DNA of 64,000 nt from Bacteroidales bacterium (GTDB taxonomy: Bacteria > Bacteroidota > Bacteroidia > Bacteroidales > UBA3663): assembly GCA_017561935.1 (NCBI GenBank), contig JAFZBE010000042.1:62001-126000 (forward strand), given 5' to 3'. The position numbers and the translations under genes were made by a program. Positions within the stretch are counted from its first letter, which is position 1. Every line of letters starts with the position of its first letter. The notes under the pieces are model-generated. The model was not told the DNA's origin. It did no database searches and worked only from the letters and a program-made list of their open reading frames with translations. Shown here one piece after another: positions 1 to 64,000 of the stretch.

Positions 1-1
1 C

Positions 2-814
2 GATGCAATGGAACTCGATCCAACCATCTACAACGACCTCCTCTTCAGCAACCTGGGTATGACGGGTTATCCGCATTGCACGGTGAATCGTCAGAAGAAA
101 TATACAGGTGATCCAGCCAATATCCCATATTTCTACAATCAGGTGAAGAACGACACCAAGCCCAAGGCAGGCATCGTGCTGAGCGCAGAGTATGACGCTA
201 AGATCGACCAGATTGTCACTCATACCAGCACCCTCTTCACTTACGCTGAGACCGGTGCCGACTACCGCCAGCTCTACGTGATGATCGAGAACAACGTGCA
301 TGGTGAGGGTTATGGCTATTACCAGAGCAATTATTATTCGGGAGTCCCAGGTATGGGACAGTTCACCGATCTGGGCAGCACAGTGCCCGATTCGCTCATG
401 ACTTATCCCGACGTGGCACGAGCCATCTACGGCACCTTCTACGGCATCGAGGGCATCTATGCCACGAGCTTTCCAGCTGGCACGGTGGTTGACTATGACT
501 ATACGCTCGACAGTATTCCTGCTTCGATCCTCTTGCGTGAGAACTGCGAACTTGCTGTGCTGTTGCTCAACAAGAATGGCGTGATTGTGAATGCCGACAA
601 GGTGAAGCTTGGCGAGCTGAATGGTTTCAGTGGCATCGAGGAGGTGCACGCCGATGCACAACCTGACAAGGCTGAAGCTCAGCTTCTCTTTACCCTCGAC
701 GGAAAATGCCTCGGCTCGGCTTCCCTAGTGGGCCAGCTTTGCCAAGGCATCTATCTGAAGGTCGAGACGGGAGCCGACGGTGTGCGTCGCACCCGGAAGA
801 TCATTGTCCGATAA
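2..814 (+). CDS. Omp28-like secreted protein, C-terminal part (5' end outside window)
   Basis: The reading frame is open to the window edge, so the true start lies upstream and about 270 residues are visible. The early segment (GYPHCTVNR, then a paired-strand region and VARAIYGTFYGIEG) resembles the C-terminal half of Omp28-related outer membrane proteins of Bacteroidales; that assignment is from memory of the family. The last 60 residues (GIEEVHAD, LFTLDGKCLG, GIYLKVETG, RTRKIIVR) have the form of a type IX-like sorting tail, so cell-surface delivery is likely. Its 3' end overlaps the convergent metalloprotease gene by 14 bp. No enzymatic motif is seen. Confidence 0.6.
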   Translation, partial: DAMELDPTIYNDLLFSNLGMTGYPHCTVNRQKKYTGDPANIPYFYNQVKNDTKPKAGIVLSAEYDAKIDQIVTHTSTLFTYAETGADYRQLYVMIENNVHGEGYGYYQSNYYSGVPGMGQFTDLGSTVPDSLMTYPDVARAIYGTFYGIEGIYATSFPAGTVVDYDYTLDSIPASILLRENCELAVLLLNKNGVIVNADKVKLGELNGFSGIEEVHADAQPDKAEAQLLFTLDGKCLGSASLVGQLCQGIYLKVETGADGVRRTRKIIVR

Positions 815-3326
815 TCAACTTTTTCCCATTCTTTATATACAGCTGCCCTGCTCTGGGGTGGCTGATTTTTTCCCCCTGCAGGTTGTAGAGAATCGATCTG
901 TGAGAGGATACAGCCTCGTCGGCATGTAGCTCTTCGATGCCCATCGGAGGCATGGAGTGGAGCAGTTCGACCTGTATTTCGTTCGATTCGCTGGAATGAG
1001 ACCTGCCGTTCCAAGCGGTAACGGTGTAGCCGTAGCGATAGTCGGTGTCGAGGCCCTTCATGGTGTAGCTGGTCTCGGTGATGTCGGTAATCGTTTCGAC
1101 TGCCACGCGTTCGAAGGCGTAGTCGGCAGAAGCATCGTCGTAGGTATTGGTATCGGCAGGCGTTACGTCGATGATGATTGCATCGGGATATTCGGAGGTG
1201 GCATCGCCACGCTTGATGATGAGTTCGTCGATGTAGAGACGTTCCTTGTTGATCGAAAGGGTTACCTGGGTGGAATCGGTGCCACTATGGAAGACGTACA
1301 GGTAGTCCTTTTCAGTGGCCGAGACACGATGCTTGGCAGTGCATGGACCTGACGTGATGGTGAGAACGGGCTGCTTGCCATTGTAGCTGCGTGCCTTGAT
1401 GACGAGGGTGAAACGTCCGTTGCTGGGCGTCATGTCAAGAACTGGGGTGGTGATGGTGCCTGTGGTATTGGGGGCACCTACGCGCACCCATCCTCCAGCC
1501 TGACAGATGCGTTCGCCGGTCCAGCCTGGGGTCGAGGTGTATTCGTCCAAGATGGCGCTGAGTTCGGTGACGTCTGGAGCCTCGTAGCTGCCGGCGCTGA
1601 ACTTCTCGAAATCCTCGTAGAGCGATACCGGGCGTGTGTCGAGCGTGTCATACTGGAAGACGCTGAGCGAATAGGTGACGGCCTGGACGGCTTCGGACCA
1701 GTGGGCTGTGAAGGCGTTACTGTAGAGGTCGGTGGCCTCAAGGGCCGTGGGAGTACCCACCGATTCGGAGCGGAAGTCGAAGGTCACGATGCTGTCGTTG
1801 CCGAATTGGATGTTGGTGACATCGCGGTCGATCCACGCCCCGTCCCAAGTGATGGCTGCAGGGACGGAGTTGGCTGTGAAGACATTATTGCCGATGTCGA
1901 ACTGGGTGCGGCCGATGAGTGGATAAAGGTCGCGGTCGTCGGTGACGTACGAGCGATCGTTGTCAGCGGGCACGATGCAATAGCGCGGATGTTCGCCATC
2001 GTTGACGACGTTCTTCGTCCATGCTGCCTTGAGGTAATCGACATGAGTGATCATCATGCCTTGCGAGGGGATGAAGGAGTCCCATCCGATCTTAACGCGT
2101 GTTTCGAGTATGAAGAACTCGTCGGCATTGGGAGACTGAAGTTTGAAGGCTTGGTTGCTCATTTTGATATCTTCTAGACTGAGGCCGAGGGCAGGCTCCT
2201 TGATGTCATTGAGGTCCATCCAACCCAATGAATAACGCTCTAATGCACTGTATGAGGGTGGGGTGCGCGTCGAATCGTTATAGCAGCCATAGTCCATGAT
2301 ATCGTAGCGTCCGGTCAACATTTGGGTGCCATTGGTAGTGTTGTAATGGTCGGCAAGACCCATCACGTGGCCGAATTCGTGGCAGAAGGTGCCGATACCA
2401 CCAGGTTCGATACCCGTAGCCCCGTAGATTTCGCAAGTGCAAGCATAAGTGTTGATGATTTTTTCGTCGAGCGTGAGTTTTATGCCTGCATTCGAGAGCT
2501 CGTACTTGTGCGGCCAAATACAGTCACTGGAGGCACCATAGTTTTCGCCGTAGCCCGCATAAATCACAAAGACCATATCGACCTGGCCATCCTCGTCGTA
2601 GTCGTACTGAGAGAAGTCGATATCGAGATTAGTGTCGGCCTTTAGGCACGCATCGCGTATCATCTGTTCGGCACGCAGGTCATTGCCGTTGTAGTCATTG
2701 CTTCCATAATAGGCCATGGTCTGATTCAGTGAGACGGGTCCGACGACATCGAAGGTCGGATCGAACTGTCCCATCGACTGGTCCCTGAAGTAGTCGCCTG
2801 CCGAACCGCAGGAGGTGGCCAACGTGCAGCCGTCCTCGTTCATGATATGTTCGAAGTACTCTGCGTCGGTGCTGAACTTCACGTCGGTGAACTGTGCCAG
2901 GATGATAAGTCCGCGCACTTTTCCCCTGGTAGGGAAGGAGCCGATTTGCATGTCGCCGGGCTCGGTCGATGCCTGAGGAGCCTTTCGGCCAGCGGTAATT
3001 TCACACAACTCGAAGGCCGGATATCGGCTGAGGAACTGGATTTCGTCGGCGGTGCGCATCTCCACATCGTGAGCAGCGGGTGACGAAGCTAAGCAAGTAA
3101 CGCTTCCGTTAATGAGTCTGGCATAACGCAGCCAGCCTTCGTCGTCTTCCATGAGGGGATGTCCGTCGAGCGTGGTGATCAGGTGACAATGTTCGTCGCC
3201 TTGAAGCAAGATGTGGACAATCGTGCCATCGGGCTGTACGCGTTGCACCGTGCCACGATAGGCTGGAATAGCCTGGAGCGAAAGGAAGGACAGGAGGAGA
3301 ATAGAAATGGATAGAAGTCTGCGCAT
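801..3326 (-). CDS. Secreted M6-family metalloprotease with C-terminal sorting tail
   Basis: 841 residues with a signal peptide at 1-19. The zinc-binding sequence HEFGHVMGLADHY lies at about residues 317-329 and fits the HExxHxxGxxD/H signature of M6 (immune inhibitor A-like) peptidases; FVIYAGYGEN and WPHKY upstream are also typical of the family. A fibronectin-like and MAM-like adhesive region fills about residues 525-760. The last 40 residues (GIEELHAD, ILYNLQGEKI, GQLYIKNGKKLIIG) form a type IX type-A-like tail. Probably an extracellular protein-degrading enzyme. The gene diverges from the 1566-residue protein and its stop overlaps the convergent Omp28-like gene. Confidence 0.85.
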   Translation of the reverse strand: MRRLLSISILLLSFLSLQAIPAYRGTVQRVQPDGTIVHILLQGDEHCHLITTLDGHPLMEDDEGWLRYARLINGSVTCLASSPAAHDVEMRTADEIQFLSRYPAFELCEITAGRKAPQASTEPGDMQIGSFPTRGKVRGLIILAQFTDVKFSTDAEYFEHIMNEDGCTLATSCGSAGDYFRDQSMGQFDPTFDVVGPVSLNQTMAYYGSNDYNGNDLRAEQMIRDACLKADTNLDIDFSQYDYDEDGQVDMVFVIYAGYGENYGASSDCIWPHKYELSNAGIKLTLDEKIINTYACTCEIYGATGIEPGGIGTFCHEFGHVMGLADHYNTTNGTQMLTGRYDIMDYGCYNDSTRTPPSYSALERYSLGWMDLNDIKEPALGLSLEDIKMSNQAFKLQSPNADEFFILETRVKIGWDSFIPSQGMMITHVDYLKAAWTKNVVNDGEHPRYCIVPADNDRSYVTDDRDLYPLIGRTQFDIGNNVFTANSVPAAITWDGAWIDRDVTNIQFGNDSIVTFDFRSESVGTPTALEATDLYSNAFTAHWSEAVQAVTYSLSVFQYDTLDTRPVSLYEDFEKFSAGSYEAPDVTELSAILDEYTSTPGWTGERICQAGGWVRVGAPNTTGTITTPVLDMTPSNGRFTLVIKARSYNGKQPVLTITSGPCTAKHRVSATEKDYLYVFHSGTDSTQVTLSINKERLYIDELIIKRGDATSEYPDAIIIDVTPADTNTYDDASADYAFERVAVETITDITETSYTMKGLDTDYRYGYTVTAWNGRSHSSESNEIQVELLHSMPPMGIEELHADEAVSSHRSILYNLQGEKISHPRAGQLYIKNGKKLIIGQ

Positions 3327-3370
3327 CTGAGGTAATGTTGAATTGTGGATTGTGATTTATTATTTGGGTG

Positions 3371-3378
3371 CAAAGATA
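3371..3378 (-). promoter_or_regulatory. Possible -7 box for the M6 protease gene
   Basis: The minus strand reads TATCTTTG, a perfect Bacteroidetes -7 box (TAnnTTTG), 45 bp before the start codon. No convincing -33 TTTG lies at the usual distance, so this is weaker than the other promoters listed. Confidence 0.45.
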
Positions 3379-3484
3379 CGTAAAATCTTGGAGAAAAAGG
3401 TGGAAAATCGTACATTTTTTAGCATTTTAGGCATAGACAAACACTAACAAACTATATTTTGAGAATGAAAAAGGCGGGAAAGGG

Positions 3485-3514
3485 TTGAAGTTTTGAGAAA
3501 AATGCTTATATTTG
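3485..3514 (+). promoter_or_regulatory. Bacteroidetes-type promoter for the 1566-residue secreted protein
   Basis: TTG at 3485-3487, a 19-bp spacer, then TATATTTG at 3507-3514; the start codon is 47 bp downstream. Confidence 0.7.
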
Positions 3515-3561
3515 CGCTAGAATTTCGTCCTATACATTATTGAATTTTTAAACACAAGTTC

Positions 3562-6500
3562 ATGAAAAATTTCAAACACCTTTTCCTGGCATCTCTTCTC
3601 GCCGTGGCAACAACTTCGGTTTTTGCCCAGAATGAAGATGTGCCCACGGCTTATGGTTGGCTCGATTCCGACACATGGGCAGCACAGAACGGAGAGACCT
3701 CACGTCGAGGCCTTGCCTCCTTCCCGCTCAATGACCCGACTAACATCACTGTTAGCCGTGAGTTGACTTATGCAAATTCGCTCGGCAGTGCAGTCTTTCA
3801 TGATGGTCTGTGGTACTACATGGACTACACCCAGCAGAGTTATGGCTACGACTCCGGCACGCTGAACTCTCTCGATCCTGAGACAGGCGAGGTGACTCTC
3901 ATTGCTGATTATGGCGGTGTTCGTAGTGGTACCATCTATGCTTGCATGACCTGGAGTTATGCCGACCAGAAGATGTATGCCCTCAATGGGCTGAATAGTG
4001 GCACAGGTCTCGTCTCGATCGACCTTGAGACGGGCGAGGTGAAGAACGAATGTACGTTCGCGTTCGATGTCCCTGATACCGATTCCGGCACATCCTACAC
4101 TTCGAATATCCAGGCCCTCGGCATCAACTATGATGGCGACATCTATGGCCTTAGCTATTGGGGCAAGATCTACAAGATCAATCCGAATACTGGTGTATGC
4201 AGTTTCGTTGCCAAACTGAGCTACATCGGCGAGGTGACCAATTACTCGGGCACAGCCCTGCAGTATCCCAACACCAACTTCTTCTACGACGAGGATCGCG
4301 GACAGTGGTACATCCACATGTACACCTATCCCTATCCAAGTGCCGGCTACTCCATGCTGATGAAGGTGGATATCACCACGGGTGTCACTGAGGTTGTGGC
4401 CGAGAACAAGCTCGCTCCCCAGTTCCAAGGTCTTTACATCCCCTTCCAGATTGCTGAGGCTTCGGCCCCCAACAAGGTCATTGACCTTATGGTTACTCCA
4501 GGCGAGAATGGAGCCCTGCAGGCTACCGTGGAGTGGGACAACCCGACGACCACCTTCGGCCGTGGTGGCACACTCATCAGCATCGACTCTGTCGTTGTCT
4601 ATCGCGACGGCGAGGCTATCAAGACCTTCACTGGCGTGGCTCCCGGTGAGCATGTGAGCATGGTGGATGAAGTTCCCGAAAGCCGTTTCTACAGTTATCG
4701 TGTGCAGTGCTTCAACGAAGCAGGCCCAGGCGACCGCAAAGCTGTCAGCGCTTTCATCGGACACGATACCCCAACGGCTGTTGCCGACCTCACAGCTACT
4801 GTTGATGATAGCGCCGAGCACAAGATTACCGTTACTTGGACAGCTCCGACAACGGGCATCTATGGCGGCTGGATCGATGCCGAGAACCTCAGCTACCGCG
4901 TAGTACGTTCCGACGGCGTGACCCTCTACACCGACCTTCGTGAGACCACGTTCACCGATGCTCCAGCATCGCTTGCAAACTACAGCTACACAGTCACCGC
5001 CATCACACCCGACGGCGAGAGCGCACCAGCAATTTCCCCAGCCGCTATTGGTGGTCCAGCCATCATCTTGCCTCACACCTTCACGTTCACCACTGAGGAA
5101 TTCCCGCTTTGGACCGTCTATAACAATAATGGTGACCAGGTGGCTTGGCAGCCTACCGGACAATATACCTACAATGCTCTCTATCCTGGTGCTTATGTAG
5201 GCTATGATTACTATTATGGCTATATTGGTGCCGACTGGCTCATCTCGCCGGCTATCAAGTTTGAGGCTGGCAAGAACTACAAGCTCACCTTCGATGCACG
5301 TACCTACAGTAACGCTCCTGAATGCCTTGCCATCACCATGGGCAAGACCAGCGAGTGGCAAGCTCAGGATTCGATCGACCAGTTCGACTTCGCATCCACG
5401 GCACGCATTCAGCTTCGTACCAATCTGCCCGTTGTCGAAGAGGATGGTGAATACCATATCGGCTTCTATGCACGCAGCTTCTATCAGAACTGGCAGATCA
5501 GCATTGCCAATGCCGCCATCGAGGAGAATCATGATGGTTCACTCACCGGCACTGTGACCGATGTTACAACGGGTGCCATCATCCCCGCTGCCCTCGTGTC
5601 ACTTACGGCATCCGACGGCACACAGCAGCAGATCCTCACCGATCCGACGACTGGCATCTATACCTTCCCATATGTTCCTTCGGGCACAGCAAGTGTTGTT
5701 GTTGAGCGTCTTGGCTACGAGAATGGTACTGGCGAGATAGTGATCACCGAACTGGAGCAGAGCACCCTCGACATCGCGATGGCCGCCCTGCCTACCTACA
5801 CCCTTTCGGGTACCGTCATCGATAAGGTAGGTGAGCCCGTTGCTGATGCACAGGTATCGCTCGAAGGCTACAACGAATATGTAGGACGCACCGATGCCGA
5901 TGGCAAGTTCAGTATCACAGGCATCATGGCAAGCGAGAACTACAACCTCACCATTACCAGCAATCGTCTGCAGCCTTATCAGGCCGTACAGCCCATGGTG
6001 GCCGACACCGACCTCGGCACCATTACCCTCGACGACAAGATTCTTGCGCCAGCACAGATCACTGCACGTCTCAACGAGGCTGGAGTGCCTGAAGTCTCTT
6101 GGAGCAATCCTGTCAACGACGACGTGACCTTGCGTTATGACGCCAACCTGCTCTATACTTCGTTCGGTACTTCGCAGTCATCGTCGTATGCTGTCTTCGG
6201 CAACGTCTTCCGTACCCCAGGTCTCTATCGTGGTGCACAGTTCTACCTTGCTGAGACAGGCCAGACCATCTACGGCTTGACCGTCTATGCCTTCGACCTT
6301 GATGAAAATGGCCAGCCTACGCCCAACATCCTCGGTTCGAGGTACGTGAGCGTAACCCAAGGTGCTTGGAACACCATGACCTTCAACGAGCCTATCGAGG
6401 CTCCACGTGGTGCTTACCTCTGCGTTGCCTACTACGGCTTCGTAGGTCTGGGTGCCAGTGAGGCCAACGACAGCTATCCGTTCGTCGAAGGTGTGAGCTG

Positions 6501-8262
6501 CTACACGGGTGACTACACTTCAGGGCAGTTCTTCTACATCGAGAACGCAGGCTATCGCTACAACTTCATGTTCCGCGCAACCGTCGCTCCATTCGATACC
6601 GAGGAGGCGGCTGCCGAGGCCAAGTTCCGTAGCACCGAACAGGATGAAAAGACCCTTTCGACCCTTTCGAACACTTCGAACACTTCAAACATTTCAGCCC
6701 TCGAGTGTCATAAACTCATCAAGGTCATCAGCCCTGTTGAGCCTGCAGTGAAGCGCAATGCTATCGGCGACCGCACCTGGTTCGACCTCTATCGTCTCAC
6801 TCCAACCACCGTTGGTCAGCCAGAGACCTGGACACAGCTACTCGACAGCGTCAAGGCTCGCACCTACACTGACGAAGGTATCGCTGAGCTCCCGATGGGC
6901 ACCTACGAATATGCCGTTCGTTGCCACTACACCGACGGACTGACCAGCAGCTTTGTGCTGAGTGACAGCATCGGCTGGAAGATGCACACCAAGGTGACCG
7001 TGAAACTCACCACCAACACGCCGACCAACGAGGCTGAGGGTGCATGGGTACAAATCGTCTATGGCGGTGGCGTTCATGCCTATGGTGACTACGCCGACGC
7101 GAACGGGGAAGTTGTCTTCGAGAACGTATGGAAGGCCAACTACGACCTCTACGTGAACCTCAAGGGCTTCGGAACGCTCAGCGAGGTTGTGAAGCTTGAC
7201 GTCGAGGATGCCTATACCATCGAGCGTCAGCTCACTGAGACGCAGGTAACACCTTTCGGCCTCAAGATCATCAACGACGACGAGACCGACCTTGGCAACC
7301 GCCTGTTCATCTGGAACTTTGCTGACCAGCTGTTCGATGGCTTCGAGGATCATGAGGCATTTGCCATCAATTCGCCTGGTGAACTGGGCTGGCAGTATCT
7401 CGACTTCGACGATGCGAGCGAGGGTACCGGCTACTTCAACGACATGGAGTATCCGAACCGTGGCGGCGCATTCGCCTTCCAGGTATTCAACATCAGTCAG
7501 GCTGGCGGCAACGCAAGCGCCTACACCTACTATCTCTCGGCATACCAGGGCCAGCAGATGCTCACTTCCTGGGCCAACAGCACCGACCAGAACTGGCTCG
7601 TTTCACCACGTCTCTTCTTCGACGAGGACTTCAAGTTCGCATTCTATGCCAAGGGTTACGGCTACCAGACTGAGACCTTCATGGTAGGCTACACCACTTC
7701 GACCGACTGGACCGATACGGCCAGCTACCAGTGGCTTGAGTACGTGCCCGTCTATTCTTGGGAGATCGCGAGCGAGGAGTTCAAGGTGAACAGCTACTGG
7801 ACACGCTATGCCTTCGACATCCCTGCTGATGCCCAGTATGTCACCATCCGCCAGATTGATGGCAACTACATCCTGATGATTGACAATGTGGCCATCGGTC
7901 TGCCTGAGGGCTTCCCTGCTTCGGCTCCTCAGCGCAAGGCTCAGGGTAACCGTCGCGCTCCAAGCCTCGATGGCGCCTACAAGGTTTATCTCGATGGCGA
8001 GCTTGTAGAGCAGACCGACGACAAGCAGTACTTCTTCGAGGGGCTTGCTTCGGGTGAGCACACTGCTGGCGTCATCGCAAGCTACACTTCGGGCGACACC
8101 GAGATGAGCACCATCACCTTCAGCGTTGAGGGTCCGGACAACATCGAGACCATCAGCACCGAAAGTGTCGAAGCTCCTACCTACGACATTTACGGCCGCC
8201 GTATCGACGCTGCTAATGCCCGTGGCATCTTCATCCAGAAGGGTGAGAAGAAACTTAAATAA
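3562..8262 (+). CDS. Large secreted multidomain adhesin-like protein (choice-of-anchor J, Fn3, carboxypeptidase-regulatory-like domains)
   Basis: 1566 residues with a signal peptide at 1-22 (cleavage after VFAQ). Rough order: propeller-like repeats (30-300) with DPETGEV-type turns; two fibronectin III-like domains (302-500); a choice-of-anchor J/cleaved-adhesin domain (508-656, IGADWLISPAIKF); two carboxypeptidase-regulatory-like folds (660-735 and 748-820); a beta region (826-1010); a Ser/Thr/Asn linker (1031-1045); a third Fn3-like region; a second choice-of-anchor J domain (1257-1447, NWLVSPRLFF); and a type A sorting tail (YDIYGRRI, GIFIQKGEKKLK) at the end. Likely exported by type IX secretion and displayed on the surface, possibly for adhesion. 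No catalytic residues were recognised. It has its own promoter and a downstream terminator. Confidence 0.8.
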   Translation: MKNFKHLFLASLLAVATTSVFAQNEDVPTAYGWLDSDTWAAQNGETSRRGLASFPLNDPTNITVSRELTYANSLGSAVFHDGLWYYMDYTQQSYGYDSGTLNSLDPETGEVTLIADYGGVRSGTIYACMTWSYADQKMYALNGLNSGTGLVSIDLETGEVKNECTFAFDVPDTDSGTSYTSNIQALGINYDGDIYGLSYWGKIYKINPNTGVCSFVAKLSYIGEVTNYSGTALQYPNTNFFYDEDRGQWYIHMYTYPYPSAGYSMLMKVDITTGVTEVVAENKLAPQFQGLYIPFQIAEASAPNKVIDLMVTPGENGALQATVEWDNPTTTFGRGGTLISIDSVVVYRDGEAIKTFTGVAPGEHVSMVDEVPESRFYSYRVQCFNEAGPGDRKAVSAFIGHDTPTAVADLTATVDDSAEHKITVTWTAPTTGIYGGWIDAENLSYRVVRSDGVTLYTDLRETTFTDAPASLANYSYTVTAITPDGESAPAISPAAIGGPAIILPHTFTFTTEEFPLWTVYNNNGDQVAWQPTGQYTYNALYPGAYVGYDYYYGYIGADWLISPAIKFEAGKNYKLTFDARTYSNAPECLAITMGKTSEWQAQDSIDQFDFASTARIQLRTNLPVVEEDGEYHIGFYARSFYQNWQISIANAAIEENHDGSLTGTVTDVTTGAIIPAALVSLTASDGTQQQILTDPTTGIYTFPYVPSGTASVVVERLGYENGTGEIVITELEQSTLDIAMAALPTYTLSGTVIDKVGEPVADAQVSLEGYNEYVGRTDADGKFSITGIMASENYNLTITSNRLQPYQAVQPMVADTDLGTITLDDKILAPAQITARLNEAGVPEVSWSNPVNDDVTLRYDANLLYTSFGTSQSSSYAVFGNVFRTPGLYRGAQFYLAETGQTIYGLTVYAFDLDENGQPTPNILGSRYVSVTQGAWNTMTFNEPIEAPRGAYLCVAYYGFVGLGASEANDSYPFVEGVSCYTGDYTSGQFFYIENAGYRYNFMFRATVAPFDTEEAAAEAKFRSTEQDEKTLSTLSNTSNTSNISALECHKLIKVISPVEPAVKRNAIGDRTWFDLYRLTPTTVGQPETWTQLLDSVKARTYTDEGIAELPMGTYEYAVRCHYTDGLTSSFVLSDSIGWKMHTKVTVKLTTNTPTNEAEGAWVQIVYGGGVHAYGDYADANGEVVFENVWKANYDLYVNLKGFGTLSEVVKLDVEDAYTIERQLTETQVTPFGLKIINDDETDLGNRLFIWNFADQLFDGFEDHEAFAINSPGELGWQYLDFDDASEGTGYFNDMEYPNRGGAFAFQVFNISQAGGNASAYTYYLSAYQGQQMLTSWANSTDQNWLVSPRLFFDEDFKFAFYAKGYGYQTETFMVGYTTSTDWTDTASYQWLEYVPVYSWEIASEEFKVNSYWTRYAFDIPADAQYVTIRQIDGNYILMIDNVAIGLPEGFPASAPQRKAQGNRRAPSLDGAYKVYLDGELVEQTDDKQYFFEGLASGEHTAGVIASYTSGDTEMSTITFSVEGPDNIETISTESVEAPTYDIYGRRIDAANARGIFIQKGEKKLK
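6652..6696 (+). repeat. In-frame 9-bp tandem repeat inside the adhesin-like gene
   Basis: Five 9-bp units (ACCCTTTCG twice, AACACTTCG, AACACTTCA, AACATTTCA) encode TLS TLS NTS NTS NIS, a short linker. The unit resembles intergenic repeats seen elsewhere in the window. Confidence 0.85.
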
Positions 8263-8309
8263 GATGAATCCCCGTTTTGGGGGAATCTGTCTGAACTAAC
8301 TGGCAAAAA

Positions 8310-8346
8310 GGTCCGCACGTCGTTGTGAGGTGCGGGCCTGATTTTT
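8310..8346 (+). terminator. Rho-independent terminator after the adhesin-like gene
   Basis: Nine-bp stem (8310-8318 with 8330-8338, one G-U pair), 11-nt loop, then five T residues from 8342. An A-run on the left side could make it bidirectional. Confidence 0.75.
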
Positions 8347-8429
8347 GCTTCGGATTTGGGGCAAAATTTGTCAGTTTGGTCAAAAATGCAGTCAAATTGT
8401 GCCGATAATTGAAAATTTCTTTCATAAAA

Positions 8430-8460
8430 TTGCAATACTCGGTTTTTCTGCGTATCTTTG
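8430..8460 (+). promoter_or_regulatory. Bacteroidetes-type promoter for the methyltransferase gene
   Basis: TTG at 8430-8432, 20-bp spacer, TATCTTTG at 8453-8460. It lies only 17 bp before the ATG at 8477, which fixes the start and rules out the longer upstream reading frame. Confidence 0.7.
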
Positions 8461-8476
8461 CCGCAAAAATTTGATA

Positions 8477-9250
8477 ATGCCAGTAAGAAGTATCACACGA
8501 GAGCAGTATTTCGACGAACTGTCGCGGACGAGCGAGAAGTACTTTGTCCCATACATCGAGCAACATTGCACCCTGGGCGAAGGGACGCGTGTGCTGGAGG
8601 TGGGTTGCGGCGTGGGCGGCAACCTGGCACCCATAGCAGCACGCGGTTGCGAGGTGACGGGTATCGATATCGACGCTAACAACATTGTGGCGGCCAAGGA
8701 GTGCTTCGATGCGAAGGGACTGAAGGGAAGCTTCGTTTGTCAGAACTTCTTCGAGATGGATGAGAGCGTGGCAGGGTTCGACGTGGTGGTGTGCCACGAC
8801 GTGATCGAGCATATCGCCGACAAGGAGAGCTTCCTGCGCAAGATGAAGCGCCTGGTGGGGCAGGATGGAATCGTATTCATGTCGTTCCCTGCCTGGCAGA
8901 TGCCTTTCGGCGGTCACCATCAGAACTGTCGCAGCCGCTTCGTCTCGCATTGCCCCTACATTCACCTGTTGCCCCGTGGCCTGTATCGTTGGGTCCTGCA
9001 GCGTGCGGGTGAGTCGGAGAGTACGGTGAACGAGTTGCTCGAGATCAAGGAGACGCGCACTCCCATCGAGCTCTTCGAGCGAGTGAGCAGGAAGGTGGAA
9101 TTTAAGATCCTTGACCGTTGCCTGTATTTCATCAACCCGCATTACGAGACGAAGTTCGGCCTTAAGCCACGTAGGCTCTGGTCATTCATCGCCCATATAC
9201 CTTGGGTACGCAATTTCTTCACCACTTCTTGTTTCTATATTATACACTGA
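8477..9250 (+). CDS. Class I SAM-dependent methyltransferase
   Basis: 257 residues from the ATG at 8477. A longer frame begins at 8345, but the promoter lies between the two. The SAM-binding motif I is clear (VLEVGCGVGG), followed by the acidic residue of motif II (GIDIDANN) and a post-motif FDVVVCHDVIEHI, which together define a Methyltransf_11/25-type Rossmann enzyme. The C-terminal 100 residues are basic and aromatic-rich, and the substrate cannot be told from sequence. The DUF1810 gene follows after 5 bp, so the two are probably co-transcribed. Cytoplasmic. Confidence 0.8.
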   Translation: MPVRSITREQYFDELSRTSEKYFVPYIEQHCTLGEGTRVLEVGCGVGGNLAPIAARGCEVTGIDIDANNIVAAKECFDAKGLKGSFVCQNFFEMDESVAGFDVVVCHDVIEHIADKESFLRKMKRLVGQDGIVFMSFPAWQMPFGGHHQNCRSRFVSHCPYIHLLPRGLYRWVLQRAGESESTVNELLEIKETRTPIELFERVSRKVEFKILDRCLYFINPHYETKFGLKPRRLWSFIAHIPWVRNFFTTSCFYIIH

Positions 9251-9255
9251 AAGAC

Positions 9256-9687
9256 ATGGAAGACAAGTTCAACTTGGAGCGATTCGTTGAAGCACAGGAC
9301 ACCGAGCCTCTTGGCGACTATCGGCAGGCGCTGGCAGAAATGCGTGCGGGGGAGAAACGGGGCCATTGGATCTGGTACATCTTCCCGCAGATGAGAGGCT
9401 TGGGACGTAGCCCTAATTCTGATTTCTTCGGTCTCAGTGGATTGGAAGAGGCGAAGGCCTATCTGGCACATGAGGTGTTGGGCCCTCGTCTTCGCGAGAT
9501 TACCGAAGCTGTGCTTGAGAACGAAGAAGAGCCCGTCGAGGTGCTGATGGGATGGGAGGTCGATGCCATGAAGCTGAAGTCATCGATGACTTTGTTTGAC
9601 GCAGCTTCGCCCAACGACATCTTCGGTGATGTGCTCGACACGTTCTTCGACGGGCAGCGTTGCCGGAAAACACTGTCGATGATCTAA
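9256..9687 (+). CDS. DUF1810 family protein
   Basis: 143 residues from the ATG at 9256; the frame continues upstream into the methyltransferase gene but this start gives the usual family length. The sequence has the DUF1810 hallmarks: an N-terminal NLERFVEAQ, then W-I-W-Y-I-F-P-Q near residue 35, GLGRSPNS, and a C-terminal MKLKSSMTLF followed by a Phe/Cys-rich end. The family is a small soluble fold of unknown biochemical role, sometimes misnamed calpastatin. It probably forms an operon with the methyltransferase. Confidence 0.85.
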   Translation: MEDKFNLERFVEAQDTEPLGDYRQALAEMRAGEKRGHWIWYIFPQMRGLGRSPNSDFFGLSGLEEAKAYLAHEVLGPRLREITEAVLENEEEPVEVLMGWEVDAMKLKSSMTLFDAASPNDIFGDVLDTFFDGQRCRKTLSMI

Positions 9688-9746
9688 GCACACACTGTCG
9701 ATGAATTGAAACCACACTTAACACACTATATAACATTTTTAACACT

Positions 9747-12700
9747 ATGAAGAAATTCACTTTGTTTACTGCTGCGGCTTTGTTCACAGCGGGGTTTGCT
9801 ATGCCCTTTGCTGCCAATGCCGCAGAACCAGCTGGTGCCGCTGCCGTGGCTCCGGCCGATCAGATTACCGTCACGGGTAAGGTGGTCGATGAGAATGGAG
9901 AACCCGTAGCAGGCGCCAGCGTCTTGGAACGTGGTTCGACCAATGGTATCAACACCGACATTGACGGAAACTTCGTGCTGAGGGTAGCCTCGGGTTCGAC
10001 GCTCGAAATCTCTTTCGTCGGCTATGCTTCCCAGACCGTCAAGGCCGCACCGACCGTGAAGGTTGTCCTCGTGGAGGATGCCGAGCTGCTCGACGACGTG
10101 GTAGTGGTTGGTTACGGTACGATGCGCAAGAGCGACCTGACGGGTTCGACCACTTCACTTCGTTCAGAAGCCATTACTTCGACCCTTGCTGCCAACCCGC
10201 TCGAAGCCCTGCAGGGCAAGTCGTCGGGTCTGGCCGTCTTCAACAACCTGCGTCCCGGCGAGACGCCAACGCTGCGTATCCGTGGCACGGCTTCGATCAA
10301 TTCGGGCAATGACCCGCTCTATGTGGTGGATGGCTTTGCCCTCGTCGATGGTGACCTGAACGACATCAATGCCGCCGACATCGAGGCCATCGAGATCTTG
10401 AAGGATGCTTCAGCCACGGCCATCTACGGTTCGCGTGGTGCCAATGGCGTAGTGATGATTACCACGAAGAAGGGTTCGGAAGGCCGCAAGAACCTCAGCG
10501 TACATGCCAGCACTGCTGTCAACATGCGCTATCGTCTGCTCGACACCGTGACGGGCGACGACTTCATCGACTATATGACCAAGGCAGCTGCCGCACAGGG
10601 TTCGACCAATCCTTTCCCCAACGGCTATTCGGTAACGAACGTGAACTGGCAGGAGGAGGTTATCAGCAAATCGTCGCTCACGCAGGACTATGGCGTGACC
10701 TTCGACGGTTCGGCTGGAGGTACCAACTATATGTTTTCGGCAGGCTACTATGACCAGGAAGGTCTGATCAAGGGCACCGAGTACGAGAAGTTCACGATTC
10801 ACAACAACCTGCAGCACAAGTTCAACAAGTGGATCACCATCGGTTCGAGCATGCAGCTCACTACTTCGACCACCGATAGGATCGGCTCAGACCTGACCTA
10901 CGATATGAGCGTGACCAACGACATCTTCCGCTGGGGTTGGCCCACCGATCCCGTCTATAACGCCGATGGTTCGTACAACATCGTGAACCATGGCGACTGG
11001 TTCAACCCGCTCGCTTCGATGGCCAACCAGACCAACAACCAGAAGAGCGTACGCTTCCTCGGCGACTTCTTCCTGCAGGTCGATTTCACCAAGCATCTCA
11101 ACTATCGTCTCAATATCGGCTATGATGTGAAGAACATCAACCGCTACTACTGGGCAGGCAACCAGGATGCCAAGTCGATTGGCAATGCCATCGAGACCGG
11201 CACAGGCGCCCACACCTGGGCTCGCAACCGTTCGAAGCTGATGGATAACATCATCACCTACACCAACAAGTGGGGTGAGCACCATCTCACGTTGACGGGT
11301 GTCTATTCATGGCAGGACTACAAGTACAACACCTCTTCGATGAGCGGCTCGTTCGCCGACATGAGGTTGCAGGCGTTCAACTTCTCGGGTGTGGATCAAA
11401 GCACTCTTTCGGCCAGCAGCAACTACTATAGCAACCGTCTGATCTCGTGGACGGCACGTGCAGCCTACAATTACGCCGACAAGTATCTGCTCACAGCCAC
11501 CGTGCGTTTCGACGGTTCTTCCCGTTTCGGTGATGACAACAAGTTCGGTATCTTCCCATCGGTAGGTCTGGGCTGGCGTGTGAGCAACGAGGACTTCCTC
11601 AAGGACAACGATGCCATCACCAACCTGAAGCTGCGCGTTTCGTATGGCGTGACCGGTAACCAGGAAATTGGTAACTACAATTCCCTCTCGAAGCTCGGCA
11701 CAAGCACGGGCGATGCCAACTATACCGATGGCACGAGTCCAATACTCGGCTACTACGAGTCGGTTGGCAATTCGAAGCTGAAGTGGGAACGCACCAAACA
11801 GTTGGATGCCGGTTTGGAACTGCAGCTCTACAATCGTATCAACTTCACGTTCGACTACTATACACGTACGACCACCGACCTGCTCTACAACGTTCCTATC
11901 CCATCGACTTCCGGATTCTCGTCTGTTTTGAGCAACATCGGCAAGGTGGGCAACCATGGTATCGAGGTGGCTGCCAATGCCGATATCTTCAAGAACAAGG
12001 ATTGGCTGGTGAACTTCGGCGTGAACTACACCTTCAACACCAACGAGATCAAGGAGCTCTACAATGACGTGGAACGTGTCGTGGTCAACGATGGTTCAAC
12101 AACCACGGGTATCGTCTCCCTCCTTCAGGTGGGTGAGCCCGTCAATGCCGTTTATGCCCGTCATTCACTCGGTATCATCAAGACGCAGGAGCAGCTCGAC
12201 GCCTATGTGGCTGCTGTGCCTGGTGTGAAGGGAACGGCCCACATCGGCTCGGAAATGTACGAGGATGTCAATGGCGATGGCCAGATCAGCGTGAACGACT
12301 GCCAGAGCATCGGCTCGATCGAACCCAAGCATTTCTATGGCTTCAACCTCAACGTGAGCTACAAGGATCTCACCCTCAGCGTCTATGGGCAGGGTGCATT
12401 CAAGTATGCTTCGATCATCGGTGCAGAACACAGCGGTTATCGCGGCACAGGCACATCGAGCGCTTGGCGCATCGGTATGCAGGATACAGGCAGCTACAGC
12501 CTTTGGGTAGATAATGGAGTGCGCAACACCCTCGGTATTCCTACCCAGGAGGCATGGGAAGATATGTTCGACCCAACGACCAACCCCGGAGGCGAACATC
12601 CGTCGGCAGGTGCCAAGGGTATTTTCCTCAGCGATCGCACCAACGGCGATTGGGCTTACTTCCTCCTGAAGAACGTACAGCTCAGCTACAACTTCGGCAA

Positions 12701-12857
12701 GCTGATGAAAGTAAAGGCACTGAAGGAACTCTCCGTCAACGTGAACTTCCAGAACGTGGCCGCTTGGGCCAACCATACAGGCTACAATCCTGAAAATGGC
12801 GACGTTTCGAACCCATTCGCAAGGACTATCATGTTTGGTATCAATGCAAAGTTCTGA
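9747..12857 (+). CDS. SusC/RagA family TonB-linked outer membrane receptor
   Basis: 1036 residues with a signal peptide at 1-26. A carboxypeptidase-regulatory-like domain lies at about 40-115 (GKVVDENGEPVAGASV, DGNFVLRV), then the SusC signature VVVVGYGTMRKSDLTGS and a plug domain (about 125-240, TLRIRGTASI, PLYVVDG), followed by the long beta barrel ending in FGINAKF. Family members import oligosaccharides across the outer membrane using TonB energy with a SusD lid. It is the first gene of the locus, 52 bp before susD. No clear TAnnTTTG promoter was found in the 59 bp upstream, which are rich in AACAC repeats. Confidence 0.95.
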   Translation: MKKFTLFTAAALFTAGFAMPFAANAAEPAGAAAVAPADQITVTGKVVDENGEPVAGASVLERGSTNGINTDIDGNFVLRVASGSTLEISFVGYASQTVKAAPTVKVVLVEDAELLDDVVVVGYGTMRKSDLTGSTTSLRSEAITSTLAANPLEALQGKSSGLAVFNNLRPGETPTLRIRGTASINSGNDPLYVVDGFALVDGDLNDINAADIEAIEILKDASATAIYGSRGANGVVMITTKKGSEGRKNLSVHASTAVNMRYRLLDTVTGDDFIDYMTKAAAAQGSTNPFPNGYSVTNVNWQEEVISKSSLTQDYGVTFDGSAGGTNYMFSAGYYDQEGLIKGTEYEKFTIHNNLQHKFNKWITIGSSMQLTTSTTDRIGSDLTYDMSVTNDIFRWGWPTDPVYNADGSYNIVNHGDWFNPLASMANQTNNQKSVRFLGDFFLQVDFTKHLNYRLNIGYDVKNINRYYWAGNQDAKSIGNAIETGTGAHTWARNRSKLMDNIITYTNKWGEHHLTLTGVYSWQDYKYNTSSMSGSFADMRLQAFNFSGVDQSTLSASSNYYSNRLISWTARAAYNYADKYLLTATVRFDGSSRFGDDNKFGIFPSVGLGWRVSNEDFLKDNDAITNLKLRVSYGVTGNQEIGNYNSLSKLGTSTGDANYTDGTSPILGYYESVGNSKLKWERTKQLDAGLELQLYNRINFTFDYYTRTTTDLLYNVPIPSTSGFSSVLSNIGKVGNHGIEVAANADIFKNKDWLVNFGVNYTFNTNEIKELYNDVERVVVNDGSTTTGIVSLLQVGEPVNAVYARHSLGIIKTQEQLDAYVAAVPGVKGTAHIGSEMYEDVNGDGQISVNDCQSIGSIEPKHFYGFNLNVSYKDLTLSVYGQGAFKYASIIGAEHSGYRGTGTSSAWRIGMQDTGSYSLWVDNGVRNTLGIPTQEAWEDMFDPTTNPGGEHPSAGAKGIFLSDRTNGDWAYFLLKNVQLSYNFGKLMKVKALKELSVNVNFQNVAAWANHTGYNPENGDVSNPFARTIMFGINAKF

Positions 12858-12884
12858 TGGTTCATGGTTCATGGTTAATGGATA
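12857..12884 (+). repeat. 7-bp direct repeat between susC and susD
   Basis: Four tandem 7-bp units (ATGGTTC twice, ATGGTTA, ATGGATA) begin on the last base of the susC stop codon and fill most of the susC-susD gap. Confidence 0.7.
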
Positions 12885-12909
12885 ATAATCATTGTTAATT
12901 GACATTATT

Positions 12910-14520
12910 ATGAAGACTATCAAATATATTATCGCAGGTGCAGTACTTGCTACCACAATGCTGGGCGGCATGTCGTTGACCAGTTGCAGCGACCTCGATG
13001 AACATCCCTATACCTTTATCGACCCAGCCTCGTTCTACAATACAGAGGATGAGATTGATGCTACGCTGGCGGGCGTCTATAACCGCTATCGTAACATGTA
13101 TAACGCCAACAGTCAGCTCTATCTGGCACAGATCGAGCTGCTTACCGATCAGGCAGTGCCTACTTATAACAAGAACAACATGGAGCTCATCAACAAGTGG
13201 GACGGTGTGCAGAATGCCTCGGCTTCGAACGGCGTTCACCGCATCTGGGCAGCTTGCTACGAGGCTGTGAACCGTGCCAATATCGTGCTTGGTCGCGTTG
13301 ATAACGTGGAGATGAGCGAAGAGGCACGCAACCGCATCAAGGGACAGGCCTACTTCCTCCGTGGCTATGCATTCTTCTCGATGGCACGTTGCTTCGGTGC
13401 CCTTGCTTTGCCTCTCACCTACACCAATGGTGTGGAGAACCTCGAGATCGCACGCTCGACCTATGGCGAGACCTACGACCAGATAATCTCCGACTTCAAG
13501 GAGGCTGAAGCCTTGCTGCCCGTACGCGGCACCAGCGGCTACGACGTATGGCGTGCATCAAAGGGAGCTGCACAGGCTGCTCTTGGCGAGGTTTATCTGC
13601 TTCGTGCATCAATGGCCGATGTCAATGGTGAGACAGCCAGCCAGACCGAGTATTATACCCAGGCACGCGACTACAGCAAGAAGGTAATTGATAGCGGCGT
13701 CTATGGACTGATGGACAACTACGTGGATCAGTTCTACTGGTTCAACGAGAGCGGTGCCAAGAACTGCAAGGAGTCAGTCTTCGAGCTTCAGTATTCGGCA
13801 GCACAGAGCCAGAACAACGGTATGCATATCCGTTTCGGACTGGGTCGCACGTATTCGAACTACATGGGTTGCTACCAGTATTCGCGTATGGGCGTTTCAC
13901 CCTATATCTACACCGAGATGCTGGCCAATGGCGACAAGCGTGCCGATGTGTTCCTGACCTACTTCGAGGAGAACGACGGCACTGCGCACACTTTCAATCC
14001 GAATACCCTGCACTGGGAGCCCTACATCACCAACGACCGCAACGTGGAGCATACTTGCGTCTTCAACTGCAAGTATTTCGACCAGCACACCGATGCATCG
14101 CTGCAGCGTCCCAACGCCAACTTCCCCATCATCCGCTATGCAGAGGTGCTGCTTAACTATGCTGAAGCAGCCAACATCCTGAATGCAGGATCGGGCATTG
14201 AGTGCCTCAACCAGGTACGTCAGCGTGCAGGTCTCGCTCCTTTCAGTGGCAGTCAGGCTGAGATTGACGAGGAAATTTTCAACCAGCGTCGTTTCGAGTT
14301 CGTGGGCGAGGGCAAGATCTTCTTCGACGAACTGCGTCGCGACGTGCTTGCCGACCGTTCGGCTGCAAAGCTCGCTCGTGGCTTTGCCGACAAGCTCAGC
14401 TATTTCGACTCTGCCGAGCCACTTTTCAAGCCTCAGAAGAGCTTCCTCTTCCTGATTCCACAGGGTGACCTCGACAGCAATCCTGCCCTTGTGCAGAATC
14501 CTATCCCGCAGTCGAGGTAA
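12910..14520 (+). CDS. SusD/RagB family nutrient-binding outer membrane lipoprotein
   Basis: 536 residues from the ATG at 12910; an upstream in-frame ATG at 12892 would break the signal peptide. The lipoprotein signal ends at MSLTSC, giving a lipidated Cys. The N-terminal ATLAGVYNRYR and the C-terminal LNYAEAANIL, CLNQVRQRAGL and RRFEFVGEGKIFFDELRR match the SusD/RagB family, whose helical TPR-like body caps SusC and binds glycan. It lies directly downstream of its SusC partner and is followed by a hairpin terminator that may lower transcription of the downstream enzymes. Confidence 0.95.
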   Translation: MKTIKYIIAGAVLATTMLGGMSLTSCSDLDEHPYTFIDPASFYNTEDEIDATLAGVYNRYRNMYNANSQLYLAQIELLTDQAVPTYNKNNMELINKWDGVQNASASNGVHRIWAACYEAVNRANIVLGRVDNVEMSEEARNRIKGQAYFLRGYAFFSMARCFGALALPLTYTNGVENLEIARSTYGETYDQIISDFKEAEALLPVRGTSGYDVWRASKGAAQAALGEVYLLRASMADVNGETASQTEYYTQARDYSKKVIDSGVYGLMDNYVDQFYWFNESGAKNCKESVFELQYSAAQSQNNGMHIRFGLGRTYSNYMGCYQYSRMGVSPYIYTEMLANGDKRADVFLTYFEENDGTAHTFNPNTLHWEPYITNDRNVEHTCVFNCKYFDQHTDASLQRPNANFPIIRYAEVLLNYAEAANILNAGSGIECLNQVRQRAGLAPFSGSQAEIDEEIFNQRRFEFVGEGKIFFDELRRDVLADRSAAKLARGFADKLSYFDSAEPLFKPQKSFLFLIPQGDLDSNPALVQNPIPQSR

Positions 14521-14531
14521 TCCTATTCCTA

Positions 14532-14569
14532 GGCTCCCCTGTCTGAGGACGGGGGAGTCTGTGTTTTTT
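14532..14569 (+). terminator. Hairpin terminator or attenuator after susD
   Basis: Twelve-bp stem (14532-14543 with 14548-14559, two G-U pairs), TGAG loop and a T6 run at 14564-14569. It separates susCD from the enzyme genes on the same strand. Confidence 0.75.
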
Positions 14570-14610
14570 GGAGCACTCCGAATACTCCGATCACTAAATA
14601 AAACTCAGCT

Positions 14611-17031
14611 ATGAAAACTATTCCTATCCTTTGTGGCGCGGCATTGCTGCTTGCCGCCTGCACCGAGTCGATCACCTGCTTTGAATATCCAACAGAGCAG
14701 GGCTTGCTTCGTGTGGAGTTTCCCGAAGCGGATATTGTGCGTGTGCGATTGTCGGAAAATAGTGATTTCGTGGACAACAAGACCACGGTCGTGCTTCCTG
14801 AGGCCTTGAGCCATCCCGTCAGGGTGAGACTCGAGGAGACCGACGGACAATTCGTACTCACCTCCGACAGCTTGCAGGTGCATATTGACAGCAAGACAGG
14901 TGCCATCAGCTATTACGACAGCCATAGCACGTTGCTTCTTTCGGAGCGCGACAGCCAGCCCAAGCAATGCGAAAGGATTGCGCTCGAACATGTCACCTAC
15001 GATGAGGCGACAAGCCGCATCGAGAAGACCGCTGATGGCGAGAAGGTGGTGATGGACGTGCTGGGACGTGATACGATAGGCACTTCGTGGCGATGGCAGG
15101 TCTGCTTTGTGTTCCCACAGGGCGAGCCGCTCTACGGATGGGGTTCGCACATGGAGGATCTGCTCGACCTCAAGGGACAGAAGCTGTGGCTTTGCCAGCA
15201 CAACCTGAAGGCCATGGTGCCCGTGATCAATACGGCATCGGGCTACGGCCTGCTTTTTGATGCGGGTTGCGGTATGCGTTTCGATGATACCGATGACCAA
15301 GGTCTCGTCGAGCTGGAGGCTGCCCAAGGATTGGACTATTATTTCATGAAGGGCGTGACGATGGATCGTGTCGTGAACCGTATGCGCAGGCTGACAGGAC
15401 AATCTCCGATGATGCCTCGCTACTTGTTCGGTTACATCCAGTCGAAGGAACGTTTCCACAGCAGCGCTGAAATCATCGGGGCCATGCGCGAGTTCCGTCG
15501 TCGGCAGATACCCGTCGATTTGGTGGTGCAGGATTGGAACTATTGGCCTGAAGGCTGGGGAATGATGCAGATGGATCGCCGTTATTATCCCGATCCACAG
15601 GCTTTGGCCGATACTGTGCATCAGCTGCATGGACGCCTGATGGTCAGCATCTGGCCTAATCCGCAGGGCAATGCCCAGGAAAAGGATTTCAAGGAGCATG
15701 GCTTCATGCTCAATCGTTCGTTTGTCAACGTCTTTGATGCCGAGGCACGTGCCTACTATTGGCAATGGGCCAACCGCGAGTTCTTCCACGACGGTCAGGG
15801 CTTCGATGCCTGGTGGTGCGATTGTTCGGAACCCACCGATGGAGACTGGAAATTCATGCCAGAAGGATATGGATGGGACAGCCATCAGGACCGATGGATG
15901 CTGAATCTGGAGGCGCAGAATGCCGTGTCGGGTGCAGAGCGCACTTCACTTTATGCGCTCTTCCATGCGCAGGGAATTTACGAGAACCAGCGCAAGACCA
16001 CCGACAGGAAGCGTGTTGTCAATCTTACCCGTTCGAGTTACGCAGGACAGCAGCGTTATGCCACCATCACTTGGAACGGCGACACCTACGCTTCGTGGGA
16101 ATCGTTCCGACGCCAGATTCCGATGGGTTTGAACTTCATGGCCACAGGTTGTCCTTATTGGACGGTTGATGCGGGCACGTTCTTTGCTGCATCAAGACCG
16201 CAATGGTTCTGGAAGGGCCAGTATCCCGAAGGCTGCAAGGATCCGGCTTTCAGGGAGTTCTATCTGCGTATGTGCCAGTGGGCGGCCTATCTGCCCGTCT
16301 TCCGCAGCCATGGCTCTGATACTCCACGTGAAGTGTGGTATTATGGTGATGTCGGCGAACCTTATTACGATGCCCTTGTCCGCAATATCGAGCGGCGTTA
16401 TGAGTTGTTACCCTATATCTATTCGTTGGCGGCCAAGGTGACTTTGGTGAACTATACCATGGCGCGTATGCTCGCCTTCGATTTCCCGCAGGATAAGGAG
16501 GCTCGGGAATGCAAGACCGAATACATGTTTGGCCCGGCGTTGCTTGTCTGCCCGGTGACACATCCTTTGTCGGAGACTACGAAGCTGGATGTCTATCTGC
16601 CCGCAGGAGCCCAATGGCAGGATGCCGCAGGCAATGTGCATGAGGGTGGACAGCACTTGGCTTGTGACGTTTCCTTGAACGAGATTCCTGTCTTCGTGCG
16701 TCGAGGAAGCATACTGCCGAAGAGTCCCGTGATCCAATATGCCGATGAATTGAACGAACAGACTTTGACCATTGAGGTCGTTCCTGGGGAGGATGATTCT
16801 TTTGAACTGTACGAAGATGATGGCATCACCTACGATTGCGAGAAGGGCCAGTATGCCGTCATTCCCCTCACGTGGAACGAACAGTCGCGTAGCCTTATTA
16901 TCGGTGAACGAGAGGGTGCCTTCACGGGCATGAAGGAGAAACGCAGTTTCGTCATCAAGGTCAAGGATGGAAAGACGGAAACCTCGAAAGAGGTGAATTA
17001 TAATGGCGGGGCTGTCACCCTTCGGTTTTAA
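14611..17031 (+). CDS. GH31 family alpha-xylosidase/alpha-glucosidase lipoprotein
   Basis: 806 residues. The lipoprotein signal ends in LLLAAC. A galactose-mutarotase-like N-terminal domain precedes the GH31 barrel: GYIQSKERFHSS starts the catalytic core, FDAWWCDCSEPTDGDW carries the presumed nucleophile D404, and TWNGDTYASW carries the likely acid/base D491. The C-terminal part (IPVFVRRGSILP, FELYEDDG) is the usual GH31 tail. The WWxDxxEP form resembles Bacteroidetes alpha-xylosidases more than starch enzymes, but the substrate is an inference. Part of the locus; 14 bp before the GH29 gene and probably co-transcribed with it. Confidence 0.88.
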   Translation: MKTIPILCGAALLLAACTESITCFEYPTEQGLLRVEFPEADIVRVRLSENSDFVDNKTTVVLPEALSHPVRVRLEETDGQFVLTSDSLQVHIDSKTGAISYYDSHSTLLLSERDSQPKQCERIALEHVTYDEATSRIEKTADGEKVVMDVLGRDTIGTSWRWQVCFVFPQGEPLYGWGSHMEDLLDLKGQKLWLCQHNLKAMVPVINTASGYGLLFDAGCGMRFDDTDDQGLVELEAAQGLDYYFMKGVTMDRVVNRMRRLTGQSPMMPRYLFGYIQSKERFHSSAEIIGAMREFRRRQIPVDLVVQDWNYWPEGWGMMQMDRRYYPDPQALADTVHQLHGRLMVSIWPNPQGNAQEKDFKEHGFMLNRSFVNVFDAEARAYYWQWANREFFHDGQGFDAWWCDCSEPTDGDWKFMPEGYGWDSHQDRWMLNLEAQNAVSGAERTSLYALFHAQGIYENQRKTTDRKRVVNLTRSSYAGQQRYATITWNGDTYASWESFRRQIPMGLNFMATGCPYWTVDAGTFFAASRPQWFWKGQYPEGCKDPAFREFYLRMCQWAAYLPVFRSHGSDTPREVWYYGDVGEPYYDALVRNIERRYELLPYIYSLAAKVTLVNYTMARMLAFDFPQDKEARECKTEYMFGPALLVCPVTHPLSETTKLDVYLPAGAQWQDAAGNVHEGGQHLACDVSLNEIPVFVRRGSILPKSPVIQYADELNEQTLTIEVVPGEDDSFELYEDDGITYDCEKGQYAVIPLTWNEQSRSLIIGEREGAFTGMKEKRSFVIKVKDGKTETSKEVNYNGGAVTLRF

Positions 17032-17045
17032 TCATCAATTGGCTC

Positions 17046-18545
17046 ATGGTTGGTACGAAAAGGTTTTCGAGCACGTTGCTCGCTCTGATCCTTGGCACTG
17101 GCTTTTCCTTGCTTGCACAAGATAGGCTATCCAAGACAACTTTGGAGCAGGGTCCCTTCGAGGCGAATTGGACATCGCTGGCAAGACATCAGGCCGTGCC
17201 TGAATGGCTGCGTGATGCCAAGTTCGGCATCTATTGCCATTGGGGCGTCTATAGCGTGCCCGCTTACGGCAACGAGCAATATTTCCACTACATGCATTGT
17301 GATGCTTCGAGTGGAGAATATGCCAAGGGGGAACAGTTCCTGATGGGCGAGCGAGAACGGCATGAGGCCATCTATGGCCCGCTGTCGGAGTTCGGTTATC
17401 ATGACTTCATCCCGATGTTCAAGGCCGAGCATTTCGATGCCGACGCATGGGCTTTGCTCTTCAAGGAGGCAGGTGCGAGGTTTGGCGGCATCGTGGGAGA
17501 ACATCACGATGGTTTTGCGATGTGGGATTCGAAGGTCACGCCGTTCTGCGCGGCCAAGATGGGTCCCGAACGCGACTGTCTGGGAGAGATAGCTGCGGCT
17601 GTGAGGAAACGTGGCTTGAAGTTCTTCACCTCGCTGCATCACGAGATCAACTACACCTACGTGCAGGTGCAGGAAGGTTGGGCAGCGAATAATCCGAAGT
17701 ATGCCAAGCTCTATGGTTGTCTGATGGACCATGACGAGTGGCTGCAGATGTGGTCGGACAAGTGCGATGAAGTCATCGAGCAGTATTCGCCCGACCTGCT
17801 CTATTTCGATGCGTGGATGGACCAGATTCCCGAGGAAAGGAAACTGAGAATGGTGCAGCACTACTTCAACCATGCAGCAAAAACAGGACAAGACGTCGCC
17901 TTCACCTATAAATATAAGGAATTCCCGCGTGAAGTGGGTATGCTCGACCATGAGATGTCGTCGCTCAACGAGATTGATCCCATCCCCTGGCTTTGCGACT
18001 TCACCATTGCCGACGGCTACCATAAGTCGTGGGGATACGTGAAGGGAATGCAGTATATTTCGCACAAGGACATCGTGCAACGACTGATACAGGTGGTCAG
18101 CAACAACGGACAGTTGCTCTTGAATCTGGCTCCGATGGCCGATGGCACCATCCCTCAGGCACAGCAGGATATTATGGCCAATGTGGGCGTCTGGTTGTGG
18201 TCGTACGGAGAATCGATTTACGAGACACGTCCTTATCTCGTTTCGCACGAGACGGCTTTGCCTGTCGTATCTTCTGGAGGCGACGTAGAAGGCTATCGTG
18301 TGCATTACACCCAGAAGAAGGACGGGAAGACGCTTTATGCCATCTTCCTCGATTGGCCAGGCACGGAAAACACCATCCTGCTGCGAGAGGTGAAGCAGCC
18401 GGTGGAGCAGGCCATCCTCCTCTCGGTGAAAAAGAATTTTGAATGTCGTTTTGAACAAACATCTGAAGGACTGCGTCTCACCATCCCGAAGGGTTCGCGT
18501 CTGCCATCGGATGTTGCACAGGTTGTAAGGCTCGTTTTGGAGTAA
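17046..18545 (+). CDS. GH29 alpha-L-fucosidase, secreted
   Basis: 499 residues with a signal peptide (cleavage after SLLAQ). GH29 features in order: KFGIYCHWGVYSVPAYG near residue 60, GEHHDGFAMWDS near 155, a Trp-rich CDEVIEQYSPDLLYFDAW segment with the presumed nucleophile D255, and NGQLLLNLAPMADG near 360. GH29 enzymes release terminal alpha-L-fucose with retention of configuration. The spacing of 14 bp to the GH31 gene and 16 bp to the next gene indicates one operon. Fucose together with xylose cleavage suggests hemicellulose or pectin side chains. Confidence 0.9.
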   Translation: MVGTKRFSSTLLALILGTGFSLLAQDRLSKTTLEQGPFEANWTSLARHQAVPEWLRDAKFGIYCHWGVYSVPAYGNEQYFHYMHCDASSGEYAKGEQFLMGERERHEAIYGPLSEFGYHDFIPMFKAEHFDADAWALLFKEAGARFGGIVGEHHDGFAMWDSKVTPFCAAKMGPERDCLGEIAAAVRKRGLKFFTSLHHEINYTYVQVQEGWAANNPKYAKLYGCLMDHDEWLQMWSDKCDEVIEQYSPDLLYFDAWMDQIPEERKLRMVQHYFNHAAKTGQDVAFTYKYKEFPREVGMLDHEMSSLNEIDPIPWLCDFTIADGYHKSWGYVKGMQYISHKDIVQRLIQVVSNNGQLLLNLAPMADGTIPQAQQDIMANVGVWLWSYGESIYETRPYLVSHETALPVVSSGGDVEGYRVHYTQKKDGKTLYAIFLDWPGTENTILLREVKQPVEQAILLSVKKNFECRFEQTSEGLRLTIPKGSRLPSDVAQVVRLVLE

Positions 18546-18561
18546 TCCTAATAAATATACT

Positions 18562-21321
18562 ATGAGAAAACTTTTATTATTATTCATCGCACTTTTGACA
18601 GTGCTTGTGAGTTGCGGAGGTCCCAAGGGACCGAGTGTAACCATCGACTTGCCGGAAGATGCCAACAGCCGGATGACGTTCGGCGCAGAACAGTTGCGGA
18701 GTGAACTCAGGAAACAGGGCTGCAAGCTGGTGGATCACGATGCGCAGCTGGTGATTCGTCTGCGACAAGCCAGTCCTGCCGACTCGCTTCCCAAGGAGGG
18801 ATTCCACATCGTGACTTCAGGCAACGAGACGCAGGTGATAGGCAACGATGCCACAGGTTCGCTCTATGGATGCCGCGAACTCATCGACAACTATATCTCG
18901 AAAGGTAATTTCCAGTTCCCGACGGATTTCGCCGATGCTCCTGAGATGGTGCTTCGTGGCCCTTGCATCGGTGTGCAGAAGACGCAGTTCCTGCCAGGAC
19001 GTGCGGTGTATGAATATCCCTATACACCCGAAAACTTCCCGTGGTTCTACGACAAGGAGATGTGGTTGCGCTATCTCGACATGATGGTCGAGAACCGCAT
19101 GAACTCGCTTTATCTGTGGAACGGCCATCCTTTCGCCTCGTTGGTCAAGCTGGAGGATTATCCGTTTGCTGTGGAGGTGGATGATGCGACATTCGAGAAG
19201 AACCGCGACATATTCTCGTTCCTTACCACCGAGGCCGAACGGCGCGGCATCTATGTGATCCAGATGTTCTACAATATCATTGTCTCGAAGCCTTTCGCCG
19301 AACATTATGGCATCAAGACGCAGGATCGCAACCGCCCCATCGACCCGCTGCTCTCCGACTATACGCGCAAGTCGATAGCTGCGTTTGTACACGATTATCC
19401 GAATGTAGGCTTGCTCATCACGTTGGGAGAAGCCATTAGTGGTAACGACCGCAAACTCGATTGGATGATCAATACCGTCATCCCGGGTGTGAAGGATGGA
19501 TTGGCACAGTTGGGAAGAACGGACGAGCCGCCAATCATCCTACGCGCTCATGACGTGGATTGTCGTGCGGTGATGGATCAGGCTTTGCCCATCTACAAGA
19601 ACATCTACACCATGCACAAGTACAACGGAGAGTCGCTGACAACCTATCAGCCGCGAGGCCCGTGGGCGAAAATCCACAAGGACCTTTCGGAACTGGGTTC
19701 GGTGCATGTTGAGAACGTCCACATCCTTGCCAATCTGGAGCCGTGGCGCTGGGCATCGCCTGACTTCGTCCAGAAGACCGTAGATGCCATGCATCGTGTG
19801 CATGGTGCCAATGCGCTGCACCTCTTCCCGCAGGCATCCTATTGGGATCATCCTTATTCGGCCGATGATCTCGGCGGTGGAAAGCGTGAAATGCAGATCG
19901 ATCGTGATTGGTTGTGGTTTGCCGAATGGGGACGATATGCTTGGAAACAGGGACGTGACCGCACTGAGGAGATTGCCTACTGGGACGAACGTATCGCCGA
20001 TTTCTATGGCACGACATCGGAGGTGGCTGATGACATACGTCAGGCTTACGAGGCTTCTGGCGAGATTGCTCCGAAGCTATTGCGTCGCTTCGGCATTACC
20101 GAGGGCAATCGCGAGACGTTACTCTTGGGCCTCTTCATGAGCCAGTTGGTTAATCCGTACAAATATACCATCTATCCGGGCTTCTACGAGAGTTGCGGAC
20201 CGGAAGGGGAGAAGCTTATTGAATGGGTGGAACGCGAATGGACGGGCGCACCGCATGTGCCCAATGGTGAATTTCCGCTCGACATCGTTGAACAATGTCT
20301 GGACCATGGTGATGCCGCGCTTTCGGCTATCTTGCGTGCAGACAAGGGAAGGATGACGAAGAACCGTGACGAATTCCTGCGTCTGCGCAACGACATGGCT
20401 TGTTATCGCGAGTTCTCGCAATTCATGTATTATAAAGTACAGGCTGCCAAACTTGTCCTCGACTATCAGTGGAGCCACAAGTTGAAGGCGGGACCCGAGA
20501 TGGAATGCATCACATACCTCGATCAGGCAGTGCCTTTGCTCGAAAAGAGTCTGGATCATTGGCGACAGCTGGTGAAACTGACCGAGGGTCATTATCTCTA
20601 TGCCAATTCGATGCAGACGGCACAACGTCGCATCCCCATCGGAGGTGACGATGGGAAGAACAAGACGTGGGCAGAAATGCTGCCGCATTACGAAAAGGAA
20701 CTGGAAGCATTTAAGACAAATATCCAAGTGCTCAAGGACAAGGCCTCAGGCAAGATTGCAGACGAAGCGGCCAAGGTGGAGCCTCTTCTGGATGCTGATT
20801 ATGTATTGATGAGTCCGCAGAAGAAGGTGCGTCTGGATGTCGGCACTCAGCTTTTCACTAACTTGCCCATTAATAAGGTGGAAGCTTTGGCTGACGAACT
20901 GAAAGGACTGACAGCATTGTCGTTCGAAGCTCAGAAGCCACGCAATCGCGTGCAGCAGGTTTTGCAAGGGGAGAATGTCGAGGATCAAGGCTTTGTGCTG
21001 GAGTTTGAGGCGAAGGAACCCTTGAAAGTGCTGGTAGGTTATTTCCGCGATGACCAGAGCCGTTATGCCAAGGCTCCCAAGCTTGAGACAGACGCTTCGG
21101 CCAACGAATACGGACAGGCCGAACCACAGTTACAAAATGCCATCAAACTGGCAGGACAGCCTTTGGCCAATGTGCATACCTATAGTTTTGAGGCTGGCCA
21201 CCACAAGCTTATCCTGCCCGAAGGATATATCCTCGTCTTGGGTCTCACTAAATCACAGGTCAAGCCGCGCAATGTCGGCCTCGGCGGCAGCGAAGATGCC
21301 GTGGATTGGTTGTTCTATTGA
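18562..21321 (+). CDS. Secreted glycosidase with GH67N-like domain (alpha-glucuronidase/alpha-galacturonidase-like)
   Basis: 919 residues, lipoprotein signal ending LLVSCGG. The N-terminal 110 residues (FGAEQLRSEL, GNDATGSLYGCRELID) look like the GH67N/GH20b-type domain found before uronidase barrels. The core begins LDMMVENRMNSLYLWNGHPF and continues with RGIYVIQMFYNIIVSKPF, which I associate with Bacteroidales proteins annotated as alpha-D-galacturonidases. The catalytic residues and family number are not certain from sequence. A uronic-acid-releasing exo-enzyme is the best guess. Last gene of the rightward part of the locus. Confidence 0.6.
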   Translation: MRKLLLLFIALLTVLVSCGGPKGPSVTIDLPEDANSRMTFGAEQLRSELRKQGCKLVDHDAQLVIRLRQASPADSLPKEGFHIVTSGNETQVIGNDATGSLYGCRELIDNYISKGNFQFPTDFADAPEMVLRGPCIGVQKTQFLPGRAVYEYPYTPENFPWFYDKEMWLRYLDMMVENRMNSLYLWNGHPFASLVKLEDYPFAVEVDDATFEKNRDIFSFLTTEAERRGIYVIQMFYNIIVSKPFAEHYGIKTQDRNRPIDPLLSDYTRKSIAAFVHDYPNVGLLITLGEAISGNDRKLDWMINTVIPGVKDGLAQLGRTDEPPIILRAHDVDCRAVMDQALPIYKNIYTMHKYNGESLTTYQPRGPWAKIHKDLSELGSVHVENVHILANLEPWRWASPDFVQKTVDAMHRVHGANALHLFPQASYWDHPYSADDLGGGKREMQIDRDWLWFAEWGRYAWKQGRDRTEEIAYWDERIADFYGTTSEVADDIRQAYEASGEIAPKLLRRFGITEGNRETLLLGLFMSQLVNPYKYTIYPGFYESCGPEGEKLIEWVEREWTGAPHVPNGEFPLDIVEQCLDHGDAALSAILRADKGRMTKNRDEFLRLRNDMACYREFSQFMYYKVQAAKLVLDYQWSHKLKAGPEMECITYLDQAVPLLEKSLDHWRQLVKLTEGHYLYANSMQTAQRRIPIGGDDGKNKTWAEMLPHYEKELEAFKTNIQVLKDKASGKIADEAAKVEPLLDADYVLMSPQKKVRLDVGTQLFTNLPINKVEALADELKGLTALSFEAQKPRNRVQQVLQGENVEDQGFVLEFEAKEPLKVLVGYFRDDQSRYAKAPKLETDASANEYGQAEPQLQNAIKLAGQPLANVHTYSFEAGHHKLILPEGYILVLGLTKSQVKPRNVGLGGSEDAVDWLFY

Positions 21322-21356
21322 GTCTAGTCTTTCTAGGTGATCTAGACTTTCTAGAC
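21321..21356. repeat. CTAG-rich palindromic repeat between convergent genes
   Basis: Two related units, GTCTAGTCTTTCTAG and ATCTAGACTTTCTAGAC, give several alternative short stems in the 36 bp between two convergent genes. A role in ending transcription is possible, but there is no clear T-run. Confidence 0.5.
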
Positions 21357-21357
21357 A

Positions 21358-23280
21358 TCACCACCTCTTGATATCGAAATCGGGATAGATGCGAACGAGG
21401 GCAGGCTCTTCGGCAGGGATGATATGTTTCCAGGCATCTTCGATCCCCGAAGCATCCATGATGGCCTTCGCTTCGTCGTTGAAATCCACGTTGCGGAAGA
21501 CTTGCGTATCGGTGATAGTAGTGCCTCGTCCACTATTGGCGGTATTGTTGGCCTTCACGAAGTTGTGATAGGTCTCGATATCGTAGTCGCGGTCGGAATC
21601 GATGTGGAACCAGAGTTGTCCGACGGAATTGATAACGTTATCGTGAATCTTCCAGCCCGAAGAACCATCGTCGGGATAGATGCAGCGAGGCCCCTTGAAG
21701 AGATAATTACCCTCGATCACTGAGCCTGGTTGTGGGCCGAGCATATAGACGATGCCGCCATCGGAAAGCAGCTGATGCGATTGTCCCAATCGGTTAAAGC
21801 TGATGGTATTGTTGCCCGAAAGTGTGGGTTCGGGAATCTTGGCATTGCCCCACCACCAACCGAGGGCGATGGCACCATAAGGACAACCGAGGATGTCGTT
21901 GTGGTCGATGTGAACTGTATTGCAGAAGAAGCCCATGATGGCCTCAATCTGTCGGAAATCGATGCTGACGTTGCGGATGTAGTTGTTGGTAACGCTGATG
22001 TCGTGGCAGAGGCCCTCGACACCCGGGGCAAAACGTCCTTCGCCGTCCCCAATCTCGTAGTGCTGCGGATGACCGATGGTAATTGCGTTGCCGAAGATGT
22101 CGTTGAAGAAACAACCGGTGACACACGATTCGCTCACATCGTTCATCAGCGTGATGGCCGAGGCGCAACCGAGATGCTCGAAGCGGCACCCCGTAATCTG
22201 TATGCCACGTGCATTCTTGACATCGACACAACCTTCGGGAGTATCACACGAGTTGTACTTTGTGGGATGCCAGTTGCCATCGGGGATGTACTTGAAAGCC
22301 AAGCCGAGGCTCTGGATGCCACCGAAGCCACGCGAGCCTTCGAGCGACATGAGGTTCCATGTGTCGTAGGCAAAGGTCAAACCTTCGATGCGGAAGTTTT
22401 CAAGCTGACGAGCATTCGACTGACCATGCAAACGGAGCAGGCCCTCGCTGCTTGGAGCGATGACTTCGGCTGTAGTCATGTCTTCTCCGCGACTGTAGTA
22501 GTAAAGCGTCTGTGCCGAACGGTCGAAATAGAACTCCCCAGGTTCGTCGAGCAGTTCATAGGCGTTGCGCACGTAGAAGAGCTTGTTGTAGTCGATCCTG
22601 CCAGCCCATGCCATCGAGTTGAGGATGGCACCGAGCGGCTGTTGGAAACGCACGATGATGGTGTCTCCCCATTTGTCGAACTCGCGTGGACAAAGTATCT
22701 TTTCGGTCCATGTCTTCTCCTGCACGATCTCCACGTCCTCGGGATTGCGGAAAAGGTGAAGTTCTGGATCGGCCACAAGCTTGATGCCATCCACACCCTT
22801 TCCGGCACCGAATGCCCAGGGTTCGTCTCCTGTGATCTCGAAATAATCCAACACACCTGCACCCTGCGAACGCTTGTGAGCAGCTGCCATCACGGCACGT
22901 TTGCCATTGACGAGGAGGCTGCGCAACTTGACGGGACAGTCGAGATGCGCTTTCCAAAGGTTTCCGTTGACACGCTGCCATCCTGTAACGGTGCGACCTC
23001 CACTGAAGACGGGCGTTTGCCCTTCAGCAGCACGAAGGGTGACGGTGTGACCGTCGCGTCCGTTGAAGCTTTGGTCAATGTCGAGTGGTTCGGTAAATTG
23101 ATAGGTGCCGCTGGCAAGCTGGATGACGATGTCTTCCTTCTGGGGCTTGCGCAACTGCTTCTGTACCTGCTTCAGCACGGTGGTGAGGTTCGAGGGATTG
23201 GCCTCGTAGATCTGTTGGGCGAGGAGTGACTCGCAACTGATGGAGGCGAGAGCTATGCTTGCGATGATGGGGAGTTTCAT
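21358..23280 (-). CDS. Secreted right-handed parallel beta-helix protein, possible GH141-like glycosidase
   Basis: 640 residues with a signal peptide (cleavage near SLLAQ). The N-terminal part (IVIQLASGTYQFTEPLDI, VFSGGRTVTGW) is the usual start of Bacteroidetes beta-helix glycosidases, and the middle and C-terminal parts hold repeated helix rungs (NARGIQITGCRFEHLG, ISVTNNYIRNVS, VHIDHNDILGCPYGAI, SGWKIHDNVI). GH141 and related families have this architecture and act on fucosyl or xylosyl linkages, but no catalytic residues can be named here. It is 7 bp downstream of the GH2 gene on the same strand, so the two form an operon that converges on the susCD operon. Confidence 0.7.
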   Translation of the reverse strand: MKLPIIASIALASISCESLLAQQIYEANPSNLTTVLKQVQKQLRKPQKEDIVIQLASGTYQFTEPLDIDQSFNGRDGHTVTLRAAEGQTPVFSGGRTVTGWQRVNGNLWKAHLDCPVKLRSLLVNGKRAVMAAAHKRSQGAGVLDYFEITGDEPWAFGAGKGVDGIKLVADPELHLFRNPEDVEIVQEKTWTEKILCPREFDKWGDTIIVRFQQPLGAILNSMAWAGRIDYNKLFYVRNAYELLDEPGEFYFDRSAQTLYYYSRGEDMTTAEVIAPSSEGLLRLHGQSNARQLENFRIEGLTFAYDTWNLMSLEGSRGFGGIQSLGLAFKYIPDGNWHPTKYNSCDTPEGCVDVKNARGIQITGCRFEHLGCASAITLMNDVSESCVTGCFFNDIFGNAITIGHPQHYEIGDGEGRFAPGVEGLCHDISVTNNYIRNVSIDFRQIEAIMGFFCNTVHIDHNDILGCPYGAIALGWWWGNAKIPEPTLSGNNTISFNRLGQSHQLLSDGGIVYMLGPQPGSVIEGNYLFKGPRCIYPDDGSSGWKIHDNVINSVGQLWFHIDSDRDYDIETYHNFVKANNTANSGRGTTITDTQVFRNVDFNDEAKAIMDASGIEDAWKHIIPAEEPALVRIYPDFDIKRW

Positions 23281-23287
23281 GAGTGTA

Positions 23288-25339
23288 TCAATTTAAATTC
23301 CAGATGCACTGGTCGCTGAGGAGTTGTTTGCCATTCTTGCCTTCAACGCGAATTACGTTCTGGCCAGGTTGGAGGGTGACGCCATTGAAAAGGGCGCGGC
23401 GAATATCGTCGGGCTTCATGGTGCCGATCTTCTTGCCGTTGATGTAGAGCGTCACCTTCTTGAGGTTGGTATAGACACGAACGTCGGTCTGCGCTTCGGT
23501 GCGGTCGGTGAAACGACGGGAGGCGATATAGATCATTGGTTCGGGATTCCAGTTGGCCTTGTAGAACCAGAAGGCATCCTTCTTTATCTTGCGGTCGTAG
23601 GTGATGAGGCCTTTGTCGTTGAAGCCATCCTTTTCGCCCTCCTTGCGCTGGTACGATTGGATATCGGCGAAGTGCCAGATGGTCTTGCACCATAGATAAG
23701 GGCGCTTGCAGAAGCAAGCCCAGTTGCCTTCATGACAAACGGCCTGTGCCTCTTCGGGATGGAAATGTCCGTCGGCCTTGTTGGCGTTGTCCAAAGGCCA
23801 GCTGTGTTGGTTGGGCGAACCACCGGCACCATATTCCGAGACACCGACAGGAGTGCCGGCAGCCTCCTCCTTCGCATTGTCGAAGAACTTGTCTGCCTGT
23901 CCCACGGCGTCACTGTACCAACCGAAATATTTGTTCCATGCCAGAAGGTCGGCAATGCCGAGATAGAGTTTCGTATCGACGCAGGTAGCGAAAGTCGTGA
24001 GACGTGAGGGGTCAAGACTCTTGTAGATTGCGTTGATTTCCTTGAAGAATTCTGTGGGGTCGTCGTAACCTACGAAGTTGTCCTTATCGACAAGCACTTC
24101 GTTGAAGATGGCCCAGAAGCAGATCGAAGGGTGATTGAACTTTTGATACATAAGCTCGCGGGCGCATTGCCGCGCATTCTCCTTGAAACCTGGGGTGTCG
24201 AGGAAGCCCGTGTAGGCCATGCCGCCAGGACCGCAGAACGGAATCTCGGTCCAAAGCACGATGCCGTTCTCGTCGCTGAGACGATACATCTCCTCGTTGT
24301 GGGGATAGTGCGCCAGGCGCATGAAGGTGGCTCCCGATTCAAGGATCAGCGCCATATCCTGCTGGTAATGCTCGGGTAGAAGGGCAGAGCCACGTCCGTC
24401 GAAGTCGTCATGACGATTGAAGCCCACAAGGTCGAGGTGCTTTCCATTGAGGAAGAACCCCTGGTCGGGATCGACGTAGAAGGAACGAAGACCTGTCTGC
24501 TGGCGCACTTGGTCGATGACCTTCTCGCCATCCATTAGCGACACTTCTACGGTGTAAAGATAGGGATCCTGCTTGCCTTGCCACAGATGCGGGTTCTGAA
24601 GGGTCAAAGGAATACGGGCAACGTCGCCCTGTGCCGCAATCGTATTTGCTACAACAATGTTGCCGTCAGTGTCCTTGACCTCAGCCTTGAGTTGGAGATT
24701 CCTTCCGCTTTTGAGCGAGAGGAAGGTCTCGATGTCCAGTTCAGCCTGTTTGGCAGAAACGTTTTTCTGGCGAATCAGCACACCAGGCGAAGCGTAAAAG
24801 TCGGGACGGATACAGTCTTGCTCGGTGACAATGAGATGGCAGGGACGATGAATGCCGCCATAGACGTTGAAGTCGCCTGAAATCGGAAGAACGTCGGTAC
24901 GAAAAGCATTGCTGGCCCACACTTCAAGCAGGTTGTCACCAGGCTTGACAAAGTCGGTAATCTCGTAGCAGAAAGCCAGGTATCCTCCCTTGTGTTCACC
25001 CACGATGTGACGATTGATGAACACCGAAGCCACGGAATTGACACCTTCGAAATAGAGGAAGAGGCGTTTGCCTTGCATCTCGGGAGTGATGGTGAGTGTG
25101 CGGTTATAGACATTCATGGCGCGGTCGTAGCGCACGGTGCCCGGGATGAATCTGACGTTCCAGGTATGGGGCAGGGTGACAGGTTCGAAGGGTGCTTTTT
25201 TGGCAACTTCGAAGATGGAATGATAGCCCCAGCCCTCATTGAGACTGATGTCCTGACGATTCTGTCCTCCCAAGTCCAGGGCCATCACACAAATGGTCGA
25301 AAGGAGGAATGTGCTTAGGATGGTGAAAATACGTTGCAT
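23288..25339 (-). CDS. GH2 family beta-glycosidase (beta-galactosidase/glucuronidase type)
   Basis: 683 residues, signal peptide at the start. Sugar-binding jelly roll (about 30-190: LPHTWN, FEGVNSVASVFIN, GGIHRPCHL), immunoglobulin-like domain, then the barrel: LVGFNRHDDF, NHPSICFWAIFNEV with presumed acid/base E414, and VGVSEYGAGG with presumed nucleophile E502. A C-terminal Ig-like domain (VTLYINGKKIG) ends the protein. GH2 covers beta-galactosidases, beta-glucuronidases and beta-mannosidases; the substrate is not determined. Together with the beta-helix gene it forms the leftward arm of the locus. It is isolated from rfbB by a strong terminator. Confidence 0.9.
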   Translation of the reverse strand: MQRIFTILSTFLLSTICVMALDLGGQNRQDISLNEGWGYHSIFEVAKKAPFEPVTLPHTWNVRFIPGTVRYDRAMNVYNRTLTITPEMQGKRLFLYFEGVNSVASVFINRHIVGEHKGGYLAFCYEITDFVKPGDNLLEVWASNAFRTDVLPISGDFNVYGGIHRPCHLIVTEQDCIRPDFYASPGVLIRQKNVSAKQAELDIETFLSLKSGRNLQLKAEVKDTDGNIVVANTIAAQGDVARIPLTLQNPHLWQGKQDPYLYTVEVSLMDGEKVIDQVRQQTGLRSFYVDPDQGFFLNGKHLDLVGFNRHDDFDGRGSALLPEHYQQDMALILESGATFMRLAHYPHNEEMYRLSDENGIVLWTEIPFCGPGGMAYTGFLDTPGFKENARQCARELMYQKFNHPSICFWAIFNEVLVDKDNFVGYDDPTEFFKEINAIYKSLDPSRLTTFATCVDTKLYLGIADLLAWNKYFGWYSDAVGQADKFFDNAKEEAAGTPVGVSEYGAGGSPNQHSWPLDNANKADGHFHPEEAQAVCHEGNWACFCKRPYLWCKTIWHFADIQSYQRKEGEKDGFNDKGLITYDRKIKKDAFWFYKANWNPEPMIYIASRRFTDRTEAQTDVRVYTNLKKVTLYINGKKIGTMKPDDIRRALFNGVTLQPGQNVIRVEGKNGKQLLSDQCIWNLN

Positions 25340-25373
25340 GAAAGTGTGTTATGATGTGTGTTAGAAGTGTTAG

Positions 25374-25415
25374 AAAAAAGAAACAGTAATGGCAGAAATC
25401 TGTCATCACCGTTTC
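25374..25415 (-). terminator. Rho-independent terminator of the rfbA-rfbB unit
   Basis: On the minus strand a 16-bp stem (25400-25415 with 25380-25395, three G-U pairs), AAAT-type loop and a run of six T (25374-25379). It separates rfbB from the GH2 gene. Confidence 0.85.
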
Positions 25416-25427
25416 TTGTCATTTGGC

Positions 25428-26567
25428 TTATCGGTTGGCGTACATGTCCTCGTAATACTTCATGTAGTCGCCGCTCGTCACATTATCCATCCACTCCTGG
25501 TTCTCGAGATACCACTTCACGGTCTTTTCGATACCTTCCTCGAACTGCAGGCTCGGTTCCCACCCCAGTTCCTTCTGAAGTTTCGTCGAATCGATGGCAT
25601 AGCGTGCATCGTGACCCAGACGGTCGGTGACGTACGTGATGAGGTTGAGGTCCTCGCCCTCCTCGCGACCAAGCAGACGATCAACAGTTTTGATGACCAC
25701 CTTGATGAGGTCGATGTTCTTCCATTCGTTGAAGCCGCCGATGTTGTAGGTCTCAGCAATCGTGCCCTTGTGGAAAATCAGGTCGATGGCACGTGCATGG
25801 TCTTCGACGAAGAGCCAGTCGCGCACATTCTCGCCCTTGCCATAGACGGGCAGCGGCTTGCGGTGACGGATATTGTTGATGAAGAGTGGAATCAACTTCT
25901 CGGGGAACTGATAGGGGCCGTAGTTGTTCGAGCAGTTGGTGACGACGGTCGGCATGCCGTAGGTGTCGTGGTAGGCACGAACGAAGTGATCGGAACTGGC
26001 CTTGGCAGCGCTGTAGGGCGAATGCGGATTGTACTTCGTGGTCTCGTAGAAGAAGTCCGTACCGTAGGCCAGATGATGCTCGGTGCTGGAAGCTGTAGTC
26101 GAGAAGGGAGGTTTCACACCTTCAGGATGGCTCATGGACAAGGCGCCATAGACCTCGTCGGTCGAGATGTGGTAGAAACGCTTGCCCTCGTACTTCTCTG
26201 GGAGGGATTCCCAATAGAGCTTGGCTGCTTGCAGCAGGCTCAAGGTTCCCATCACGTTGGTGCGTGCAAAGGTGAACGGATCCTTGATGGAGCGATCGAC
26301 ATGGCTCTCGGCTGCGAGATGGATGATACCATCGACCTTCTTGTCCTGCATTAACTGATAGAAAGCCTCGAAGTCGCAGATGTCCATCTTGACGAATTCG
26401 TAATTCGGCTTGCCCTCCACATCCTTGAGGTTTGCCAGATTGCCGGCATAGGTCAGCTTGTCGAGGTTGATGATGTGATAGTCGGGATATTTGTTTACAA
26501 AGAGGCGTACAACGTGCGAGCCGATGAAGCCGGCGCCGCCTGTAATAACTATTGTGCGAGTTGCCAT
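25428..26567 (-). CDS. rfbB: dTDP-glucose 4,6-dehydratase
   Basis: 379 residues, a short-chain dehydrogenase of the RmlB type. The NAD-binding GGAGFIGSHVVRLF is at residues 8-21, followed by LDKLTYAGNLANL, HLAAESHVDRSI, STDEVYG and the catalytic YSAAKASSDH. It converts dTDP-glucose to dTDP-4-keto-6-deoxyglucose, the second step toward dTDP-rhamnose and related sugars for surface polysaccharide. It lies downstream of rfbA with a 107-bp gap filled by an inverted-repeat element; rfbC and rfbD are not in the window. Confidence 0.96.
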   Translation of the reverse strand: MATRTIVITGGAGFIGSHVVRLFVNKYPDYHIINLDKLTYAGNLANLKDVEGKPNYEFVKMDICDFEAFYQLMQDKKVDGIIHLAAESHVDRSIKDPFTFARTNVMGTLSLLQAAKLYWESLPEKYEGKRFYHISTDEVYGALSMSHPEGVKPPFSTTASSTEHHLAYGTDFFYETTKYNPHSPYSAAKASSDHFVRAYHDTYGMPTVVTNCSNNYGPYQFPEKLIPLFINNIRHRKPLPVYGKGENVRDWLFVEDHARAIDLIFHKGTIAETYNIGGFNEWKNIDLIKVVIKTVDRLLGREEGEDLNLITYVTDRLGHDARYAIDSTKLQKELGWEPSLQFEEGIEKTVKWYLENQEWMDNVTSGDYMKYYEDMYANR

Positions 26568-26571
26568 ACTT

Positions 26572-26668
26572 TTTTTATTTTACATGAATTATCATGAATT
26601 GACATGAATTTTTATAAAAAGGCATCTTGTAACCAGCATAATTAATGAAAATTCGTGGCAATTCGTGT
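26572..26668. repeat. Inverted-repeat element, copy A (between rfbA and rfbB)
   Basis: Two 29-bp arms, 26582-26610 and 26640-26668, are imperfect inverted repeats (22 of 29 positions) around a 29-bp loop. Each arm is built from three 10-bp units of the form AATTCRTGNN. A T-rich segment (26571-26581) borders the left arm. The right arm matches that of copy B at 26 of 29 positions. It fills the rfbA-rfbB gap and ends 14 bp before the rfbB start. Confidence 0.75.
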
Positions 26669-26674
26669 TTTTTC

Positions 26675-27577
26675 TTATAGTTCGCGACGGCCGTCGCGCT
26701 TGATTTCGTCGATGACTTTGAGCAGATACTGGCCATACTGGTTCTTGAGCATCGGTTGGGCCAGTTGTCGCATCTTCTCTTCGTCGATCCAGCCTTGACG
26801 ATAGGCAATACCTTCGAGACAGGCAACCTTCAGACCCTGGCGTTTTTCGATAACCTCGATGAAGGTCGATGCCTCGGAAAGAGAATCGTGCGTGCCGGTG
26901 TCGAGCCAAGCGAAACCACGACCGAGGGTCTCTACTCTCAGTTCCTTGTCGTTGAGGAACCACTGGTTGACGGTGGTGATCTCAAGTTCTCCGCGTGCCG
27001 ATGGTTTGATGTTCTTGGCTACATCGACAACCTTGTTGGGATAGAAATAGAGTCCCACGACAGCATAGTTCGATTTAGGATGGATGGGCTTCTCCTCGAT
27101 ACTGAGGCAGTTGCCTTGCTTGTCGAATTCTGCTACGCCGTAGCGTTCCGGGTCATTCACCCAGTAGCCGAAGACTGTGGCCTTGTTTTCTTCCTCAGCC
27201 ATTTTCACGGCACGTTTAAGAAGACCGGTGAAGTTGGCGCCATGGAAGATGTTATCTCCAAGAACGAGACAGGCACAGTCGTCGCCAATGAATTTCTCGC
27301 CGATGATGAAAGCTTGGGCCAGTCCGTCGGGAGAAGGTTGCTCGGCATATTCGAAGTGCACACCGTAGTCCGACCCATCGCCCAACAGTCGCTTGAAACC
27401 TGGCAAATCGTAGGGGGTCGAAATAATCAGGATTTCGCGGATGCCTGCCAACATGAGGACAGAAATAGGATAATAGACCATTGGCTTGTCGTAGATGGGG
27501 ATGAGCTGTTTGCTTATTCCCTTGGTGATGGGGTAGAGGCGTGTGCCGCTGCCGCCAGCCAGAACGATTCCTTTCAT
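26675..27577 (-). CDS. rfbA: Glucose-1-phosphate thymidylyltransferase
   Basis: 300 residues. The nucleotidyltransferase signature [11 protein letters not shown] sits at residues 8-18, followed by [16 protein letters not shown] and LGDNIFHG, with [12 protein letters not shown] near residue 225; all are typical of RmlA. It makes dTDP-glucose from dTTP and glucose-1-phosphate, so it feeds rfbB immediately downstream. A perfect minus-strand -7 box (TACCTTTG, 27624-27631) lies 47 bp upstream, but its -33 partner is not clear. Cytoplasmic. Confidence 0.96.
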
Positions 27578-27623
27578 ATATCTGCTTATGTGATTTTTGA
27601 TTTAAATTGATTTATTTTCGGTC

Positions 27624-27631
27624 CAAAGGTA
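27624..27631 (-). promoter_or_regulatory. Possible -7 box for rfbA
   Basis: The minus strand reads TACCTTTG. No TTG or TTTG was found at the usual 19-21 bp distance. Confidence 0.4.
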
Positions 27632-27701
27632 CTGAAAAATTCACGAAAATAGAATTTTTCGGGCCAAAAAATACTATTTTGATGAATATTTTGTCCGATT
27701 A

Positions 27702-27733
27702 TTTGTTTTTTTGTCAAAAGATGCTTACATTTG
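27702..27733 (+). promoter_or_regulatory. Bacteroidetes-type promoter for the first barrel gene
   Basis: TTTG at 27702-27705, 20-bp spacer, TACATTTG at 27726-27733; the leader to the ATG at 27810 is about 70 nt. Confidence 0.75.
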
Positions 27734-27809
27734 CACCTGAATTTGTTGTTAGCTATACAATTCACATAATAATAGGTAATAAACAATAATCTAAATAATT
27801 GAAATTGAT

Positions 27810-28508
27810 ATGAAGAAACTTTTTGCGTCAATTGCAGCTCTTGTTTTTGCTGCTACCGTGACTACTGCCAGTGCACAGGCAATTTTCAATGGTTCTAACG
27901 AACAAATGCGTTTTGGCATTCAGTTAGGCATGAACGTTTCATCGTTCGGACATGACCAGTATGGCTGGTTGGCCGGCTGGAATGTTGGAGCTACCGCTCT
28001 TTACAACTCTGAGGACTTCATTCCTAACTCCTATCTTCGCGGCTCGGTACTTTACAGCCGTAAGGGTGGAAGCGCCAGCGAGGATATATTTGATATTTCG
28101 AAGGGATACAAGGCCCATGATGCCATCTATCATCTGCATTATCTCGAGGTGCCCGTTCGTTTCGGCTATGCCTATGAGATGAACGACGACCTTTGCCTCA
28201 TGATCGAGAGCGGTCCGTATTTTGCTTTCCGTCGTGGCGCTTCGTTCCGCGCTGAATGCACTAACCGGGATGTGCCTGGAGTTGAAGATAATCGCATCAG
28301 CGGACGTATGCACAAGTATTACAATGACCTCCGCCGCTTCGATGTAGGTTGGGGCGTGCATGTTGGTGCCATCTACATGGAGAAGTATCAGGTCACCGTG
28401 GGTTACGACTGGGGACTTTGTGATGCGGTGACCAAGAAGAAGAACTACTTCTCGGGAACGGGCAAGAACCTCAACATCAGCATCAATCTCGCAGTTTATT
28501 TTGACTAA
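27810..28508 (+). CDS. Outer membrane beta-barrel protein (PorT-like/DUF-type small barrel)
   Basis: 232 residues with a signal peptide (cleavage after ASAQ). The mature protein alternates hydrophobic and polar residues in strand-like stretches (FGIQLGMNVSSFG, NVGATALYN, LHYLEVPVRFGYAYEMN) and ends in a strand with a terminal aromatic residue (ISINLAVYFD), which is the general pattern of small Bacteroidetes outer membrane barrels. The exact role is unknown. The next gene is a shorter relative (YLEIPIHYGYAW in the same place), so the pair probably arose by duplication. Confidence 0.75.
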   Translation: MKKLFASIAALVFAATVTTASAQAIFNGSNEQMRFGIQLGMNVSSFGHDQYGWLAGWNVGATALYNSEDFIPNSYLRGSVLYSRKGGSASEDIFDISKGYKAHDAIYHLHYLEVPVRFGYAYEMNDDLCLMIESGPYFAFRRGASFRAECTNRDVPGVEDNRISGRMHKYYNDLRRFDVGWGVHVGAIYMEKYQVTVGYDWGLCDAVTKKKNYFSGTGKNLNISINLAVYFD

Positions 28509-28519
28509 TCTCTAATTTT

Positions 28520-28547
28520 GAAACGGATTCTTGCGGGAGTCCGTTTC
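28520..28547 (+). terminator. Hairpin between the two barrel genes
   Basis: A perfect 8-bp stem (28520-28527 with 28540-28547) and 12-nt loop with no T-run. More likely an mRNA processing or attenuating hairpin than a full terminator. Confidence 0.45.
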
Positions 28548-28566
28548 GTATAAATTGTATTTTATC

Positions 28567-29217
28567 ATGAAAAAGTATTTTGTTGCGCTGGTGGCTCTTT
28601 TTGCTTCGGCAATGGTTCAGAGGGCCAATGCTCAGTTGCTCGACTTCGATGGCATGCCACCCTACAAGCTTGGTATCACCGCAGGATTGAACATACCTAC
28701 ATTCTCAGGTACAGGTTATGATTACACCGTCGGCCTTAATGCCGGTATCGATTTGATGCTAGATGCCAGCGACATCTTCGACAACACTTTCGGCCGTGCC
28801 GTGGTGCGCTATTCGATGAAGGGAGCAACGGGTCCTGATCCCATGCATCCTGATGGACTGAACATGGAGCCCAAGACGCATTTCACCTCCCATTATCTCG
28901 AGATTCCCATTCATTATGGTTATGCCTGGTATCTTGATTCCGACTGGACCATCATGGGTGAGACCGGACCATATTTTGCCTTAGGCTTGGCTGGTACGGC
29001 TCGTCCGGATGATGAGACCATCCTGGGCAGTCACTCGTTCTTCCACTCACACGACGTTTCCCGCTGGGATGTGGGTTGGGGACTGCAGTGCAGCCTGCTC
29101 TACGACCAGCAGTGGCAAGTTCATGTGGCCTACGACTGGGGCTTCAAGAATATGAACGACCACTTCCTTCAGAATAATGGCCTCAGCATCGGTCTGACTC
29201 TTTATTTTGAGTATTAA
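28567..29217 (+). CDS. Outer membrane beta-barrel protein, paralogue of the upstream gene
   Basis: 216 residues from the ATG at 28567; an in-frame ATG at 28531 adds 12 residues that would spoil the signal peptide (cleavage after NAQ). The layout matches the preceding protein: YKLGITAGLNIPTF, NAGIDLMLD, HYLEIPIHYGYAW, then WDVGWGLQCSLLYDQQWQVHVAYDWG and a final SIGLTLYFEY strand. Function unknown. It lies 58 bp after its paralogue with a perfect hairpin between them, and 37 bp before obgE, so read-through into obgE is possible. Confidence 0.75.
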   Translation: MKKYFVALVALFASAMVQRANAQLLDFDGMPPYKLGITAGLNIPTFSGTGYDYTVGLNAGIDLMLDASDIFDNTFGRAVVRYSMKGATGPDPMHPDGLNMEPKTHFTSHYLEIPIHYGYAWYLDSDWTIMGETGPYFALGLAGTARPDDETILGSHSFFHSHDVSRWDVGWGLQCSLLYDQQWQVHVAYDWGFKNMNDHFLQNNGLSIGLTLYFEY

Positions 29218-29219
29218 GA

Positions 29220-29250
29220 GTTCAAGAAGGGTTCAAAGGTTCAAGGTTTA
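29220..29250 (+). repeat. Short TTCAAGG-type direct repeat before obgE
   Basis: Three imperfect units (GTTCAAGAAGG, GTTCAAAGG, TTCAAGGTT) lie between the barrel gene and the obgE start. The complementary strand reads AACCTTTGAACC, like the other 9-bp repeats of this window. Confidence 0.6.
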
Positions 29251-29254
29251 AGCA

Positions 29255-30397
29255 ATGGCAGAATCCAATTTCGTTGATTACGTACGCATCTATTGTCGCT
29301 CTGGCAAGGGTGGCCGTGGCTGCTCGCACCTTCATCGCGCCAAGTACATTCCCAAGGGAGGTCCTGACGGTGGCGATGGAGGGAAGGGTGGTTCGGTCAT
29401 CTTGCATGGCAATCGCAACTACTGGACTCTGCTCCACCTGCGTTACCAACGCCATGTCTTCGCCACCGATGGCCAGGGAGGTCAGCCTAATAGATCGTTT
29501 GGCAAGGATGGCGAAGATGTTACTATCGAGGTGCCGATGGGTACGGTGGTGTATGATGCCGAAACGGGCGAGTACATCTGCGAGGTGACTTCTCACGACC
29601 AGAATGTGGTGCTCCTGAAGGGTGGTCGAGGCGGTCTCGGCAATTGGCATTTCCGTTCGGCTACCAATCAGGCGCCTCGATATGCGCAGCCTGGTGAACC
29701 CGCTCAGGAACGCAGCGTCATCCTTGAGCTGAAACTGTTGGCCGACGTGGGTCTCGTTGGTTTCCCCAATGCGGGCAAATCGACACTCTTGTCGAGCATC
29801 AGCGCAGCCAAGCCTAAGATTGCCGATTATCCGTTCACAACCATGGAGCCCAATTTGGGTCTTGTCCCTTATCGCGACAATCGCTCGTTCGTCATGGCCG
29901 ACATCCCCGGCATCATCGAGGGTGCAGCTGAGGGCAAGGGTCTTGGCCTGCGTTTCCTGCGTCATATCGAACGCAACTCCACCCTGCTGTTCATGATACC
30001 GGCTGACACAACCAATGTGAAGAAGGACTACGAGGTTCTGCTGGGCGAGCTCGGGAAGTATAATCCCGAACTACTTGACAAGCAACGTCTGCTGGCAATC
30101 ACCAAATGCGATATGCTTGACGATGAACTTATCGACCAGATGCGGCAGGAACTTCCCGATGGAGTGCCTACGGTCTTCATTTCGGCGGTGGCAGGCACGG
30201 GGCTTGATGAACTCAAGGACATGCTTTGGACCATGCTCAATGATGAAGCGAATCGTGTACAGACATTCACGCATCGCAATCTTGACATCTCAAAGGGCCT
30301 CGAAGACCAATATGAGGAGGTCGATCCCTTCGGTCATGACGACTATACTATTGAGGGTGTTTCACCTTCCGACCTCGAACTGGATTGGGACGAATAG
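29255..30397 (+). CDS. obgE: GTPase ObgE/CgtA
   Basis: 380 residues. The N-terminal Obg fold is glycine-rich ([28 protein letters not shown]; residues 17-50), the G domain starts near 160 with G1 GFPNAGKST, then G3 DIPGIIEGA and G4 TKCD. Obg proteins are essential ribosome-associated GTPases linked to 50S assembly and stress responses. The usual C-terminal OCT domain is absent; the protein ends in an acidic tail ([20 protein letters not shown]). It has a strong terminator downstream. Confidence 0.96.
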
Positions 30398-30441
30398 GGC
30401 CGATAATAGCCAAATACTTATTGGCAAACTATTCCTCATGG

Positions 30442-30487
30442 AAAAATGCTCAAAAATATGTTTTAGAACATTTTTTGGGCATTTTTT
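30442..30487 (+). terminator. Rho-independent terminator after obgE
   Basis: A long imperfect stem (about 30442-30462 with 30467-30486) whose right side runs into a T7 stretch at 30482-30488. Confidence 0.8.
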
Positions 30488-30497
30488 TGTTTGATAA

Positions 30498-30529
30498 TTT
30501 GCATGCATATTTTTTTTTCAGTATCTTTG
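30498..30529 (+). promoter_or_regulatory. Bacteroidetes-type promoter for the phosphohexomutase
   Basis: TTTG at 30498-30501, 20-bp spacer, TATCTTTG at 30522-30529. It starts 11 bp after the obgE terminator. Confidence 0.8.
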
Positions 30530-30550
30530 CACACTGAAAGGGGACGTAAC

Positions 30551-30590
30551 AAAAGCCAAACGCAACAATCCTCCCCAAGGCTTTTTCTTC
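30551..30590 (+). promoter_or_regulatory. Attenuator-like hairpin in the phosphohexomutase leader
   Basis: A perfect 7-bp stem (30551-30557 with 30579-30585) followed by a pyrimidine run lies in the 110-nt untranslated leader. It could regulate read-through. Confidence 0.35.
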
Positions 30591-30647
30591 TTCCGCTAAC
30601 CGTATTTTCAGATTCAAACACCAAACCTAATTTAAACGATTTATATC

Positions 30648-32381
30648 ATGGACGAACAGCTTATTAAAGACTGTACAGCCAAAGCGAAAGTTTGGCTGGG
30701 TGATGGTTTCGACGAAGAAACCAGAGCTGCCGTAAAGGCAATGATTGAAAACGAAGATAAGACAGATCTTGTCGAGGCTTTCTATCAGAATCTCGAGTTT
30801 GGAACTGGAGGTCTCCGTGGTATCATGGGTCCAGGCACCAACCGTATGAACAAGTATGTGGTGGGCATGGCTACTCAAGGCTTCGCCAACTACATTAATC
30901 GTGCATTCCCCGACATTCAGCCATCAGTAGTAGTAGGTCACGACTGCCGCAACAATGGCCGTATGTTCGCCGAAACCGTGGCTGCTATCTTCTCAGCCAA
31001 TGGCATCAAGGTTTATCTCTTTGAGTCCCTCCGTCCTACCCCGGAAATCTCGTTCGCCATCCGCCAACTCCATGCCCAGGCAGGTGTCAATGTAACCGCT
31101 TCGCACAACCCGAAGGAGTACAATGGCTATAAGGCATATTGGGATGATGGTGCACAGGTGCTCTTCCCTCACGACAAGGGCATCATCGATGAGGTCAACA
31201 AGATGACCATCGAGCAGGTGAAGTTTGAGCCAAATTACGATCTTATCAAGATCATCGGCGGCGAGATGGACGTTGACTATCTCCGCGCTGTCAAGGAGGC
31301 TATGGTCGATCAGGATGTCATCCTGCGTCAGAAGGACCTCAATATCGTCTATTCGCCGCTACACGGTGCAGGCCGCGTCCTCATCCCTGCCGCCCTTCGT
31401 ACCTGGGGCTTCCAGAACATCAACGTCGTACGTGAGCAGATGGTTATTGATGGAAACTTCCCAACCGTTGTATCGCCCAATCCTGAGAATTCCGAGGCTA
31501 TGACTCTTGGCATGAAGCTGGGTGACAAGATCAATGCCGACCTCGTTATCGCTTCCGATCCTGATGCCGACCGTCTTGCTATCGTTTGCCGCGACAACAA
31601 GGGTCAGTGGATGATCTTGAATGGCAACCAGACGGCTATGATGTTCTACTGGTATATCATTACCAACAAGAAGAAACTCGGCCAGCTCAAGGGCAATGAG
31701 TTTATGGTGAAGACCATCGTGACTTCAGAGCTCATCAAGAAGATTGCCAACAGGAATGGAGTAGAGATCTTCGACGACTTCACAGGCTTCAAGTGGATCG
31801 CATATCGTATCCGCATCAACGAGGGCAAGAAGAAATATATCGGTGGTGGCGAAGAGAGCTTCGGCTTCCTGCCATTCGACAAGGTTCGTGATAAGGACTC
31901 TCCGGCATCGATTTGCCTCATCTGCGAAATTGCAGCCTGGGCTAAGGACAACGGTATGACTTTGTTCGACCTGCTCCTCAACATCTACAAGGACTATGGA
32001 TTCCAGAAGGAGAAGGCTGTATCGGTAGTGAAGCCAGGCAAGTCGGGCGCTGATGAGATCAAGGCCATGATGGACAACTTCCGCAACAATCCTCCGAAGG
32101 AGTTGGGCGGATCGCCAGTTGTTCTGACCAAGGACTTCAAGCTCCTAAAGCAGGTTGATTGCAAGACGGGTGCTGTTAGTGATATCGAGATGCCTGACAC
32201 CAGCAATGTTCTTCAGTACTATACCGAGAATGGTGCCAAGGTGAGCGTTCGTCCTTCGGGCACTGAGCCAAAGATCAAGTTCTACTGCGAGGTTCCTGCC
32301 GAATTCGACGGCGATTATGTAAAGGCAAGTGCTGCTGCTGACGAAACGCTTGTGAAGATTTGCGCTTCTCTCGGCATTTAA
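30648..32381 (+). CDS. Phospho-sugar mutase (phosphoglucomutase/phosphomannomutase)
   Basis: 577 residues, the usual length of the large PgcA-type mutases. It contains FGTGGLRGIMGPGTNRMN near residue 50, the phosphoserine loop TASHNPKEYNGYK near 155, the metal-binding DPDADR near 305, the sugar-binding GGGEESFGF near 405 and the phosphate-binding RPSGTEPKIKF near 540. It interconverts hexose 1- and 6-phosphates in the cytoplasm, which would supply glucose-1-phosphate to enzymes such as RfbA. Own promoter, 110-nt leader with a hairpin, and its own terminator. Confidence 0.93.
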   Translation: MDEQLIKDCTAKAKVWLGDGFDEETRAAVKAMIENEDKTDLVEAFYQNLEFGTGGLRGIMGPGTNRMNKYVVGMATQGFANYINRAFPDIQPSVVVGHDCRNNGRMFAETVAAIFSANGIKVYLFESLRPTPEISFAIRQLHAQAGVNVTASHNPKEYNGYKAYWDDGAQVLFPHDKGIIDEVNKMTIEQVKFEPNYDLIKIIGGEMDVDYLRAVKEAMVDQDVILRQKDLNIVYSPLHGAGRVLIPAALRTWGFQNINVVREQMVIDGNFPTVVSPNPENSEAMTLGMKLGDKINADLVIASDPDADRLAIVCRDNKGQWMILNGNQTAMMFYWYIITNKKKLGQLKGNEFMVKTIVTSELIKKIANRNGVEIFDDFTGFKWIAYRIRINEGKKKYIGGGEESFGFLPFDKVRDKDSPASICLICEIAAWAKDNGMTLFDLLLNIYKDYGFQKEKAVSVVKPGKSGADEIKAMMDNFRNNPPKELGGSPVVLTKDFKLLKQVDCKTGAVSDIEMPDTSNVLQYYTENGAKVSVRPSGTEPKIKFYCEVPAEFDGDYVKASAAADETLVKICASLGI

Positions 32382-32402
32382 TCTGACTATTATCTATCCC
32401 TT

Positions 32403-32432
32403 GGGCGTCCCATTCCAATGGGGCGCCCTTTT
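32403..32432 (+). terminator. Rho-independent terminator after the phosphohexomutase
   Basis: Twelve-bp stem (32403-32414 with 32417-32428, one G-U pair) with a very short loop, then four T. Confidence 0.7.
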
Positions 32433-32438
32433 CACCTT

Positions 32439-32972
32439 ATGGAAAAGATAGGCATATTTTGTTCATCGTCCAATCGCTTGGACAAGGTATATTACGAAGA
32501 AGCCGACCGCTTGGGACGGTGGATAGGTGAACATGGCAAAACGTTGGTTTGTGGTGGTGCCAACTGTGGCCTGATGGAAACATTGGCCAAGGCTGTCCGT
32601 GCTTCGGGAGGACATGTGTTGGGAGTAATTCCTCAGATTCTGGTCGATAGGAACCGCGTGAGTTCATCGCTTGACGAGCAGATACTCACGCGCGACCTCA
32701 ATGAACGCAAGGATGTCCTCATCAATCAGTCGGATATCATCCTGGCTCTTCCCGGCAGCGTCGGAACCCTTGATGAAGTTTTTACGGTGATGGCAGCCAA
32801 CACCATCGGCATACACAACAAGAAAGTCGTCTTCTGGAACATCAATGGTTTTTGGGATGATCTTTTTGCGATGTTCGAAGGCATGACCCGATGGAATGTA
32901 GTCAATAAGCCATGGTCGGAGATGCTGCAGAAAACCAATACCTTCGAAGAAATCATCGGTATTTTGGAATAA
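32439..32972 (+). CDS. LOG family protein (TIGR00730 Rossmann fold)
   Basis: 177 residues from the ATG at 32439; seven residues of upstream frame lie in the preceding terminator. IGIFCSSSN at the N-terminus, CGGANCGLMETLAKA near residue 40, and the diagnostic LPGSVGTLDEVF near 110 match the LOG (lonely guy) phosphoribohydrolase fold, which releases free base from nucleoside 5'-monophosphates. The canonical PGGxGTxxE has Ser in place of the second Gly. The gene follows the mutase by 57 bp, with the terminator between. Confidence 0.9.
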   Translation: MEKIGIFCSSSNRLDKVYYEEADRLGRWIGEHGKTLVCGGANCGLMETLAKAVRASGGHVLGVIPQILVDRNRVSSSLDEQILTRDLNERKDVLINQSDIILALPGSVGTLDEVFTVMAANTIGIHNKKVVFWNINGFWDDLFAMFEGMTRWNVVNKPWSEMLQKTNTFEEIIGILE

Positions 32973-32978
32973 TGAGCT

Positions 32979-33149
32979 TTACATGAAGTTGGCACAGGCC
33001 TTAGAGTCCTCTGTGATATTCCTTCCACTCACCGAACAACTTAGACTGCCATTCTGCTGATAGCGGCAGAAGTGGCAGTCTGTGCAATAACGGGTGTCCA
33101 TGTAGAAGGGATCTTCAGGATTCATTTCCCGATAGAGTTCGTCGTCCAT
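32979..33149 (-). CDS. Small cysteine-rich protein (56 residues)
   Basis: A minus-strand frame from ATG at 33147-33149 to TAA at 32979-32981. The protein has five Cys (positions 22, 25, 28, 39, 52): YCTDCHFCRY, then SLSCSV and KACANFM. The CxxCxxC plus two spaced Cys suggests a metal-binding knuckle. It resembles short Bacteroidales proteins of unknown function known to me only as hypotheticals. It begins 21 bp downstream of inverted-repeat copy B and ends close to the convergent LOG gene. No other frame in this stretch is open. Confidence 0.6.
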   Translation of the reverse strand: MDDELYREMNPEDPFYMDTRYCTDCHFCRYQQNGSLSCSVSGRNITEDSKACANFM

Positions 33150-33160
33150 AATCAATATTT

Positions 33161-33236
33161 GTTTTATTTACACGAATTACCGTTAATTGACATGAATTAT
33201 TTGAAACAATTAATGAAAATTCGCGATAATTCGTGT
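33161..33236. repeat. Inverted-repeat element, copy B
   Basis: Arms at 33170-33198 and 33208-33236 pair at 23 of 29 positions around a 9-bp loop. The flanking TTTTATTT and the asymmetric differences between arms are the same as in copy A, so both come from one ancestral element. It lies in the gap between two leftward genes, ending 20 bp before the 56-residue gene. Confidence 0.75.
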
Positions 33237-33273
33237 TGAATAAAAAGCCTAAATAATTGTCGATTATTTTTGT

Positions 33274-33510
33274 TTAAATGGCCGGAACAACACACACCTT
33301 GTGATACTGCACATCGCCAAAGCCATAGACTTCAGTCTTGCTGTGATCTTTGGCGATGGCAACGATACGACATCGCCGTCCCTCCACGTAGATGGGGGAG
33401 CCGACGCGTGGAGCTTCTTCCTGACGCAGCGAATAGATAAAGATGTCGAAGGGATCGTCATCCAAATCCTGCGGGTCACAAGGCTCGTAGATATTCCAGA
33501 CGTGCGTCAT
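33274..33510 (-). CDS. Conserved-looking small protein, function unknown (78 residues)
   Basis: The chosen ATG (33508-33510) overlaps the stop of the thioesterase gene in an ATGA arrangement, so the two are translationally coupled; a longer start at 33534 lies well inside the thioesterase frame. The protein is acidic in the first third (EPCDPQDLDDDPFDIFIY) and then shows a small beta-barrel-like pattern (GSPIYVEGRRCRIVAIAKD, TEVYGFGDVQYHKVCVV). I do not recognise the family. Probably cytoplasmic, in the same operon as the thioesterase. Confidence 0.7.
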   Translation of the reverse strand: MTHVWNIYEPCDPQDLDDDPFDIFIYSLRQEEAPRVGSPIYVEGRRCRIVAIAKDHSKTEVYGFGDVQYHKVCVVPAI

Positions 33511-34247
33511 GACATAAACAGTTTGCAGCGGCAAACGGGGATTTCCGTTACAGCTTGGCGTACCTCAACAGAGTAGGTCTCATCTTCATCCTTATCGACA
33601 AACAGATGCAACTTGTCACCACAATAGCTTTCGCTGACGTAGGCAATCTCAAAGCGATGTAAACGGTGTTGGCGCAGATAGTCGATGGAGAAGAGATCCA
33701 TCACATGTTCGATATACCTGACACTGTTGACGTGCCCGTTGACATCGATGTCGCTGTAATGGGCCACGAACGTCCCCGAAGGTTCCTTGGCTGTCACCTT
33801 GATGCGGCCGGGCTTCTCGATGGGGCATTCGCGCTCAGGATAGGCGTACGAGGAGATTAGCCCGTCGTAGAGGTGCTCAAGGTCCATGGGCTTGCGGCTC
33901 TCCATACCTATCATAGCCCATACCGTACGAGCGTAGCCAATGATTCGGCCATCGCAGTTGCGCAGGGCGAAGTTACGGTCGGTAAACAGACGATAGACGT
34001 TTTCTACCCACGTGTCAATCTCGAATTGCTCGTACTGGCGGGGCAGTTCCTCGAACTCAATAGCCATACGCGAGAGCACCCATGTATGATCCTCTTGGTT
34101 GAGGCGTGCCATACCGAATCCGCGAGCTGTGGCATGCTGTCCTGCGCAGTTGAGCAAATGATTCCCGAGCACACCTAAAGTAATATGGCCGGAGAAGTCA
34201 GCATGAAATGGCTCGCAGACGTATTTGGTGGTAGCGACTTTTTCCAT
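33507..34247 (-). CDS. Acyl-ACP thioesterase
   Basis: 246 residues with two tandem hot-dog folds. The N-terminal half has the FatA/FatB-type WVLSRMAIEFEELP and IDTWVENVYRLFTDRNF; the second half has HYSDIDVNGHVNSVRYIEHVMD, carrying the catalytic Asp/Asn/His cluster. It would release fatty acids from acyl carrier protein in the cytoplasm. It lies 23 bp after the lipoprotein gene and overlaps the next gene by four bases, so it is the second gene of a leftward operon. Confidence 0.9.
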   Translation of the reverse strand: MEKVATTKYVCEPFHADFSGHITLGVLGNHLLNCAGQHATARGFGMARLNQEDHTWVLSRMAIEFEELPRQYEQFEIDTWVENVYRLFTDRNFALRNCDGRIIGYARTVWAMIGMESRKPMDLEHLYDGLISSYAYPERECPIEKPGRIKVTAKEPSGTFVAHYSDIDVNGHVNSVRYIEHVMDLFSIDYLRQHRLHRFEIAYVSESYCGDKLHLFVDKDEDETYSVEVRQAVTEIPVCRCKLFMS

Positions 34248-34270
34248 TGAACTATTTTGACGTATTGCCT

Positions 34271-34624
34271 TTATTTGAGCAAGCCGTCAACAATACCCTT
34301 GATGATACCAGCTCCCTGATTGATGTAGTTGGTGACTGAATTGACGACACTTTGAACCGAGCATTTCGCGAATTTGGAGACCAGGCGGCCCTTCAGTTCG
34401 CCATACTCGGCTGCCTGTTCGTTCGTTAGTTTGCGGACATCCATTCTGTCGTCGATGCGCCTGAAGTCCTCATAAGCGTCCTTCCAGTCTTCTACATCGT
34501 AATACTGGCCTTTGGCCTCTACCTCGTAAGTGAGCTTACGCATTTGGTTGAGACCTCTTCTCTCAGTGCTGCAGGATGCCAGTGTCAGCATCGCAACGAT
34601 AAGGAATAGAAAAGTCTTTCTCAT
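34271..34624 (-). CDS. Small lipoprotein, function unknown
   Basis: 117 residues from the ATG at 34622-34624, just downstream of a strong promoter; a longer upstream frame would include the promoter and is rejected. The signal ends in MLTLASCS, a lipobox. The mature part is helical and charged (YEVEAKGQYYDVEDWKDA, YEDFRRIDDRM, NEQAAEYGELKGRL) and ends in a more hydrophobic stretch with a glycine-rich INQGAGIIKGIV. Function unknown. First gene of the operon with the thioesterase. Confidence 0.75.
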   Translation of the reverse strand: MRKTFLFLIVAMLTLASCSTERRGLNQMRKLTYEVEAKGQYYDVEDWKDAYEDFRRIDDRMDVRKLTNEQAAEYGELKGRLVSKFAKCSVQSVVNSVTNYINQGAGIIKGIVDGLLK

Positions 34625-34654
34625 TTGAAGTGTATTTTTGTTTGAATGATGGGG

Positions 34655-34685
34655 CAAAGATACTAATTTATTCAGATTGTGCCAA
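34655..34685 (-). promoter_or_regulatory. Bacteroidetes-type promoter for the lipoprotein-thioesterase operon
   Basis: Read on the minus strand: TTG at 34683-34685, 20-bp spacer, TATCTTTG at 34655-34662, 30 bp before the start. Confidence 0.75.
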
Positions 34686-34824
34686 CACTTTTGGCTCTTT
34701 TTTCCCTTTTTTGAGTATTTTTTGTTTTTGATTTGCCCAAACAATCATTTTCAAGGGGGAAATTGAGTGTTTTCTATCCATTTATTCGTTTAGTATTGCG
34801 ATTATTTCTATGTCAATCGTGTCG

Positions 34825-35186
34825 GTCCAATTCACTAACGTAAATTGGACATTTCCAATCGCGTGCGTCCAATTCACAATCGTAAATTGGACGTTTCCAA
34901 TCGCGCGCGTCCAATTCCCGATTGTAAAATGGACGTTTCCAATCGCGCGCGTCCAATTCCCGATCGTAAATTGGACATTTCCAATCGTGCGCGTCCAATT
35001 CCCGATCGTAAATTGGACATTTCCAATCGCGTGCGTCCAATTCACAATCGTAAATTGGACATTTCCAATCGTGCGCGTCCAATTCCCGATCGTAAAATGG
35101 ACATTTCCAATCGTGAGTGTCCAATTCCCGATCGTAAATTGGACGTTTCCAATCGTGAGTGTCCAATTCACTAACGTAAATTGGAC
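34825..35186. repeat. Nine-copy array of 26-bp palindromes with 42-bp period
   Basis: Eight complete 42-bp units and a final 26-bp half unit start at 34825, 34867, 34909, 34951, 34993, 35035, 35077, 35119 and 35161. Each begins GTCCAATT and closes AAATTGGAC or AAATGGAC, so it can form an 8-bp hairpin. The 16-bp linkers follow RTTTCCAATCGYGNGY. The first and last palindromes are identical. It fills most of the gap between two divergent promoters and ends 22 bp before the -33 box of pgeF. No other feature was seen in 34686-35207. Confidence 0.95.
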
Positions 35187-35207
35187 ATGAGATTTTTCCA
35201 CTTTTTC

Positions 35208-35238
35208 TTTGCCATATCGAGAAAAAGTTGTACCTTTG
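35208..35238 (+). promoter_or_regulatory. Bacteroidetes-type promoter for pgeF
   Basis: TTTG at 35208-35211, 19-bp spacer, TACCTTTG at 35231-35238, 20 bp before the ATG, so the leader is very short. Confidence 0.8.
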
Positions 35239-35257
35239 CACAAAAATGTAGCATAAC

Positions 35258-35980
35258 ATGATAAAGACAGAAAATGAGAGAGGAAGTATCTTGCAGTCAC
35301 AGCTTCTCAATCAGCAAACGGGAATTGAGCATTTCTGTTCGACACGCGACTGTAAGAACCCAGGTCGAGGTATATGGATGCCACAGCAGGTGCATGGCAC
35401 AACGATTGTGGTGGTCGATGCCAAAACGCCGATGGATATGAACCTGGAGCGACAACCTGTGGATGCTGATGCCGTGATCACTCGTGAGAAAGGGATGTGG
35501 ATTGGTGTGCATACCGCCGATTGCGTGCCGATATTGCTCTACGACACACAACAGATGATTGTTGCTGCCGTTCATGCCGGTTGGCGTGGAACAGTACAGC
35601 ATATCGTGCGTTTGACATTGCAGAAGATGCATGATAAAATGGGAAGTGCGATGCCGGATGTGATGGCGATGATCGGACCGAGTATCAGTCCTGAGGCATA
35701 CGAGGTGGGTGAGGATGTCGCTGAAGCTTTTGTGAGCGCTGGACGAGGAGATTGTGTGCTGCGAGCTATCTGGGGACCTAATGGGAAACAACTGCTTTCA
35801 AAGCCGCATATCGACCTGTGGCAAAGCAATGTGATGGATATGATTGAAGCAGGAATCGATCTCCAACATATAGATTGTACGCCTTGGTGTACATTCGAGC
35901 ATTATAAAGAGATCTATTCAGCACGGAGAGAAGGAATTGGGACGGGAAGAATCGTTTCAGCCATCCGTTTGAAACGTTAA
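35258..35980 (+). CDS. pgeF: PgeF/YfiH-type multicopper-oxidase-like protein (peptidoglycan editing factor)
   Basis: 240 residues from the ATG 20 bp after the promoter. It carries MPQQVHGTTI near residue 42, DADAVIT, GVHTADCVPILLYD near 82 and VHAGWRGT near 107: the His/Cys zinc site of the DUF152/laccase-domain family. E. coli YfiH edits peptidoglycan by removing wrong residues from muropeptide precursors, and related enzymes act as purine nucleoside phosphorylases. Length and motifs are typical. Its promoter is bordered by the 42-bp palindrome array. Confidence 0.9.
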   Translation: MIKTENERGSILQSQLLNQQTGIEHFCSTRDCKNPGRGIWMPQQVHGTTIVVVDAKTPMDMNLERQPVDADAVITREKGMWIGVHTADCVPILLYDTQQMIVAAVHAGWRGTVQHIVRLTLQKMHDKMGSAMPDVMAMIGPSISPEAYEVGEDVAEAFVSAGRGDCVLRAIWGPNGKQLLSKPHIDLWQSNVMDMIEAGIDLQHIDCTPWCTFEHYKEIYSARREGIGTGRIVSAIRLKR

Positions 35981-36088
35981 ATTGCGTTTACAAAAAGAGT
36001 TGAATTGCAAAATAATGTACAAATATTTCGTTAAAATCCCTTTGAAACGTTAAATATTGCTATCGTCTCAAAAATAATGACAGAAAAA

Positions 36089-36121
36089 TTTGGGATGAAT
36101 AGAAAAAAAGTCTTATCTTTG
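36089..36121 (+). promoter_or_regulatory. Promoter of a candidate small RNA
   Basis: TTTG at 36089-36092, 21-bp spacer, TATCTTTG at 36114-36121. No coding sequence follows on this strand. Confidence 0.65.
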
Positions 36122-36127
36122 CACCGT

Positions 36128-36192
36128 GTTTTTCATGGTATTAGATTTAAGGTTAACGGAAGAAGGACGTCGTGAGATGGCCTTCTTTTTTT
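36128..36192 (+). ncRNA. Candidate small RNA of about 65 nt
   Basis: Begins just after a good promoter and ends in a hairpin (36160-36166 with 36181-36187) and a run of seven T. The only gene to the right (DUF5686 protein) is on the other strand, so this transcript has no coding partner. The 5' part contains ATTAGATTTAAGGTTAAC, which I associate from memory with recurrent short Bacteroidales transcripts. The Rfam family is not assigned. Confidence 0.5.
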
Positions 36193-36221
36193 CGTTTTGC
36201 CTGATAAGTAATTTTTTGTGA

Positions 36222-38432
36222 TTAGATGTGCCGACCGATTTCGATGCGCAGCTTGAAGCCGAAGTCATAGTATTTCGCATCCTTGAAGCCCACAAAGAAT
36301 CCGACGTTCAGGTAATTGTTGTCGATGCCATAACCTAATTCGTGGAAGAGGCTGTGTCCTTCGGTCCATAATGCGCCGAGGTAGATGCGCTCCTTGATGA
36401 TAAAGCGCGAGAGCGGATGCAGCAAGTGGAGAATTCCAAATGGTGTCTCATGCATGATGTGTCCTTGTATATAGCTTGGGGAAGAGGCGTACCAGTAGTC
36501 ATCGAGGAGGTGGAACGTTCCGCCAATGCGGTCGTCCTCCCATACGGTGGGATAATTGCTGCGCTTGAAGTAGCGGTAGTTGATGAAGTATTCGCCCTTC
36601 TGGTTGAAGAACTTGCCCATGCCGAAATGATAGGAGAGGAACCTGGTGCGCTCGAGCCTGATGTTTTGTTGTATGTCGAACTCCATCCTGCCGTAGTTGC
36701 CGTCGGTGCCAAATGCGCCGGGGATGGCCCGCGCAATCTCGAAGGCCATGGTCGGTGATGGGCTGTGGACATATTCCTTGTATCCGTCCTTATACCAGTA
36801 GTATTGTCGAGGTGTCCATTCGAGACGAATGTAGGGCGCAAAATCGGAATAATAGGTGTCGATGAGTTCGTCGAGACGCTCCTTCGAAATCTTTCTCATA
36901 CCATGACGTACGGGATTGCGGTAAGTGAATAACGCACCCGTATGCAACATCAGTCCGTTTCGGATTTCAATGCTATGCAACAAATCGAATTCGTAGCGTT
37001 TGTAGTACTCGATGCCGAGAGAATCGAAATTGATGTTCTTGGCATTCTGAGACTTCAGCGCTTCGTTGACCGTGCGGATAAATTTATTGGAGAAGGTGGA
37101 ATTGGTGCGATAGATTTCGAAAGTCCAGCGTCCACGCCTTTTGGGAGAATAGGTCCATTCGGAGAATAGGCGATAGCGAAGTTCCCGCAGACGGAAGGCA
37201 TAGCCCAGTTCTCCGCGCATGAAGAGTTCGGTATCGTTTTTGAGGCGTTTGGTCCATCGCGCCCGTTCTCTGAAAGTAAAGCCATTGAATTTGTCATAAC
37301 CCAGATAGGAAGGATCGAGTGGGCCATAGATGCGCAGACGGTTGTCTTCTGGACCGATACGTGTGCCATCGAACAACGTCTCGGAAAACTCCTCCAACCC
37401 ACGGTAGATCTTCCGCTTCTTTCGGTGAGAAGTCGGTTTCGGACGAGTGGATTTGATCAGCGAATCGACATGTGTGGGGATTGGTATGGGACGCAGCATG
37501 TCGAAATCCATTTCTTCGATTTTCTCCTCCCTATAGAACCGCGTCAGGTCGAGCGGGATATTGTTTTGGTCGATGCTGTCGAACGGAGTGAAATCCTTGT
37601 AATTATATGTGGTGCTGTAATTGTTCTGTGCGTGTGTGTTGAGGATATGGTAACGAATGCTCAATACGCTGTTGCTGGGTACAATGATATTGTCGTGCAA
37701 CGAATCGGGGGCATAGTGAATGGTCGTCTGAAATTTTGCCCAGTTGATTCTGCCACTACATTTGAGGCCAAGGACATTGAGTGTCTTCTTGTCGATCAGC
37801 ACATTACCGGTGAGGAGGGTGTGATGAAAATGCTTCGGCTTGAAACTTATGAGGCATAGATCCATCGTGTCGGGGTTGATTCCTGCTTCCCTCAATTGTG
37901 TGTATGTGCTGTCGTGGACGGAAAGTTGCTCGAATCGATAGCGCTTGAATCCTTGGTCATAGAAAGGAAGGACAAAAGAGCGGACGCTGCCGTAGTCGCC
38001 ATGATGCTTGATGGCATAGGCGGGCAGCATGCCTTCGTAGAGACGTTCCATCACGTTACGGGCCTTCCGATAGTCGTTGGATTTCAGCCCGACGGTGTTG
38101 AGATGCATGTCGCCAGGCCATTGATAGTGCACATGGCTCATGGCCTCGAAACCGAGGTCTTCGTACGTATGAGCTTGGAAGGGTACCAGATGGGGGATCA
38201 GTCGGGCAACAAGGCCACGTCGGATGCAATGTGAGGTGCCGGTGGTGTATGTCCTGAGATCCAGGAAGCCTAATTCGAGGTCCTTTTGCTTGAGCGCTCT
38301 TTCTCCAAGACGCATCAGGAGGGTGTCGAATGCAGAGGCAGGTCTGTCGTTCGGCATAACGTATTGCGCCATCGCTGTTGGGGCGGTGGCGATCAGATAG
38401 AGTAACGTTATGATGAGCGTGAAATGCCTCAT
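36222..38432 (-). CDS. DUF5686 family outer membrane protein
   Basis: 736 residues with a signal peptide (cleavage after AMAQ). The N-terminal half includes [24 protein letters not shown], a fingerprint of the DUF5686 family in Bacteroidetes; the C-terminal half is rich in strand patterns ([43 protein letters not shown]) and ends as an outer membrane barrel would. Many family members carry an N-terminal carboxypeptidase-regulatory-like domain, but none is obvious here. Role unknown. It starts within the rsgA stop codon (ATGA overlap), so it is translationally coupled to it. Confidence 0.75.
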
Positions 38433-39421
38433 TCGCGATATTTGCCTTCATCCTCGTCCTCGAGGATACTCAGATAACTATCGTAACGCGATTGGCTGAT
38501 GCGGTGTTCTTGAAGTGCCTTCAAGACAGCACAACCAGGTTCGTGAGTATGTGTACAATTGCCGAACCGGCATTCGGCTGATATACGGAATATTTCCGGG
38601 AAATAATGACCGACAGTCTCCTTTTCAAATTCGATGGTGCCGAAACCACGGATGCCAGGTGTATCGATGAGATAGGCACCATCGGTCATCTCATACATCT
38701 CCGAGAATGTGGTGGTGTGCATGCCCTGGTCGTGTGTGTCGCTTATTTCAGCAGTTTTGGCCTTGGCGTAAGGAACCAGGCAATTTAGCAGGGAAGACTT
38801 GCCCACACCACTGTTACCAGCCAACAGTGTGGTCTTTCCTTTGAGCAGATCACATAAATCGTCCAGACCTTCGCCGGTCTTCACAGAGATGAGATGCACG
38901 GGATAGCCTATATATCGGTAGAGGTAAGCCAGATTGTCGGCATACTGCTTTTCATCGTCGGTATAGATATCCATCTTGTTGATGACGAGGACAGCAGGAA
39001 CGCGATATGCCTCGGCTGTGGCAAGGAAACGATCGATGAAGGTAGTAGCTGTGGTAGGATGAGCTACCGTAAGGATGAGCATCACCTGATCGAGGTTGGA
39101 GGCCAGGATGTGGGCCTGCTTCGACAGGTTGCTCGACTTGCGGATGATGTAGTTGCGGCGTACTTCGATACGATTGATGAATGCGAAACCTTCGCGATTC
39201 ATCTCATAATTGACCACATCGCCCACAGCCACAGGGTTGGTGGTGCGGATGCCTTTGAGCCGGAAATTTCCCTTCACTTTGCAGGGCACCAGGCTGTCGG
39301 CAACGGGGTGGCCATCGTCGAAACCCGCTTGGGCAAAACGCAATGATTCTTCCCGAAGGCATTTGCCCTCGGGAAGAACCATATACCAGAATCCTGTGTT
39401 TCTGACGACGAGGCCTCTCAT
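38429..39421 (-). CDS. rsgA: Ribosome small subunit-dependent GTPase RsgA
   Basis: 330 residues. OB-fold at the N-terminus, then a circularly permuted GTPase: G4 VINKMD comes before G1 [14 protein letters not shown] and G3 [11 protein letters not shown]-terminal zinc knuckle ([17 protein letters not shown]) completes the family signature. RsgA helps mature the 30S subunit. It sits 21 bp after frr in the same orientation, and overlaps the DUF5686 gene by four bases; all three probably share the frr promoter. Confidence 0.96.
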
Positions 39422-39442
39422 CCTGTGGTCGAGAGATGTGCG

Positions 39443-40003
39443 TCAGACGCTCATGATCTCACGATCCTTGGCTGCATAGACAGCTTCGAGGTTCTTGATG
39501 AACTTGTCGTGAGTCTTCTGAATGGTGTTTTCGGCATCCTTCTCAACATCCTCGGGCAAGCCGTTCTTGATATCCTTCTTGAGGGTCTCGATGGCATCGC
39601 GACGGATGTTGCGGATGGCAACCTTGGCGTTCTCGGCTTCGGTCTTGCACTGTTTGGAGAGCTGGCGACGACGTTCCTCGGTCATTGGAGGAAGACCGAT
39701 GCGAAGGAGTTCTCCGTTATTCTCGGGCATGATACCCAGCGAAGAGTTGATGATGGCTTTTTCGATGACTTTCAGCATGCTCTTATCCCATGGCTGGATA
39801 AGGATGCTCTTGGCATCCGGGCATGAGCAATTGGCGCATTGACTGATTTCCATCATGGTGCCATAGCACTCGCACTTGATGCCGTCGAGCAATTTCACAG
39901 TGGCACGGCCAGCACGGATGTGGTCGAATGTGTCTTCAAGATGCAACACGGTGAGTTCCATCCTGTTCTCGACATCTTTGATGGTTTTCTTAACGTCTAA
40001 CAT
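39443..40003 (-). CDS. frr: Ribosome recycling factor
   Basis: 186 residues, normal length. The helical-bundle signature is present: ELTVLHLEDTFDHIRAGRAT near residue 16, IQPWDKSMLKVIEKAI near 69, the LPPMTEERRRQLSKQ region near 102 and AIRNIRRDAIETLKKDIKNG near 128. It frees ribosomes from mRNA after termination together with EF-G. Unusual is a cluster of five cysteines (44, 46, 56, 59, 61) in domain II where homologues usually have none. Own promoter; followed by rsgA. Confidence 0.96.
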   Translation of the reverse strand: MLDVKKTIKDVENRMELTVLHLEDTFDHIRAGRATVKLLDGIKCECYGTMMEISQCANCSCPDAKSILIQPWDKSMLKVIEKAIINSSLGIMPENNGELLRIGLPPMTEERRRQLSKQCKTEAENAKVAIRNIRRDAIETLKKDIKNGLPEDVEKDAENTIQKTHDKFIKNLEAVYAAKDREIMSV

Positions 40004-40034
40004 AGATTATTATAGGTTTTTGTGTTTTGCGGGG

Positions 40035-40065
40035 CAAAGATAAGACATTTCTTCGAAAATACCAA
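40035..40065 (-). promoter_or_regulatory. Bacteroidetes-type promoter for frr
   Basis: Minus strand: TTG at 40063-40065, 20-bp spacer, TATCTTTG at 40035-40042, 31 bp before the frr start. Confidence 0.75.
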
Positions 40066-40137
40066 GAAATTGGTTTTATTTTTGCTCATTAAGACAGATT
40101 TTGCACTCCTTTTGCCAAGGGGAACCCTTTGGAACGG

Positions 40138-40848
40138 TTAGCCTTCGTAAACGAGAGTGCCTAACTTCTCACCCGACAAGAGCTTCACCAGATTGCCTTT
40201 CTTGTCCATATTGAACACGATGATAGGCAGCTTGTTGTCGCGGCAGAGGGTGGTCGCTGTGAGATCCATCACCTTGAGTTTGCGGTTGTAGATCTCATCG
40301 TAGGTGATCTTGTCGAACTTGGTGGCGGTGGGATCCTTTTCGGGGTCGGCAGTATAGATGCCATCGACGCGGGTGCCCTTGAGCATCACGTCGGCTTCGA
40401 TCTCAATGCCTCGGAGTGCCGAACCAGTATCGGTGGTGAAGTAGGGGCATCCGGTGCCACCGGCGAAGATGGCTATCTCGCCCTTCTCCATGGCTTCGAT
40501 GGCACGCCACTTGGAGAATTGTTCGCCGATTGGGAACATGTGGATGGCGGTGAATACGCGGCCCTCTACGCCAACGGCCTTCAGTGCTGACGATAGACCC
40601 AATGCATTGATGGTGGTAGCGAGCATGCCCATCTGGTCGCCCTTCACGCGGTCGAAGCCCTTGCTGGCGCCCGAAAGACCACGGAAAATGTTGCCGCCGC
40701 CAATCATGATGCCTATTTGGATTCCCATGTCGGCTACCTCCTTGATTTGCTGTGCGTACTCGGCAAAGCGCTGTTCGTCGATACCATACTTCTGTTCGCC
40801 CATGAGCGATTCGCCGCTCAACTTCAATAGTATTCGTTTGAATGTCAT
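40138..40848 (-). CDS. pyrH: UMP kinase
   Basis: 236 residues. The amino-acid-kinase signature is clear: RILLKLSGESLMG at residues 5-17, IGGGNIFRG near 50, DQMGMLATTINALGL near 70, and FTTDTGSALRGIEIEADVMLKGTRVDGIYTADP from 140. It phosphorylates UMP in pyrimidine nucleotide synthesis. The pyrH-frr order is common in bacteria; here frr also has its own promoter. It follows the pectate lyase gene by 75 bp, and no promoter of its own was recognised in that gap. Confidence 0.96.
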   Translation of the reverse strand: MTFKRILLKLSGESLMGEQKYGIDEQRFAEYAQQIKEVADMGIQIGIMIGGGNIFRGLSGASKGFDRVKGDQMGMLATTINALGLSSALKAVGVEGRVFTAIHMFPIGEQFSKWRAIEAMEKGEIAIFAGGTGCPYFTTDTGSALRGIEIEADVMLKGTRVDGIYTADPEKDPTATKFDKITYDEIYNRKLKVMDLTATTLCRDNKLPIIVFNMDKKGNLVKLLSGEKLGTLVYEG

Positions 40849-40923
40849 AATGTAATTTTTGTTTATGTTGATTATTTAGAGGAATGTTCTTGCTTTAGGT
40901 TTAAGGAGAGGTCTAGAATTTGC

Positions 40924-42618
40924 TCAACGAATGAGGATGCCTTTCCCCTTGTAGATATAAAAGCCTTTGGCCAATGTGGTGAGATCGACGTCTCGGGTGT
41001 TTCGGGCTACGAGGCGTCCGTCGATGCTGTAGATGTCGGAGGGCGCTTCGAAGGAATGGCGCTCAATGGATGCCTGTTGGTTGCCCTCCATCGGGATGCC
41101 GTCAACGTTTTGTGCGAAGGAAATCTCTTCGACCAGCATGTTGAGATAGTTTTCGAGATTGGTATAGCCGCTACTATTGAGAGCGGCCCCATCGGATGGA
41201 TCGTTGGGGTCGAGCTGCATCATGCTCTCCCAATCGTCGGGCATGCCGTCACGATCGGTGTCGCGATTGGGAATGTCGCTATTGAGGATAGGCCAAGGCG
41301 ACCAGCTTGCATCGGCGTCGGCTGGACGGTTGTCATCCTGTGTGTTGATGAGTCCGGGATAACAATCCTTGCCAGTATAAGATGCGGAACGGGTACGAGT
41401 GTCGTTGACGATTTGCCAATCATGGCTGTCGCGATGCAGACTTGCTCCGGCATAATCGAGCACCTTCAGGTAGGCGTTTTCTGCAGTATGCGTAGTGGTC
41501 AGCTCATAGTTGATAGGACTTGTGAGCTTGATCGTGTCCTTGGTTTCCGAGGTATAAGTGCCATCGTTGCCCGACGCGTCAATCTGGTTGTAGAACCCGT
41601 AGGTCCAGTTGTCGTTCGTGACGTCATCGAAGTCGGGATTGACATTTCCGCTGAGATAATATTTCCCCCAAACGTGCCAGGTCGGCAGCCATGCGTTGCC
41701 CGTGACGTTACCTTCCTCGTCCACCTTGCGCTCGCAGTAGGAGGTGGTGCGGATATTCACCGATGCAATCCTTCTGCGTATTGTGGCACTGCGCTTGTCG
41801 GTGGCAGGACCAGGCTTGTAGTAGTTGTTGACGATGTTGACATGCATGGCCTCGCCTCCGTAGCAGCCATTGCCTGCCCAATTGTAGAAGACGTTATTTC
41901 GCAAATCCATGCGTTCGTCAAGCTGAGTGCTGGGGCGTGGTCCCAGTCGTGGGGTGCGGCTCGAATGATGGGCCAGCAGGTTGTGATGATAGCTCGCGCC
42001 GCTGCCTCCCCAGTTGCCTCCATATCCATGATTGCCTTTCGAATGACCTGCAGCCACCAGGCTTTGGTCGGCAATGCACCACTGCACGGTTATGTTGGTG
42101 CTGCCATAGACCGAGAGGCACTCGTCGATGCTCCAGCTCACTGAGCAATGATCGATGATGATGTCCTTGCGATCCATGCCGCCCAGTCCATCACCTTCAT
42201 GATCAGCGACGTGACGATTGCCAAGGCGGAAACGCATATACCGGATGATGATATTATTGGCGTTCAAGGTGAATGGATAGTCGGCCACGCAGATGCCGTC
42301 GCCAGGGGCTGATTGTCCGGCAATGGTGAGGTCACCGTTGCGGATGGCCAGGGCTGACGTCAGATAGATGGTGCCTGAGACATCGAAGACGATGGTGCGT
42401 TTGCCCTTCTTCTGGATGGCCCAGCGCAATGTGCCCTCGCTCCCGTCGTCGGCGAGGCTGGTGACATGATAGACCGCACCTCCGCGTCCACCCGTAGTAT
42501 ATCTTCCGTATCCTTCGGCACTGGGGAATGCAGGTACCCGTTCCTCAGCTTTGGCAAGCTGCATCAAGGCAGAGAACAGCAGGAGGACGCTTAACAGGAG
42601 TCTCAGATGTTGTTTCAT
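40924..42618 (-). CDS. Secreted pectate lyase (PL1-like) with sorting tail
   Basis: 564 residues from the ATG at 42616-42618; upstream frame to 42732 runs through the exbD terminator and is rejected. Signal peptide (cleavage near AKAEE). FPSAEGYGRYTTGGRGG, GTLRWAIQ and IVFDVSGTI open the parallel beta helix; IIIDHCSVSWSIDE and HHNLLAHHSSRTPRLGP carry the Ca2+/catalytic region of PL1-type lyases. A calcium-type loop DTDRDGMPDDWE follows, and the C-terminus (IYSIDGRLVARN, KGFYIYKGKGILI) is a type IX-like tail. Likely cleaves homogalacturonan outside the cell. Confidence 0.85.
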   Translation of the reverse strand: MKQHLRLLLSVLLLFSALMQLAKAEERVPAFPSAEGYGRYTTGGRGGAVYHVTSLADDGSEGTLRWAIQKKGKRTIVFDVSGTIYLTSALAIRNGDLTIAGQSAPGDGICVADYPFTLNANNIIIRYMRFRLGNRHVADHEGDGLGGMDRKDIIIDHCSVSWSIDECLSVYGSTNITVQWCIADQSLVAAGHSKGNHGYGGNWGGSGASYHHNLLAHHSSRTPRLGPRPSTQLDERMDLRNNVFYNWAGNGCYGGEAMHVNIVNNYYKPGPATDKRSATIRRRIASVNIRTTSYCERKVDEEGNVTGNAWLPTWHVWGKYYLSGNVNPDFDDVTNDNWTYGFYNQIDASGNDGTYTSETKDTIKLTSPINYELTTTHTAENAYLKVLDYAGASLHRDSHDWQIVNDTRTRSASYTGKDCYPGLINTQDDNRPADADASWSPWPILNSDIPNRDTDRDGMPDDWESMMQLDPNDPSDGAALNSSGYTNLENYLNMLVEEISFAQNVDGIPMEGNQQASIERHSFEAPSDIYSIDGRLVARNTRDVDLTTLAKGFYIYKGKGILIR

Positions 42619-42669
42619 CGTTTTGAAAAGAAAAGACCGCAACCAAACACGTGGATTGATTGCGGTCTT
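42619..42669 (-). terminator. Rho-independent terminator of the exbB-exbD operon
   Basis: A perfect 10-bp stem (42660-42669 with 42633-42642) followed on the minus strand by a T-rich run (42622-42632). Confidence 0.8.
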
Positions 42670-42698
42670 AATATTGTAGAGTGTTACTGTGCCGCGAA

Positions 42699-43148
42699 TT
42701 ACTTCTTGGCAGCGTAACTGATCTTCAGACACTGAGCTTTACGAAGTTCCTGCTTGAGTTCGGTAACGATACCCATCTTGCAGTTACGGTCAATCTTCAT
42801 AGAGATCTGCATCTTCGGACGATCTGCCTCCTTCATAGACTCACGAGCAGCCTCCATCGTAGCCTGTACGTTCTTCATGTCAAGGAAGTCATCGTTGAAC
42901 TGGATGAGGTCCTCGGAACCACGACGGGTGTCGCGTGGCTTACCGATGAGAACGGTGGTGACAAGAGACTTGTTCTCGAGTTTGGTAACCTGGTCGGCAC
43001 GTGGAGTGTTGACCTTTACGATTGGAGTATCCTCACGCATGTGGGTTACGCACATAAAGAAGAACAGGATAGAGAACACCAAGTCAGGAAGTGATGAGGT
43101 GTTCAATTCAGGCATTCCTCTTTTTTCGCCTTTATTAAATTTGCTCAT
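42699..43148 (-). CDS. exbD: ExbD/TolR-type proton channel subunit
   Basis: 149 residues. One N-terminal membrane helix (DLVFSILFFFMCVTHM, residues 22-37) with the conserved Asp22 of ExbD/TolR, followed by a periplasmic domain (VTTVLIGKPRD, MQISMKIDRNCKMGIVTEL). It couples proton flow through ExbB to TonB. Second of two adjacent ExbD genes and last gene of the four-gene operon; 20 bp after the longer copy. Confidence 0.9.
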   Translation of the reverse strand: MSKFNKGEKRGMPELNTSSLPDLVFSILFFFMCVTHMREDTPIVKVNTPRADQVTKLENKSLVTTVLIGKPRDTRRGSEDLIQFNDDFLDMKNVQATMEAARESMKEADRPKMQISMKIDRNCKMGIVTELKQELRKAQCLKISYAAKK

Positions 43149-43168
43149 AGTTGTTTTCCTGATTATAA

Positions 43169-43804
43169 TTAATACTTGGCGTTAGCCTCTGAGATGTTCA
43201 TAGGATAAAGGTCCTTTAAAGCCTTTGCTTCGTCTTGCGACAGAACCTCTTCATCATAGTCTTTCTGGAAATACTTCTGTGCAGCCTCCTGACGCAGTGT
43301 GTTGTAAGCGGCAACGAGTTCGTTCTGAAGCTGGATATACTTCTCGTAACTTGTGCCGTAGTCAGACTGCAAGGAAATTACGTGGCTCTTGGCAACACGA
43401 ACGGTTGGGTCTTTGGCTACGATAAGTTTCTGGAGTTCGGGAGACTTTTCTGGATCGACTTCCTTCATTTCGGGGCCACGGTCACCAGCGAACTGACCAG
43501 TTGCGGTGATGAATTCGATGGCCTTCTTGCGTATCTGCTCGTTCTGCTTTTCGACAGAACCCTCAATGTAGTCATCGCCCATAAGGATAGCGTTGTCCTT
43601 GTTGACCATGACGTTGAGAATGTTACGCTTCTTGATTTCCTGATCTTGAATTTGATCTTCGGGAACCCAGCGGGGGAGGAGTCGAGCCAGACCTTCGTCA
43701 GTATCCATAGAAGTGACCACGAGGAAGAAGATAAGCAGGGTAAATGCCAAGTCGGCACTTGAAGACGAGTTAATGCTCGGTGCTTTTCTTTTCTTTTTCG
43801 CCAT
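43169..43804 (-). CDS. exbD: ExbD/TolR-type proton channel subunit, long form
   Basis: 211 residues. The N-terminus is basic (MAKKKRKAPSINSSSSADLA), then one membrane helix (FTLLIFFLVVTSMDTD) with Asp18 in the position of the functional Asp. The periplasmic part is longer than in classic ExbD and contains a charged helical insertion (residues 85-190). The pair of dissimilar ExbD proteins is a known Bacteroidetes arrangement and may form hetero-oligomers. It lies 10 bp after the four-helix membrane protein gene. Confidence 0.88.
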   Translation of the reverse strand: MAKKKRKAPSINSSSSADLAFTLLIFFLVVTSMDTDEGLARLLPRWVPEDQIQDQEIKKRNILNVMVNKDNAILMGDDYIEGSVEKQNEQIRKKAIEFITATGQFAGDRGPEMKEVDPEKSPELQKLIVAKDPTVRVAKSHVISLQSDYGTSYEKYIQLQNELVAAYNTLRQEAAQKYFQKDYDEEVLSQDEAKALKDLYPMNISEANAKY

Positions 43805-43814
43805 AGGTCAATTC

Positions 43815-44285
43815 TTATTTGGAGATGAATCGTTTTACTGCAAAGAATACGATGAGAACAACAGTTGCTGCAAGGAGGAAGTAGATTGAATAGAGCCACA
43901 TGTCGATCATCTTCATGGTTGTTTGGGTATAGTTCTCTACCTCACCATTTACAACACGTGAAAATGCCTTAGCGGGGCTGATCACGTAGCATACGATCAA
44001 GAGAACGAAGAACGCAGCTACAGTTACGATGGACTTGATTGCCTCCTTTGGATCGGTCTGGAACATGGTGATCACGGTCTTGATTGCGAAGATGATCAAG
44101 AGAATGATACCGATGGCTACAATGATGTAGATCCAATAGAGCATCAGGTCAAGATTCTTGGGCGCTGAGGTCTCGGCACCAGTAGAGGTCAAAGCTGTGA
44201 CGTTACCTCCAACGAAGTAGAGGATCAGCACAACCAGCGATACGACCAGGCCGATCACAAGCGCGAGTTTAGATATATTTTTCAT
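43815..44285 (-). CDS. Small inner-membrane protein with four predicted helices, function unknown
   Basis: 156 residues with hydrophobic segments near 8-26, 49-70, 86-104 and 131-150, separated by short polar loops. No family is recognised. Its fixed place between exbB and exbD in the same operon suggests a role in assembling or regulating the proton channel, but that is inference from context. Basic residues at the C-terminus (KRFISK) suggest a cytoplasmic tail. Confidence 0.75.
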   Translation of the reverse strand: MKNISKLALVIGLVVSLVVLILYFVGGNVTALTSTGAETSAPKNLDLMLYWIYIIVAIGIILLIIFAIKTVITMFQTDPKEAIKSIVTVAAFFVLLIVCYVISPAKAFSRVVNGEVENYTQTTMKMIDMWLYSIYFLLAATVVLIVFFAVKRFISK

Positions 44286-44306
44286 TTTAAGGAATTCTGT
44301 TATAGA

Positions 44307-45029
44307 TTACTTCTTCATCTTGATGATAGCGTCGAGGAGGGAGATAGATGCATCCTCCATGTCGCCTACGATACCTTCAACCTTGGAGAGGAGGTAGTTG
44401 TAGAATACCTGAAGTACGAGGGCTACGATAATACCGCCTACGGTGGTGATAAGAGCGACCTTCATACCAGATGCAACGACTGTAGGAGAAATATCACCAG
44501 CCTTAACGATGTCGTCGAATGCCTGGATCATACCGATGGCGGTGCCAAGGAATCCGAGGGATGGAGCCATTGCGATGAAGAGGGTAATCCAAGAGAGGTT
44601 AGTCTCGAGCTTGCCGCTCTGGAGAGCACCGTAAGAGGTGATGGCAGCGTCAACCTGCTCAAGTGACTGACCGTCCTTCAGACGAATGAGGGCCTGGGTG
44701 AAAATAGAAGCGATAGGACCACGGGTGTTCTTGCTGATTTCGAGAGCCTCGTCAACATTGTGAGCCTCGAGAGCGTTCTCAACCTTTGAAACGAGCTGCT
44801 TGGTGTTAACTTCGGCAAGATTCAGGTAAATGATACGCTCGATAACGAATGCCATACCGAGAACGAGTGCGAGGGCTACGAATGCCATGAAGGCAGGACC
44901 ACCGTCGATGAACTCGGTCTTAAGTACATGGTGGAAGTTTGAAGACTCCTCAGCAGCCTCAGCAGCCTCCTGTGCGAATGCTGGAACCATAGTAACTACA
45001 GCAGCCAGCGTCAAAAAGAACTTTTTCAT
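44307..45029 (-). CDS. exbB: MotA/TolQ/ExbB proton channel family protein
   Basis: 240 residues. Signal-like N-terminus (FFLTLAAVVTMVPAFAQE), then three membrane segments with the family core: ALALVLGMAFVIERIIYL near 55, LSWITLFIAMAPSLGFLGTAIGMIQAFDDI near 140-170, and VALITTVGGIIVALVLQVFYN near 190. ExbB forms the pentameric channel that powers TonB. First gene of the operon; its promoter has a perfect spacer. Confidence 0.93.
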   Translation of the reverse strand: MKKFFLTLAAVVTMVPAFAQEAAEAAEESSNFHHVLKTEFIDGGPAFMAFVALALVLGMAFVIERIIYLNLAEVNTKQLVSKVENALEAHNVDEALEISKNTRGPIASIFTQALIRLKDGQSLEQVDAAITSYGALQSGKLETNLSWITLFIAMAPSLGFLGTAIGMIQAFDDIVKAGDISPTVVASGMKVALITTVGGIIVALVLQVFYNYLLSKVEGIVGDMEDASISLLDAIIKMKK

Positions 45030-45105
45030 TGAGTTGTGTTTTAAAAATTGTTATTAAATGGTTTGTAAGTTGTGTATTGTTGTTGGATTCACAGATTTCC
45101 GAGTG

Positions 45106-45137
45106 CAAATATAAGTATTTTAATCTTTGCATGCAAA
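45106..45137 (-). promoter_or_regulatory. Bacteroidetes-type promoter for the exbB operon
   Basis: Minus strand: TTTG at 45134-45137, 20-bp spacer, TATATTTG at 45106-45113; the leader is about 70 nt. Confidence 0.8.
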
Positions 45138-45296
45138 TTTTTTATGAAAATAATGCTTTCGAGGGTCGATTTTTTTCCTTTTTTTGCTAATTCTACCCCT
45201 TTTGATATGCATTTCATCGGTTTTTTTGTGCATTTCGTCGGTAATTTCGGAAAAAAACTGCATTTTTTGGCCTTTTTTCGCATTCCCTCTGGAAAT

Positions 45297-46136
45297 TCAA
45301 ATTCCGAGGAGTTTTTCGGCGTTACTGGTAGTCGTTTTTGCCACTTCTTCGAGGGGCAAATCCAGTAGTTCCGCGAGGAAACGGGCTGTATCAGCGGTGT
45401 AGGATGGCTCGTTGCGGTGACCTCGATGCGGGATGGGTGCCAGGTAGGGTGAATCGGTCTCGAGCACGATGTTGTCGATGCCGATGGCCTTGACGACCTC
45501 GGGAACTTTGCTGTTCTTATAGGTCAGGGTGCCGCCTACGCCGATCAAGAAATCTCCCAACTTCATGGCTTCACGGGCTTGTTCGGCATTGCCGCTGTAA
45601 CAGTGCAGGATGCCACGAAGCCGTCGGTTCTTGATGGGGCTGCCAATAGGCGCTTTGTAATATGTCTTGATAAGGTATAGACGCAGAAAGTCGAGGAACT
45701 CCTGCATCGCATCGCGTATATGAAGCAGCACGGGCAGGTCGTAGGCCAGCGCCCAATCGAACTGTGCCTGCAGGATCTTCTTCTGGTCGTCGAAACGAGT
45801 CTTATCCCAATAGAGGTCAAAACCTATCTCTCCAATGGGGAGCCTGCGTATCAGTTCGCCTTCTTCCGAGAGGCAATAGTCGTCGAGCAGACGTTTGGTG
45901 GCAGCGAGCTGTACTTCGATATTGTCGGCCATATTCTCTGGATGAATGCCTATGCTTGGGAAGAGTGTTCCGGGATGCATGGCACAAAGTTCCATGATGA
46001 GGGGGAATTCTGTTTCGTCACAGCAGGCGAGAAGCATCTTCCCGACACCAGCCTCTTGGGCACGTAAGATGCAGGCCTCCACATCCGATGTGAAGGCCTT
46101 GGATATCAGGTGACAATGGGTGTCGATGATTTTCAA
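45297..46136 (-). CDS. tatD: TatD family metal-dependent hydrolase
   Basis: 279 residues, the usual length. IDTHCHL at residues 4-10 binds the first metal; FPSIGIHPENM near 80, GEIGFDLYWD near 122, LPVLLHIRDA near 155, and LHCYSGNAEQ near 198 and LETDSPYLAP near 236 complete the metal-dependent hydrolase signature. TatD proteins act as DNases or general phosphohydrolases in DNA repair. It lies downstream of the polyprenyl synthase and the unknown gene, separated from them by a G-rich decamer array. Confidence 0.92.
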   Translation of the reverse strand: MKIIDTHCHLISKAFTSDVEACILRAQEAGVGKMLLACCDETEFPLIMELCAMHPGTLFPSIGIHPENMADNIEVQLAATKRLLDDYCLSEEGELIRRLPIGEIGFDLYWDKTRFDDQKKILQAQFDWALAYDLPVLLHIRDAMQEFLDFLRLYLIKTYYKAPIGSPIKNRRLRGILHCYSGNAEQAREAMKLGDFLIGVGGTLTYKNSKVPEVVKAIGIDNIVLETDSPYLAPIPHRGHRNEPSYTADTARFLAELLDLPLEEVAKTTTSNAEKLLGI

Positions 46137-46140
46137 AGTG

Positions 46141-46230
46141 GTAGGGGTTAGGAGGGGTTAAGAGGGGTTAAGAGGGGTTAAGAGGGGTTAAGAGGGGTTA
46201 GGAGGGGTTAGGAGGGGTTAAGAGGGGGGT
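46141..46230 (+). repeat. G-rich 10-bp tandem repeat
   Basis: Eight 10-bp units of the form RRAGGGGTTA (AGGGGTTA core), then a run of six G. The regular GGGG runs on the plus strand satisfy the pattern needed for G-quadruplexes. It lies just upstream of tatD in the direction of that gene. Confidence 0.9.
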
Positions 46231-46241
46231 GTGGGACAAAC

Positions 46242-46279
46242 AACCATTCGAACCATTCTTAACCATTCGAACCTTTCTT
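46242..46279 (+). repeat. AACCATTCG-type direct repeat
   Basis: Four units, AACCATTCG, AACCATTCTT, AACCATTCG and AACCTTTCTT, follow the G-rich array. The unit is like the in-frame repeat at 6652-6696. Confidence 0.75.
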
Positions 46280-46283
46280 AACT

Positions 46284-47054
46284 TTAAAAATCAATAGTGT
46301 TTTGTAGTTTCTCGGCCTCGATCTGCTTTTTCTCGTTTGTGCTCAAATAAAAGATCAGGCCGAACTGGGAGCATTTGTCGATGCTCTGCTGCAAAGGAAG
46401 GTCGGCATAGAAGTTCTTCACTCGATTAGAGAGATCATGCAAAAGGTCATCAACGATGGGACGCATTTGCACGAGTTCACGACGATACTTCTCGGCATTC
46501 GCCTTCAGCCTACTGACGTTATAGTAATGGTCGGCGAAGATGCTCCAATGCACTTTCACCTTGGCAATATTCGGGTTATAGATGGGTACCCCTCCTTTGC
46601 TGATGCGTTTCTCTTCGCCAGCGATGACTAATTTGCCCCATTTTTCGATTGAGGCTTCGGTTTTGAGAGGGGGGACTGTGAAATTGTCGGGGGAAAGACC
46701 ATAGCTCTCCTTGATGTCCTTCTTCAATTCGCCGCGTCGGATGGCCATGTTGAGCACTTGTATGAAGTGCGAGACATACATACGTGCGACATGAGCTTCT
46801 TCCTTATACCCCTTGTTGATCTTGATGAACTGGTTACGGTACTGCTGGTACTGGGACTGGGTATTTCGGAACTTGTTCAGCAGGAGTCGGGCTTCGCGGG
46901 TAGTCTGGTAGCTCAATACCAGTTGTCCGTTTTCTTTATAACCTTCCATGTTCACAGCCTTCTGAAGGGCTTTGATGCGGCTGGGGTCAGAGTTGGGTAA
47001 ATAGCGTCGAGGCATCCGTTGACGAATTAAAGGTTTACTTGTTTCTTTTTTCAA
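46284..47054 (-). CDS. Conserved Bacteroidales-type protein, function unknown (256 residues)
   Basis: Basic, soluble protein with no signal peptide and no recognised motif. It is helix-rich, including a possible coiled segment (NKFRNTQSQYQQYRNQFIKI, residues 59-78), and an aromatic/His stretch VHWSIFADHYYNVSRLKA. The start at 47054 overlaps the polyprenyl synthase stop by 20 bp; an internal ATG at 47015 would remove the overlap. It is probably co-transcribed with the polyprenyl synthase. Function cannot be inferred. Confidence 0.7.
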   Translation of the reverse strand: MKKETSKPLIRQRMPRRYLPNSDPSRIKALQKAVNMEGYKENGQLVLSYQTTREARLLLNKFRNTQSQYQQYRNQFIKINKGYKEEAHVARMYVSHFIQVLNMAIRRGELKKDIKESYGLSPDNFTVPPLKTEASIEKWGKLVIAGEEKRISKGGVPIYNPNIAKVKVHWSIFADHYYNVSRLKANAEKYRRELVQMRPIVDDLLHDLSNRVKNFYADLPLQQSIDKCSQFGLIFYLSTNEKKQIEAEKLQNTIDF

Positions 47055-48030
47055 GTTTCGCTGCGATTTCTTTCAGTAGCCGCAGTTTGGGCTGGGGCAT
47101 GCTCATCTTCTTGAGGGCTTGTAAGGCCTCTTGATGATAGTTGGCGATAGCAAGGCGGCAAGCCTTCTCGGCTCCTGTTTTCTTGTAGTAGATCTTGTAT
47201 GTCTCGATCTTCTGCTGTTCGCTCATGCCTTCGGTGCTGGGTTCAGGCGCATTTGCTAAGGCCGTGAGTCGTAGGAAGGTCTTCTTGTTCTCCAGGATAT
47301 CGCCTCCGATTCGCTTGCCGAAAGTCTTGGGGTCTCCCCAGCAGTCAAGCCAGTCGTCCTGAAGTTGGAATGCCAGGCCCAGCGAGGTGCCGAAAAGGAA
47401 AAGGGTTTCAATGTCACGGTCAAGCCATTCGTATCGGTTCACACCGATATCGGAGAGGTTGCCATATTGCTTGTCTTGTCCGATGTATGCACCTATTTGA
47501 AGCGCACGGCCAAGAAGGACCGACGTTTTGAGACGAATCATTTCGATGTACTCATCGATGGTTACATTGTCGCGCGTCTCAAATTCCATGTCAAACTGTT
47601 GACCCTGGCAAATCTCCTGATTCATCAGGTTGAAGGTGTCGATGACGTTCTTGAGTACACGTGGAGGTGCCTCGGCAATGAGCTGATAGGCCAGACCCTC
47701 CATAGCATCACCACTGAGGATGGCTTGGTTTTCGTTCCATTTCACATGCACAGTGGGACGACCACGACGTGTGGGCGCCTTGTCCATGACATCATCATGT
47801 AGCAGGGTGAAATTGTGATACATCTCGATGCCCAAGGCAGGCTTCAAGGCAGCTTGGATATCTTCGTTGTAGAGATTGGCTGCAATGAGGACAAGCGTTG
47901 GACGTAAACGCTTGCCTCCCGAATCGAGGGTGTATCGAATCGGATTATAGAGAGTGGCTGCTGTAGTGGGATAACTCAGGCTCTGGAGCCCCTCTTCGAT
48001 CATTGCACTGAGTTCGGATAGTTTTTTCAT
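47035..48030 (-). CDS. Polyprenyl (farnesyl/geranylgeranyl-type) diphosphate synthase
   Basis: 331 residues from the ATG at 48028-48030; a longer frame to 48078 runs into the tonB terminator. Both aspartate-rich motifs of trans-prenyltransferases are present: LLHDDVMDKAPTRRGRPTVH near 78 and FQLQDDWLD near 210, plus GKRLRPTLV near 40. It condenses isopentenyl units into a polyprenyl diphosphate; chain length is not determinable. Substrate supply comes from the MEP pathway, of which ispH is encoded nearby. Confidence 0.92.
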   Translation of the reverse strand: MKKLSELSAMIEEGLQSLSYPTTAATLYNPIRYTLDSGGKRLRPTLVLIAANLYNEDIQAALKPALGIEMYHNFTLLHDDVMDKAPTRRGRPTVHVKWNENQAILSGDAMEGLAYQLIAEAPPRVLKNVIDTFNLMNQEICQGQQFDMEFETRDNVTIDEYIEMIRLKTSVLLGRALQIGAYIGQDKQYGNLSDIGVNRYEWLDRDIETLFLFGTSLGLAFQLQDDWLDCWGDPKTFGKRIGGDILENKKTFLRLTALANAPEPSTEGMSEQQKIETYKIYYKKTGAEKACRLAIANYHQEALQALKKMSMPQPKLRLLKEIAAKLEKRNK

Positions 48031-48063
48031 GTTGTTGGGAGATGTCCCTTTGTTAAACCACAT

Positions 48064-48111
48064 AAAAAAAGAAGCCAACCGTGAGTGTCTCGGAAACTCA
48101 GGGTTGGCTTC
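48064..48111 (-). terminator. Strong Rho-independent terminator after tonB
   Basis: Stem 48101-48111 with 48071-48081 extended by inner pairing (GAAGCCAACC with GGTTGGCTTC), then a T7 run on the minus strand (48064-48070). Confidence 0.85.
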
Positions 48112-48119
48112 AAATAGAA

Positions 48120-48815
48120 TTACTGCAGACGGAAGGTAACTGGCAGCATGTACTTTACACGTACCGGTTTACCACGCTGCTTACCTGGCTTCCACTTAGG
48201 CATTGACTGTACTACGCGCTTTGCCTCCTTGGTAAGGTCCTCAGAAGGTGAGCGAAGCTCCTGGATATCTGTAACTGAACCATCCTTCTCAACGACGAAT
48301 GAAAGAGTTACACGGCCCTGGATGCCGTTTTCTGCAGCGAATGGCGGGTAGCGAAGGTTCTTACTGATGTACTCCATCAGGGCCTTTGTGCCTCCTGGGA
48401 ACTCAGGCTCCTGCTCTACCACGGTGAAGATCTGATTGGCATCAGCTTCTTCCTCCTCAGCGGGACCGGCTTCAACGGTCTGCTGAATAACCTCAACAGT
48501 AGCGTTGTCGTCCTCGGCGCTCTGCATCTCGATCTCGGCAACTTCAACGTCGTCTTCAACGACGGTGAGTTCCTCGATGACGTCTGGCATCGGCGGCGGC
48601 GGTGGCGGTGGCGGAGTATTGTTCTGTACTGTCATTACAATCTCTTCTTCATCCTCGATCACATCATTGCCAAAGCCGAGACTCTTTGACTGGTGAGTGA
48701 CGTTGGTCCACTCGAAAGCGATGAAGAGGATTGCAAGAATTCCTGCGAGACCTGTGAGCCAATAGGTGGTTTTTCTAGGCTCAAGATCAACTTGGGGGTC
48801 TTTCTTGATTTCCAT
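48120..48815 (-). CDS. tonB: Energy transducer TonB
   Basis: 231 residues. One N-terminal membrane helix (YWLTGLAGILAILFIAF, residues 18-34), a periplasmic linker with an eight-proline run and an acidic stretch (PPPPPPPPMPDVIEEL), and a C-terminal TonB domain: LMEYISKNLRYPPFA, GRVTLSFVVEKDGSV, KWKPGKQRGKPVRVKYMLPV. It links the ExbB/ExbD channel to TonB-dependent receptors such as SusC. Own promoter and strong terminator; not in the exb operon. Confidence 0.93.
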   Translation of the reverse strand: MEIKKDPQVDLEPRKTTYWLTGLAGILAILFIAFEWTNVTHQSKSLGFGNDVIEDEEEIVMTVQNNTPPPPPPPPMPDVIEELTVVEDDVEVAEIEMQSAEDDNATVEVIQQTVEAGPAEEEEADANQIFTVVEQEPEFPGGTKALMEYISKNLRYPPFAAENGIQGRVTLSFVVEKDGSVTDIQELRSPSEDLTKEAKRVVQSMPKWKPGKQRGKPVRVKYMLPVTFRLQ

Positions 48816-48847
48816 ATGAATGAATTAAATTGGTTAAAAACTCGTGA

Positions 48848-48879
48848 CAAAAATAGTCTTTTTTTAGATACAAACCAAA
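48848..48879 (-). promoter_or_regulatory. Bacteroidetes-type promoter for tonB
   Basis: Minus strand: TTTG at 48876-48879, 20-bp spacer, TATTTTTG at 48848-48855. Confidence 0.7.
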
Positions 48880-48916
48880 AAAAATGACCAAAAAATCGTT
48901 TTTTTACTCAAAAAAA

Positions 48917-48947
48917 TTGTATTTTAACAGAAAAAAGGGTACTTTTG
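48917..48947 (+). promoter_or_regulatory. Bacteroidetes-type promoter for porQ
   Basis: TTG at 48917-48919, 20-bp spacer, TACTTTTG at 48940-48947; it diverges from the tonB promoter. Confidence 0.7.
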
Positions 48948-49067
48948 CATACAATTTTTACACAATTTCCGTTTTAAAGGGGAAAAATCTTCCGTAACTT
49001 AAAACAGACGATTGTGATTTTGACAGATAATAAGAAACAGCAATCTACGTCGATGACTGGCACATAT

Positions 49068-50063
49068 ATGAGAGCAGTTCCACTGACTCGTCGTCTCGTT
49101 CTTGGGGTGACGTTTCTCGTTGTATATGTTACCGCTTTTTCGCAGGATATCACGGGCTACGGATATCTCGAACTTCCAGTGTCGGCGCGTGTTCTTGCAT
49201 TGGGAGGGACAAACATCAGCGTAGTGGAGCCTGAAATGTCGTTGGCAGAACAGAACCCTTCGTTACTTTGTCCCGAGATGGCTGGACAGACTGCTGTCAG
49301 CTATACGCGTTACATGGGTGATGTCAATCTGGGCTATACTGCATACGCCGGACGATTCCTTGAAGTCGGCGGCTGGTCGGTCGGGATGCGCTTCATCGAT
49401 TATGGAGACTTCAGTGGTTATGACGAACAGGGCTTTTCGACCGGAAGCTTTGGCGTGAAGGACATGAGCCTGCAGGGTGCCATAGGCTATCCTGTCAACG
49501 ATAGACTTCGAATCGGTGCGCAGGCGAAGTTCCTTTATACCAGTTACGAAAGCTATTCTGCTTTTGCCATGGGTTTTGATCTCGGTTTGAACTATTACAA
49601 TGAAGCGACGGGCAATTCCATTTCTCTGACGGCCACCAATCTGGGTGGGCAGTTCAAGGCACTCTACGAAGAACGCAAGGAGGACCTGCCCATGCAACTC
49701 AACCTGGGTTGGAGCAGTGAACTCCAGCATCTTCCTCTTTGTGTCTCTGTCACAGCCTATCATCTGCTCGACTGGGATCATGACTATGTGGATGGCAGTG
49801 GCTTCAAGCATTCGTTCAAGGACTCCGAGATGGTACTCAATCATCTCATCTTTGGCGTCGAATGGACGGCCTATGATCATTTCTGGCTCGCTGCTTCGTA
49901 CAACTACCGAAATCAGCGACGTTTCTCTGGGCAGGGGGGATTCTTGCGTGGCTTAGGCATGGGTGCCGGGTTCAACTACCGGCAACTCTCATTCATGATG
50001 GCATACGCTTCAGCACATGCGGGAGATGGAACGATGTTGTTTCAGTTTAATTACAGATTCTGA
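49068..50063 (+). CDS. porQ: Type IX secretion system protein PorQ
   Basis: 331 residues from the ATG at 49068, which gives a clean signal peptide (MRAVPLTRRLVLGV, ending AFSQ); earlier in-frame starts are an ATG at 49053 and a GTG at 49014. The sequence GYGYLELPVSARVLALGGTNISV and ADQNPSLL-like (LAEQNPSLLCPEMAG) are typical of the PorP/PorV/PorQ barrel fold, ending FQFNYRF. PorQ is an outer membrane component of the type IX system. The porQ-cmk-ispH gene order matches that in other Bacteroidales. Confidence 0.85.
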   Translation: MRAVPLTRRLVLGVTFLVVYVTAFSQDITGYGYLELPVSARVLALGGTNISVVEPEMSLAEQNPSLLCPEMAGQTAVSYTRYMGDVNLGYTAYAGRFLEVGGWSVGMRFIDYGDFSGYDEQGFSTGSFGVKDMSLQGAIGYPVNDRLRIGAQAKFLYTSYESYSAFAMGFDLGLNYYNEATGNSISLTATNLGGQFKALYEERKEDLPMQLNLGWSSELQHLPLCVSVTAYHLLDWDHDYVDGSGFKHSFKDSEMVLNHLIFGVEWTAYDHFWLAASYNYRNQRRFSGQGGFLRGLGMGAGFNYRQLSFMMAYASAHAGDGTMLFQFNYRF

Positions 50064-50096
50064 TTCTTCTTACACCTTATTAATATTATAAATACA

Positions 50097-50792
50097 ATGA
50101 AAAAGATTACAATTGCCATCGACGGTCATTCGAGCTGCGGAAAGAGCACGATGGCCAAAAGCCTTGCCAAAGCTCTTAATTATATCTATGTGGATACTGG
50201 CGCCATGTATCGTGCCGTGACACTTTATGCGTTGCGCGCTGGCTTGATGGATGCCGAAACCAAGGAGATCGATACGGAACGTCTGGCATCGCAGATGGAC
50301 GAGGTGAACATTTCGTTCAAGCACGATGAGGAGGGGCGTATGCTGACTGTACTCAATGGTGAGATCGTTGAGAAGGAGATCCGTGGAATGACTGTCTCCA
50401 ATTGTGTGAGCCCTATTGCCGCGTTACCTTTCGTGCGTGAACATCTGGTAGCCTTGCAGCAGAAGATGGGTCTCGAAGGCGGCATCGTGATGGATGGTCG
50501 CGACATCGGAACTGTCGTTTTCCCCAATGCCGATCTCAAGGTCTTCGTGACTGCTAGCCCCGAGGTGCGTGCCCAACGCCGTTTACTCGAACTGCAGGGT
50601 AAGGGAGACACGACAACAACCTTTGCCGAAGTGCTCAAGAATGTCGAGGAACGTGACTATATCGATTCCCATCGCGAGGTGTCGCCCTTGCGACAGGCCG
50701 AAGATGCGGTACTGCTCGACAATAGCAATTTAACCATACCCCAACAGGATGAGCTCCTCTTGAAGTGGGCCATGGATTGTATCGAAGATTAG
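50097..50792 (+). CDS. cmk: Cytidylate kinase
   Basis: 231 residues. P-loop [20 protein letters not shown] at residues 8-27, substrate-binding [16 protein letters not shown] near 31-46, and [19 protein letters not shown] near 136, all typical of Cmk. It phosphorylates CMP and dCMP in the cytoplasm. Only 33 bp after porQ and 9 bp before ispH, so the three form an operon. Confidence 0.96.
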
Positions 50793-50801
50793 TTCAAGGC
50801 T

Positions 50802-51677
50802 ATGCAGGTAACTGTTGATGCCCATAGTGGCTTCTGTCCGGGCGTGGTGAGTGCCATCCGTAAGGCCGAAGAGCAGCTCAGTGATACCGAGACACTCTAC
50901 TGCTTGGGCGATATCGTCCACAACAGTGAGGAGGTCTCACGGCTAGAGCAGTTAGGTCTGCGCACCATCGACCACGAGCAGCTTGCCAGCCTCCATGACA
51001 TCCCTGTCCTCATACGTGCACATGGTGAGCCGCCTTCTACCTATCTCGTGGCCGCGCAGAACAATATCGAAATCATCGATGCCACCTGCCCCGTAGTGCT
51101 TCAGCTTCAGAAACGCATCAAGCGTGTCTATGAGGATTCGAAGTCTATGTGTCAGGGCATACAGATTGTCATCTATGGCAAGAAGGGTCATGCTGAAGTC
51201 AATGGCCTTGTGGGTCAGACCGAGGGCACAGCCATCGTGATAGAAGGCATGCAGGATCTCGACAAGATTGATTATTCGAGGCCAGTGCGTCTCTTCAGTC
51301 AGACCACGATGCCTGTCGATACTTTCCGTGAACTTGCCGCCATCATCTGCCGCAGGATGCATAATCGCGAGGATTTCCAATATCGTGACACCATCTGCCG
51401 CCAGGTGGCCAACCGCATTCCGCATTTGCAGGAGTTCTCACGTCAGCACGATGTGGTGCTATTTGTCAGTGGGAAGAAGTCGAGCAACGGCAAGGCGCTT
51501 TTCGGCGTTTGCCATGAGGTGAATCCACGCAGCTACTTCATCAGTCATCCCGAGGAATTCCATCCCGAGATGGTCGAAGGGGCACAAACGGTGGGGATAT
51601 GTGGCGCTACATCAACCCCCAAGTGGCAGATGGAGGCGCTTGCAGGGACTATTCATGATATTTTTTCCAAAAAATAA
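50802..51677 (+). CDS. ispH: 4-hydroxy-3-methylbut-2-enyl diphosphate reductase
   Basis: 291 residues. The three iron-sulfur Cys are at SGFCPGV (C12), DATCPVV (near 92) and GICGATSTP (near 268). RAHGEPP and the TSTP motif bind diphosphate. It makes IPP and DMAPP in the last MEP step, which supplies precursors for the polyprenyl synthase at 47.0-48.0 kb. Terminal gene of the porQ operon. Confidence 0.95.
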   Translation: MQVTVDAHSGFCPGVVSAIRKAEEQLSDTETLYCLGDIVHNSEEVSRLEQLGLRTIDHEQLASLHDIPVLIRAHGEPPSTYLVAAQNNIEIIDATCPVVLQLQKRIKRVYEDSKSMCQGIQIVIYGKKGHAEVNGLVGQTEGTAIVIEGMQDLDKIDYSRPVRLFSQTTMPVDTFRELAAIICRRMHNREDFQYRDTICRQVANRIPHLQEFSRQHDVVLFVSGKKSSNGKALFGVCHEVNPRSYFISHPEEFHPEMVEGAQTVGICGATSTPKWQMEALAGTIHDIFSKK

Positions 51678-51705
51678 ACCTTAATCATTTTTTCTGCAAT
51701 AAATA

Positions 51706-51737
51706 TTTGGCCAATTGTTTCAAAAACCTTATATTTG
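51706..51737 (+). promoter_or_regulatory. Bacteroidetes-type promoter for pfkA
   Basis: TTTG at 51706-51709, 20-bp spacer, TATATTTG at 51730-51737, with a leader of about 46 nt. Confidence 0.8.
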
Positions 51738-51789
51738 CAGCGTTCAAAGAATCTAATATTTCACATACTACAATCTAATATTTTCAATT

Positions 51790-52773
51790 ATGGCAGAGAT
51801 TAAAAGCGTAGGCATCTTAACCAGTGGTGGTGATGCTCCAGGTATGAATGCAGCCATTCGTGCCGTCACACGTGCTGCAATTTTCAGCGGACTTCGTGTT
51901 TTTGGTATCTATCGTGGCTTCCAGGGCCTAATCGAAGATAGCATTGAGGAGTTCCAGACTCAGAACGTTAGTAATATCATTGCAAGAGGCGGAACGATTC
52001 TCAAGACCGCCCGTTCGAAGGATTTCAAGACTCCCGAGGGTCGTAAGAAAGCATACGAGAATCTCCGCAAGCATGAGATCGACGCCCTTGTCGTTATCGG
52101 AGGTGACGGTTCCATCACTGGTGCGTCCCATCTGGCCAAGGAGTATGACTTCCCCATCGTGGGACTCCCGGGCACTATCGACAACGACTTAGCCGGCACC
52201 GATGCTACAATCGGTTACGATACGGCGATGAACACCATCATGGAGTGTGTCGATAAGATTCGCGACACTGCCACTTCCCATGCCCGTCTCTTCATCGTCG
52301 AGGTCATGGGACGTGATGCAGGTTTTCTGGCACTGAACGGCGCTATCGCCACAGGCTGCGAGGATGTCATCATCCCCGAGGAGAAGACACAGTATGAACA
52401 GCTGAAGGAACTTGTTGCCAATGGTTTCCGCAAGTCGAAGTCGTCAGCCATGGTGCTGGTGACCGAAAGCAAGGACGAGAATGGCGGGGCCTTGGGTCTG
52501 GCCCATAAGATGAAAGAGGAGTTCCCGGAGTACGATGTGCGTTTTACCGTACTCGGGCACTTGCAGCGTGGTGGCAGTCCAACCGCTGCCGACCGTATCC
52601 TGGCCAGCCGCACGGGCTACGCCGCCATCGAGGCGCTGCTACAAGGTCAGCGCAATGTGCTCATTGGCATCCACAACGACCACATCGTCAATATTCCATT
52701 CGCCAAGGCTATTCATCAGGAGAAGCCCATCGACCCAGAGCTGCTCACAGTGCTCCGTGTACTGTCCATTTGA
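51790..52773 (+). CDS. pfkA: 6-phosphofructokinase
   Basis: 327 residues, the normal length of ATP-dependent Pfk[17 protein letters not shown] at residues 11-26, [10 protein letters not shown] near 100, the active-site [20 protein letters not shown] near 122, and [20 protein letters not shown] near 256 are diagnostic. It phosphorylates fructose 6-phosphate, the committed step of glycolysis. Single gene with its own promoter. Confidence 0.96.
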
Positions 52774-52823
52774 TGGCAAAAAAACATTTTCTGGCGTTTT
52801 ATTGACTGATTTTCAGGTTAAAA

Positions 52824-52855
52824 TTTGGAGAATCGGGACAAATTGTGTACATTTG
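52824..52855 (+). promoter_or_regulatory. Bacteroidetes-type promoter for the carbohydrate-binding protein
   Basis: TTTG at 52824-52827, 20-bp spacer, TACATTTG at 52848-52855. Confidence 0.75.
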
Positions 52856-52896
52856 CCCCGATTTTTTCATGATTTTATGTATTAAGTTTCAAACAA

Positions 52897-54450
52897 ATGA
52901 TTAAACGACTTTCTCTTTTCTTGAGTCTTTTTCTCCCTGTCTGTGTGCTGGCCGACACCGTGCCGGCATTGGTCATCGGTGAAGATACCAAGGTAGCTTT
53001 GCAAGACATCGTCAGCGTGAAGCTCGATGCCAGCAACCTCTATGTGCTCAAGACTGACGGCTCCTCTCTCTCCCAACCTCTTGCTACGCTTACTTTCGGT
53101 ACTACAGAATATGGTGAGGGCATTCGTGAACGTTTGTCAGAGAATGGTGCATCCGATTTCGTCGTCTATGATCTCGATGGTCGTCTGATGAAGCAGGGCG
53201 TTGCGCAAAATGCCCAAGATGTTCTCTCTGACCTTCAGGCGGGCACCTATATCATCCGTATGAGAGGCCAGAGTTTCAAGGTGAAGACCGACGGCAAGGG
53301 CAATAATGCCCAGACTGATTTCGGCAAGGGAGTGAGCATGCCGTGGACTTCGCTTGCCCCTGTTGCAGTTTCTTCCGACGATGATGACGAGGAGGAAACC
53401 GAACCAGCCATGCAGATTGAGCTCCCGGGCCTTGATGCCATGACGACCATCGCCATGCTCGATAGCCTCATGTTTACTACCGACCTTTCTTCGCTCATTG
53501 TCATTCGGGGTGGTATCTTTACATCCTTCACACTGTCTGCTATCGAGCAGATATCCTTCCCGCAGAGCCAGTCTCACGTCTCGCTCGCCTATAGTGGTAA
53601 CAGTGTCGAGGGCGTCAATCCCTTCTTTTTCGACGGCGTGTCCATCCTGCTCGATGGAGCTGGTGTGACGGTCAATTCGACCTATGTGGCCGATGAGGTG
53701 GAGTTTGAGCTTTCGGGTGCCTCTTCAAACGGATACTTCAAGTTCTATGGCGACAAGAAGTTCAAGGTCACACTCAAGGGAATCACCTTGTGCAATCCTA
53801 ACGGTCCCGTCATCAATAGCCAGAGTGGAAAGAAGGGCTCCATCAAGTCGCAGAACGGTTATGTCAATACCCTCAGTGACGGAAGCGAGTACACCACCAG
53901 TGTCGAAGATCAGAAGGGCTGTATCTTCAGCGAGGGCCAGTTGATCTTCAACGGAAAGGGTACACTCAATATCATCTCCAACTACAAGCATGCCATCGCC
54001 TCTGACGACTATGTAAGTTTCGAGAACGGTTCGGTCAATGTGCTTAGCTCTGTAGGTGATGCCGTGCATGCCAAGGACTCCATTCTCGTCCAATCGGGCA
54101 CCATCAGTCTTACCTGTTCGGGTGATGGTCTTGATTGCGATGGTCCCATCACCATCCGCGAGGGAGAGAACGGCATTCCCGAGCTCTCCATCAATTCCGA
54201 TGGCGACGGTGCCAAGGGCATCAAGACGGCTATGGACTTCCTGATGACCAACGGCAATGTCGATATCACTATGACAGGCAAGAAGAAGGTCGCCGACGGC
54301 AAGACTACTAACGTGATTGGTGTAAAGGCCGATGGCAATATCACCATCACGGGTGGTACGCTAACTATTGTCAACACTTGTCCGGGTGGCAAGTACCTCA
54401 GTGCCGATGGAACAATCACCATTGGCGCGGCAGCCAAGGTCATCTATTAA
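52897..54450 (+). CDS. Secreted carbohydrate-binding protein of the Cthe_2159 (DUF4353) type
   Basis: 517 residues with a signal peptide at 1-19. About 220-517 form a right-handed solenoid with repeated short strands (GVTVNST, FNGKGTLNIIS, NGSVNVLSS, SGTISLTCSGDGLDCDG, SINSDGDGAKGIK, NGNVDITMTG, GNITITGGTL); Asp/Gly-rich turns could bind Ca2+. This is the pattern of the Cthe_2159 beta-solenoid family known for binding polygalacturonate and cellulose. Unusual is an internal type IX-like segment at residues 85-130 (VVYDLDGRLMKQG, QAGTYIIRMRGQSFKV), normally found at protein ends, and an acidic DDDDEEETE linker after it. Confidence 0.75.
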   Translation: MIKRLSLFLSLFLPVCVLADTVPALVIGEDTKVALQDIVSVKLDASNLYVLKTDGSSLSQPLATLTFGTTEYGEGIRERLSENGASDFVVYDLDGRLMKQGVAQNAQDVLSDLQAGTYIIRMRGQSFKVKTDGKGNNAQTDFGKGVSMPWTSLAPVAVSSDDDDEEETEPAMQIELPGLDAMTTIAMLDSLMFTTDLSSLIVIRGGIFTSFTLSAIEQISFPQSQSHVSLAYSGNSVEGVNPFFFDGVSILLDGAGVTVNSTYVADEVEFELSGASSNGYFKFYGDKKFKVTLKGITLCNPNGPVINSQSGKKGSIKSQNGYVNTLSDGSEYTTSVEDQKGCIFSEGQLIFNGKGTLNIISNYKHAIASDDYVSFENGSVNVLSSVGDAVHAKDSILVQSGTISLTCSGDGLDCDGPITIREGENGIPELSINSDGDGAKGIKTAMDFLMTNGNVDITMTGKKKVADGKTTNVIGVKADGNITITGGTLTIVNTCPGGKYLSADGTITIGAAAKVIY

Positions 54451-54490
54451 TTGCTCTATTCAATAATGAGCGGGAAATTGTTCAATGAAT

Positions 54491-54522
54491 CGGCGTTTTT
54501 CTTCTACGAAACGCCGGTTTTT
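54491..54522 (+). terminator. Rho-independent terminator after the carbohydrate-binding gene
   Basis: Perfect 8-bp stem (54491-54498 with 54509-54516) followed by a T5 run at 54518-54522. Confidence 0.8.
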
Positions 54523-54584
54523 GTTTTAAACGAACATCCCTTTTCTATGTCTAAAATGCGTATTATTTCAGATGTGAAACAAGT

Positions 54585-57500
54585 ATGCTAATTGCAAGAA
54601 GTTCTCAGGCGAATCGTCTGTTGACGATGATCCTGGTATTTATTATGAGCGCTGGATTGGCGCTGGCACAGCCCGGTCGTGGCCGTGGCATGAAGATCAA
54701 GGCCGAGGGATCGGTTGTTGATAGTAAGACCAACGAACCCCTTGTGGGTGCAGCAGTCAAGGTTACTTCTGCCGATGGAGGCACAGGTACTTTTGGCATC
54801 TGCGACACCGAGGGCAATTTCTCCTTCGAAGTCAATCATCCCGGCAAGTACACTCTTGAAGTGACGTATGTGGGCTATAAGATGCTCACCAAGGACGTAT
54901 CGCTCTTCCCTGGACGTGGTGCCAAGATTGGTGCCCTCAAGTTGCAGGAGGATCCCAAGCAGCTGGCCGAAGTGGAGACAGTAGGACGCAACCAGCGCCT
55001 TAAGCAGGTGGGCGACACTATTGTTTATAATGCCGATGCCTACAAGGTGGCTGACGGAGCTACTGCCGAGGACCTTGTGGCTAAGATGCCAGGCATCGAG
55101 GTGACCGACACGGGTGTCAAGGCGCAGGGCGAAACCGTCGAGAAGGTGCTCGTCGATGGCAAGTCGTTCTTCGAGAACGATCCCAAGCTTGCACTCAGGA
55201 CTCTGCCTGCCGAAGTGGTGCAGTCGGTGTCGGTGTTCGACAAACAATCCGACCAGGCGGAGTTTACAGGCTTTGACGATGGCAATACCGTCAAGGCCAT
55301 GGATCTGGCCACCAAGTCCTATCGTCGCAATGGCATCTTCGGACGCGTCTATGGCGGTCTCGGTTCCAATTTCGACTTCGATCAGGGGTATTGGAACACG
55401 GGATTCAACCTCAACTTTTTCGAAGGCAATCGCCGAATCTCTTTGTTGGGTATGAGCAATAATGTCAACCAGCAGAACTTCACCTTCGACGACCTGCAGT
55501 CCAGCGGTGGCATGGGAGGTGGCTTCCGTGGAGGCATGGGCAACCGAATGGGCTCGATGGATGGCGTGTCGCGTGCCAATGCCATCGGTTTAAACTATAG
55601 CAACTCCTATCTCAACGACAAGCTCGAAGTGCAGGGTAGCTATTTCTTCAACCAGTTGCGTACCCAGCTCAGCGACTCCACCTTCGATGACTATATCAAC
55701 ACCGAACGTGCTTCCATCGCGCAGCAGAACCGTGTGTCGCACAACTACAGTCATCGTGCCGACATGCACATCACCTACAGACCGAATGACAAGAACCAGC
55801 TGATCTTTCGTCCATCCATCAATTTCCAAACCACCGATGCCGATGGCTTCAATACCAACACTACCTGGAAACTACCACTTTCCACGGTGATGGACGACAC
55901 CTTCCGTCGTTCTGACATCACTCGCATGCAGAGTTCCAGTGATACCCGTTCCATCTCCGACAACTCCAGCTGGAATGTAGGAGGTTCACTAGTCTGGCGT
56001 CATCGGTTCGACAAGCAAGGTCGTACCTTGAGTGCCGGCTTCGACGGACAGGTATCAGGCAGCACCACCGATGCCGATTACATCAAGCGCATCAATTGGA
56101 GCAATCCCTACTATCAGCGCCAGAACGCCGATACCAAGAACTACAATTGGGGCGGCAATGTGCAATGGACCGAAAATATTGCCGACAACCAGCAGCTTTC
56201 CTTGCGCTATAATCTGAACTTCCAGAAGTCCACGCGCGACAATATGGTGTCGTACTACGACGACGAGGATTTTCATCGCCTCAAGACCGACACGCTCCAA
56301 TTGGGATACGATGGAGCCAACACCAGTAAATACATCCAGCGCAACTTGCGCCAGGGTGGCGAGATAGCGTGGCGCCTCCATACCACCCACTACAATGCCA
56401 ATGTGGGCGTGAACTTCCAGAACTCGCACCTCGAGGGCGAACAGGACTACTATCTGCAACCCACTCTCAGCATCGACCCCACCAAGAAGAACTACTTCAG
56501 TGTGTTGCCAAACGTTCGACTGGAATGGCGTAGCGACAACGGCTCGCAGATCGAACTCCGTTATCGTGCCTCCTCCAGCAACCCCTCGGTGTCTAATCTC
56601 CAGCAGAGCGTCAATACCTCGAACGAACTCAACTACTCGACGGGCAATCCCGACCTCGATCAGAGCATCGGCCATAACCTGAGTCTGCGTTTCATCCATT
56701 CCAACATGGAGACGGCCACCAACTTCATGGTCTTCGGCCAATATTCGGCACGTCAGGACTACATCGGCAGGCAATATCTTACCAACAACTCCAACGAGCG
56801 AGTCTCCCTGCAGGAGGCAGGTCGTGATTTCGGCTATGGAGGCGAACAGTTCAATGGATTGAGTCTGGCTGCTGGTGCCAAGATCAGCCGTCCCGTCAAT
56901 ATGAGTGGCAATCAGTCAGCACGTCTTGGCCTTGTCTATGGCTTCCCCTTCGATTTGATCTATAGTAATGTCAACTTCTCGCTCGACGGCTCGTTCTCGA
57001 CCACACCCTCACAGCAGCTTTATTACGACATCAATTCCTCGACGGGCGTCGGCCACGTCACCGACTTGACCACCAAGGTTCTGCAGTGGGGCTTTGGTCC
57101 TCGTTTGCACGTGTCGAGCAATATATCCACCGACCTCGACTTCACCTTGATGTATCAGCCTTCGTTCCAGTGGGTCAAGGATACCGAAAACAAGGCCAAT
57201 TCCTATAACTATGTCACCCATCGCGCCGATGCTCGTCTGAACTGGACCTTCTGGCACGGATTTACCACCGAACAGTCGTTGGGCTACGTCTATTACGGAG
57301 GTTCGGCAATGACCAGCTCCGAGGATGAATGGATCTGGAACATGTCGTTTGGCAAAAAGTTCCTCAAGGGCAACAAAGCTGAATTAAAGCTTCAGGCATA
57401 CGATATTCTGGGCTCCCGTACCGGTTATCGTCAGTCGGTGAGCGACAGCTACATCCGTGCAAGCTACACCAACTTCATGCCCCGTTATTTCCTGCTCACT

Positions 57501-57635
57501 TTCACCTACAAGCTTTCCAGCTACAAGGGTAGTGGCGGCAATGCTGAACGTCGTGGTGGTCGTGGCGGTTTCGGAGGCCCAGGCGGTCCTGGTGGCCCTG
57601 GAGGTTTCGGCGGTCCTGGTGGAGGAAGATTCTGA
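54585..57635 (+). CDS. TonB-dependent receptor-like outer membrane beta-barrel protein
   Basis: 1016 residues with a signal peptide (MLIARSSQ... ending LALAQ) and a carboxypeptidase-regulatory-like domain at about 40-110 (GSVVDSKTNEPLVGAAVKVT). A plug-like region (VADGATAEDLVAKMPGIEV, EKVLVDGKSFFENDPK) is followed by a long barrel (OMP_b-brl_3 type). The C-terminus is a glycine-proline repeat (GGFGGPGGPGGPGGFGGPGG). The family resembles SusC-like receptors without a SusD partner; substrate unknown. Start at 54585 is the only ATG giving the signal peptide. Its terminator overlaps the promoter of the next gene. Confidence 0.8.
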   Translation: MLIARSSQANRLLTMILVFIMSAGLALAQPGRGRGMKIKAEGSVVDSKTNEPLVGAAVKVTSADGGTGTFGICDTEGNFSFEVNHPGKYTLEVTYVGYKMLTKDVSLFPGRGAKIGALKLQEDPKQLAEVETVGRNQRLKQVGDTIVYNADAYKVADGATAEDLVAKMPGIEVTDTGVKAQGETVEKVLVDGKSFFENDPKLALRTLPAEVVQSVSVFDKQSDQAEFTGFDDGNTVKAMDLATKSYRRNGIFGRVYGGLGSNFDFDQGYWNTGFNLNFFEGNRRISLLGMSNNVNQQNFTFDDLQSSGGMGGGFRGGMGNRMGSMDGVSRANAIGLNYSNSYLNDKLEVQGSYFFNQLRTQLSDSTFDDYINTERASIAQQNRVSHNYSHRADMHITYRPNDKNQLIFRPSINFQTTDADGFNTNTTWKLPLSTVMDDTFRRSDITRMQSSSDTRSISDNSSWNVGGSLVWRHRFDKQGRTLSAGFDGQVSGSTTDADYIKRINWSNPYYQRQNADTKNYNWGGNVQWTENIADNQQLSLRYNLNFQKSTRDNMVSYYDDEDFHRLKTDTLQLGYDGANTSKYIQRNLRQGGEIAWRLHTTHYNANVGVNFQNSHLEGEQDYYLQPTLSIDPTKKNYFSVLPNVRLEWRSDNGSQIELRYRASSSNPSVSNLQQSVNTSNELNYSTGNPDLDQSIGHNLSLRFIHSNMETATNFMVFGQYSARQDYIGRQYLTNNSNERVSLQEAGRDFGYGGEQFNGLSLAAGAKISRPVNMSGNQSARLGLVYGFPFDLIYSNVNFSLDGSFSTTPSQQLYYDINSSTGVGHVTDLTTKVLQWGFGPRLHVSSNISTDLDFTLMYQPSFQWVKDTENKANSYNYVTHRADARLNWTFWHGFTTEQSLGYVYYGGSAMTSSEDEWIWNMSFGKKFLKGNKAELKLQAYDILGSRTGYRQSVSDSYIRASYTNFMPRYFLLTFTYKLSSYKGSGGNAERRGGRGGFGGPGGPGGPGGFGGPGGGRF

Positions 57636-57717
57636 AAAAACAGCGTTTATCGCGGATGTTTTGGAATGTCGTCTGAGATTATTTGACAAAAAATGTGAAA
57701 TTAATTCAATTGGTAAC

Positions 57718-57754
57718 AAAACCCGGGAAAAAGATTTGTTTTTCTCGGGTTTTT
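57718..57754 (+). terminator. Terminator overlapping the next promoter
   Basis: Fifteen-bp stem (57718-57732 with 57739-57753, one wobble), 6-nt loop, and a T-run at 57750-57754. The loop is the -33 box of the following promoter. Confidence 0.8.
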
Positions 57755-57766
57755 GCATTATCTTTG
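57735..57766 (+). promoter_or_regulatory. Bacteroidetes-type promoter for the DUF3737 gene, inside a terminator
   Basis: TTTG at 57735-57738 in the hairpin loop, 20-bp spacer made of the right stem arm, TATCTTTG at 57759-57766. Confidence 0.75.
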
Positions 57767-57788
57767 CACCCACAAAAATCTTTATTAT

Positions 57789-58643
57789 ATGCAAACGATA
57801 AGGAACCAGGAATTTGGAGGTGAACGTCCGCTCTATGCCTCACATGATCTCCGTTTGGAGCATGTAACCATCCACGTGGGGGAATCCTCCATCAAGGAAA
57901 GCAGCAATATCGAGGCCGAGGATTGCCGCTTCGAAGGGAAATATGTCTTCTGGGAGACCTACGGCTTCAAGGTGCGTCGCTGCTATTTCGCCGAATCGGC
58001 ACGCAGCAGCCTTTGGTACAGTAAGGGTGGCCATTTGGTCGATTGTCTCGTTGACGCGCCCAAGATGTTTCGCCGTATGCAAGGCATCGAGGTCGAGAAT
58101 AGCAACTTCCCCAATGCACTCGAGACCTTCTGGGACTGTTCCGACATCCAGCTTCGCAATGTGAGCATTGCGAAGGCTGACTATGCTTTCATGCATTGTG
58201 ACAACATCCGTATCGACAACTATCGTCAGGATGGCAACTATTCCTTCCAGTATGCCCACAACGTCGAGATCCACAATGCGGTGATCAACTCAAAGGACGC
58301 CTTCTGGGAATCCGAGAACGTAACCATCTACGATTCGGAGATCAATGGCGAGTACTTGGCTTGGTATGGAAAGAACATCCGCCTCGTGCGTTGCCACCTC
58401 ACGGGTGAGCAACTCCTTTGCTATGTCGATGGCCTGATACTCGAGGACTGCACCTTCGGGGAGGATGCCAACCTCCTCTTCGAGTACAGCACTATTCGCG
58501 CCACCATCCTTGGCAACGTGACCTCCATCAAGAACCCTACATCCGGACATATCGCCGTCAAGGGTAAGGTGGGGGAGATTATCTTCGACAAGAACCAGAA
58601 ACAGCCTGCCGATGCAGTAATCATTTCCGAAAATGATGTTTAA
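57789..58643 (+). CDS. DUF3737 family protein
   Basis: 284 residues from the ATG at 57789; a longer in-frame start at 57753 lies within the promoter. The protein is a regular right-handed beta helix made of repeating short strands (DCRFEGKYVFWETYGFKV, DCLVDAPKMFRRMQGIEV, IQLRNVSIAKADYAFMHC, VTIYDSEINGEYLAWYGK, LILEDCTFGEDANLLF), which matches the DUF3737 family. No signal peptide; the biochemical role is unknown. It overlaps the MalY/PatB gene by 11 bp and starts a three-gene operon. Confidence 0.85.
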   Translation: MQTIRNQEFGGERPLYASHDLRLEHVTIHVGESSIKESSNIEAEDCRFEGKYVFWETYGFKVRRCYFAESARSSLWYSKGGHLVDCLVDAPKMFRRMQGIEVENSNFPNALETFWDCSDIQLRNVSIAKADYAFMHCDNIRIDNYRQDGNYSFQYAHNVEIHNAVINSKDAFWESENVTIYDSEINGEYLAWYGKNIRLVRCHLTGEQLLCYVDGLILEDCTFGEDANLLFEYSTIRATILGNVTSIKNPTSGHIAVKGKVGEIIFDKNQKQPADAVIISENDV

Positions 58644-59817
58644 TTTTGACCAGCCCATAGAGCGCCGAGGTACGCGCTCGGTAAAATGGGACGAAGAGGC
58701 AGCCGACGTGCTGCCTCTTTGGGTGGCCGACATGGATTTCGCCACTGCCCCCTGCATCCAGCAGGCCATCATCCAGCGTGCCATGCATCCTTGTTTCGGC
58801 TATACACTTGTGCCCGACGACTATTACCAGGCCATCATCCAATGGTTCTGGTCGCGTCACCAATGGCATATCCGTCGCGAGGAGATTCTTTATACCATTG
58901 GTGTCATCCCTGCCATTGCTGCCATCCTCAAGGCAACTACGCAGCTGGGCGACAACGTGGCAATCCTCACGCCTGTCTATAACTGTTTCTATAACCTCAT
59001 CCGCAATGCAGGCTGTCAGGCACTCGATGTGCCTTTGCTCAGCCATGCCGAGGCTTCGACGCTCCATTTCTCCATCGACTGGGAAGCCCTCGAAGCTGCC
59101 CTTTCGAACGAGAAGACCACCGTTCTCCTGCTAAGTAATCCTCACAATCCTGTGGGACGTATCTGGAGCGCTGACGAGCTCGAGCACCTTGCGGTCTTGT
59201 CACGGAGACATGGCGTGCTGGTCATCAGCGACGAGATACACAATGAGCTTACTTGCCCTGGCACCCGATATGTGCCAGCCGCACCTGTCTTCGGAGCCAT
59301 GGACGAGAAGCCGCTCTACGTGGTCTGTACCTCTCCTTCCAAGTCATTCAATACAGCGGGATTGCAGAATGCCAACATCATGATTCGTGATGCGGAACTG
59401 CGTCGTCGGGTCGATCGTGCCATCAACCTCAATGAGACATGCGATGTCAATCCTTTTGGTGTTGAGGCCACCATTGCCGCCTACAATGAGGGCCTGCCCT
59501 GGCTCGATAATCTCTGCAATTACATCTGGACCAACTATGCCTTTGCGCGTCAATTCCTTGGGGAAGCGTTGCCAGAGCTGAAGGTGGCCGATCTGCAGGC
59601 CACCTATCTGATGTGGGTTGATTATCGTAGTTACACGTCGATGCCAAGCCAGCAGTTGAGCCGTCGGCTCATCGATGAAGCCAAGGTTTGGTTTGCGGCA
59701 GGTTCGGGTTACGGGGCTGCGGGAGAAGGATTCCTGCGCATCAATCTTGCAACCACTCGTGAAGTTTTAACTGAAGCATTAACGCGATTCGTTACATGGG
59801 TAAAGACCAACTGTTAG
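58633..59817 (+). CDS. MalY/PatB-type PLP-dependent aminotransferase/C-S lyase
   Basis: 394 residues. DVLPLWVADMDFATAP near 25-40, GYTLVPDDYYQAI, and SNPHNPVGRIWSADEL near 175 are typical; the PLP lysine is in CTSPSKSFNTAGLQNANIMI near residue 240 (family SxxK). These enzymes cleave cystathionine or related C-S bonds, sometimes acting as regulators. It overlaps the DUF3737 gene by 11 bp and the MATE gene by 22 bp. The start could be one codon later (MMF). Confidence 0.9.
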   Translation: MMFNFDQPIERRGTRSVKWDEEAADVLPLWVADMDFATAPCIQQAIIQRAMHPCFGYTLVPDDYYQAIIQWFWSRHQWHIRREEILYTIGVIPAIAAILKATTQLGDNVAILTPVYNCFYNLIRNAGCQALDVPLLSHAEASTLHFSIDWEALEAALSNEKTTVLLLSNPHNPVGRIWSADELEHLAVLSRRHGVLVISDEIHNELTCPGTRYVPAAPVFGAMDEKPLYVVCTSPSKSFNTAGLQNANIMIRDAELRRRVDRAINLNETCDVNPFGVEATIAAYNEGLPWLDNLCNYIWTNYAFARQFLGEALPELKVADLQATYLMWVDYRSYTSMPSQQLSRRLIDEAKVWFAAGSGYGAAGEGFLRINLATTREVLTEALTRFVTWVKTNC

Positions 59818-61175
59818 CCATGATCCGAGGCGGTCAGGAACTGACGGCACGTCAGCGCCTGGCGCTTGTGATCAGCCTCTCCTTGCCCGCCATGCTGTCG
59901 CAACTCAGCACCATCATCGAGGAGTATGTCGATGCGATGATGGTGGGACAGATGGGAGCTGCCGCCTCTGCATCCATCGGTTTGGTGAGCACGAGCATCT
60001 GGCTCATCGGAGGATTGTCGCACGCGGCCTCCACGGGTTTTTACGTGCAGGTGGCCCATCGTATCGGTGCCAATGACTTCCGTGGAGCACGCGATGTCTT
60101 TCGTCAGGGCATCACAGCTTGTCTGTCGTTCTGCTGCATGCTAGTTGCCATCGGTATCGTCATCTCTCCGTGGTTGCCTCAGTGGTTGGGTGGAGATCGC
60201 GAGCTCTGGTGTGATGCTACGCTGTACTTCGCCGTCTTTTGTCTCTCCATGCCACTTCATCAGATGTGTTCGTTGGCGGGGGGCGTGCTTCGTTGTGCGG
60301 GTCATGTCAAGGTGCCTGCCTATCTGCAGGTTCTGGCTTGCGTGCTCAACATCGGGTTCAACTACCTGTTTATCTTCGTTTTCGGCATGGGAGTGCTGGG
60401 CGCTGCTGTCGGTACCTGCTGTGCCGAACTTGTCGTGGCAGGTGCGCTGAGCTGGTATGCCATCGTGAAATGTCCCGAAATGAATCTGCTTCAGGATGTC
60501 GGCAGGACCAGTTTCCGTCCATCGCGAATCACTCTCCTCAAATCGCTCAACATCGCAGGACCCATGGGCATCGAGCACGTCATCCTTTGTGGCGCACAAA
60601 TTGTTTCCACCATCATCGTGGCTCCCCTTGGTACGGTAGCTCTCGCAGCCAATTCGTTTGGCGTCATCATCGAAAGTCTTTGCTATATGCCGGGTTATGG
60701 TATGGCCGATGCAGCTACCACCCTTGTGGGGCAAAGTTTGGGAGCGGGCCGCAAGTCCTTGGCCCGTCAGTTCGCCCACATCACCGTCATCGGCGGTATC
60801 GCAATTATGTCGGCTATGGCTGTCATCATGTTTGTATCAGCGCCTTGGGTCATGCAGTTCATGACGCCCGATGTGCTCGTACAGGAACTCACAACCACAG
60901 TGCTCCGCATCGAAGCCTTTGCCGAGCCTATGTTCGCAGCCTCTATCGTATGCTATGGAGTTTTTGTAGGTGCTGGCGATACCAAAGTGCCTTGTGCGAT
61001 GAACCTCGGTTCCATCTGGATTGTCCGTATCACGTTGGCTGCTCTGTTGGCTGGCACATACGGTCTGGTGGGTGTATGGATTGCCATGGCTATCGAGCTC
61101 ACTTTCCGTGGCATCATCTTCCTCGTGCGTCTTCATGGCAATGCCTGGCTCAACAAGTTCGAGAAGATTCGATAG
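59796..61175 (+). CDS. MATE family multidrug and toxin efflux transporter
   Basis: 459 residues with about 12 membrane helices. SLPAMLSQLSTIIEEYVDAMMVGQMG starts helix 1; SASIGLVSTSIWLIGGLSHAAS, NIGFNYLFIFVFGMGVLGAA, and the second-half equivalent GPMGIEHVILCGAQIVSTIIV show the two-fold MATE repeat. It exports cationic compounds by Na+ or H+ antiport. The start codon lies inside the upstream PLP-enzyme gene. Confidence 0.92.
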   Translation: MGKDQLLAMIRGGQELTARQRLALVISLSLPAMLSQLSTIIEEYVDAMMVGQMGAAASASIGLVSTSIWLIGGLSHAASTGFYVQVAHRIGANDFRGARDVFRQGITACLSFCCMLVAIGIVISPWLPQWLGGDRELWCDATLYFAVFCLSMPLHQMCSLAGGVLRCAGHVKVPAYLQVLACVLNIGFNYLFIFVFGMGVLGAAVGTCCAELVVAGALSWYAIVKCPEMNLLQDVGRTSFRPSRITLLKSLNIAGPMGIEHVILCGAQIVSTIIVAPLGTVALAANSFGVIIESLCYMPGYGMADAATTLVGQSLGAGRKSLARQFAHITVIGGIAIMSAMAVIMFVSAPWVMQFMTPDVLVQELTTTVLRIEAFAEPMFAASIVCYGVFVGAGDTKVPCAMNLGSIWIVRITLAALLAGTYGLVGVWIAMAIELTFRGIIFLVRLHGNAWLNKFEKIR

Positions 61176-61213
61176 TTTTTCCCGATTACTCGGAATGCTC
61201 CGAGTAAAAAAAT

Positions 61214-61387
61214 ACAAAAAAAGGGGGGATCATCTCGATCCGCCCTTTTATTTATCCGGGTCCTTAGCCCGAGTAACTTTGATTTGTTTGTTTTGTGTGT
61301 CTTCACTTGCCTCATCGGCAGCATTAGACGAAGGTCCTTTTCAGGTTGTGTTATTTAAGGTATTGTGCTATGGTTATGTTCTTTAAG
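61214..61387 (-). ncRNA. Candidate small RNA (about 175 nt, leftward)
   Basis: A leftward transcription unit between the MATE and TPR genes. A strong minus-strand promoter (61394-61425) precedes it and a GC-rich hairpin with seven T (61249 to 61216) ends it. The early part holds an 18-nt imperfect direct repeat beginning ACCTTAAA; further on a small CGGG/CCCG stem precedes the terminator. The only long minus-strand frame here runs through the terminator into the MATE gene. No Rfam family is recognised. Confidence 0.5.
61219..61250. terminator. Bidirectional terminator between the MATE gene and the leftward unit
   Basis: Stem 61220-61231 with 61237-61248 (one mismatch), loop of five, T-run on the plus strand at 61246-61253 (with one A) and T7 on the minus strand at 61216-61222. 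A second perfect 8-bp hairpin (TACTCGGA/TCCGAGTA) lies at 61187-61206. Confidence 0.8.
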
Positions 61388-61393
61388 GTGCTG

Positions 61394-61425
61394 CAAAGAT
61401 AGGGTGTTTTTACATTGCCTCCAAA
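61394..61425 (-). promoter_or_regulatory. Bacteroidetes-type promoter of the candidate leftward small RNA
   Basis: Minus strand: TTTG at 61422-61425, 20-bp spacer, TATCTTTG at 61394-61401. It diverges from the TPR gene promoter. Confidence 0.7.
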
Positions 61426-61507
61426 TTTTTTTATATGTTTAAAAACACGGAAAACGATTGCACGAATAAAAAAAGTGTAATTTTTTACATTTTCTTGGTC
61501 CAAAATC

Positions 61508-61538
61508 TTGCTTTTTTACGCTTTTCTCCCTATATTTG
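61508..61538 (+). promoter_or_regulatory. Bacteroidetes-type promoter for the TPR protein
   Basis: TTG at 61508-61510, 20-bp spacer, TATATTTG at 61531-61538; leader about 41 nt. Confidence 0.75.
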
Positions 61539-61585
61539 CACCGAAAAAAGTAAACTCCAATCATTAACGCAATAATTTTTATACT

Positions 61586-62296
61586 ATGGCAAAATCATTA
61601 ATCGATCAGAGCGAAATTCGTGTAGTTATCACCCCAACCGACTCTGGTGATGTACAGGCAGAGCGCGACTACCTCAGGGAGTTTGTTTTCCCACACCTCT
61701 CACATCTTGGTGAGGAGCGCGACATTATCGTCAATTTCCTTTGGACGGCTCCTCTATTTGTACAGGACGTTCACAAGTATCTGGTTAGCTATACAGTGGC
61801 TGACAATCCCCACAAGTATGCTTTCATCCTCAACACTTCGGGGAATGCCAACAAGGAGCGCCATTTTGTCGATGGCGTAGCCACCTATGAATATGAGAAC
61901 AAGGAAGAACTTGGCCGTGGCATCGAGAAGGGCCTGCGTCGTGTTCTCGACAAACTCTTCCCCAGCACTTCGGTAACCGACCTCGTTAAGAATCTGCGCC
62001 GTGTGGCTCGCATTTATCAGGAGATGGGTCAGCTCCAAGACGCTCTCGATATGCAGTCACGCGTCTTCAAGGTGCTTGACAAGGAGTTTGGTGAGAAGAA
62101 CACCGACACTATTGAGACCCTCTACACCTGCGGTTGGCTCAACTATAAGCTTGGCAATTACGATCAGGCACTCAAGCAGCTCAAGAGGTCCTACGAGAAT
62201 GCCAAGGATGTTTATGGCGATACTGATCAGCGCACCACCGACCAGCTTGGCATCATCCGCATGGTTGAGGCTTCAGCCAAGCGTCATAAGAAATAA
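61586..62296 (+). CDS. TPR protein with a DUF4062-like N-terminal segment
   Basis: 236 residues, soluble, no signal peptide. Residues 12-55 (VVITPTDSGDVQAERDYLREFVFPHLSHLGEERDI in register) resemble the start of DUF4062 domains, which have the pattern S-T-F-x-D-x-x-x-E-R followed by VFPxL; the DLRWG part is missing. Residues 130-225 are tetratricopeptide repeats (VARIYQEMGQLQDALDMQSRV, LYTCGWLNYKLGNYDQALKQL, SYENAKDVYGDTDQ) of the kinesin-light-chain type. DUF4062 usually heads large NACHT/STAND-type ATPases; here there is no ATPase. Function unknown; own strong promoter. Confidence 0.6.
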   Translation: MAKSLIDQSEIRVVITPTDSGDVQAERDYLREFVFPHLSHLGEERDIIVNFLWTAPLFVQDVHKYLVSYTVADNPHKYAFILNTSGNANKERHFVDGVATYEYENKEELGRGIEKGLRRVLDKLFPSTSVTDLVKNLRRVARIYQEMGQLQDALDMQSRVFKVLDKEFGEKNTDTIETLYTCGWLNYKLGNYDQALKQLKRSYENAKDVYGDTDQRTTDQLGIIRMVEASAKRHKK

Positions 62297-62315
62297 ACTA
62301 GTCTTTCCTCTTATT

Positions 62316-62362
62316 ATAATATAATCAGGGCTCGCAAGAAACGCGAGCCCTGATTATATTAT
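62316..62362. terminator. Bidirectional terminator with a perfect 20-bp stem
   Basis: Arms 62316-62335 and 62343-62362 pair without mismatch around a 7-nt loop, between two convergent genes. Confidence 0.85.
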
Positions 62363-62367
62363 ATCCA

Positions 62368-64000
62368 TCAATATCCGAAGATTTCGTCGGTCTTGACGAA
62401 CTTCACTGGTCCCATTGCCTTGAGGCATTTCTGGTTGATCTGGCGTGGGTCACCCAGTACGCAGATGCTGTAGTGATGATCCTTGACCCACTGCTGTTGG
62501 AACTTGACGAGGTCTTGCAGGGTGAGGTTCTGCACCCCTTCGAAGAGCGTTTTGTTGGGGTCTTCGTCGAGCCCGAACTCCTGCACACGGTCGATGTAGG
62601 TCCAAAGCACATCAGCGCGTGTGGTGCGTTCGGTGCGCAAGCGGCTTATCAAGGCGTTCTTAGCATTCTCGAAAGCGACTTCCGATTCGGGCATCACTTC
62701 AATAATCTCGTTGAAGTGGGTCAGTGCCTCTGGCAGTTTGTCGTTCTGGGTGATGATGTGGGCCTGCATGTTGTAGGTCTGTTCCTTGCTGCTGGGGCGG
62801 ATGAAGTTGGCCCATGCGTTATAGGCCAGACCGCGAGTCTCGCGCATCTCCTGGAAGACGATGGCATTCATCGAACCGCCGAAGTACTCGTTGTAGAGGT
62901 TTCTCACGGGTTCCAGACTAGTGTCGTAAGCGTTACCCAGATTGCATACCTGTCGGAGGTAGGTGTTGTTGGCAATGTAAGGTGCCACATAAACTACGTT
63001 GGTTTCGGTGGGCAGCATCTGGTAGGTCTTGTTCTCGATGCAGTCCTTGAGTTCGGCAGCCACCTTGTGATGCTCGGTCATCTGACGATTGACTTCATCG
63101 GCAGGGGTTGGACCGTAATAAACGATGCGGTGCTTCAAAGTCAGCAGTTCGTGGATGCGGTCGGTGAGACTTTGAGCCTTCAGTGCCAAAAGTTCGGCCG
63201 TGGTCAGCGTGTGAGCCTTGACGTATTCAGGGCCGTAGCTGGCGTAGGTGATGAGCTGGCTGTTGTTGCTGCCCTGCGAGAGCTTGTTGTCGGCCCTTGC
63301 CTTGAGTAAAGCTTGCTGGAAAGTCGGGAACATCTCATCATTGGGTTGTGCGTCAGCCAGCACCTTGTCGAGGAGCTTGATGGCAGCTTCGAGATTCTCG
63401 TTCAGGCCTTCCACGACAGCATAGAAGCGACGGTTGCTGCTGCCGAGATGGAAGGTGCAGCCCAGGGCATAGAACGCCTTCTGCACTTGCTCTGGTGTCA
63501 TGTCCGAAGTGCCGATGTAGTTCGAGTATTCGCCCACGACGGGGAGCGTCTTGTCGGCATCTGCGCCCATCTCATACACGTAGTCGAGTTCGAACAGCTG
63601 GTTGGTCTCGTTCTTCTTGCTGATAAGGGTGAGACCACCCACGGTCTGTGTGGTTTCAATTTCCTTCGCATAATCCACAAAGACGGGTTCGATGGGAGCG
63701 GGCTCGCTGGCAGCGATGGCCGAAAGGAACTCCGACTTGGCATCGCGATTCGACTGCACGGGGGTGATCTCTGGTTTGTCGATATGCTGGATGTTGGGGT
63801 CGGTACCCTGTAGCTTGTTTACGAAGACATAGTTCTGAGCGGTGAGGTGGCGCTTGGCAAATGCCACGATGTCCTGCTTCGTGATCTTGGCTTCACGGTC
63901 GATGGTATGGATGGCATGGGCCCAGTCTTCGCCGTTGACAAACGCCTGTACCATCTGCATGGCGCGGAAACTGTTGTTCTCGAGTCCGCGCTGCTGGTTG
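62368..64000 (-). CDS. M16 family zinc peptidase, C-terminal part (gene runs out of the window)
   Basis: The frame is open to the right edge (13 further codons before the first ATG at 63960), so the N-terminal zinc domain with HxxEH is outside. Visible are 543 residues. The M16 pattern appears twice: TVGGLTLISKKNETNQLFELDYV opens the second half, and FGGSMNAIVFQEMRETRGLAYNAW near 380 of the visible part carries the conserved Arg-Gly-Leu-Ala-Tyr. Bacteroidetes M16 proteins of about 930 residues are secreted periplasmic or outer-membrane peptidases. Converges on the TPR gene. Confidence 0.88.
   Translation of the reverse strand, partial: NQQRGLENNSFRAMQMVQAFVNGEDWAHAIHTIDREAKITKQDIVAFAKRHLTAQNYVFVNKLQGTDPNIQHIDKPEITPVQSNRDAKSEFLSAIAASEPAPIEPVFVDYAKEIETTQTVGGLTLISKKNETNQLFELDYVYEMGADADKTLPVVGEYSNYIGTSDMTPEQVQKAFYALGCTFHLGSSNRRFYAVVEGLNENLEAAIKLLDKVLADAQPNDEMFPTFQQALLKARADNKLSQGSNNSQLITYASYGPEYVKAHTLTTAELLALKAQSLTDRIHELLTLKHRIVYYGPTPADEVNRQMTEHHKVAAELKDCIENKTYQMLPTETNVVYVAPYIANNTYLRQVCNLGNAYDTSLEPVRNLYNEYFGGSMNAIVFQEMRETRGLAYNAWANFIRPSSKEQTYNMQAHIITQNDKLPEALTHFNEIIEVMPESEVAFENAKNALISRLRTERTTRADVLWTYIDRVQEFGLDEDPNKTLFEGVQNLTLQDLVKFQQQWVKDHHYSICVLGDPRQINQKCLKAMGPVKFVKTDEIFGY

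Follow-up and report, generated by a model that had tools for sequence, protein, structure and literature searches.

The segment 36126-36194 on the forward strand of the window, i.e., of the whole 64-kb stretch of DNA analysed, is very probably a gene for the small RNA FopS with the mechanism of action proposed below. FopS itself is already known, and the window unit is an intact copy of it; relative to the published description, as far as the main text of PMC11697453 goes, the only new point is the absence of the RRM-1 protein from this rumen lineage, which appears to retain FopS without RbpB. The locus comprises the following features.

36089..36092, forward strand: -33 element TTTG of a Bacteroidetes (sigma-ABfr type) promoter, read from the sequence
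36114..36121, forward strand: -7 element TATCTTTG, with the box TAnnTTTG starting at -12 in 26/26 copies and invariant in four orthologous loci
36126..36194, forward strand: FopS small RNA, matching RF04319 with 69.2 bits (model positions 1-71 of 71, cut-off 56)
36126..36156, forward strand: single-stranded 5' seed block GTGTTTTTCATGGTATTAGATTTAAGGTTAA, with 0/31 mismatches to the consensus and unpaired in the predicted fold
36158..36192, forward strand: Rho-independent terminator (hairpin 36158-36189, T7 run 36186-36192), from the predicted fold and compensatory changes

When the whole window was scanned against Rfam, RF04319 (BTncRNA_FopS) was the only hit; its E value of 4.9e-8 over the 64 kb is far beyond chance. 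The first 31 nt of the window copy equal the FopS model consensus, and by homology this block is taken to contain the published R1' seed. A score above the cut-off, a 5' seed block with R1', a canonical Bacteroidetes promoter and multiple copies per genome, all of which characterize FopS, are found here, and the structural side of the assignment is backed by the fold of the window copy and an alignment of 17 copies. An earlier sequence-only reading of this DNA had described a short unit lacking a coding sequence, a candidate RNA, with a promoter (TTTG-21-TATCTTTG) and a downstream hairpin and T7 run, with the next gene on the other strand; these elements are present as described, and the full-length family match bears out the RNA.

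The spacer between TTTG and TATCTTTG measures 21 nt, and inspection of the sequence places the putative start at the G in position 36126; the transcript probably ends near 36192. The unit would be noncoding and about 67 nt long (65-70 nt expected for the transcript). The predicted fold of the terminator hairpin has an energy of -15 kcal/mol, which by itself is unremarkable (z -1.28). Upstream, a forward-strand Cu-oxidase_4 (polyphenol oxidoreductase) gene ends at 35980; downstream, a reverse-strand gene for a DUF5686 protein ends at 36222. A scan for E. coli-type promoters and terminators missed the FopS unit, and shuffled sequences yielded about one site of each kind; the miss is expected because the promoter is of the Bacteroidetes type.

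Tandem repeats were also observed in the window. An array with a period of 42 bp (34814-35188; 8.9 copies, 90% match) occupies the intergenic stretch directly preceding the Cu-oxidase_4 gene. Because several reading frames stay open in it on either strand, long spurious ORFs appear. The ten-base repeat AGGGGTTAAG occupies 46143-46227 (8.5 copies, 96% match); after it comes another repeat, of 19 bp, at 46242-46282.

The source genome (3.34 Mb in 69 contigs, 77% complete) contains three FopS copies that exceed the cut-off and a further one that, at 54.2 bits, narrowly misses it, and all of the other genomes of the genus (14/14) have FopS, with one to six matches each. The 5' block, which had been thought to recur in Bacteroidales, is indeed common to FopS copies; the 18-nt block singled out earlier has no second exact copy in the genome, and the two copies that differ from it at 3 positions both lie in FopS paralogs. 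The DUF5686 gene next to FopS led to relatives that comprise Bacteroidales MAGs, sampled from the rumen or omasum of water buffalo and from reindeer, as well as other RUG-series isolates. Three relatives retain the same FopS copy beside the DUF5686 gene, and in the alignment of these four orthologous loci (window plus three) TATCTTTGCACC and the RNA through the T run are invariant, while both flanks vary. The copies with the fixed -12 box come from many genomes and retain the 5' block, and TTTG or TTG is found at a similar distance upstream in most copies examined; the fixed box fits transcription beginning at the first base of the model.

Weak FopS-like matches of 26-27 bits were observed in the source genome at C60:42522-42604 (L008) and C57:80410-80482 (L009). 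The former retains the promoter box and a GTGTTTTTCATGGTAAT start, with the rest of the block lost, and may be a FopS copy that has decayed or diverged. Clusters of three copies within 1-2 kb in other genomes (G006:C21:13486-15356; G055:C1:231216-232458) suggest local duplication. An exact search for the 31-nt block in viral contigs found none and therefore lends no support to phage carriage.

Among known RNA families, GibS (RF04182), a related small RNA with two seeds, has the R1-type 5' block in common with the window unit, which reached 38.6 bits with the GibS model in a permissive scan of the locus. This score is, however, far below the GibS cut-off of 115, the 3' half of GibS is absent from the window unit, and the unit carries the canonical promoter that PMC11697453 assigns to FopS, not to GibS; we regard GibS as highly improbable. 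Bacteroidales-1 (RF01693), which the sequence-only reading had named as a family to consider, that being the only point in its favour, stayed unmatched in a 501-bp search with a limit as loose as E<=1, in which FopS and GibS were both listed, and its probability is negligible. Further genomic copies and an Rfam match, whose absence would have spoken against that reading, both exist, the match being to RF04319. A very small protein gene would start with the ATG at 36135 and consist of the 28-codon frame MVLDLRLTEEGRREMAFFFSFCLISNFL, which is open in the window copy. One paralog group of the genus, however, carries GGTATAAG, i.e., a stop at codon 3, other copies are frameshifted, and frame lengths vary from 2 to more than 40 codons. 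The 28-codon frame also traverses the terminator hairpin, and only 9 nt precede its ATG, where a ribosome-binding site is absent. Changes in the hairpin stem are compensatory: in the 17-copy alignment, four of the six consensus pairs are changed on both sides with pairing kept, one of the pairs being C-G in 9 copies and U-A in 8. Small ORFs were excluded for B. thetaiotaomicron FopS, according to PMC11697453. From the sequences compared, a small protein is a very unlikely product of the window unit.

A different question is whether the main target of FopS RNA is the convergent DUF5686 mRNA, on which it would act either as a 3' antisense RNA or through a shared terminator. Only about 28 bp separate the end of the RNA from the stop codon of DUF5686, and the convergent arrangement is retained in the three related loci. 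The conserved seed is, however, also present in copies elsewhere, e.g., after a pyrimidine-biosynthesis-like operon, and at one locus (L055) this copy has the other orientation and is about 1 kb away from the DUF5686 gene; such a main role is very improbable.

Regulation of SusC-like mRNAs is the role described for FopS in B. thetaiotaomicron. According to PMC11697453, the extended seed R1' pairs there with the start regions of susC-like mRNAs and of other first genes of polysaccharide utilization operons, the pairing inhibits translation of the targets, the RRM protein RbpB binds FopS and relieves the inhibition, and the FopS level rises with bile salts. In the source genome, a housekeeping Bacteroidetes promoter would, judging from the sequence, drive an RNA whose 5' seed is unpaired and whose 3' end forms a terminator. 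By homology, the targets of the seed would be mRNAs that encode exported SusC-like glycan transporters, and pairing in their start regions would block translation, as in the experiment, which was done in B. thetaiotaomicron only. Given the absence of the gene, FopS in this genus probably has no RRM-1 RbpB as its partner, or acts via another chaperone.

The complement of the 5' end of the window copy reads ...ACC AUG AAA AAC AC, i.e., it contains a start codon and then the opening typical of a signal peptide. Pairing was predicted for 29 SusC-family start regions of the genome and for the genes of the window, with start codons assigned heuristically. For the SusC start regions, the excess in predicted pairing was slight and lends weak support to such targeting: the mean energy with the seed was -13.7 kcal/mol, compared with -12.3 kcal/mol for shuffled seeds, and 1.5% of shuffles were as low; for the 35 other start regions in the window, 26.5% of shuffles were as low, i.e., no clear excess. 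At the level of single genes, only 2/29 SusC start regions had z < -2 (per-gene z, uncorrected for multiple genes, with heuristic start codons), the best one (L064) reaching -18.9 kcal/mol (z -3.3, uncorrected). A genome search for long complements of the seed returned mostly FopS genes and, besides these, one site with 3 mismatches and one weak FopS-like match. At C15:18231-18249 of the source genome (L060), ATATTATCATGAAAAACAC complements the 5' end of FopS apart from 3 mismatches and lies upstream of an integrase-like reading frame; it is possibly a target or a FopS remnant.

The presence of RbpB in genomes was assessed via its RRM_1 domain (PF00076). This domain was found in 0/15 genomes of the genus (the source genome and 14 relatives, 63-90% complete), whereas in Bacteroides ihuae and in 31 of 60 genomes sampled the search did detect it, and a protein query (an RRM protein from another Bacteroidales genome) gave only two chance-level hits in the genus (E 0.36); assembly gaps are an unlikely cause of this result. 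Because the RRM_1 gene is absent, the published FopS-RbpB circuit is incomplete in the source genome. In a wider sample of 296 Bacteroidales genomes, 60 carried FopS (E<=1e-6), 33 of them with RRM_1 and 27 without, and several family-level groups of carriers uniformly lacked the domain. RRM_1 was not more frequent in FopS carriers (33/60) than in the others (165/236), counts that ignore kinship. The 31-nt block is equally perfect in the RRM-lacking L013, L014, L017 and source genome and in the RRM-bearing L012, L015 and L018. Because the block is perfect in RRM-lacking genomes too, RbpB binding cannot alone preserve it, and RbpB is probably not the sole reason for the retention of FopS. The outlook in PMC11697453 assumes co-conservation of the two across Bacteroidaceae; the sampled order Bacteroidales has exceptions to it. 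The chances are about even that FopS regulation is independent of RbpB in whole Bacteroidales lineages, being either chaperone-free or served by another RNA-binding protein; if this is true, RbpB antagonism in B. thetaiotaomicron would be an added layer and not the core of the FopS system.

Compared with known systems, no likeness to Bacteroidales-1 was found, whereas GibS resembles the window unit in its R1-like 5' block and differs in its greater length, its second seed R2 and its other promoter type. The closest likeness is to B. thetaiotaomicron FopS (RF04319; PMC11697453), in the 5' seed block, the single-stranded 5' part, the terminator hairpin, the canonical promoter, the length of about 65-70 nt and the several paralogs per genome. 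Differences lie in the copy number, about four here versus 12-15 in the Bacteroides species that PMC11697453 names, and in the RRM-1 protein, which was undetected in this genus. FopS, known from human gut Bacteroides, is now placed in a rumen Bacteroidales genus, and natural FopS lineages without detectable RRM-1 offer a way to separate the action of FopS from the contribution of RbpB.
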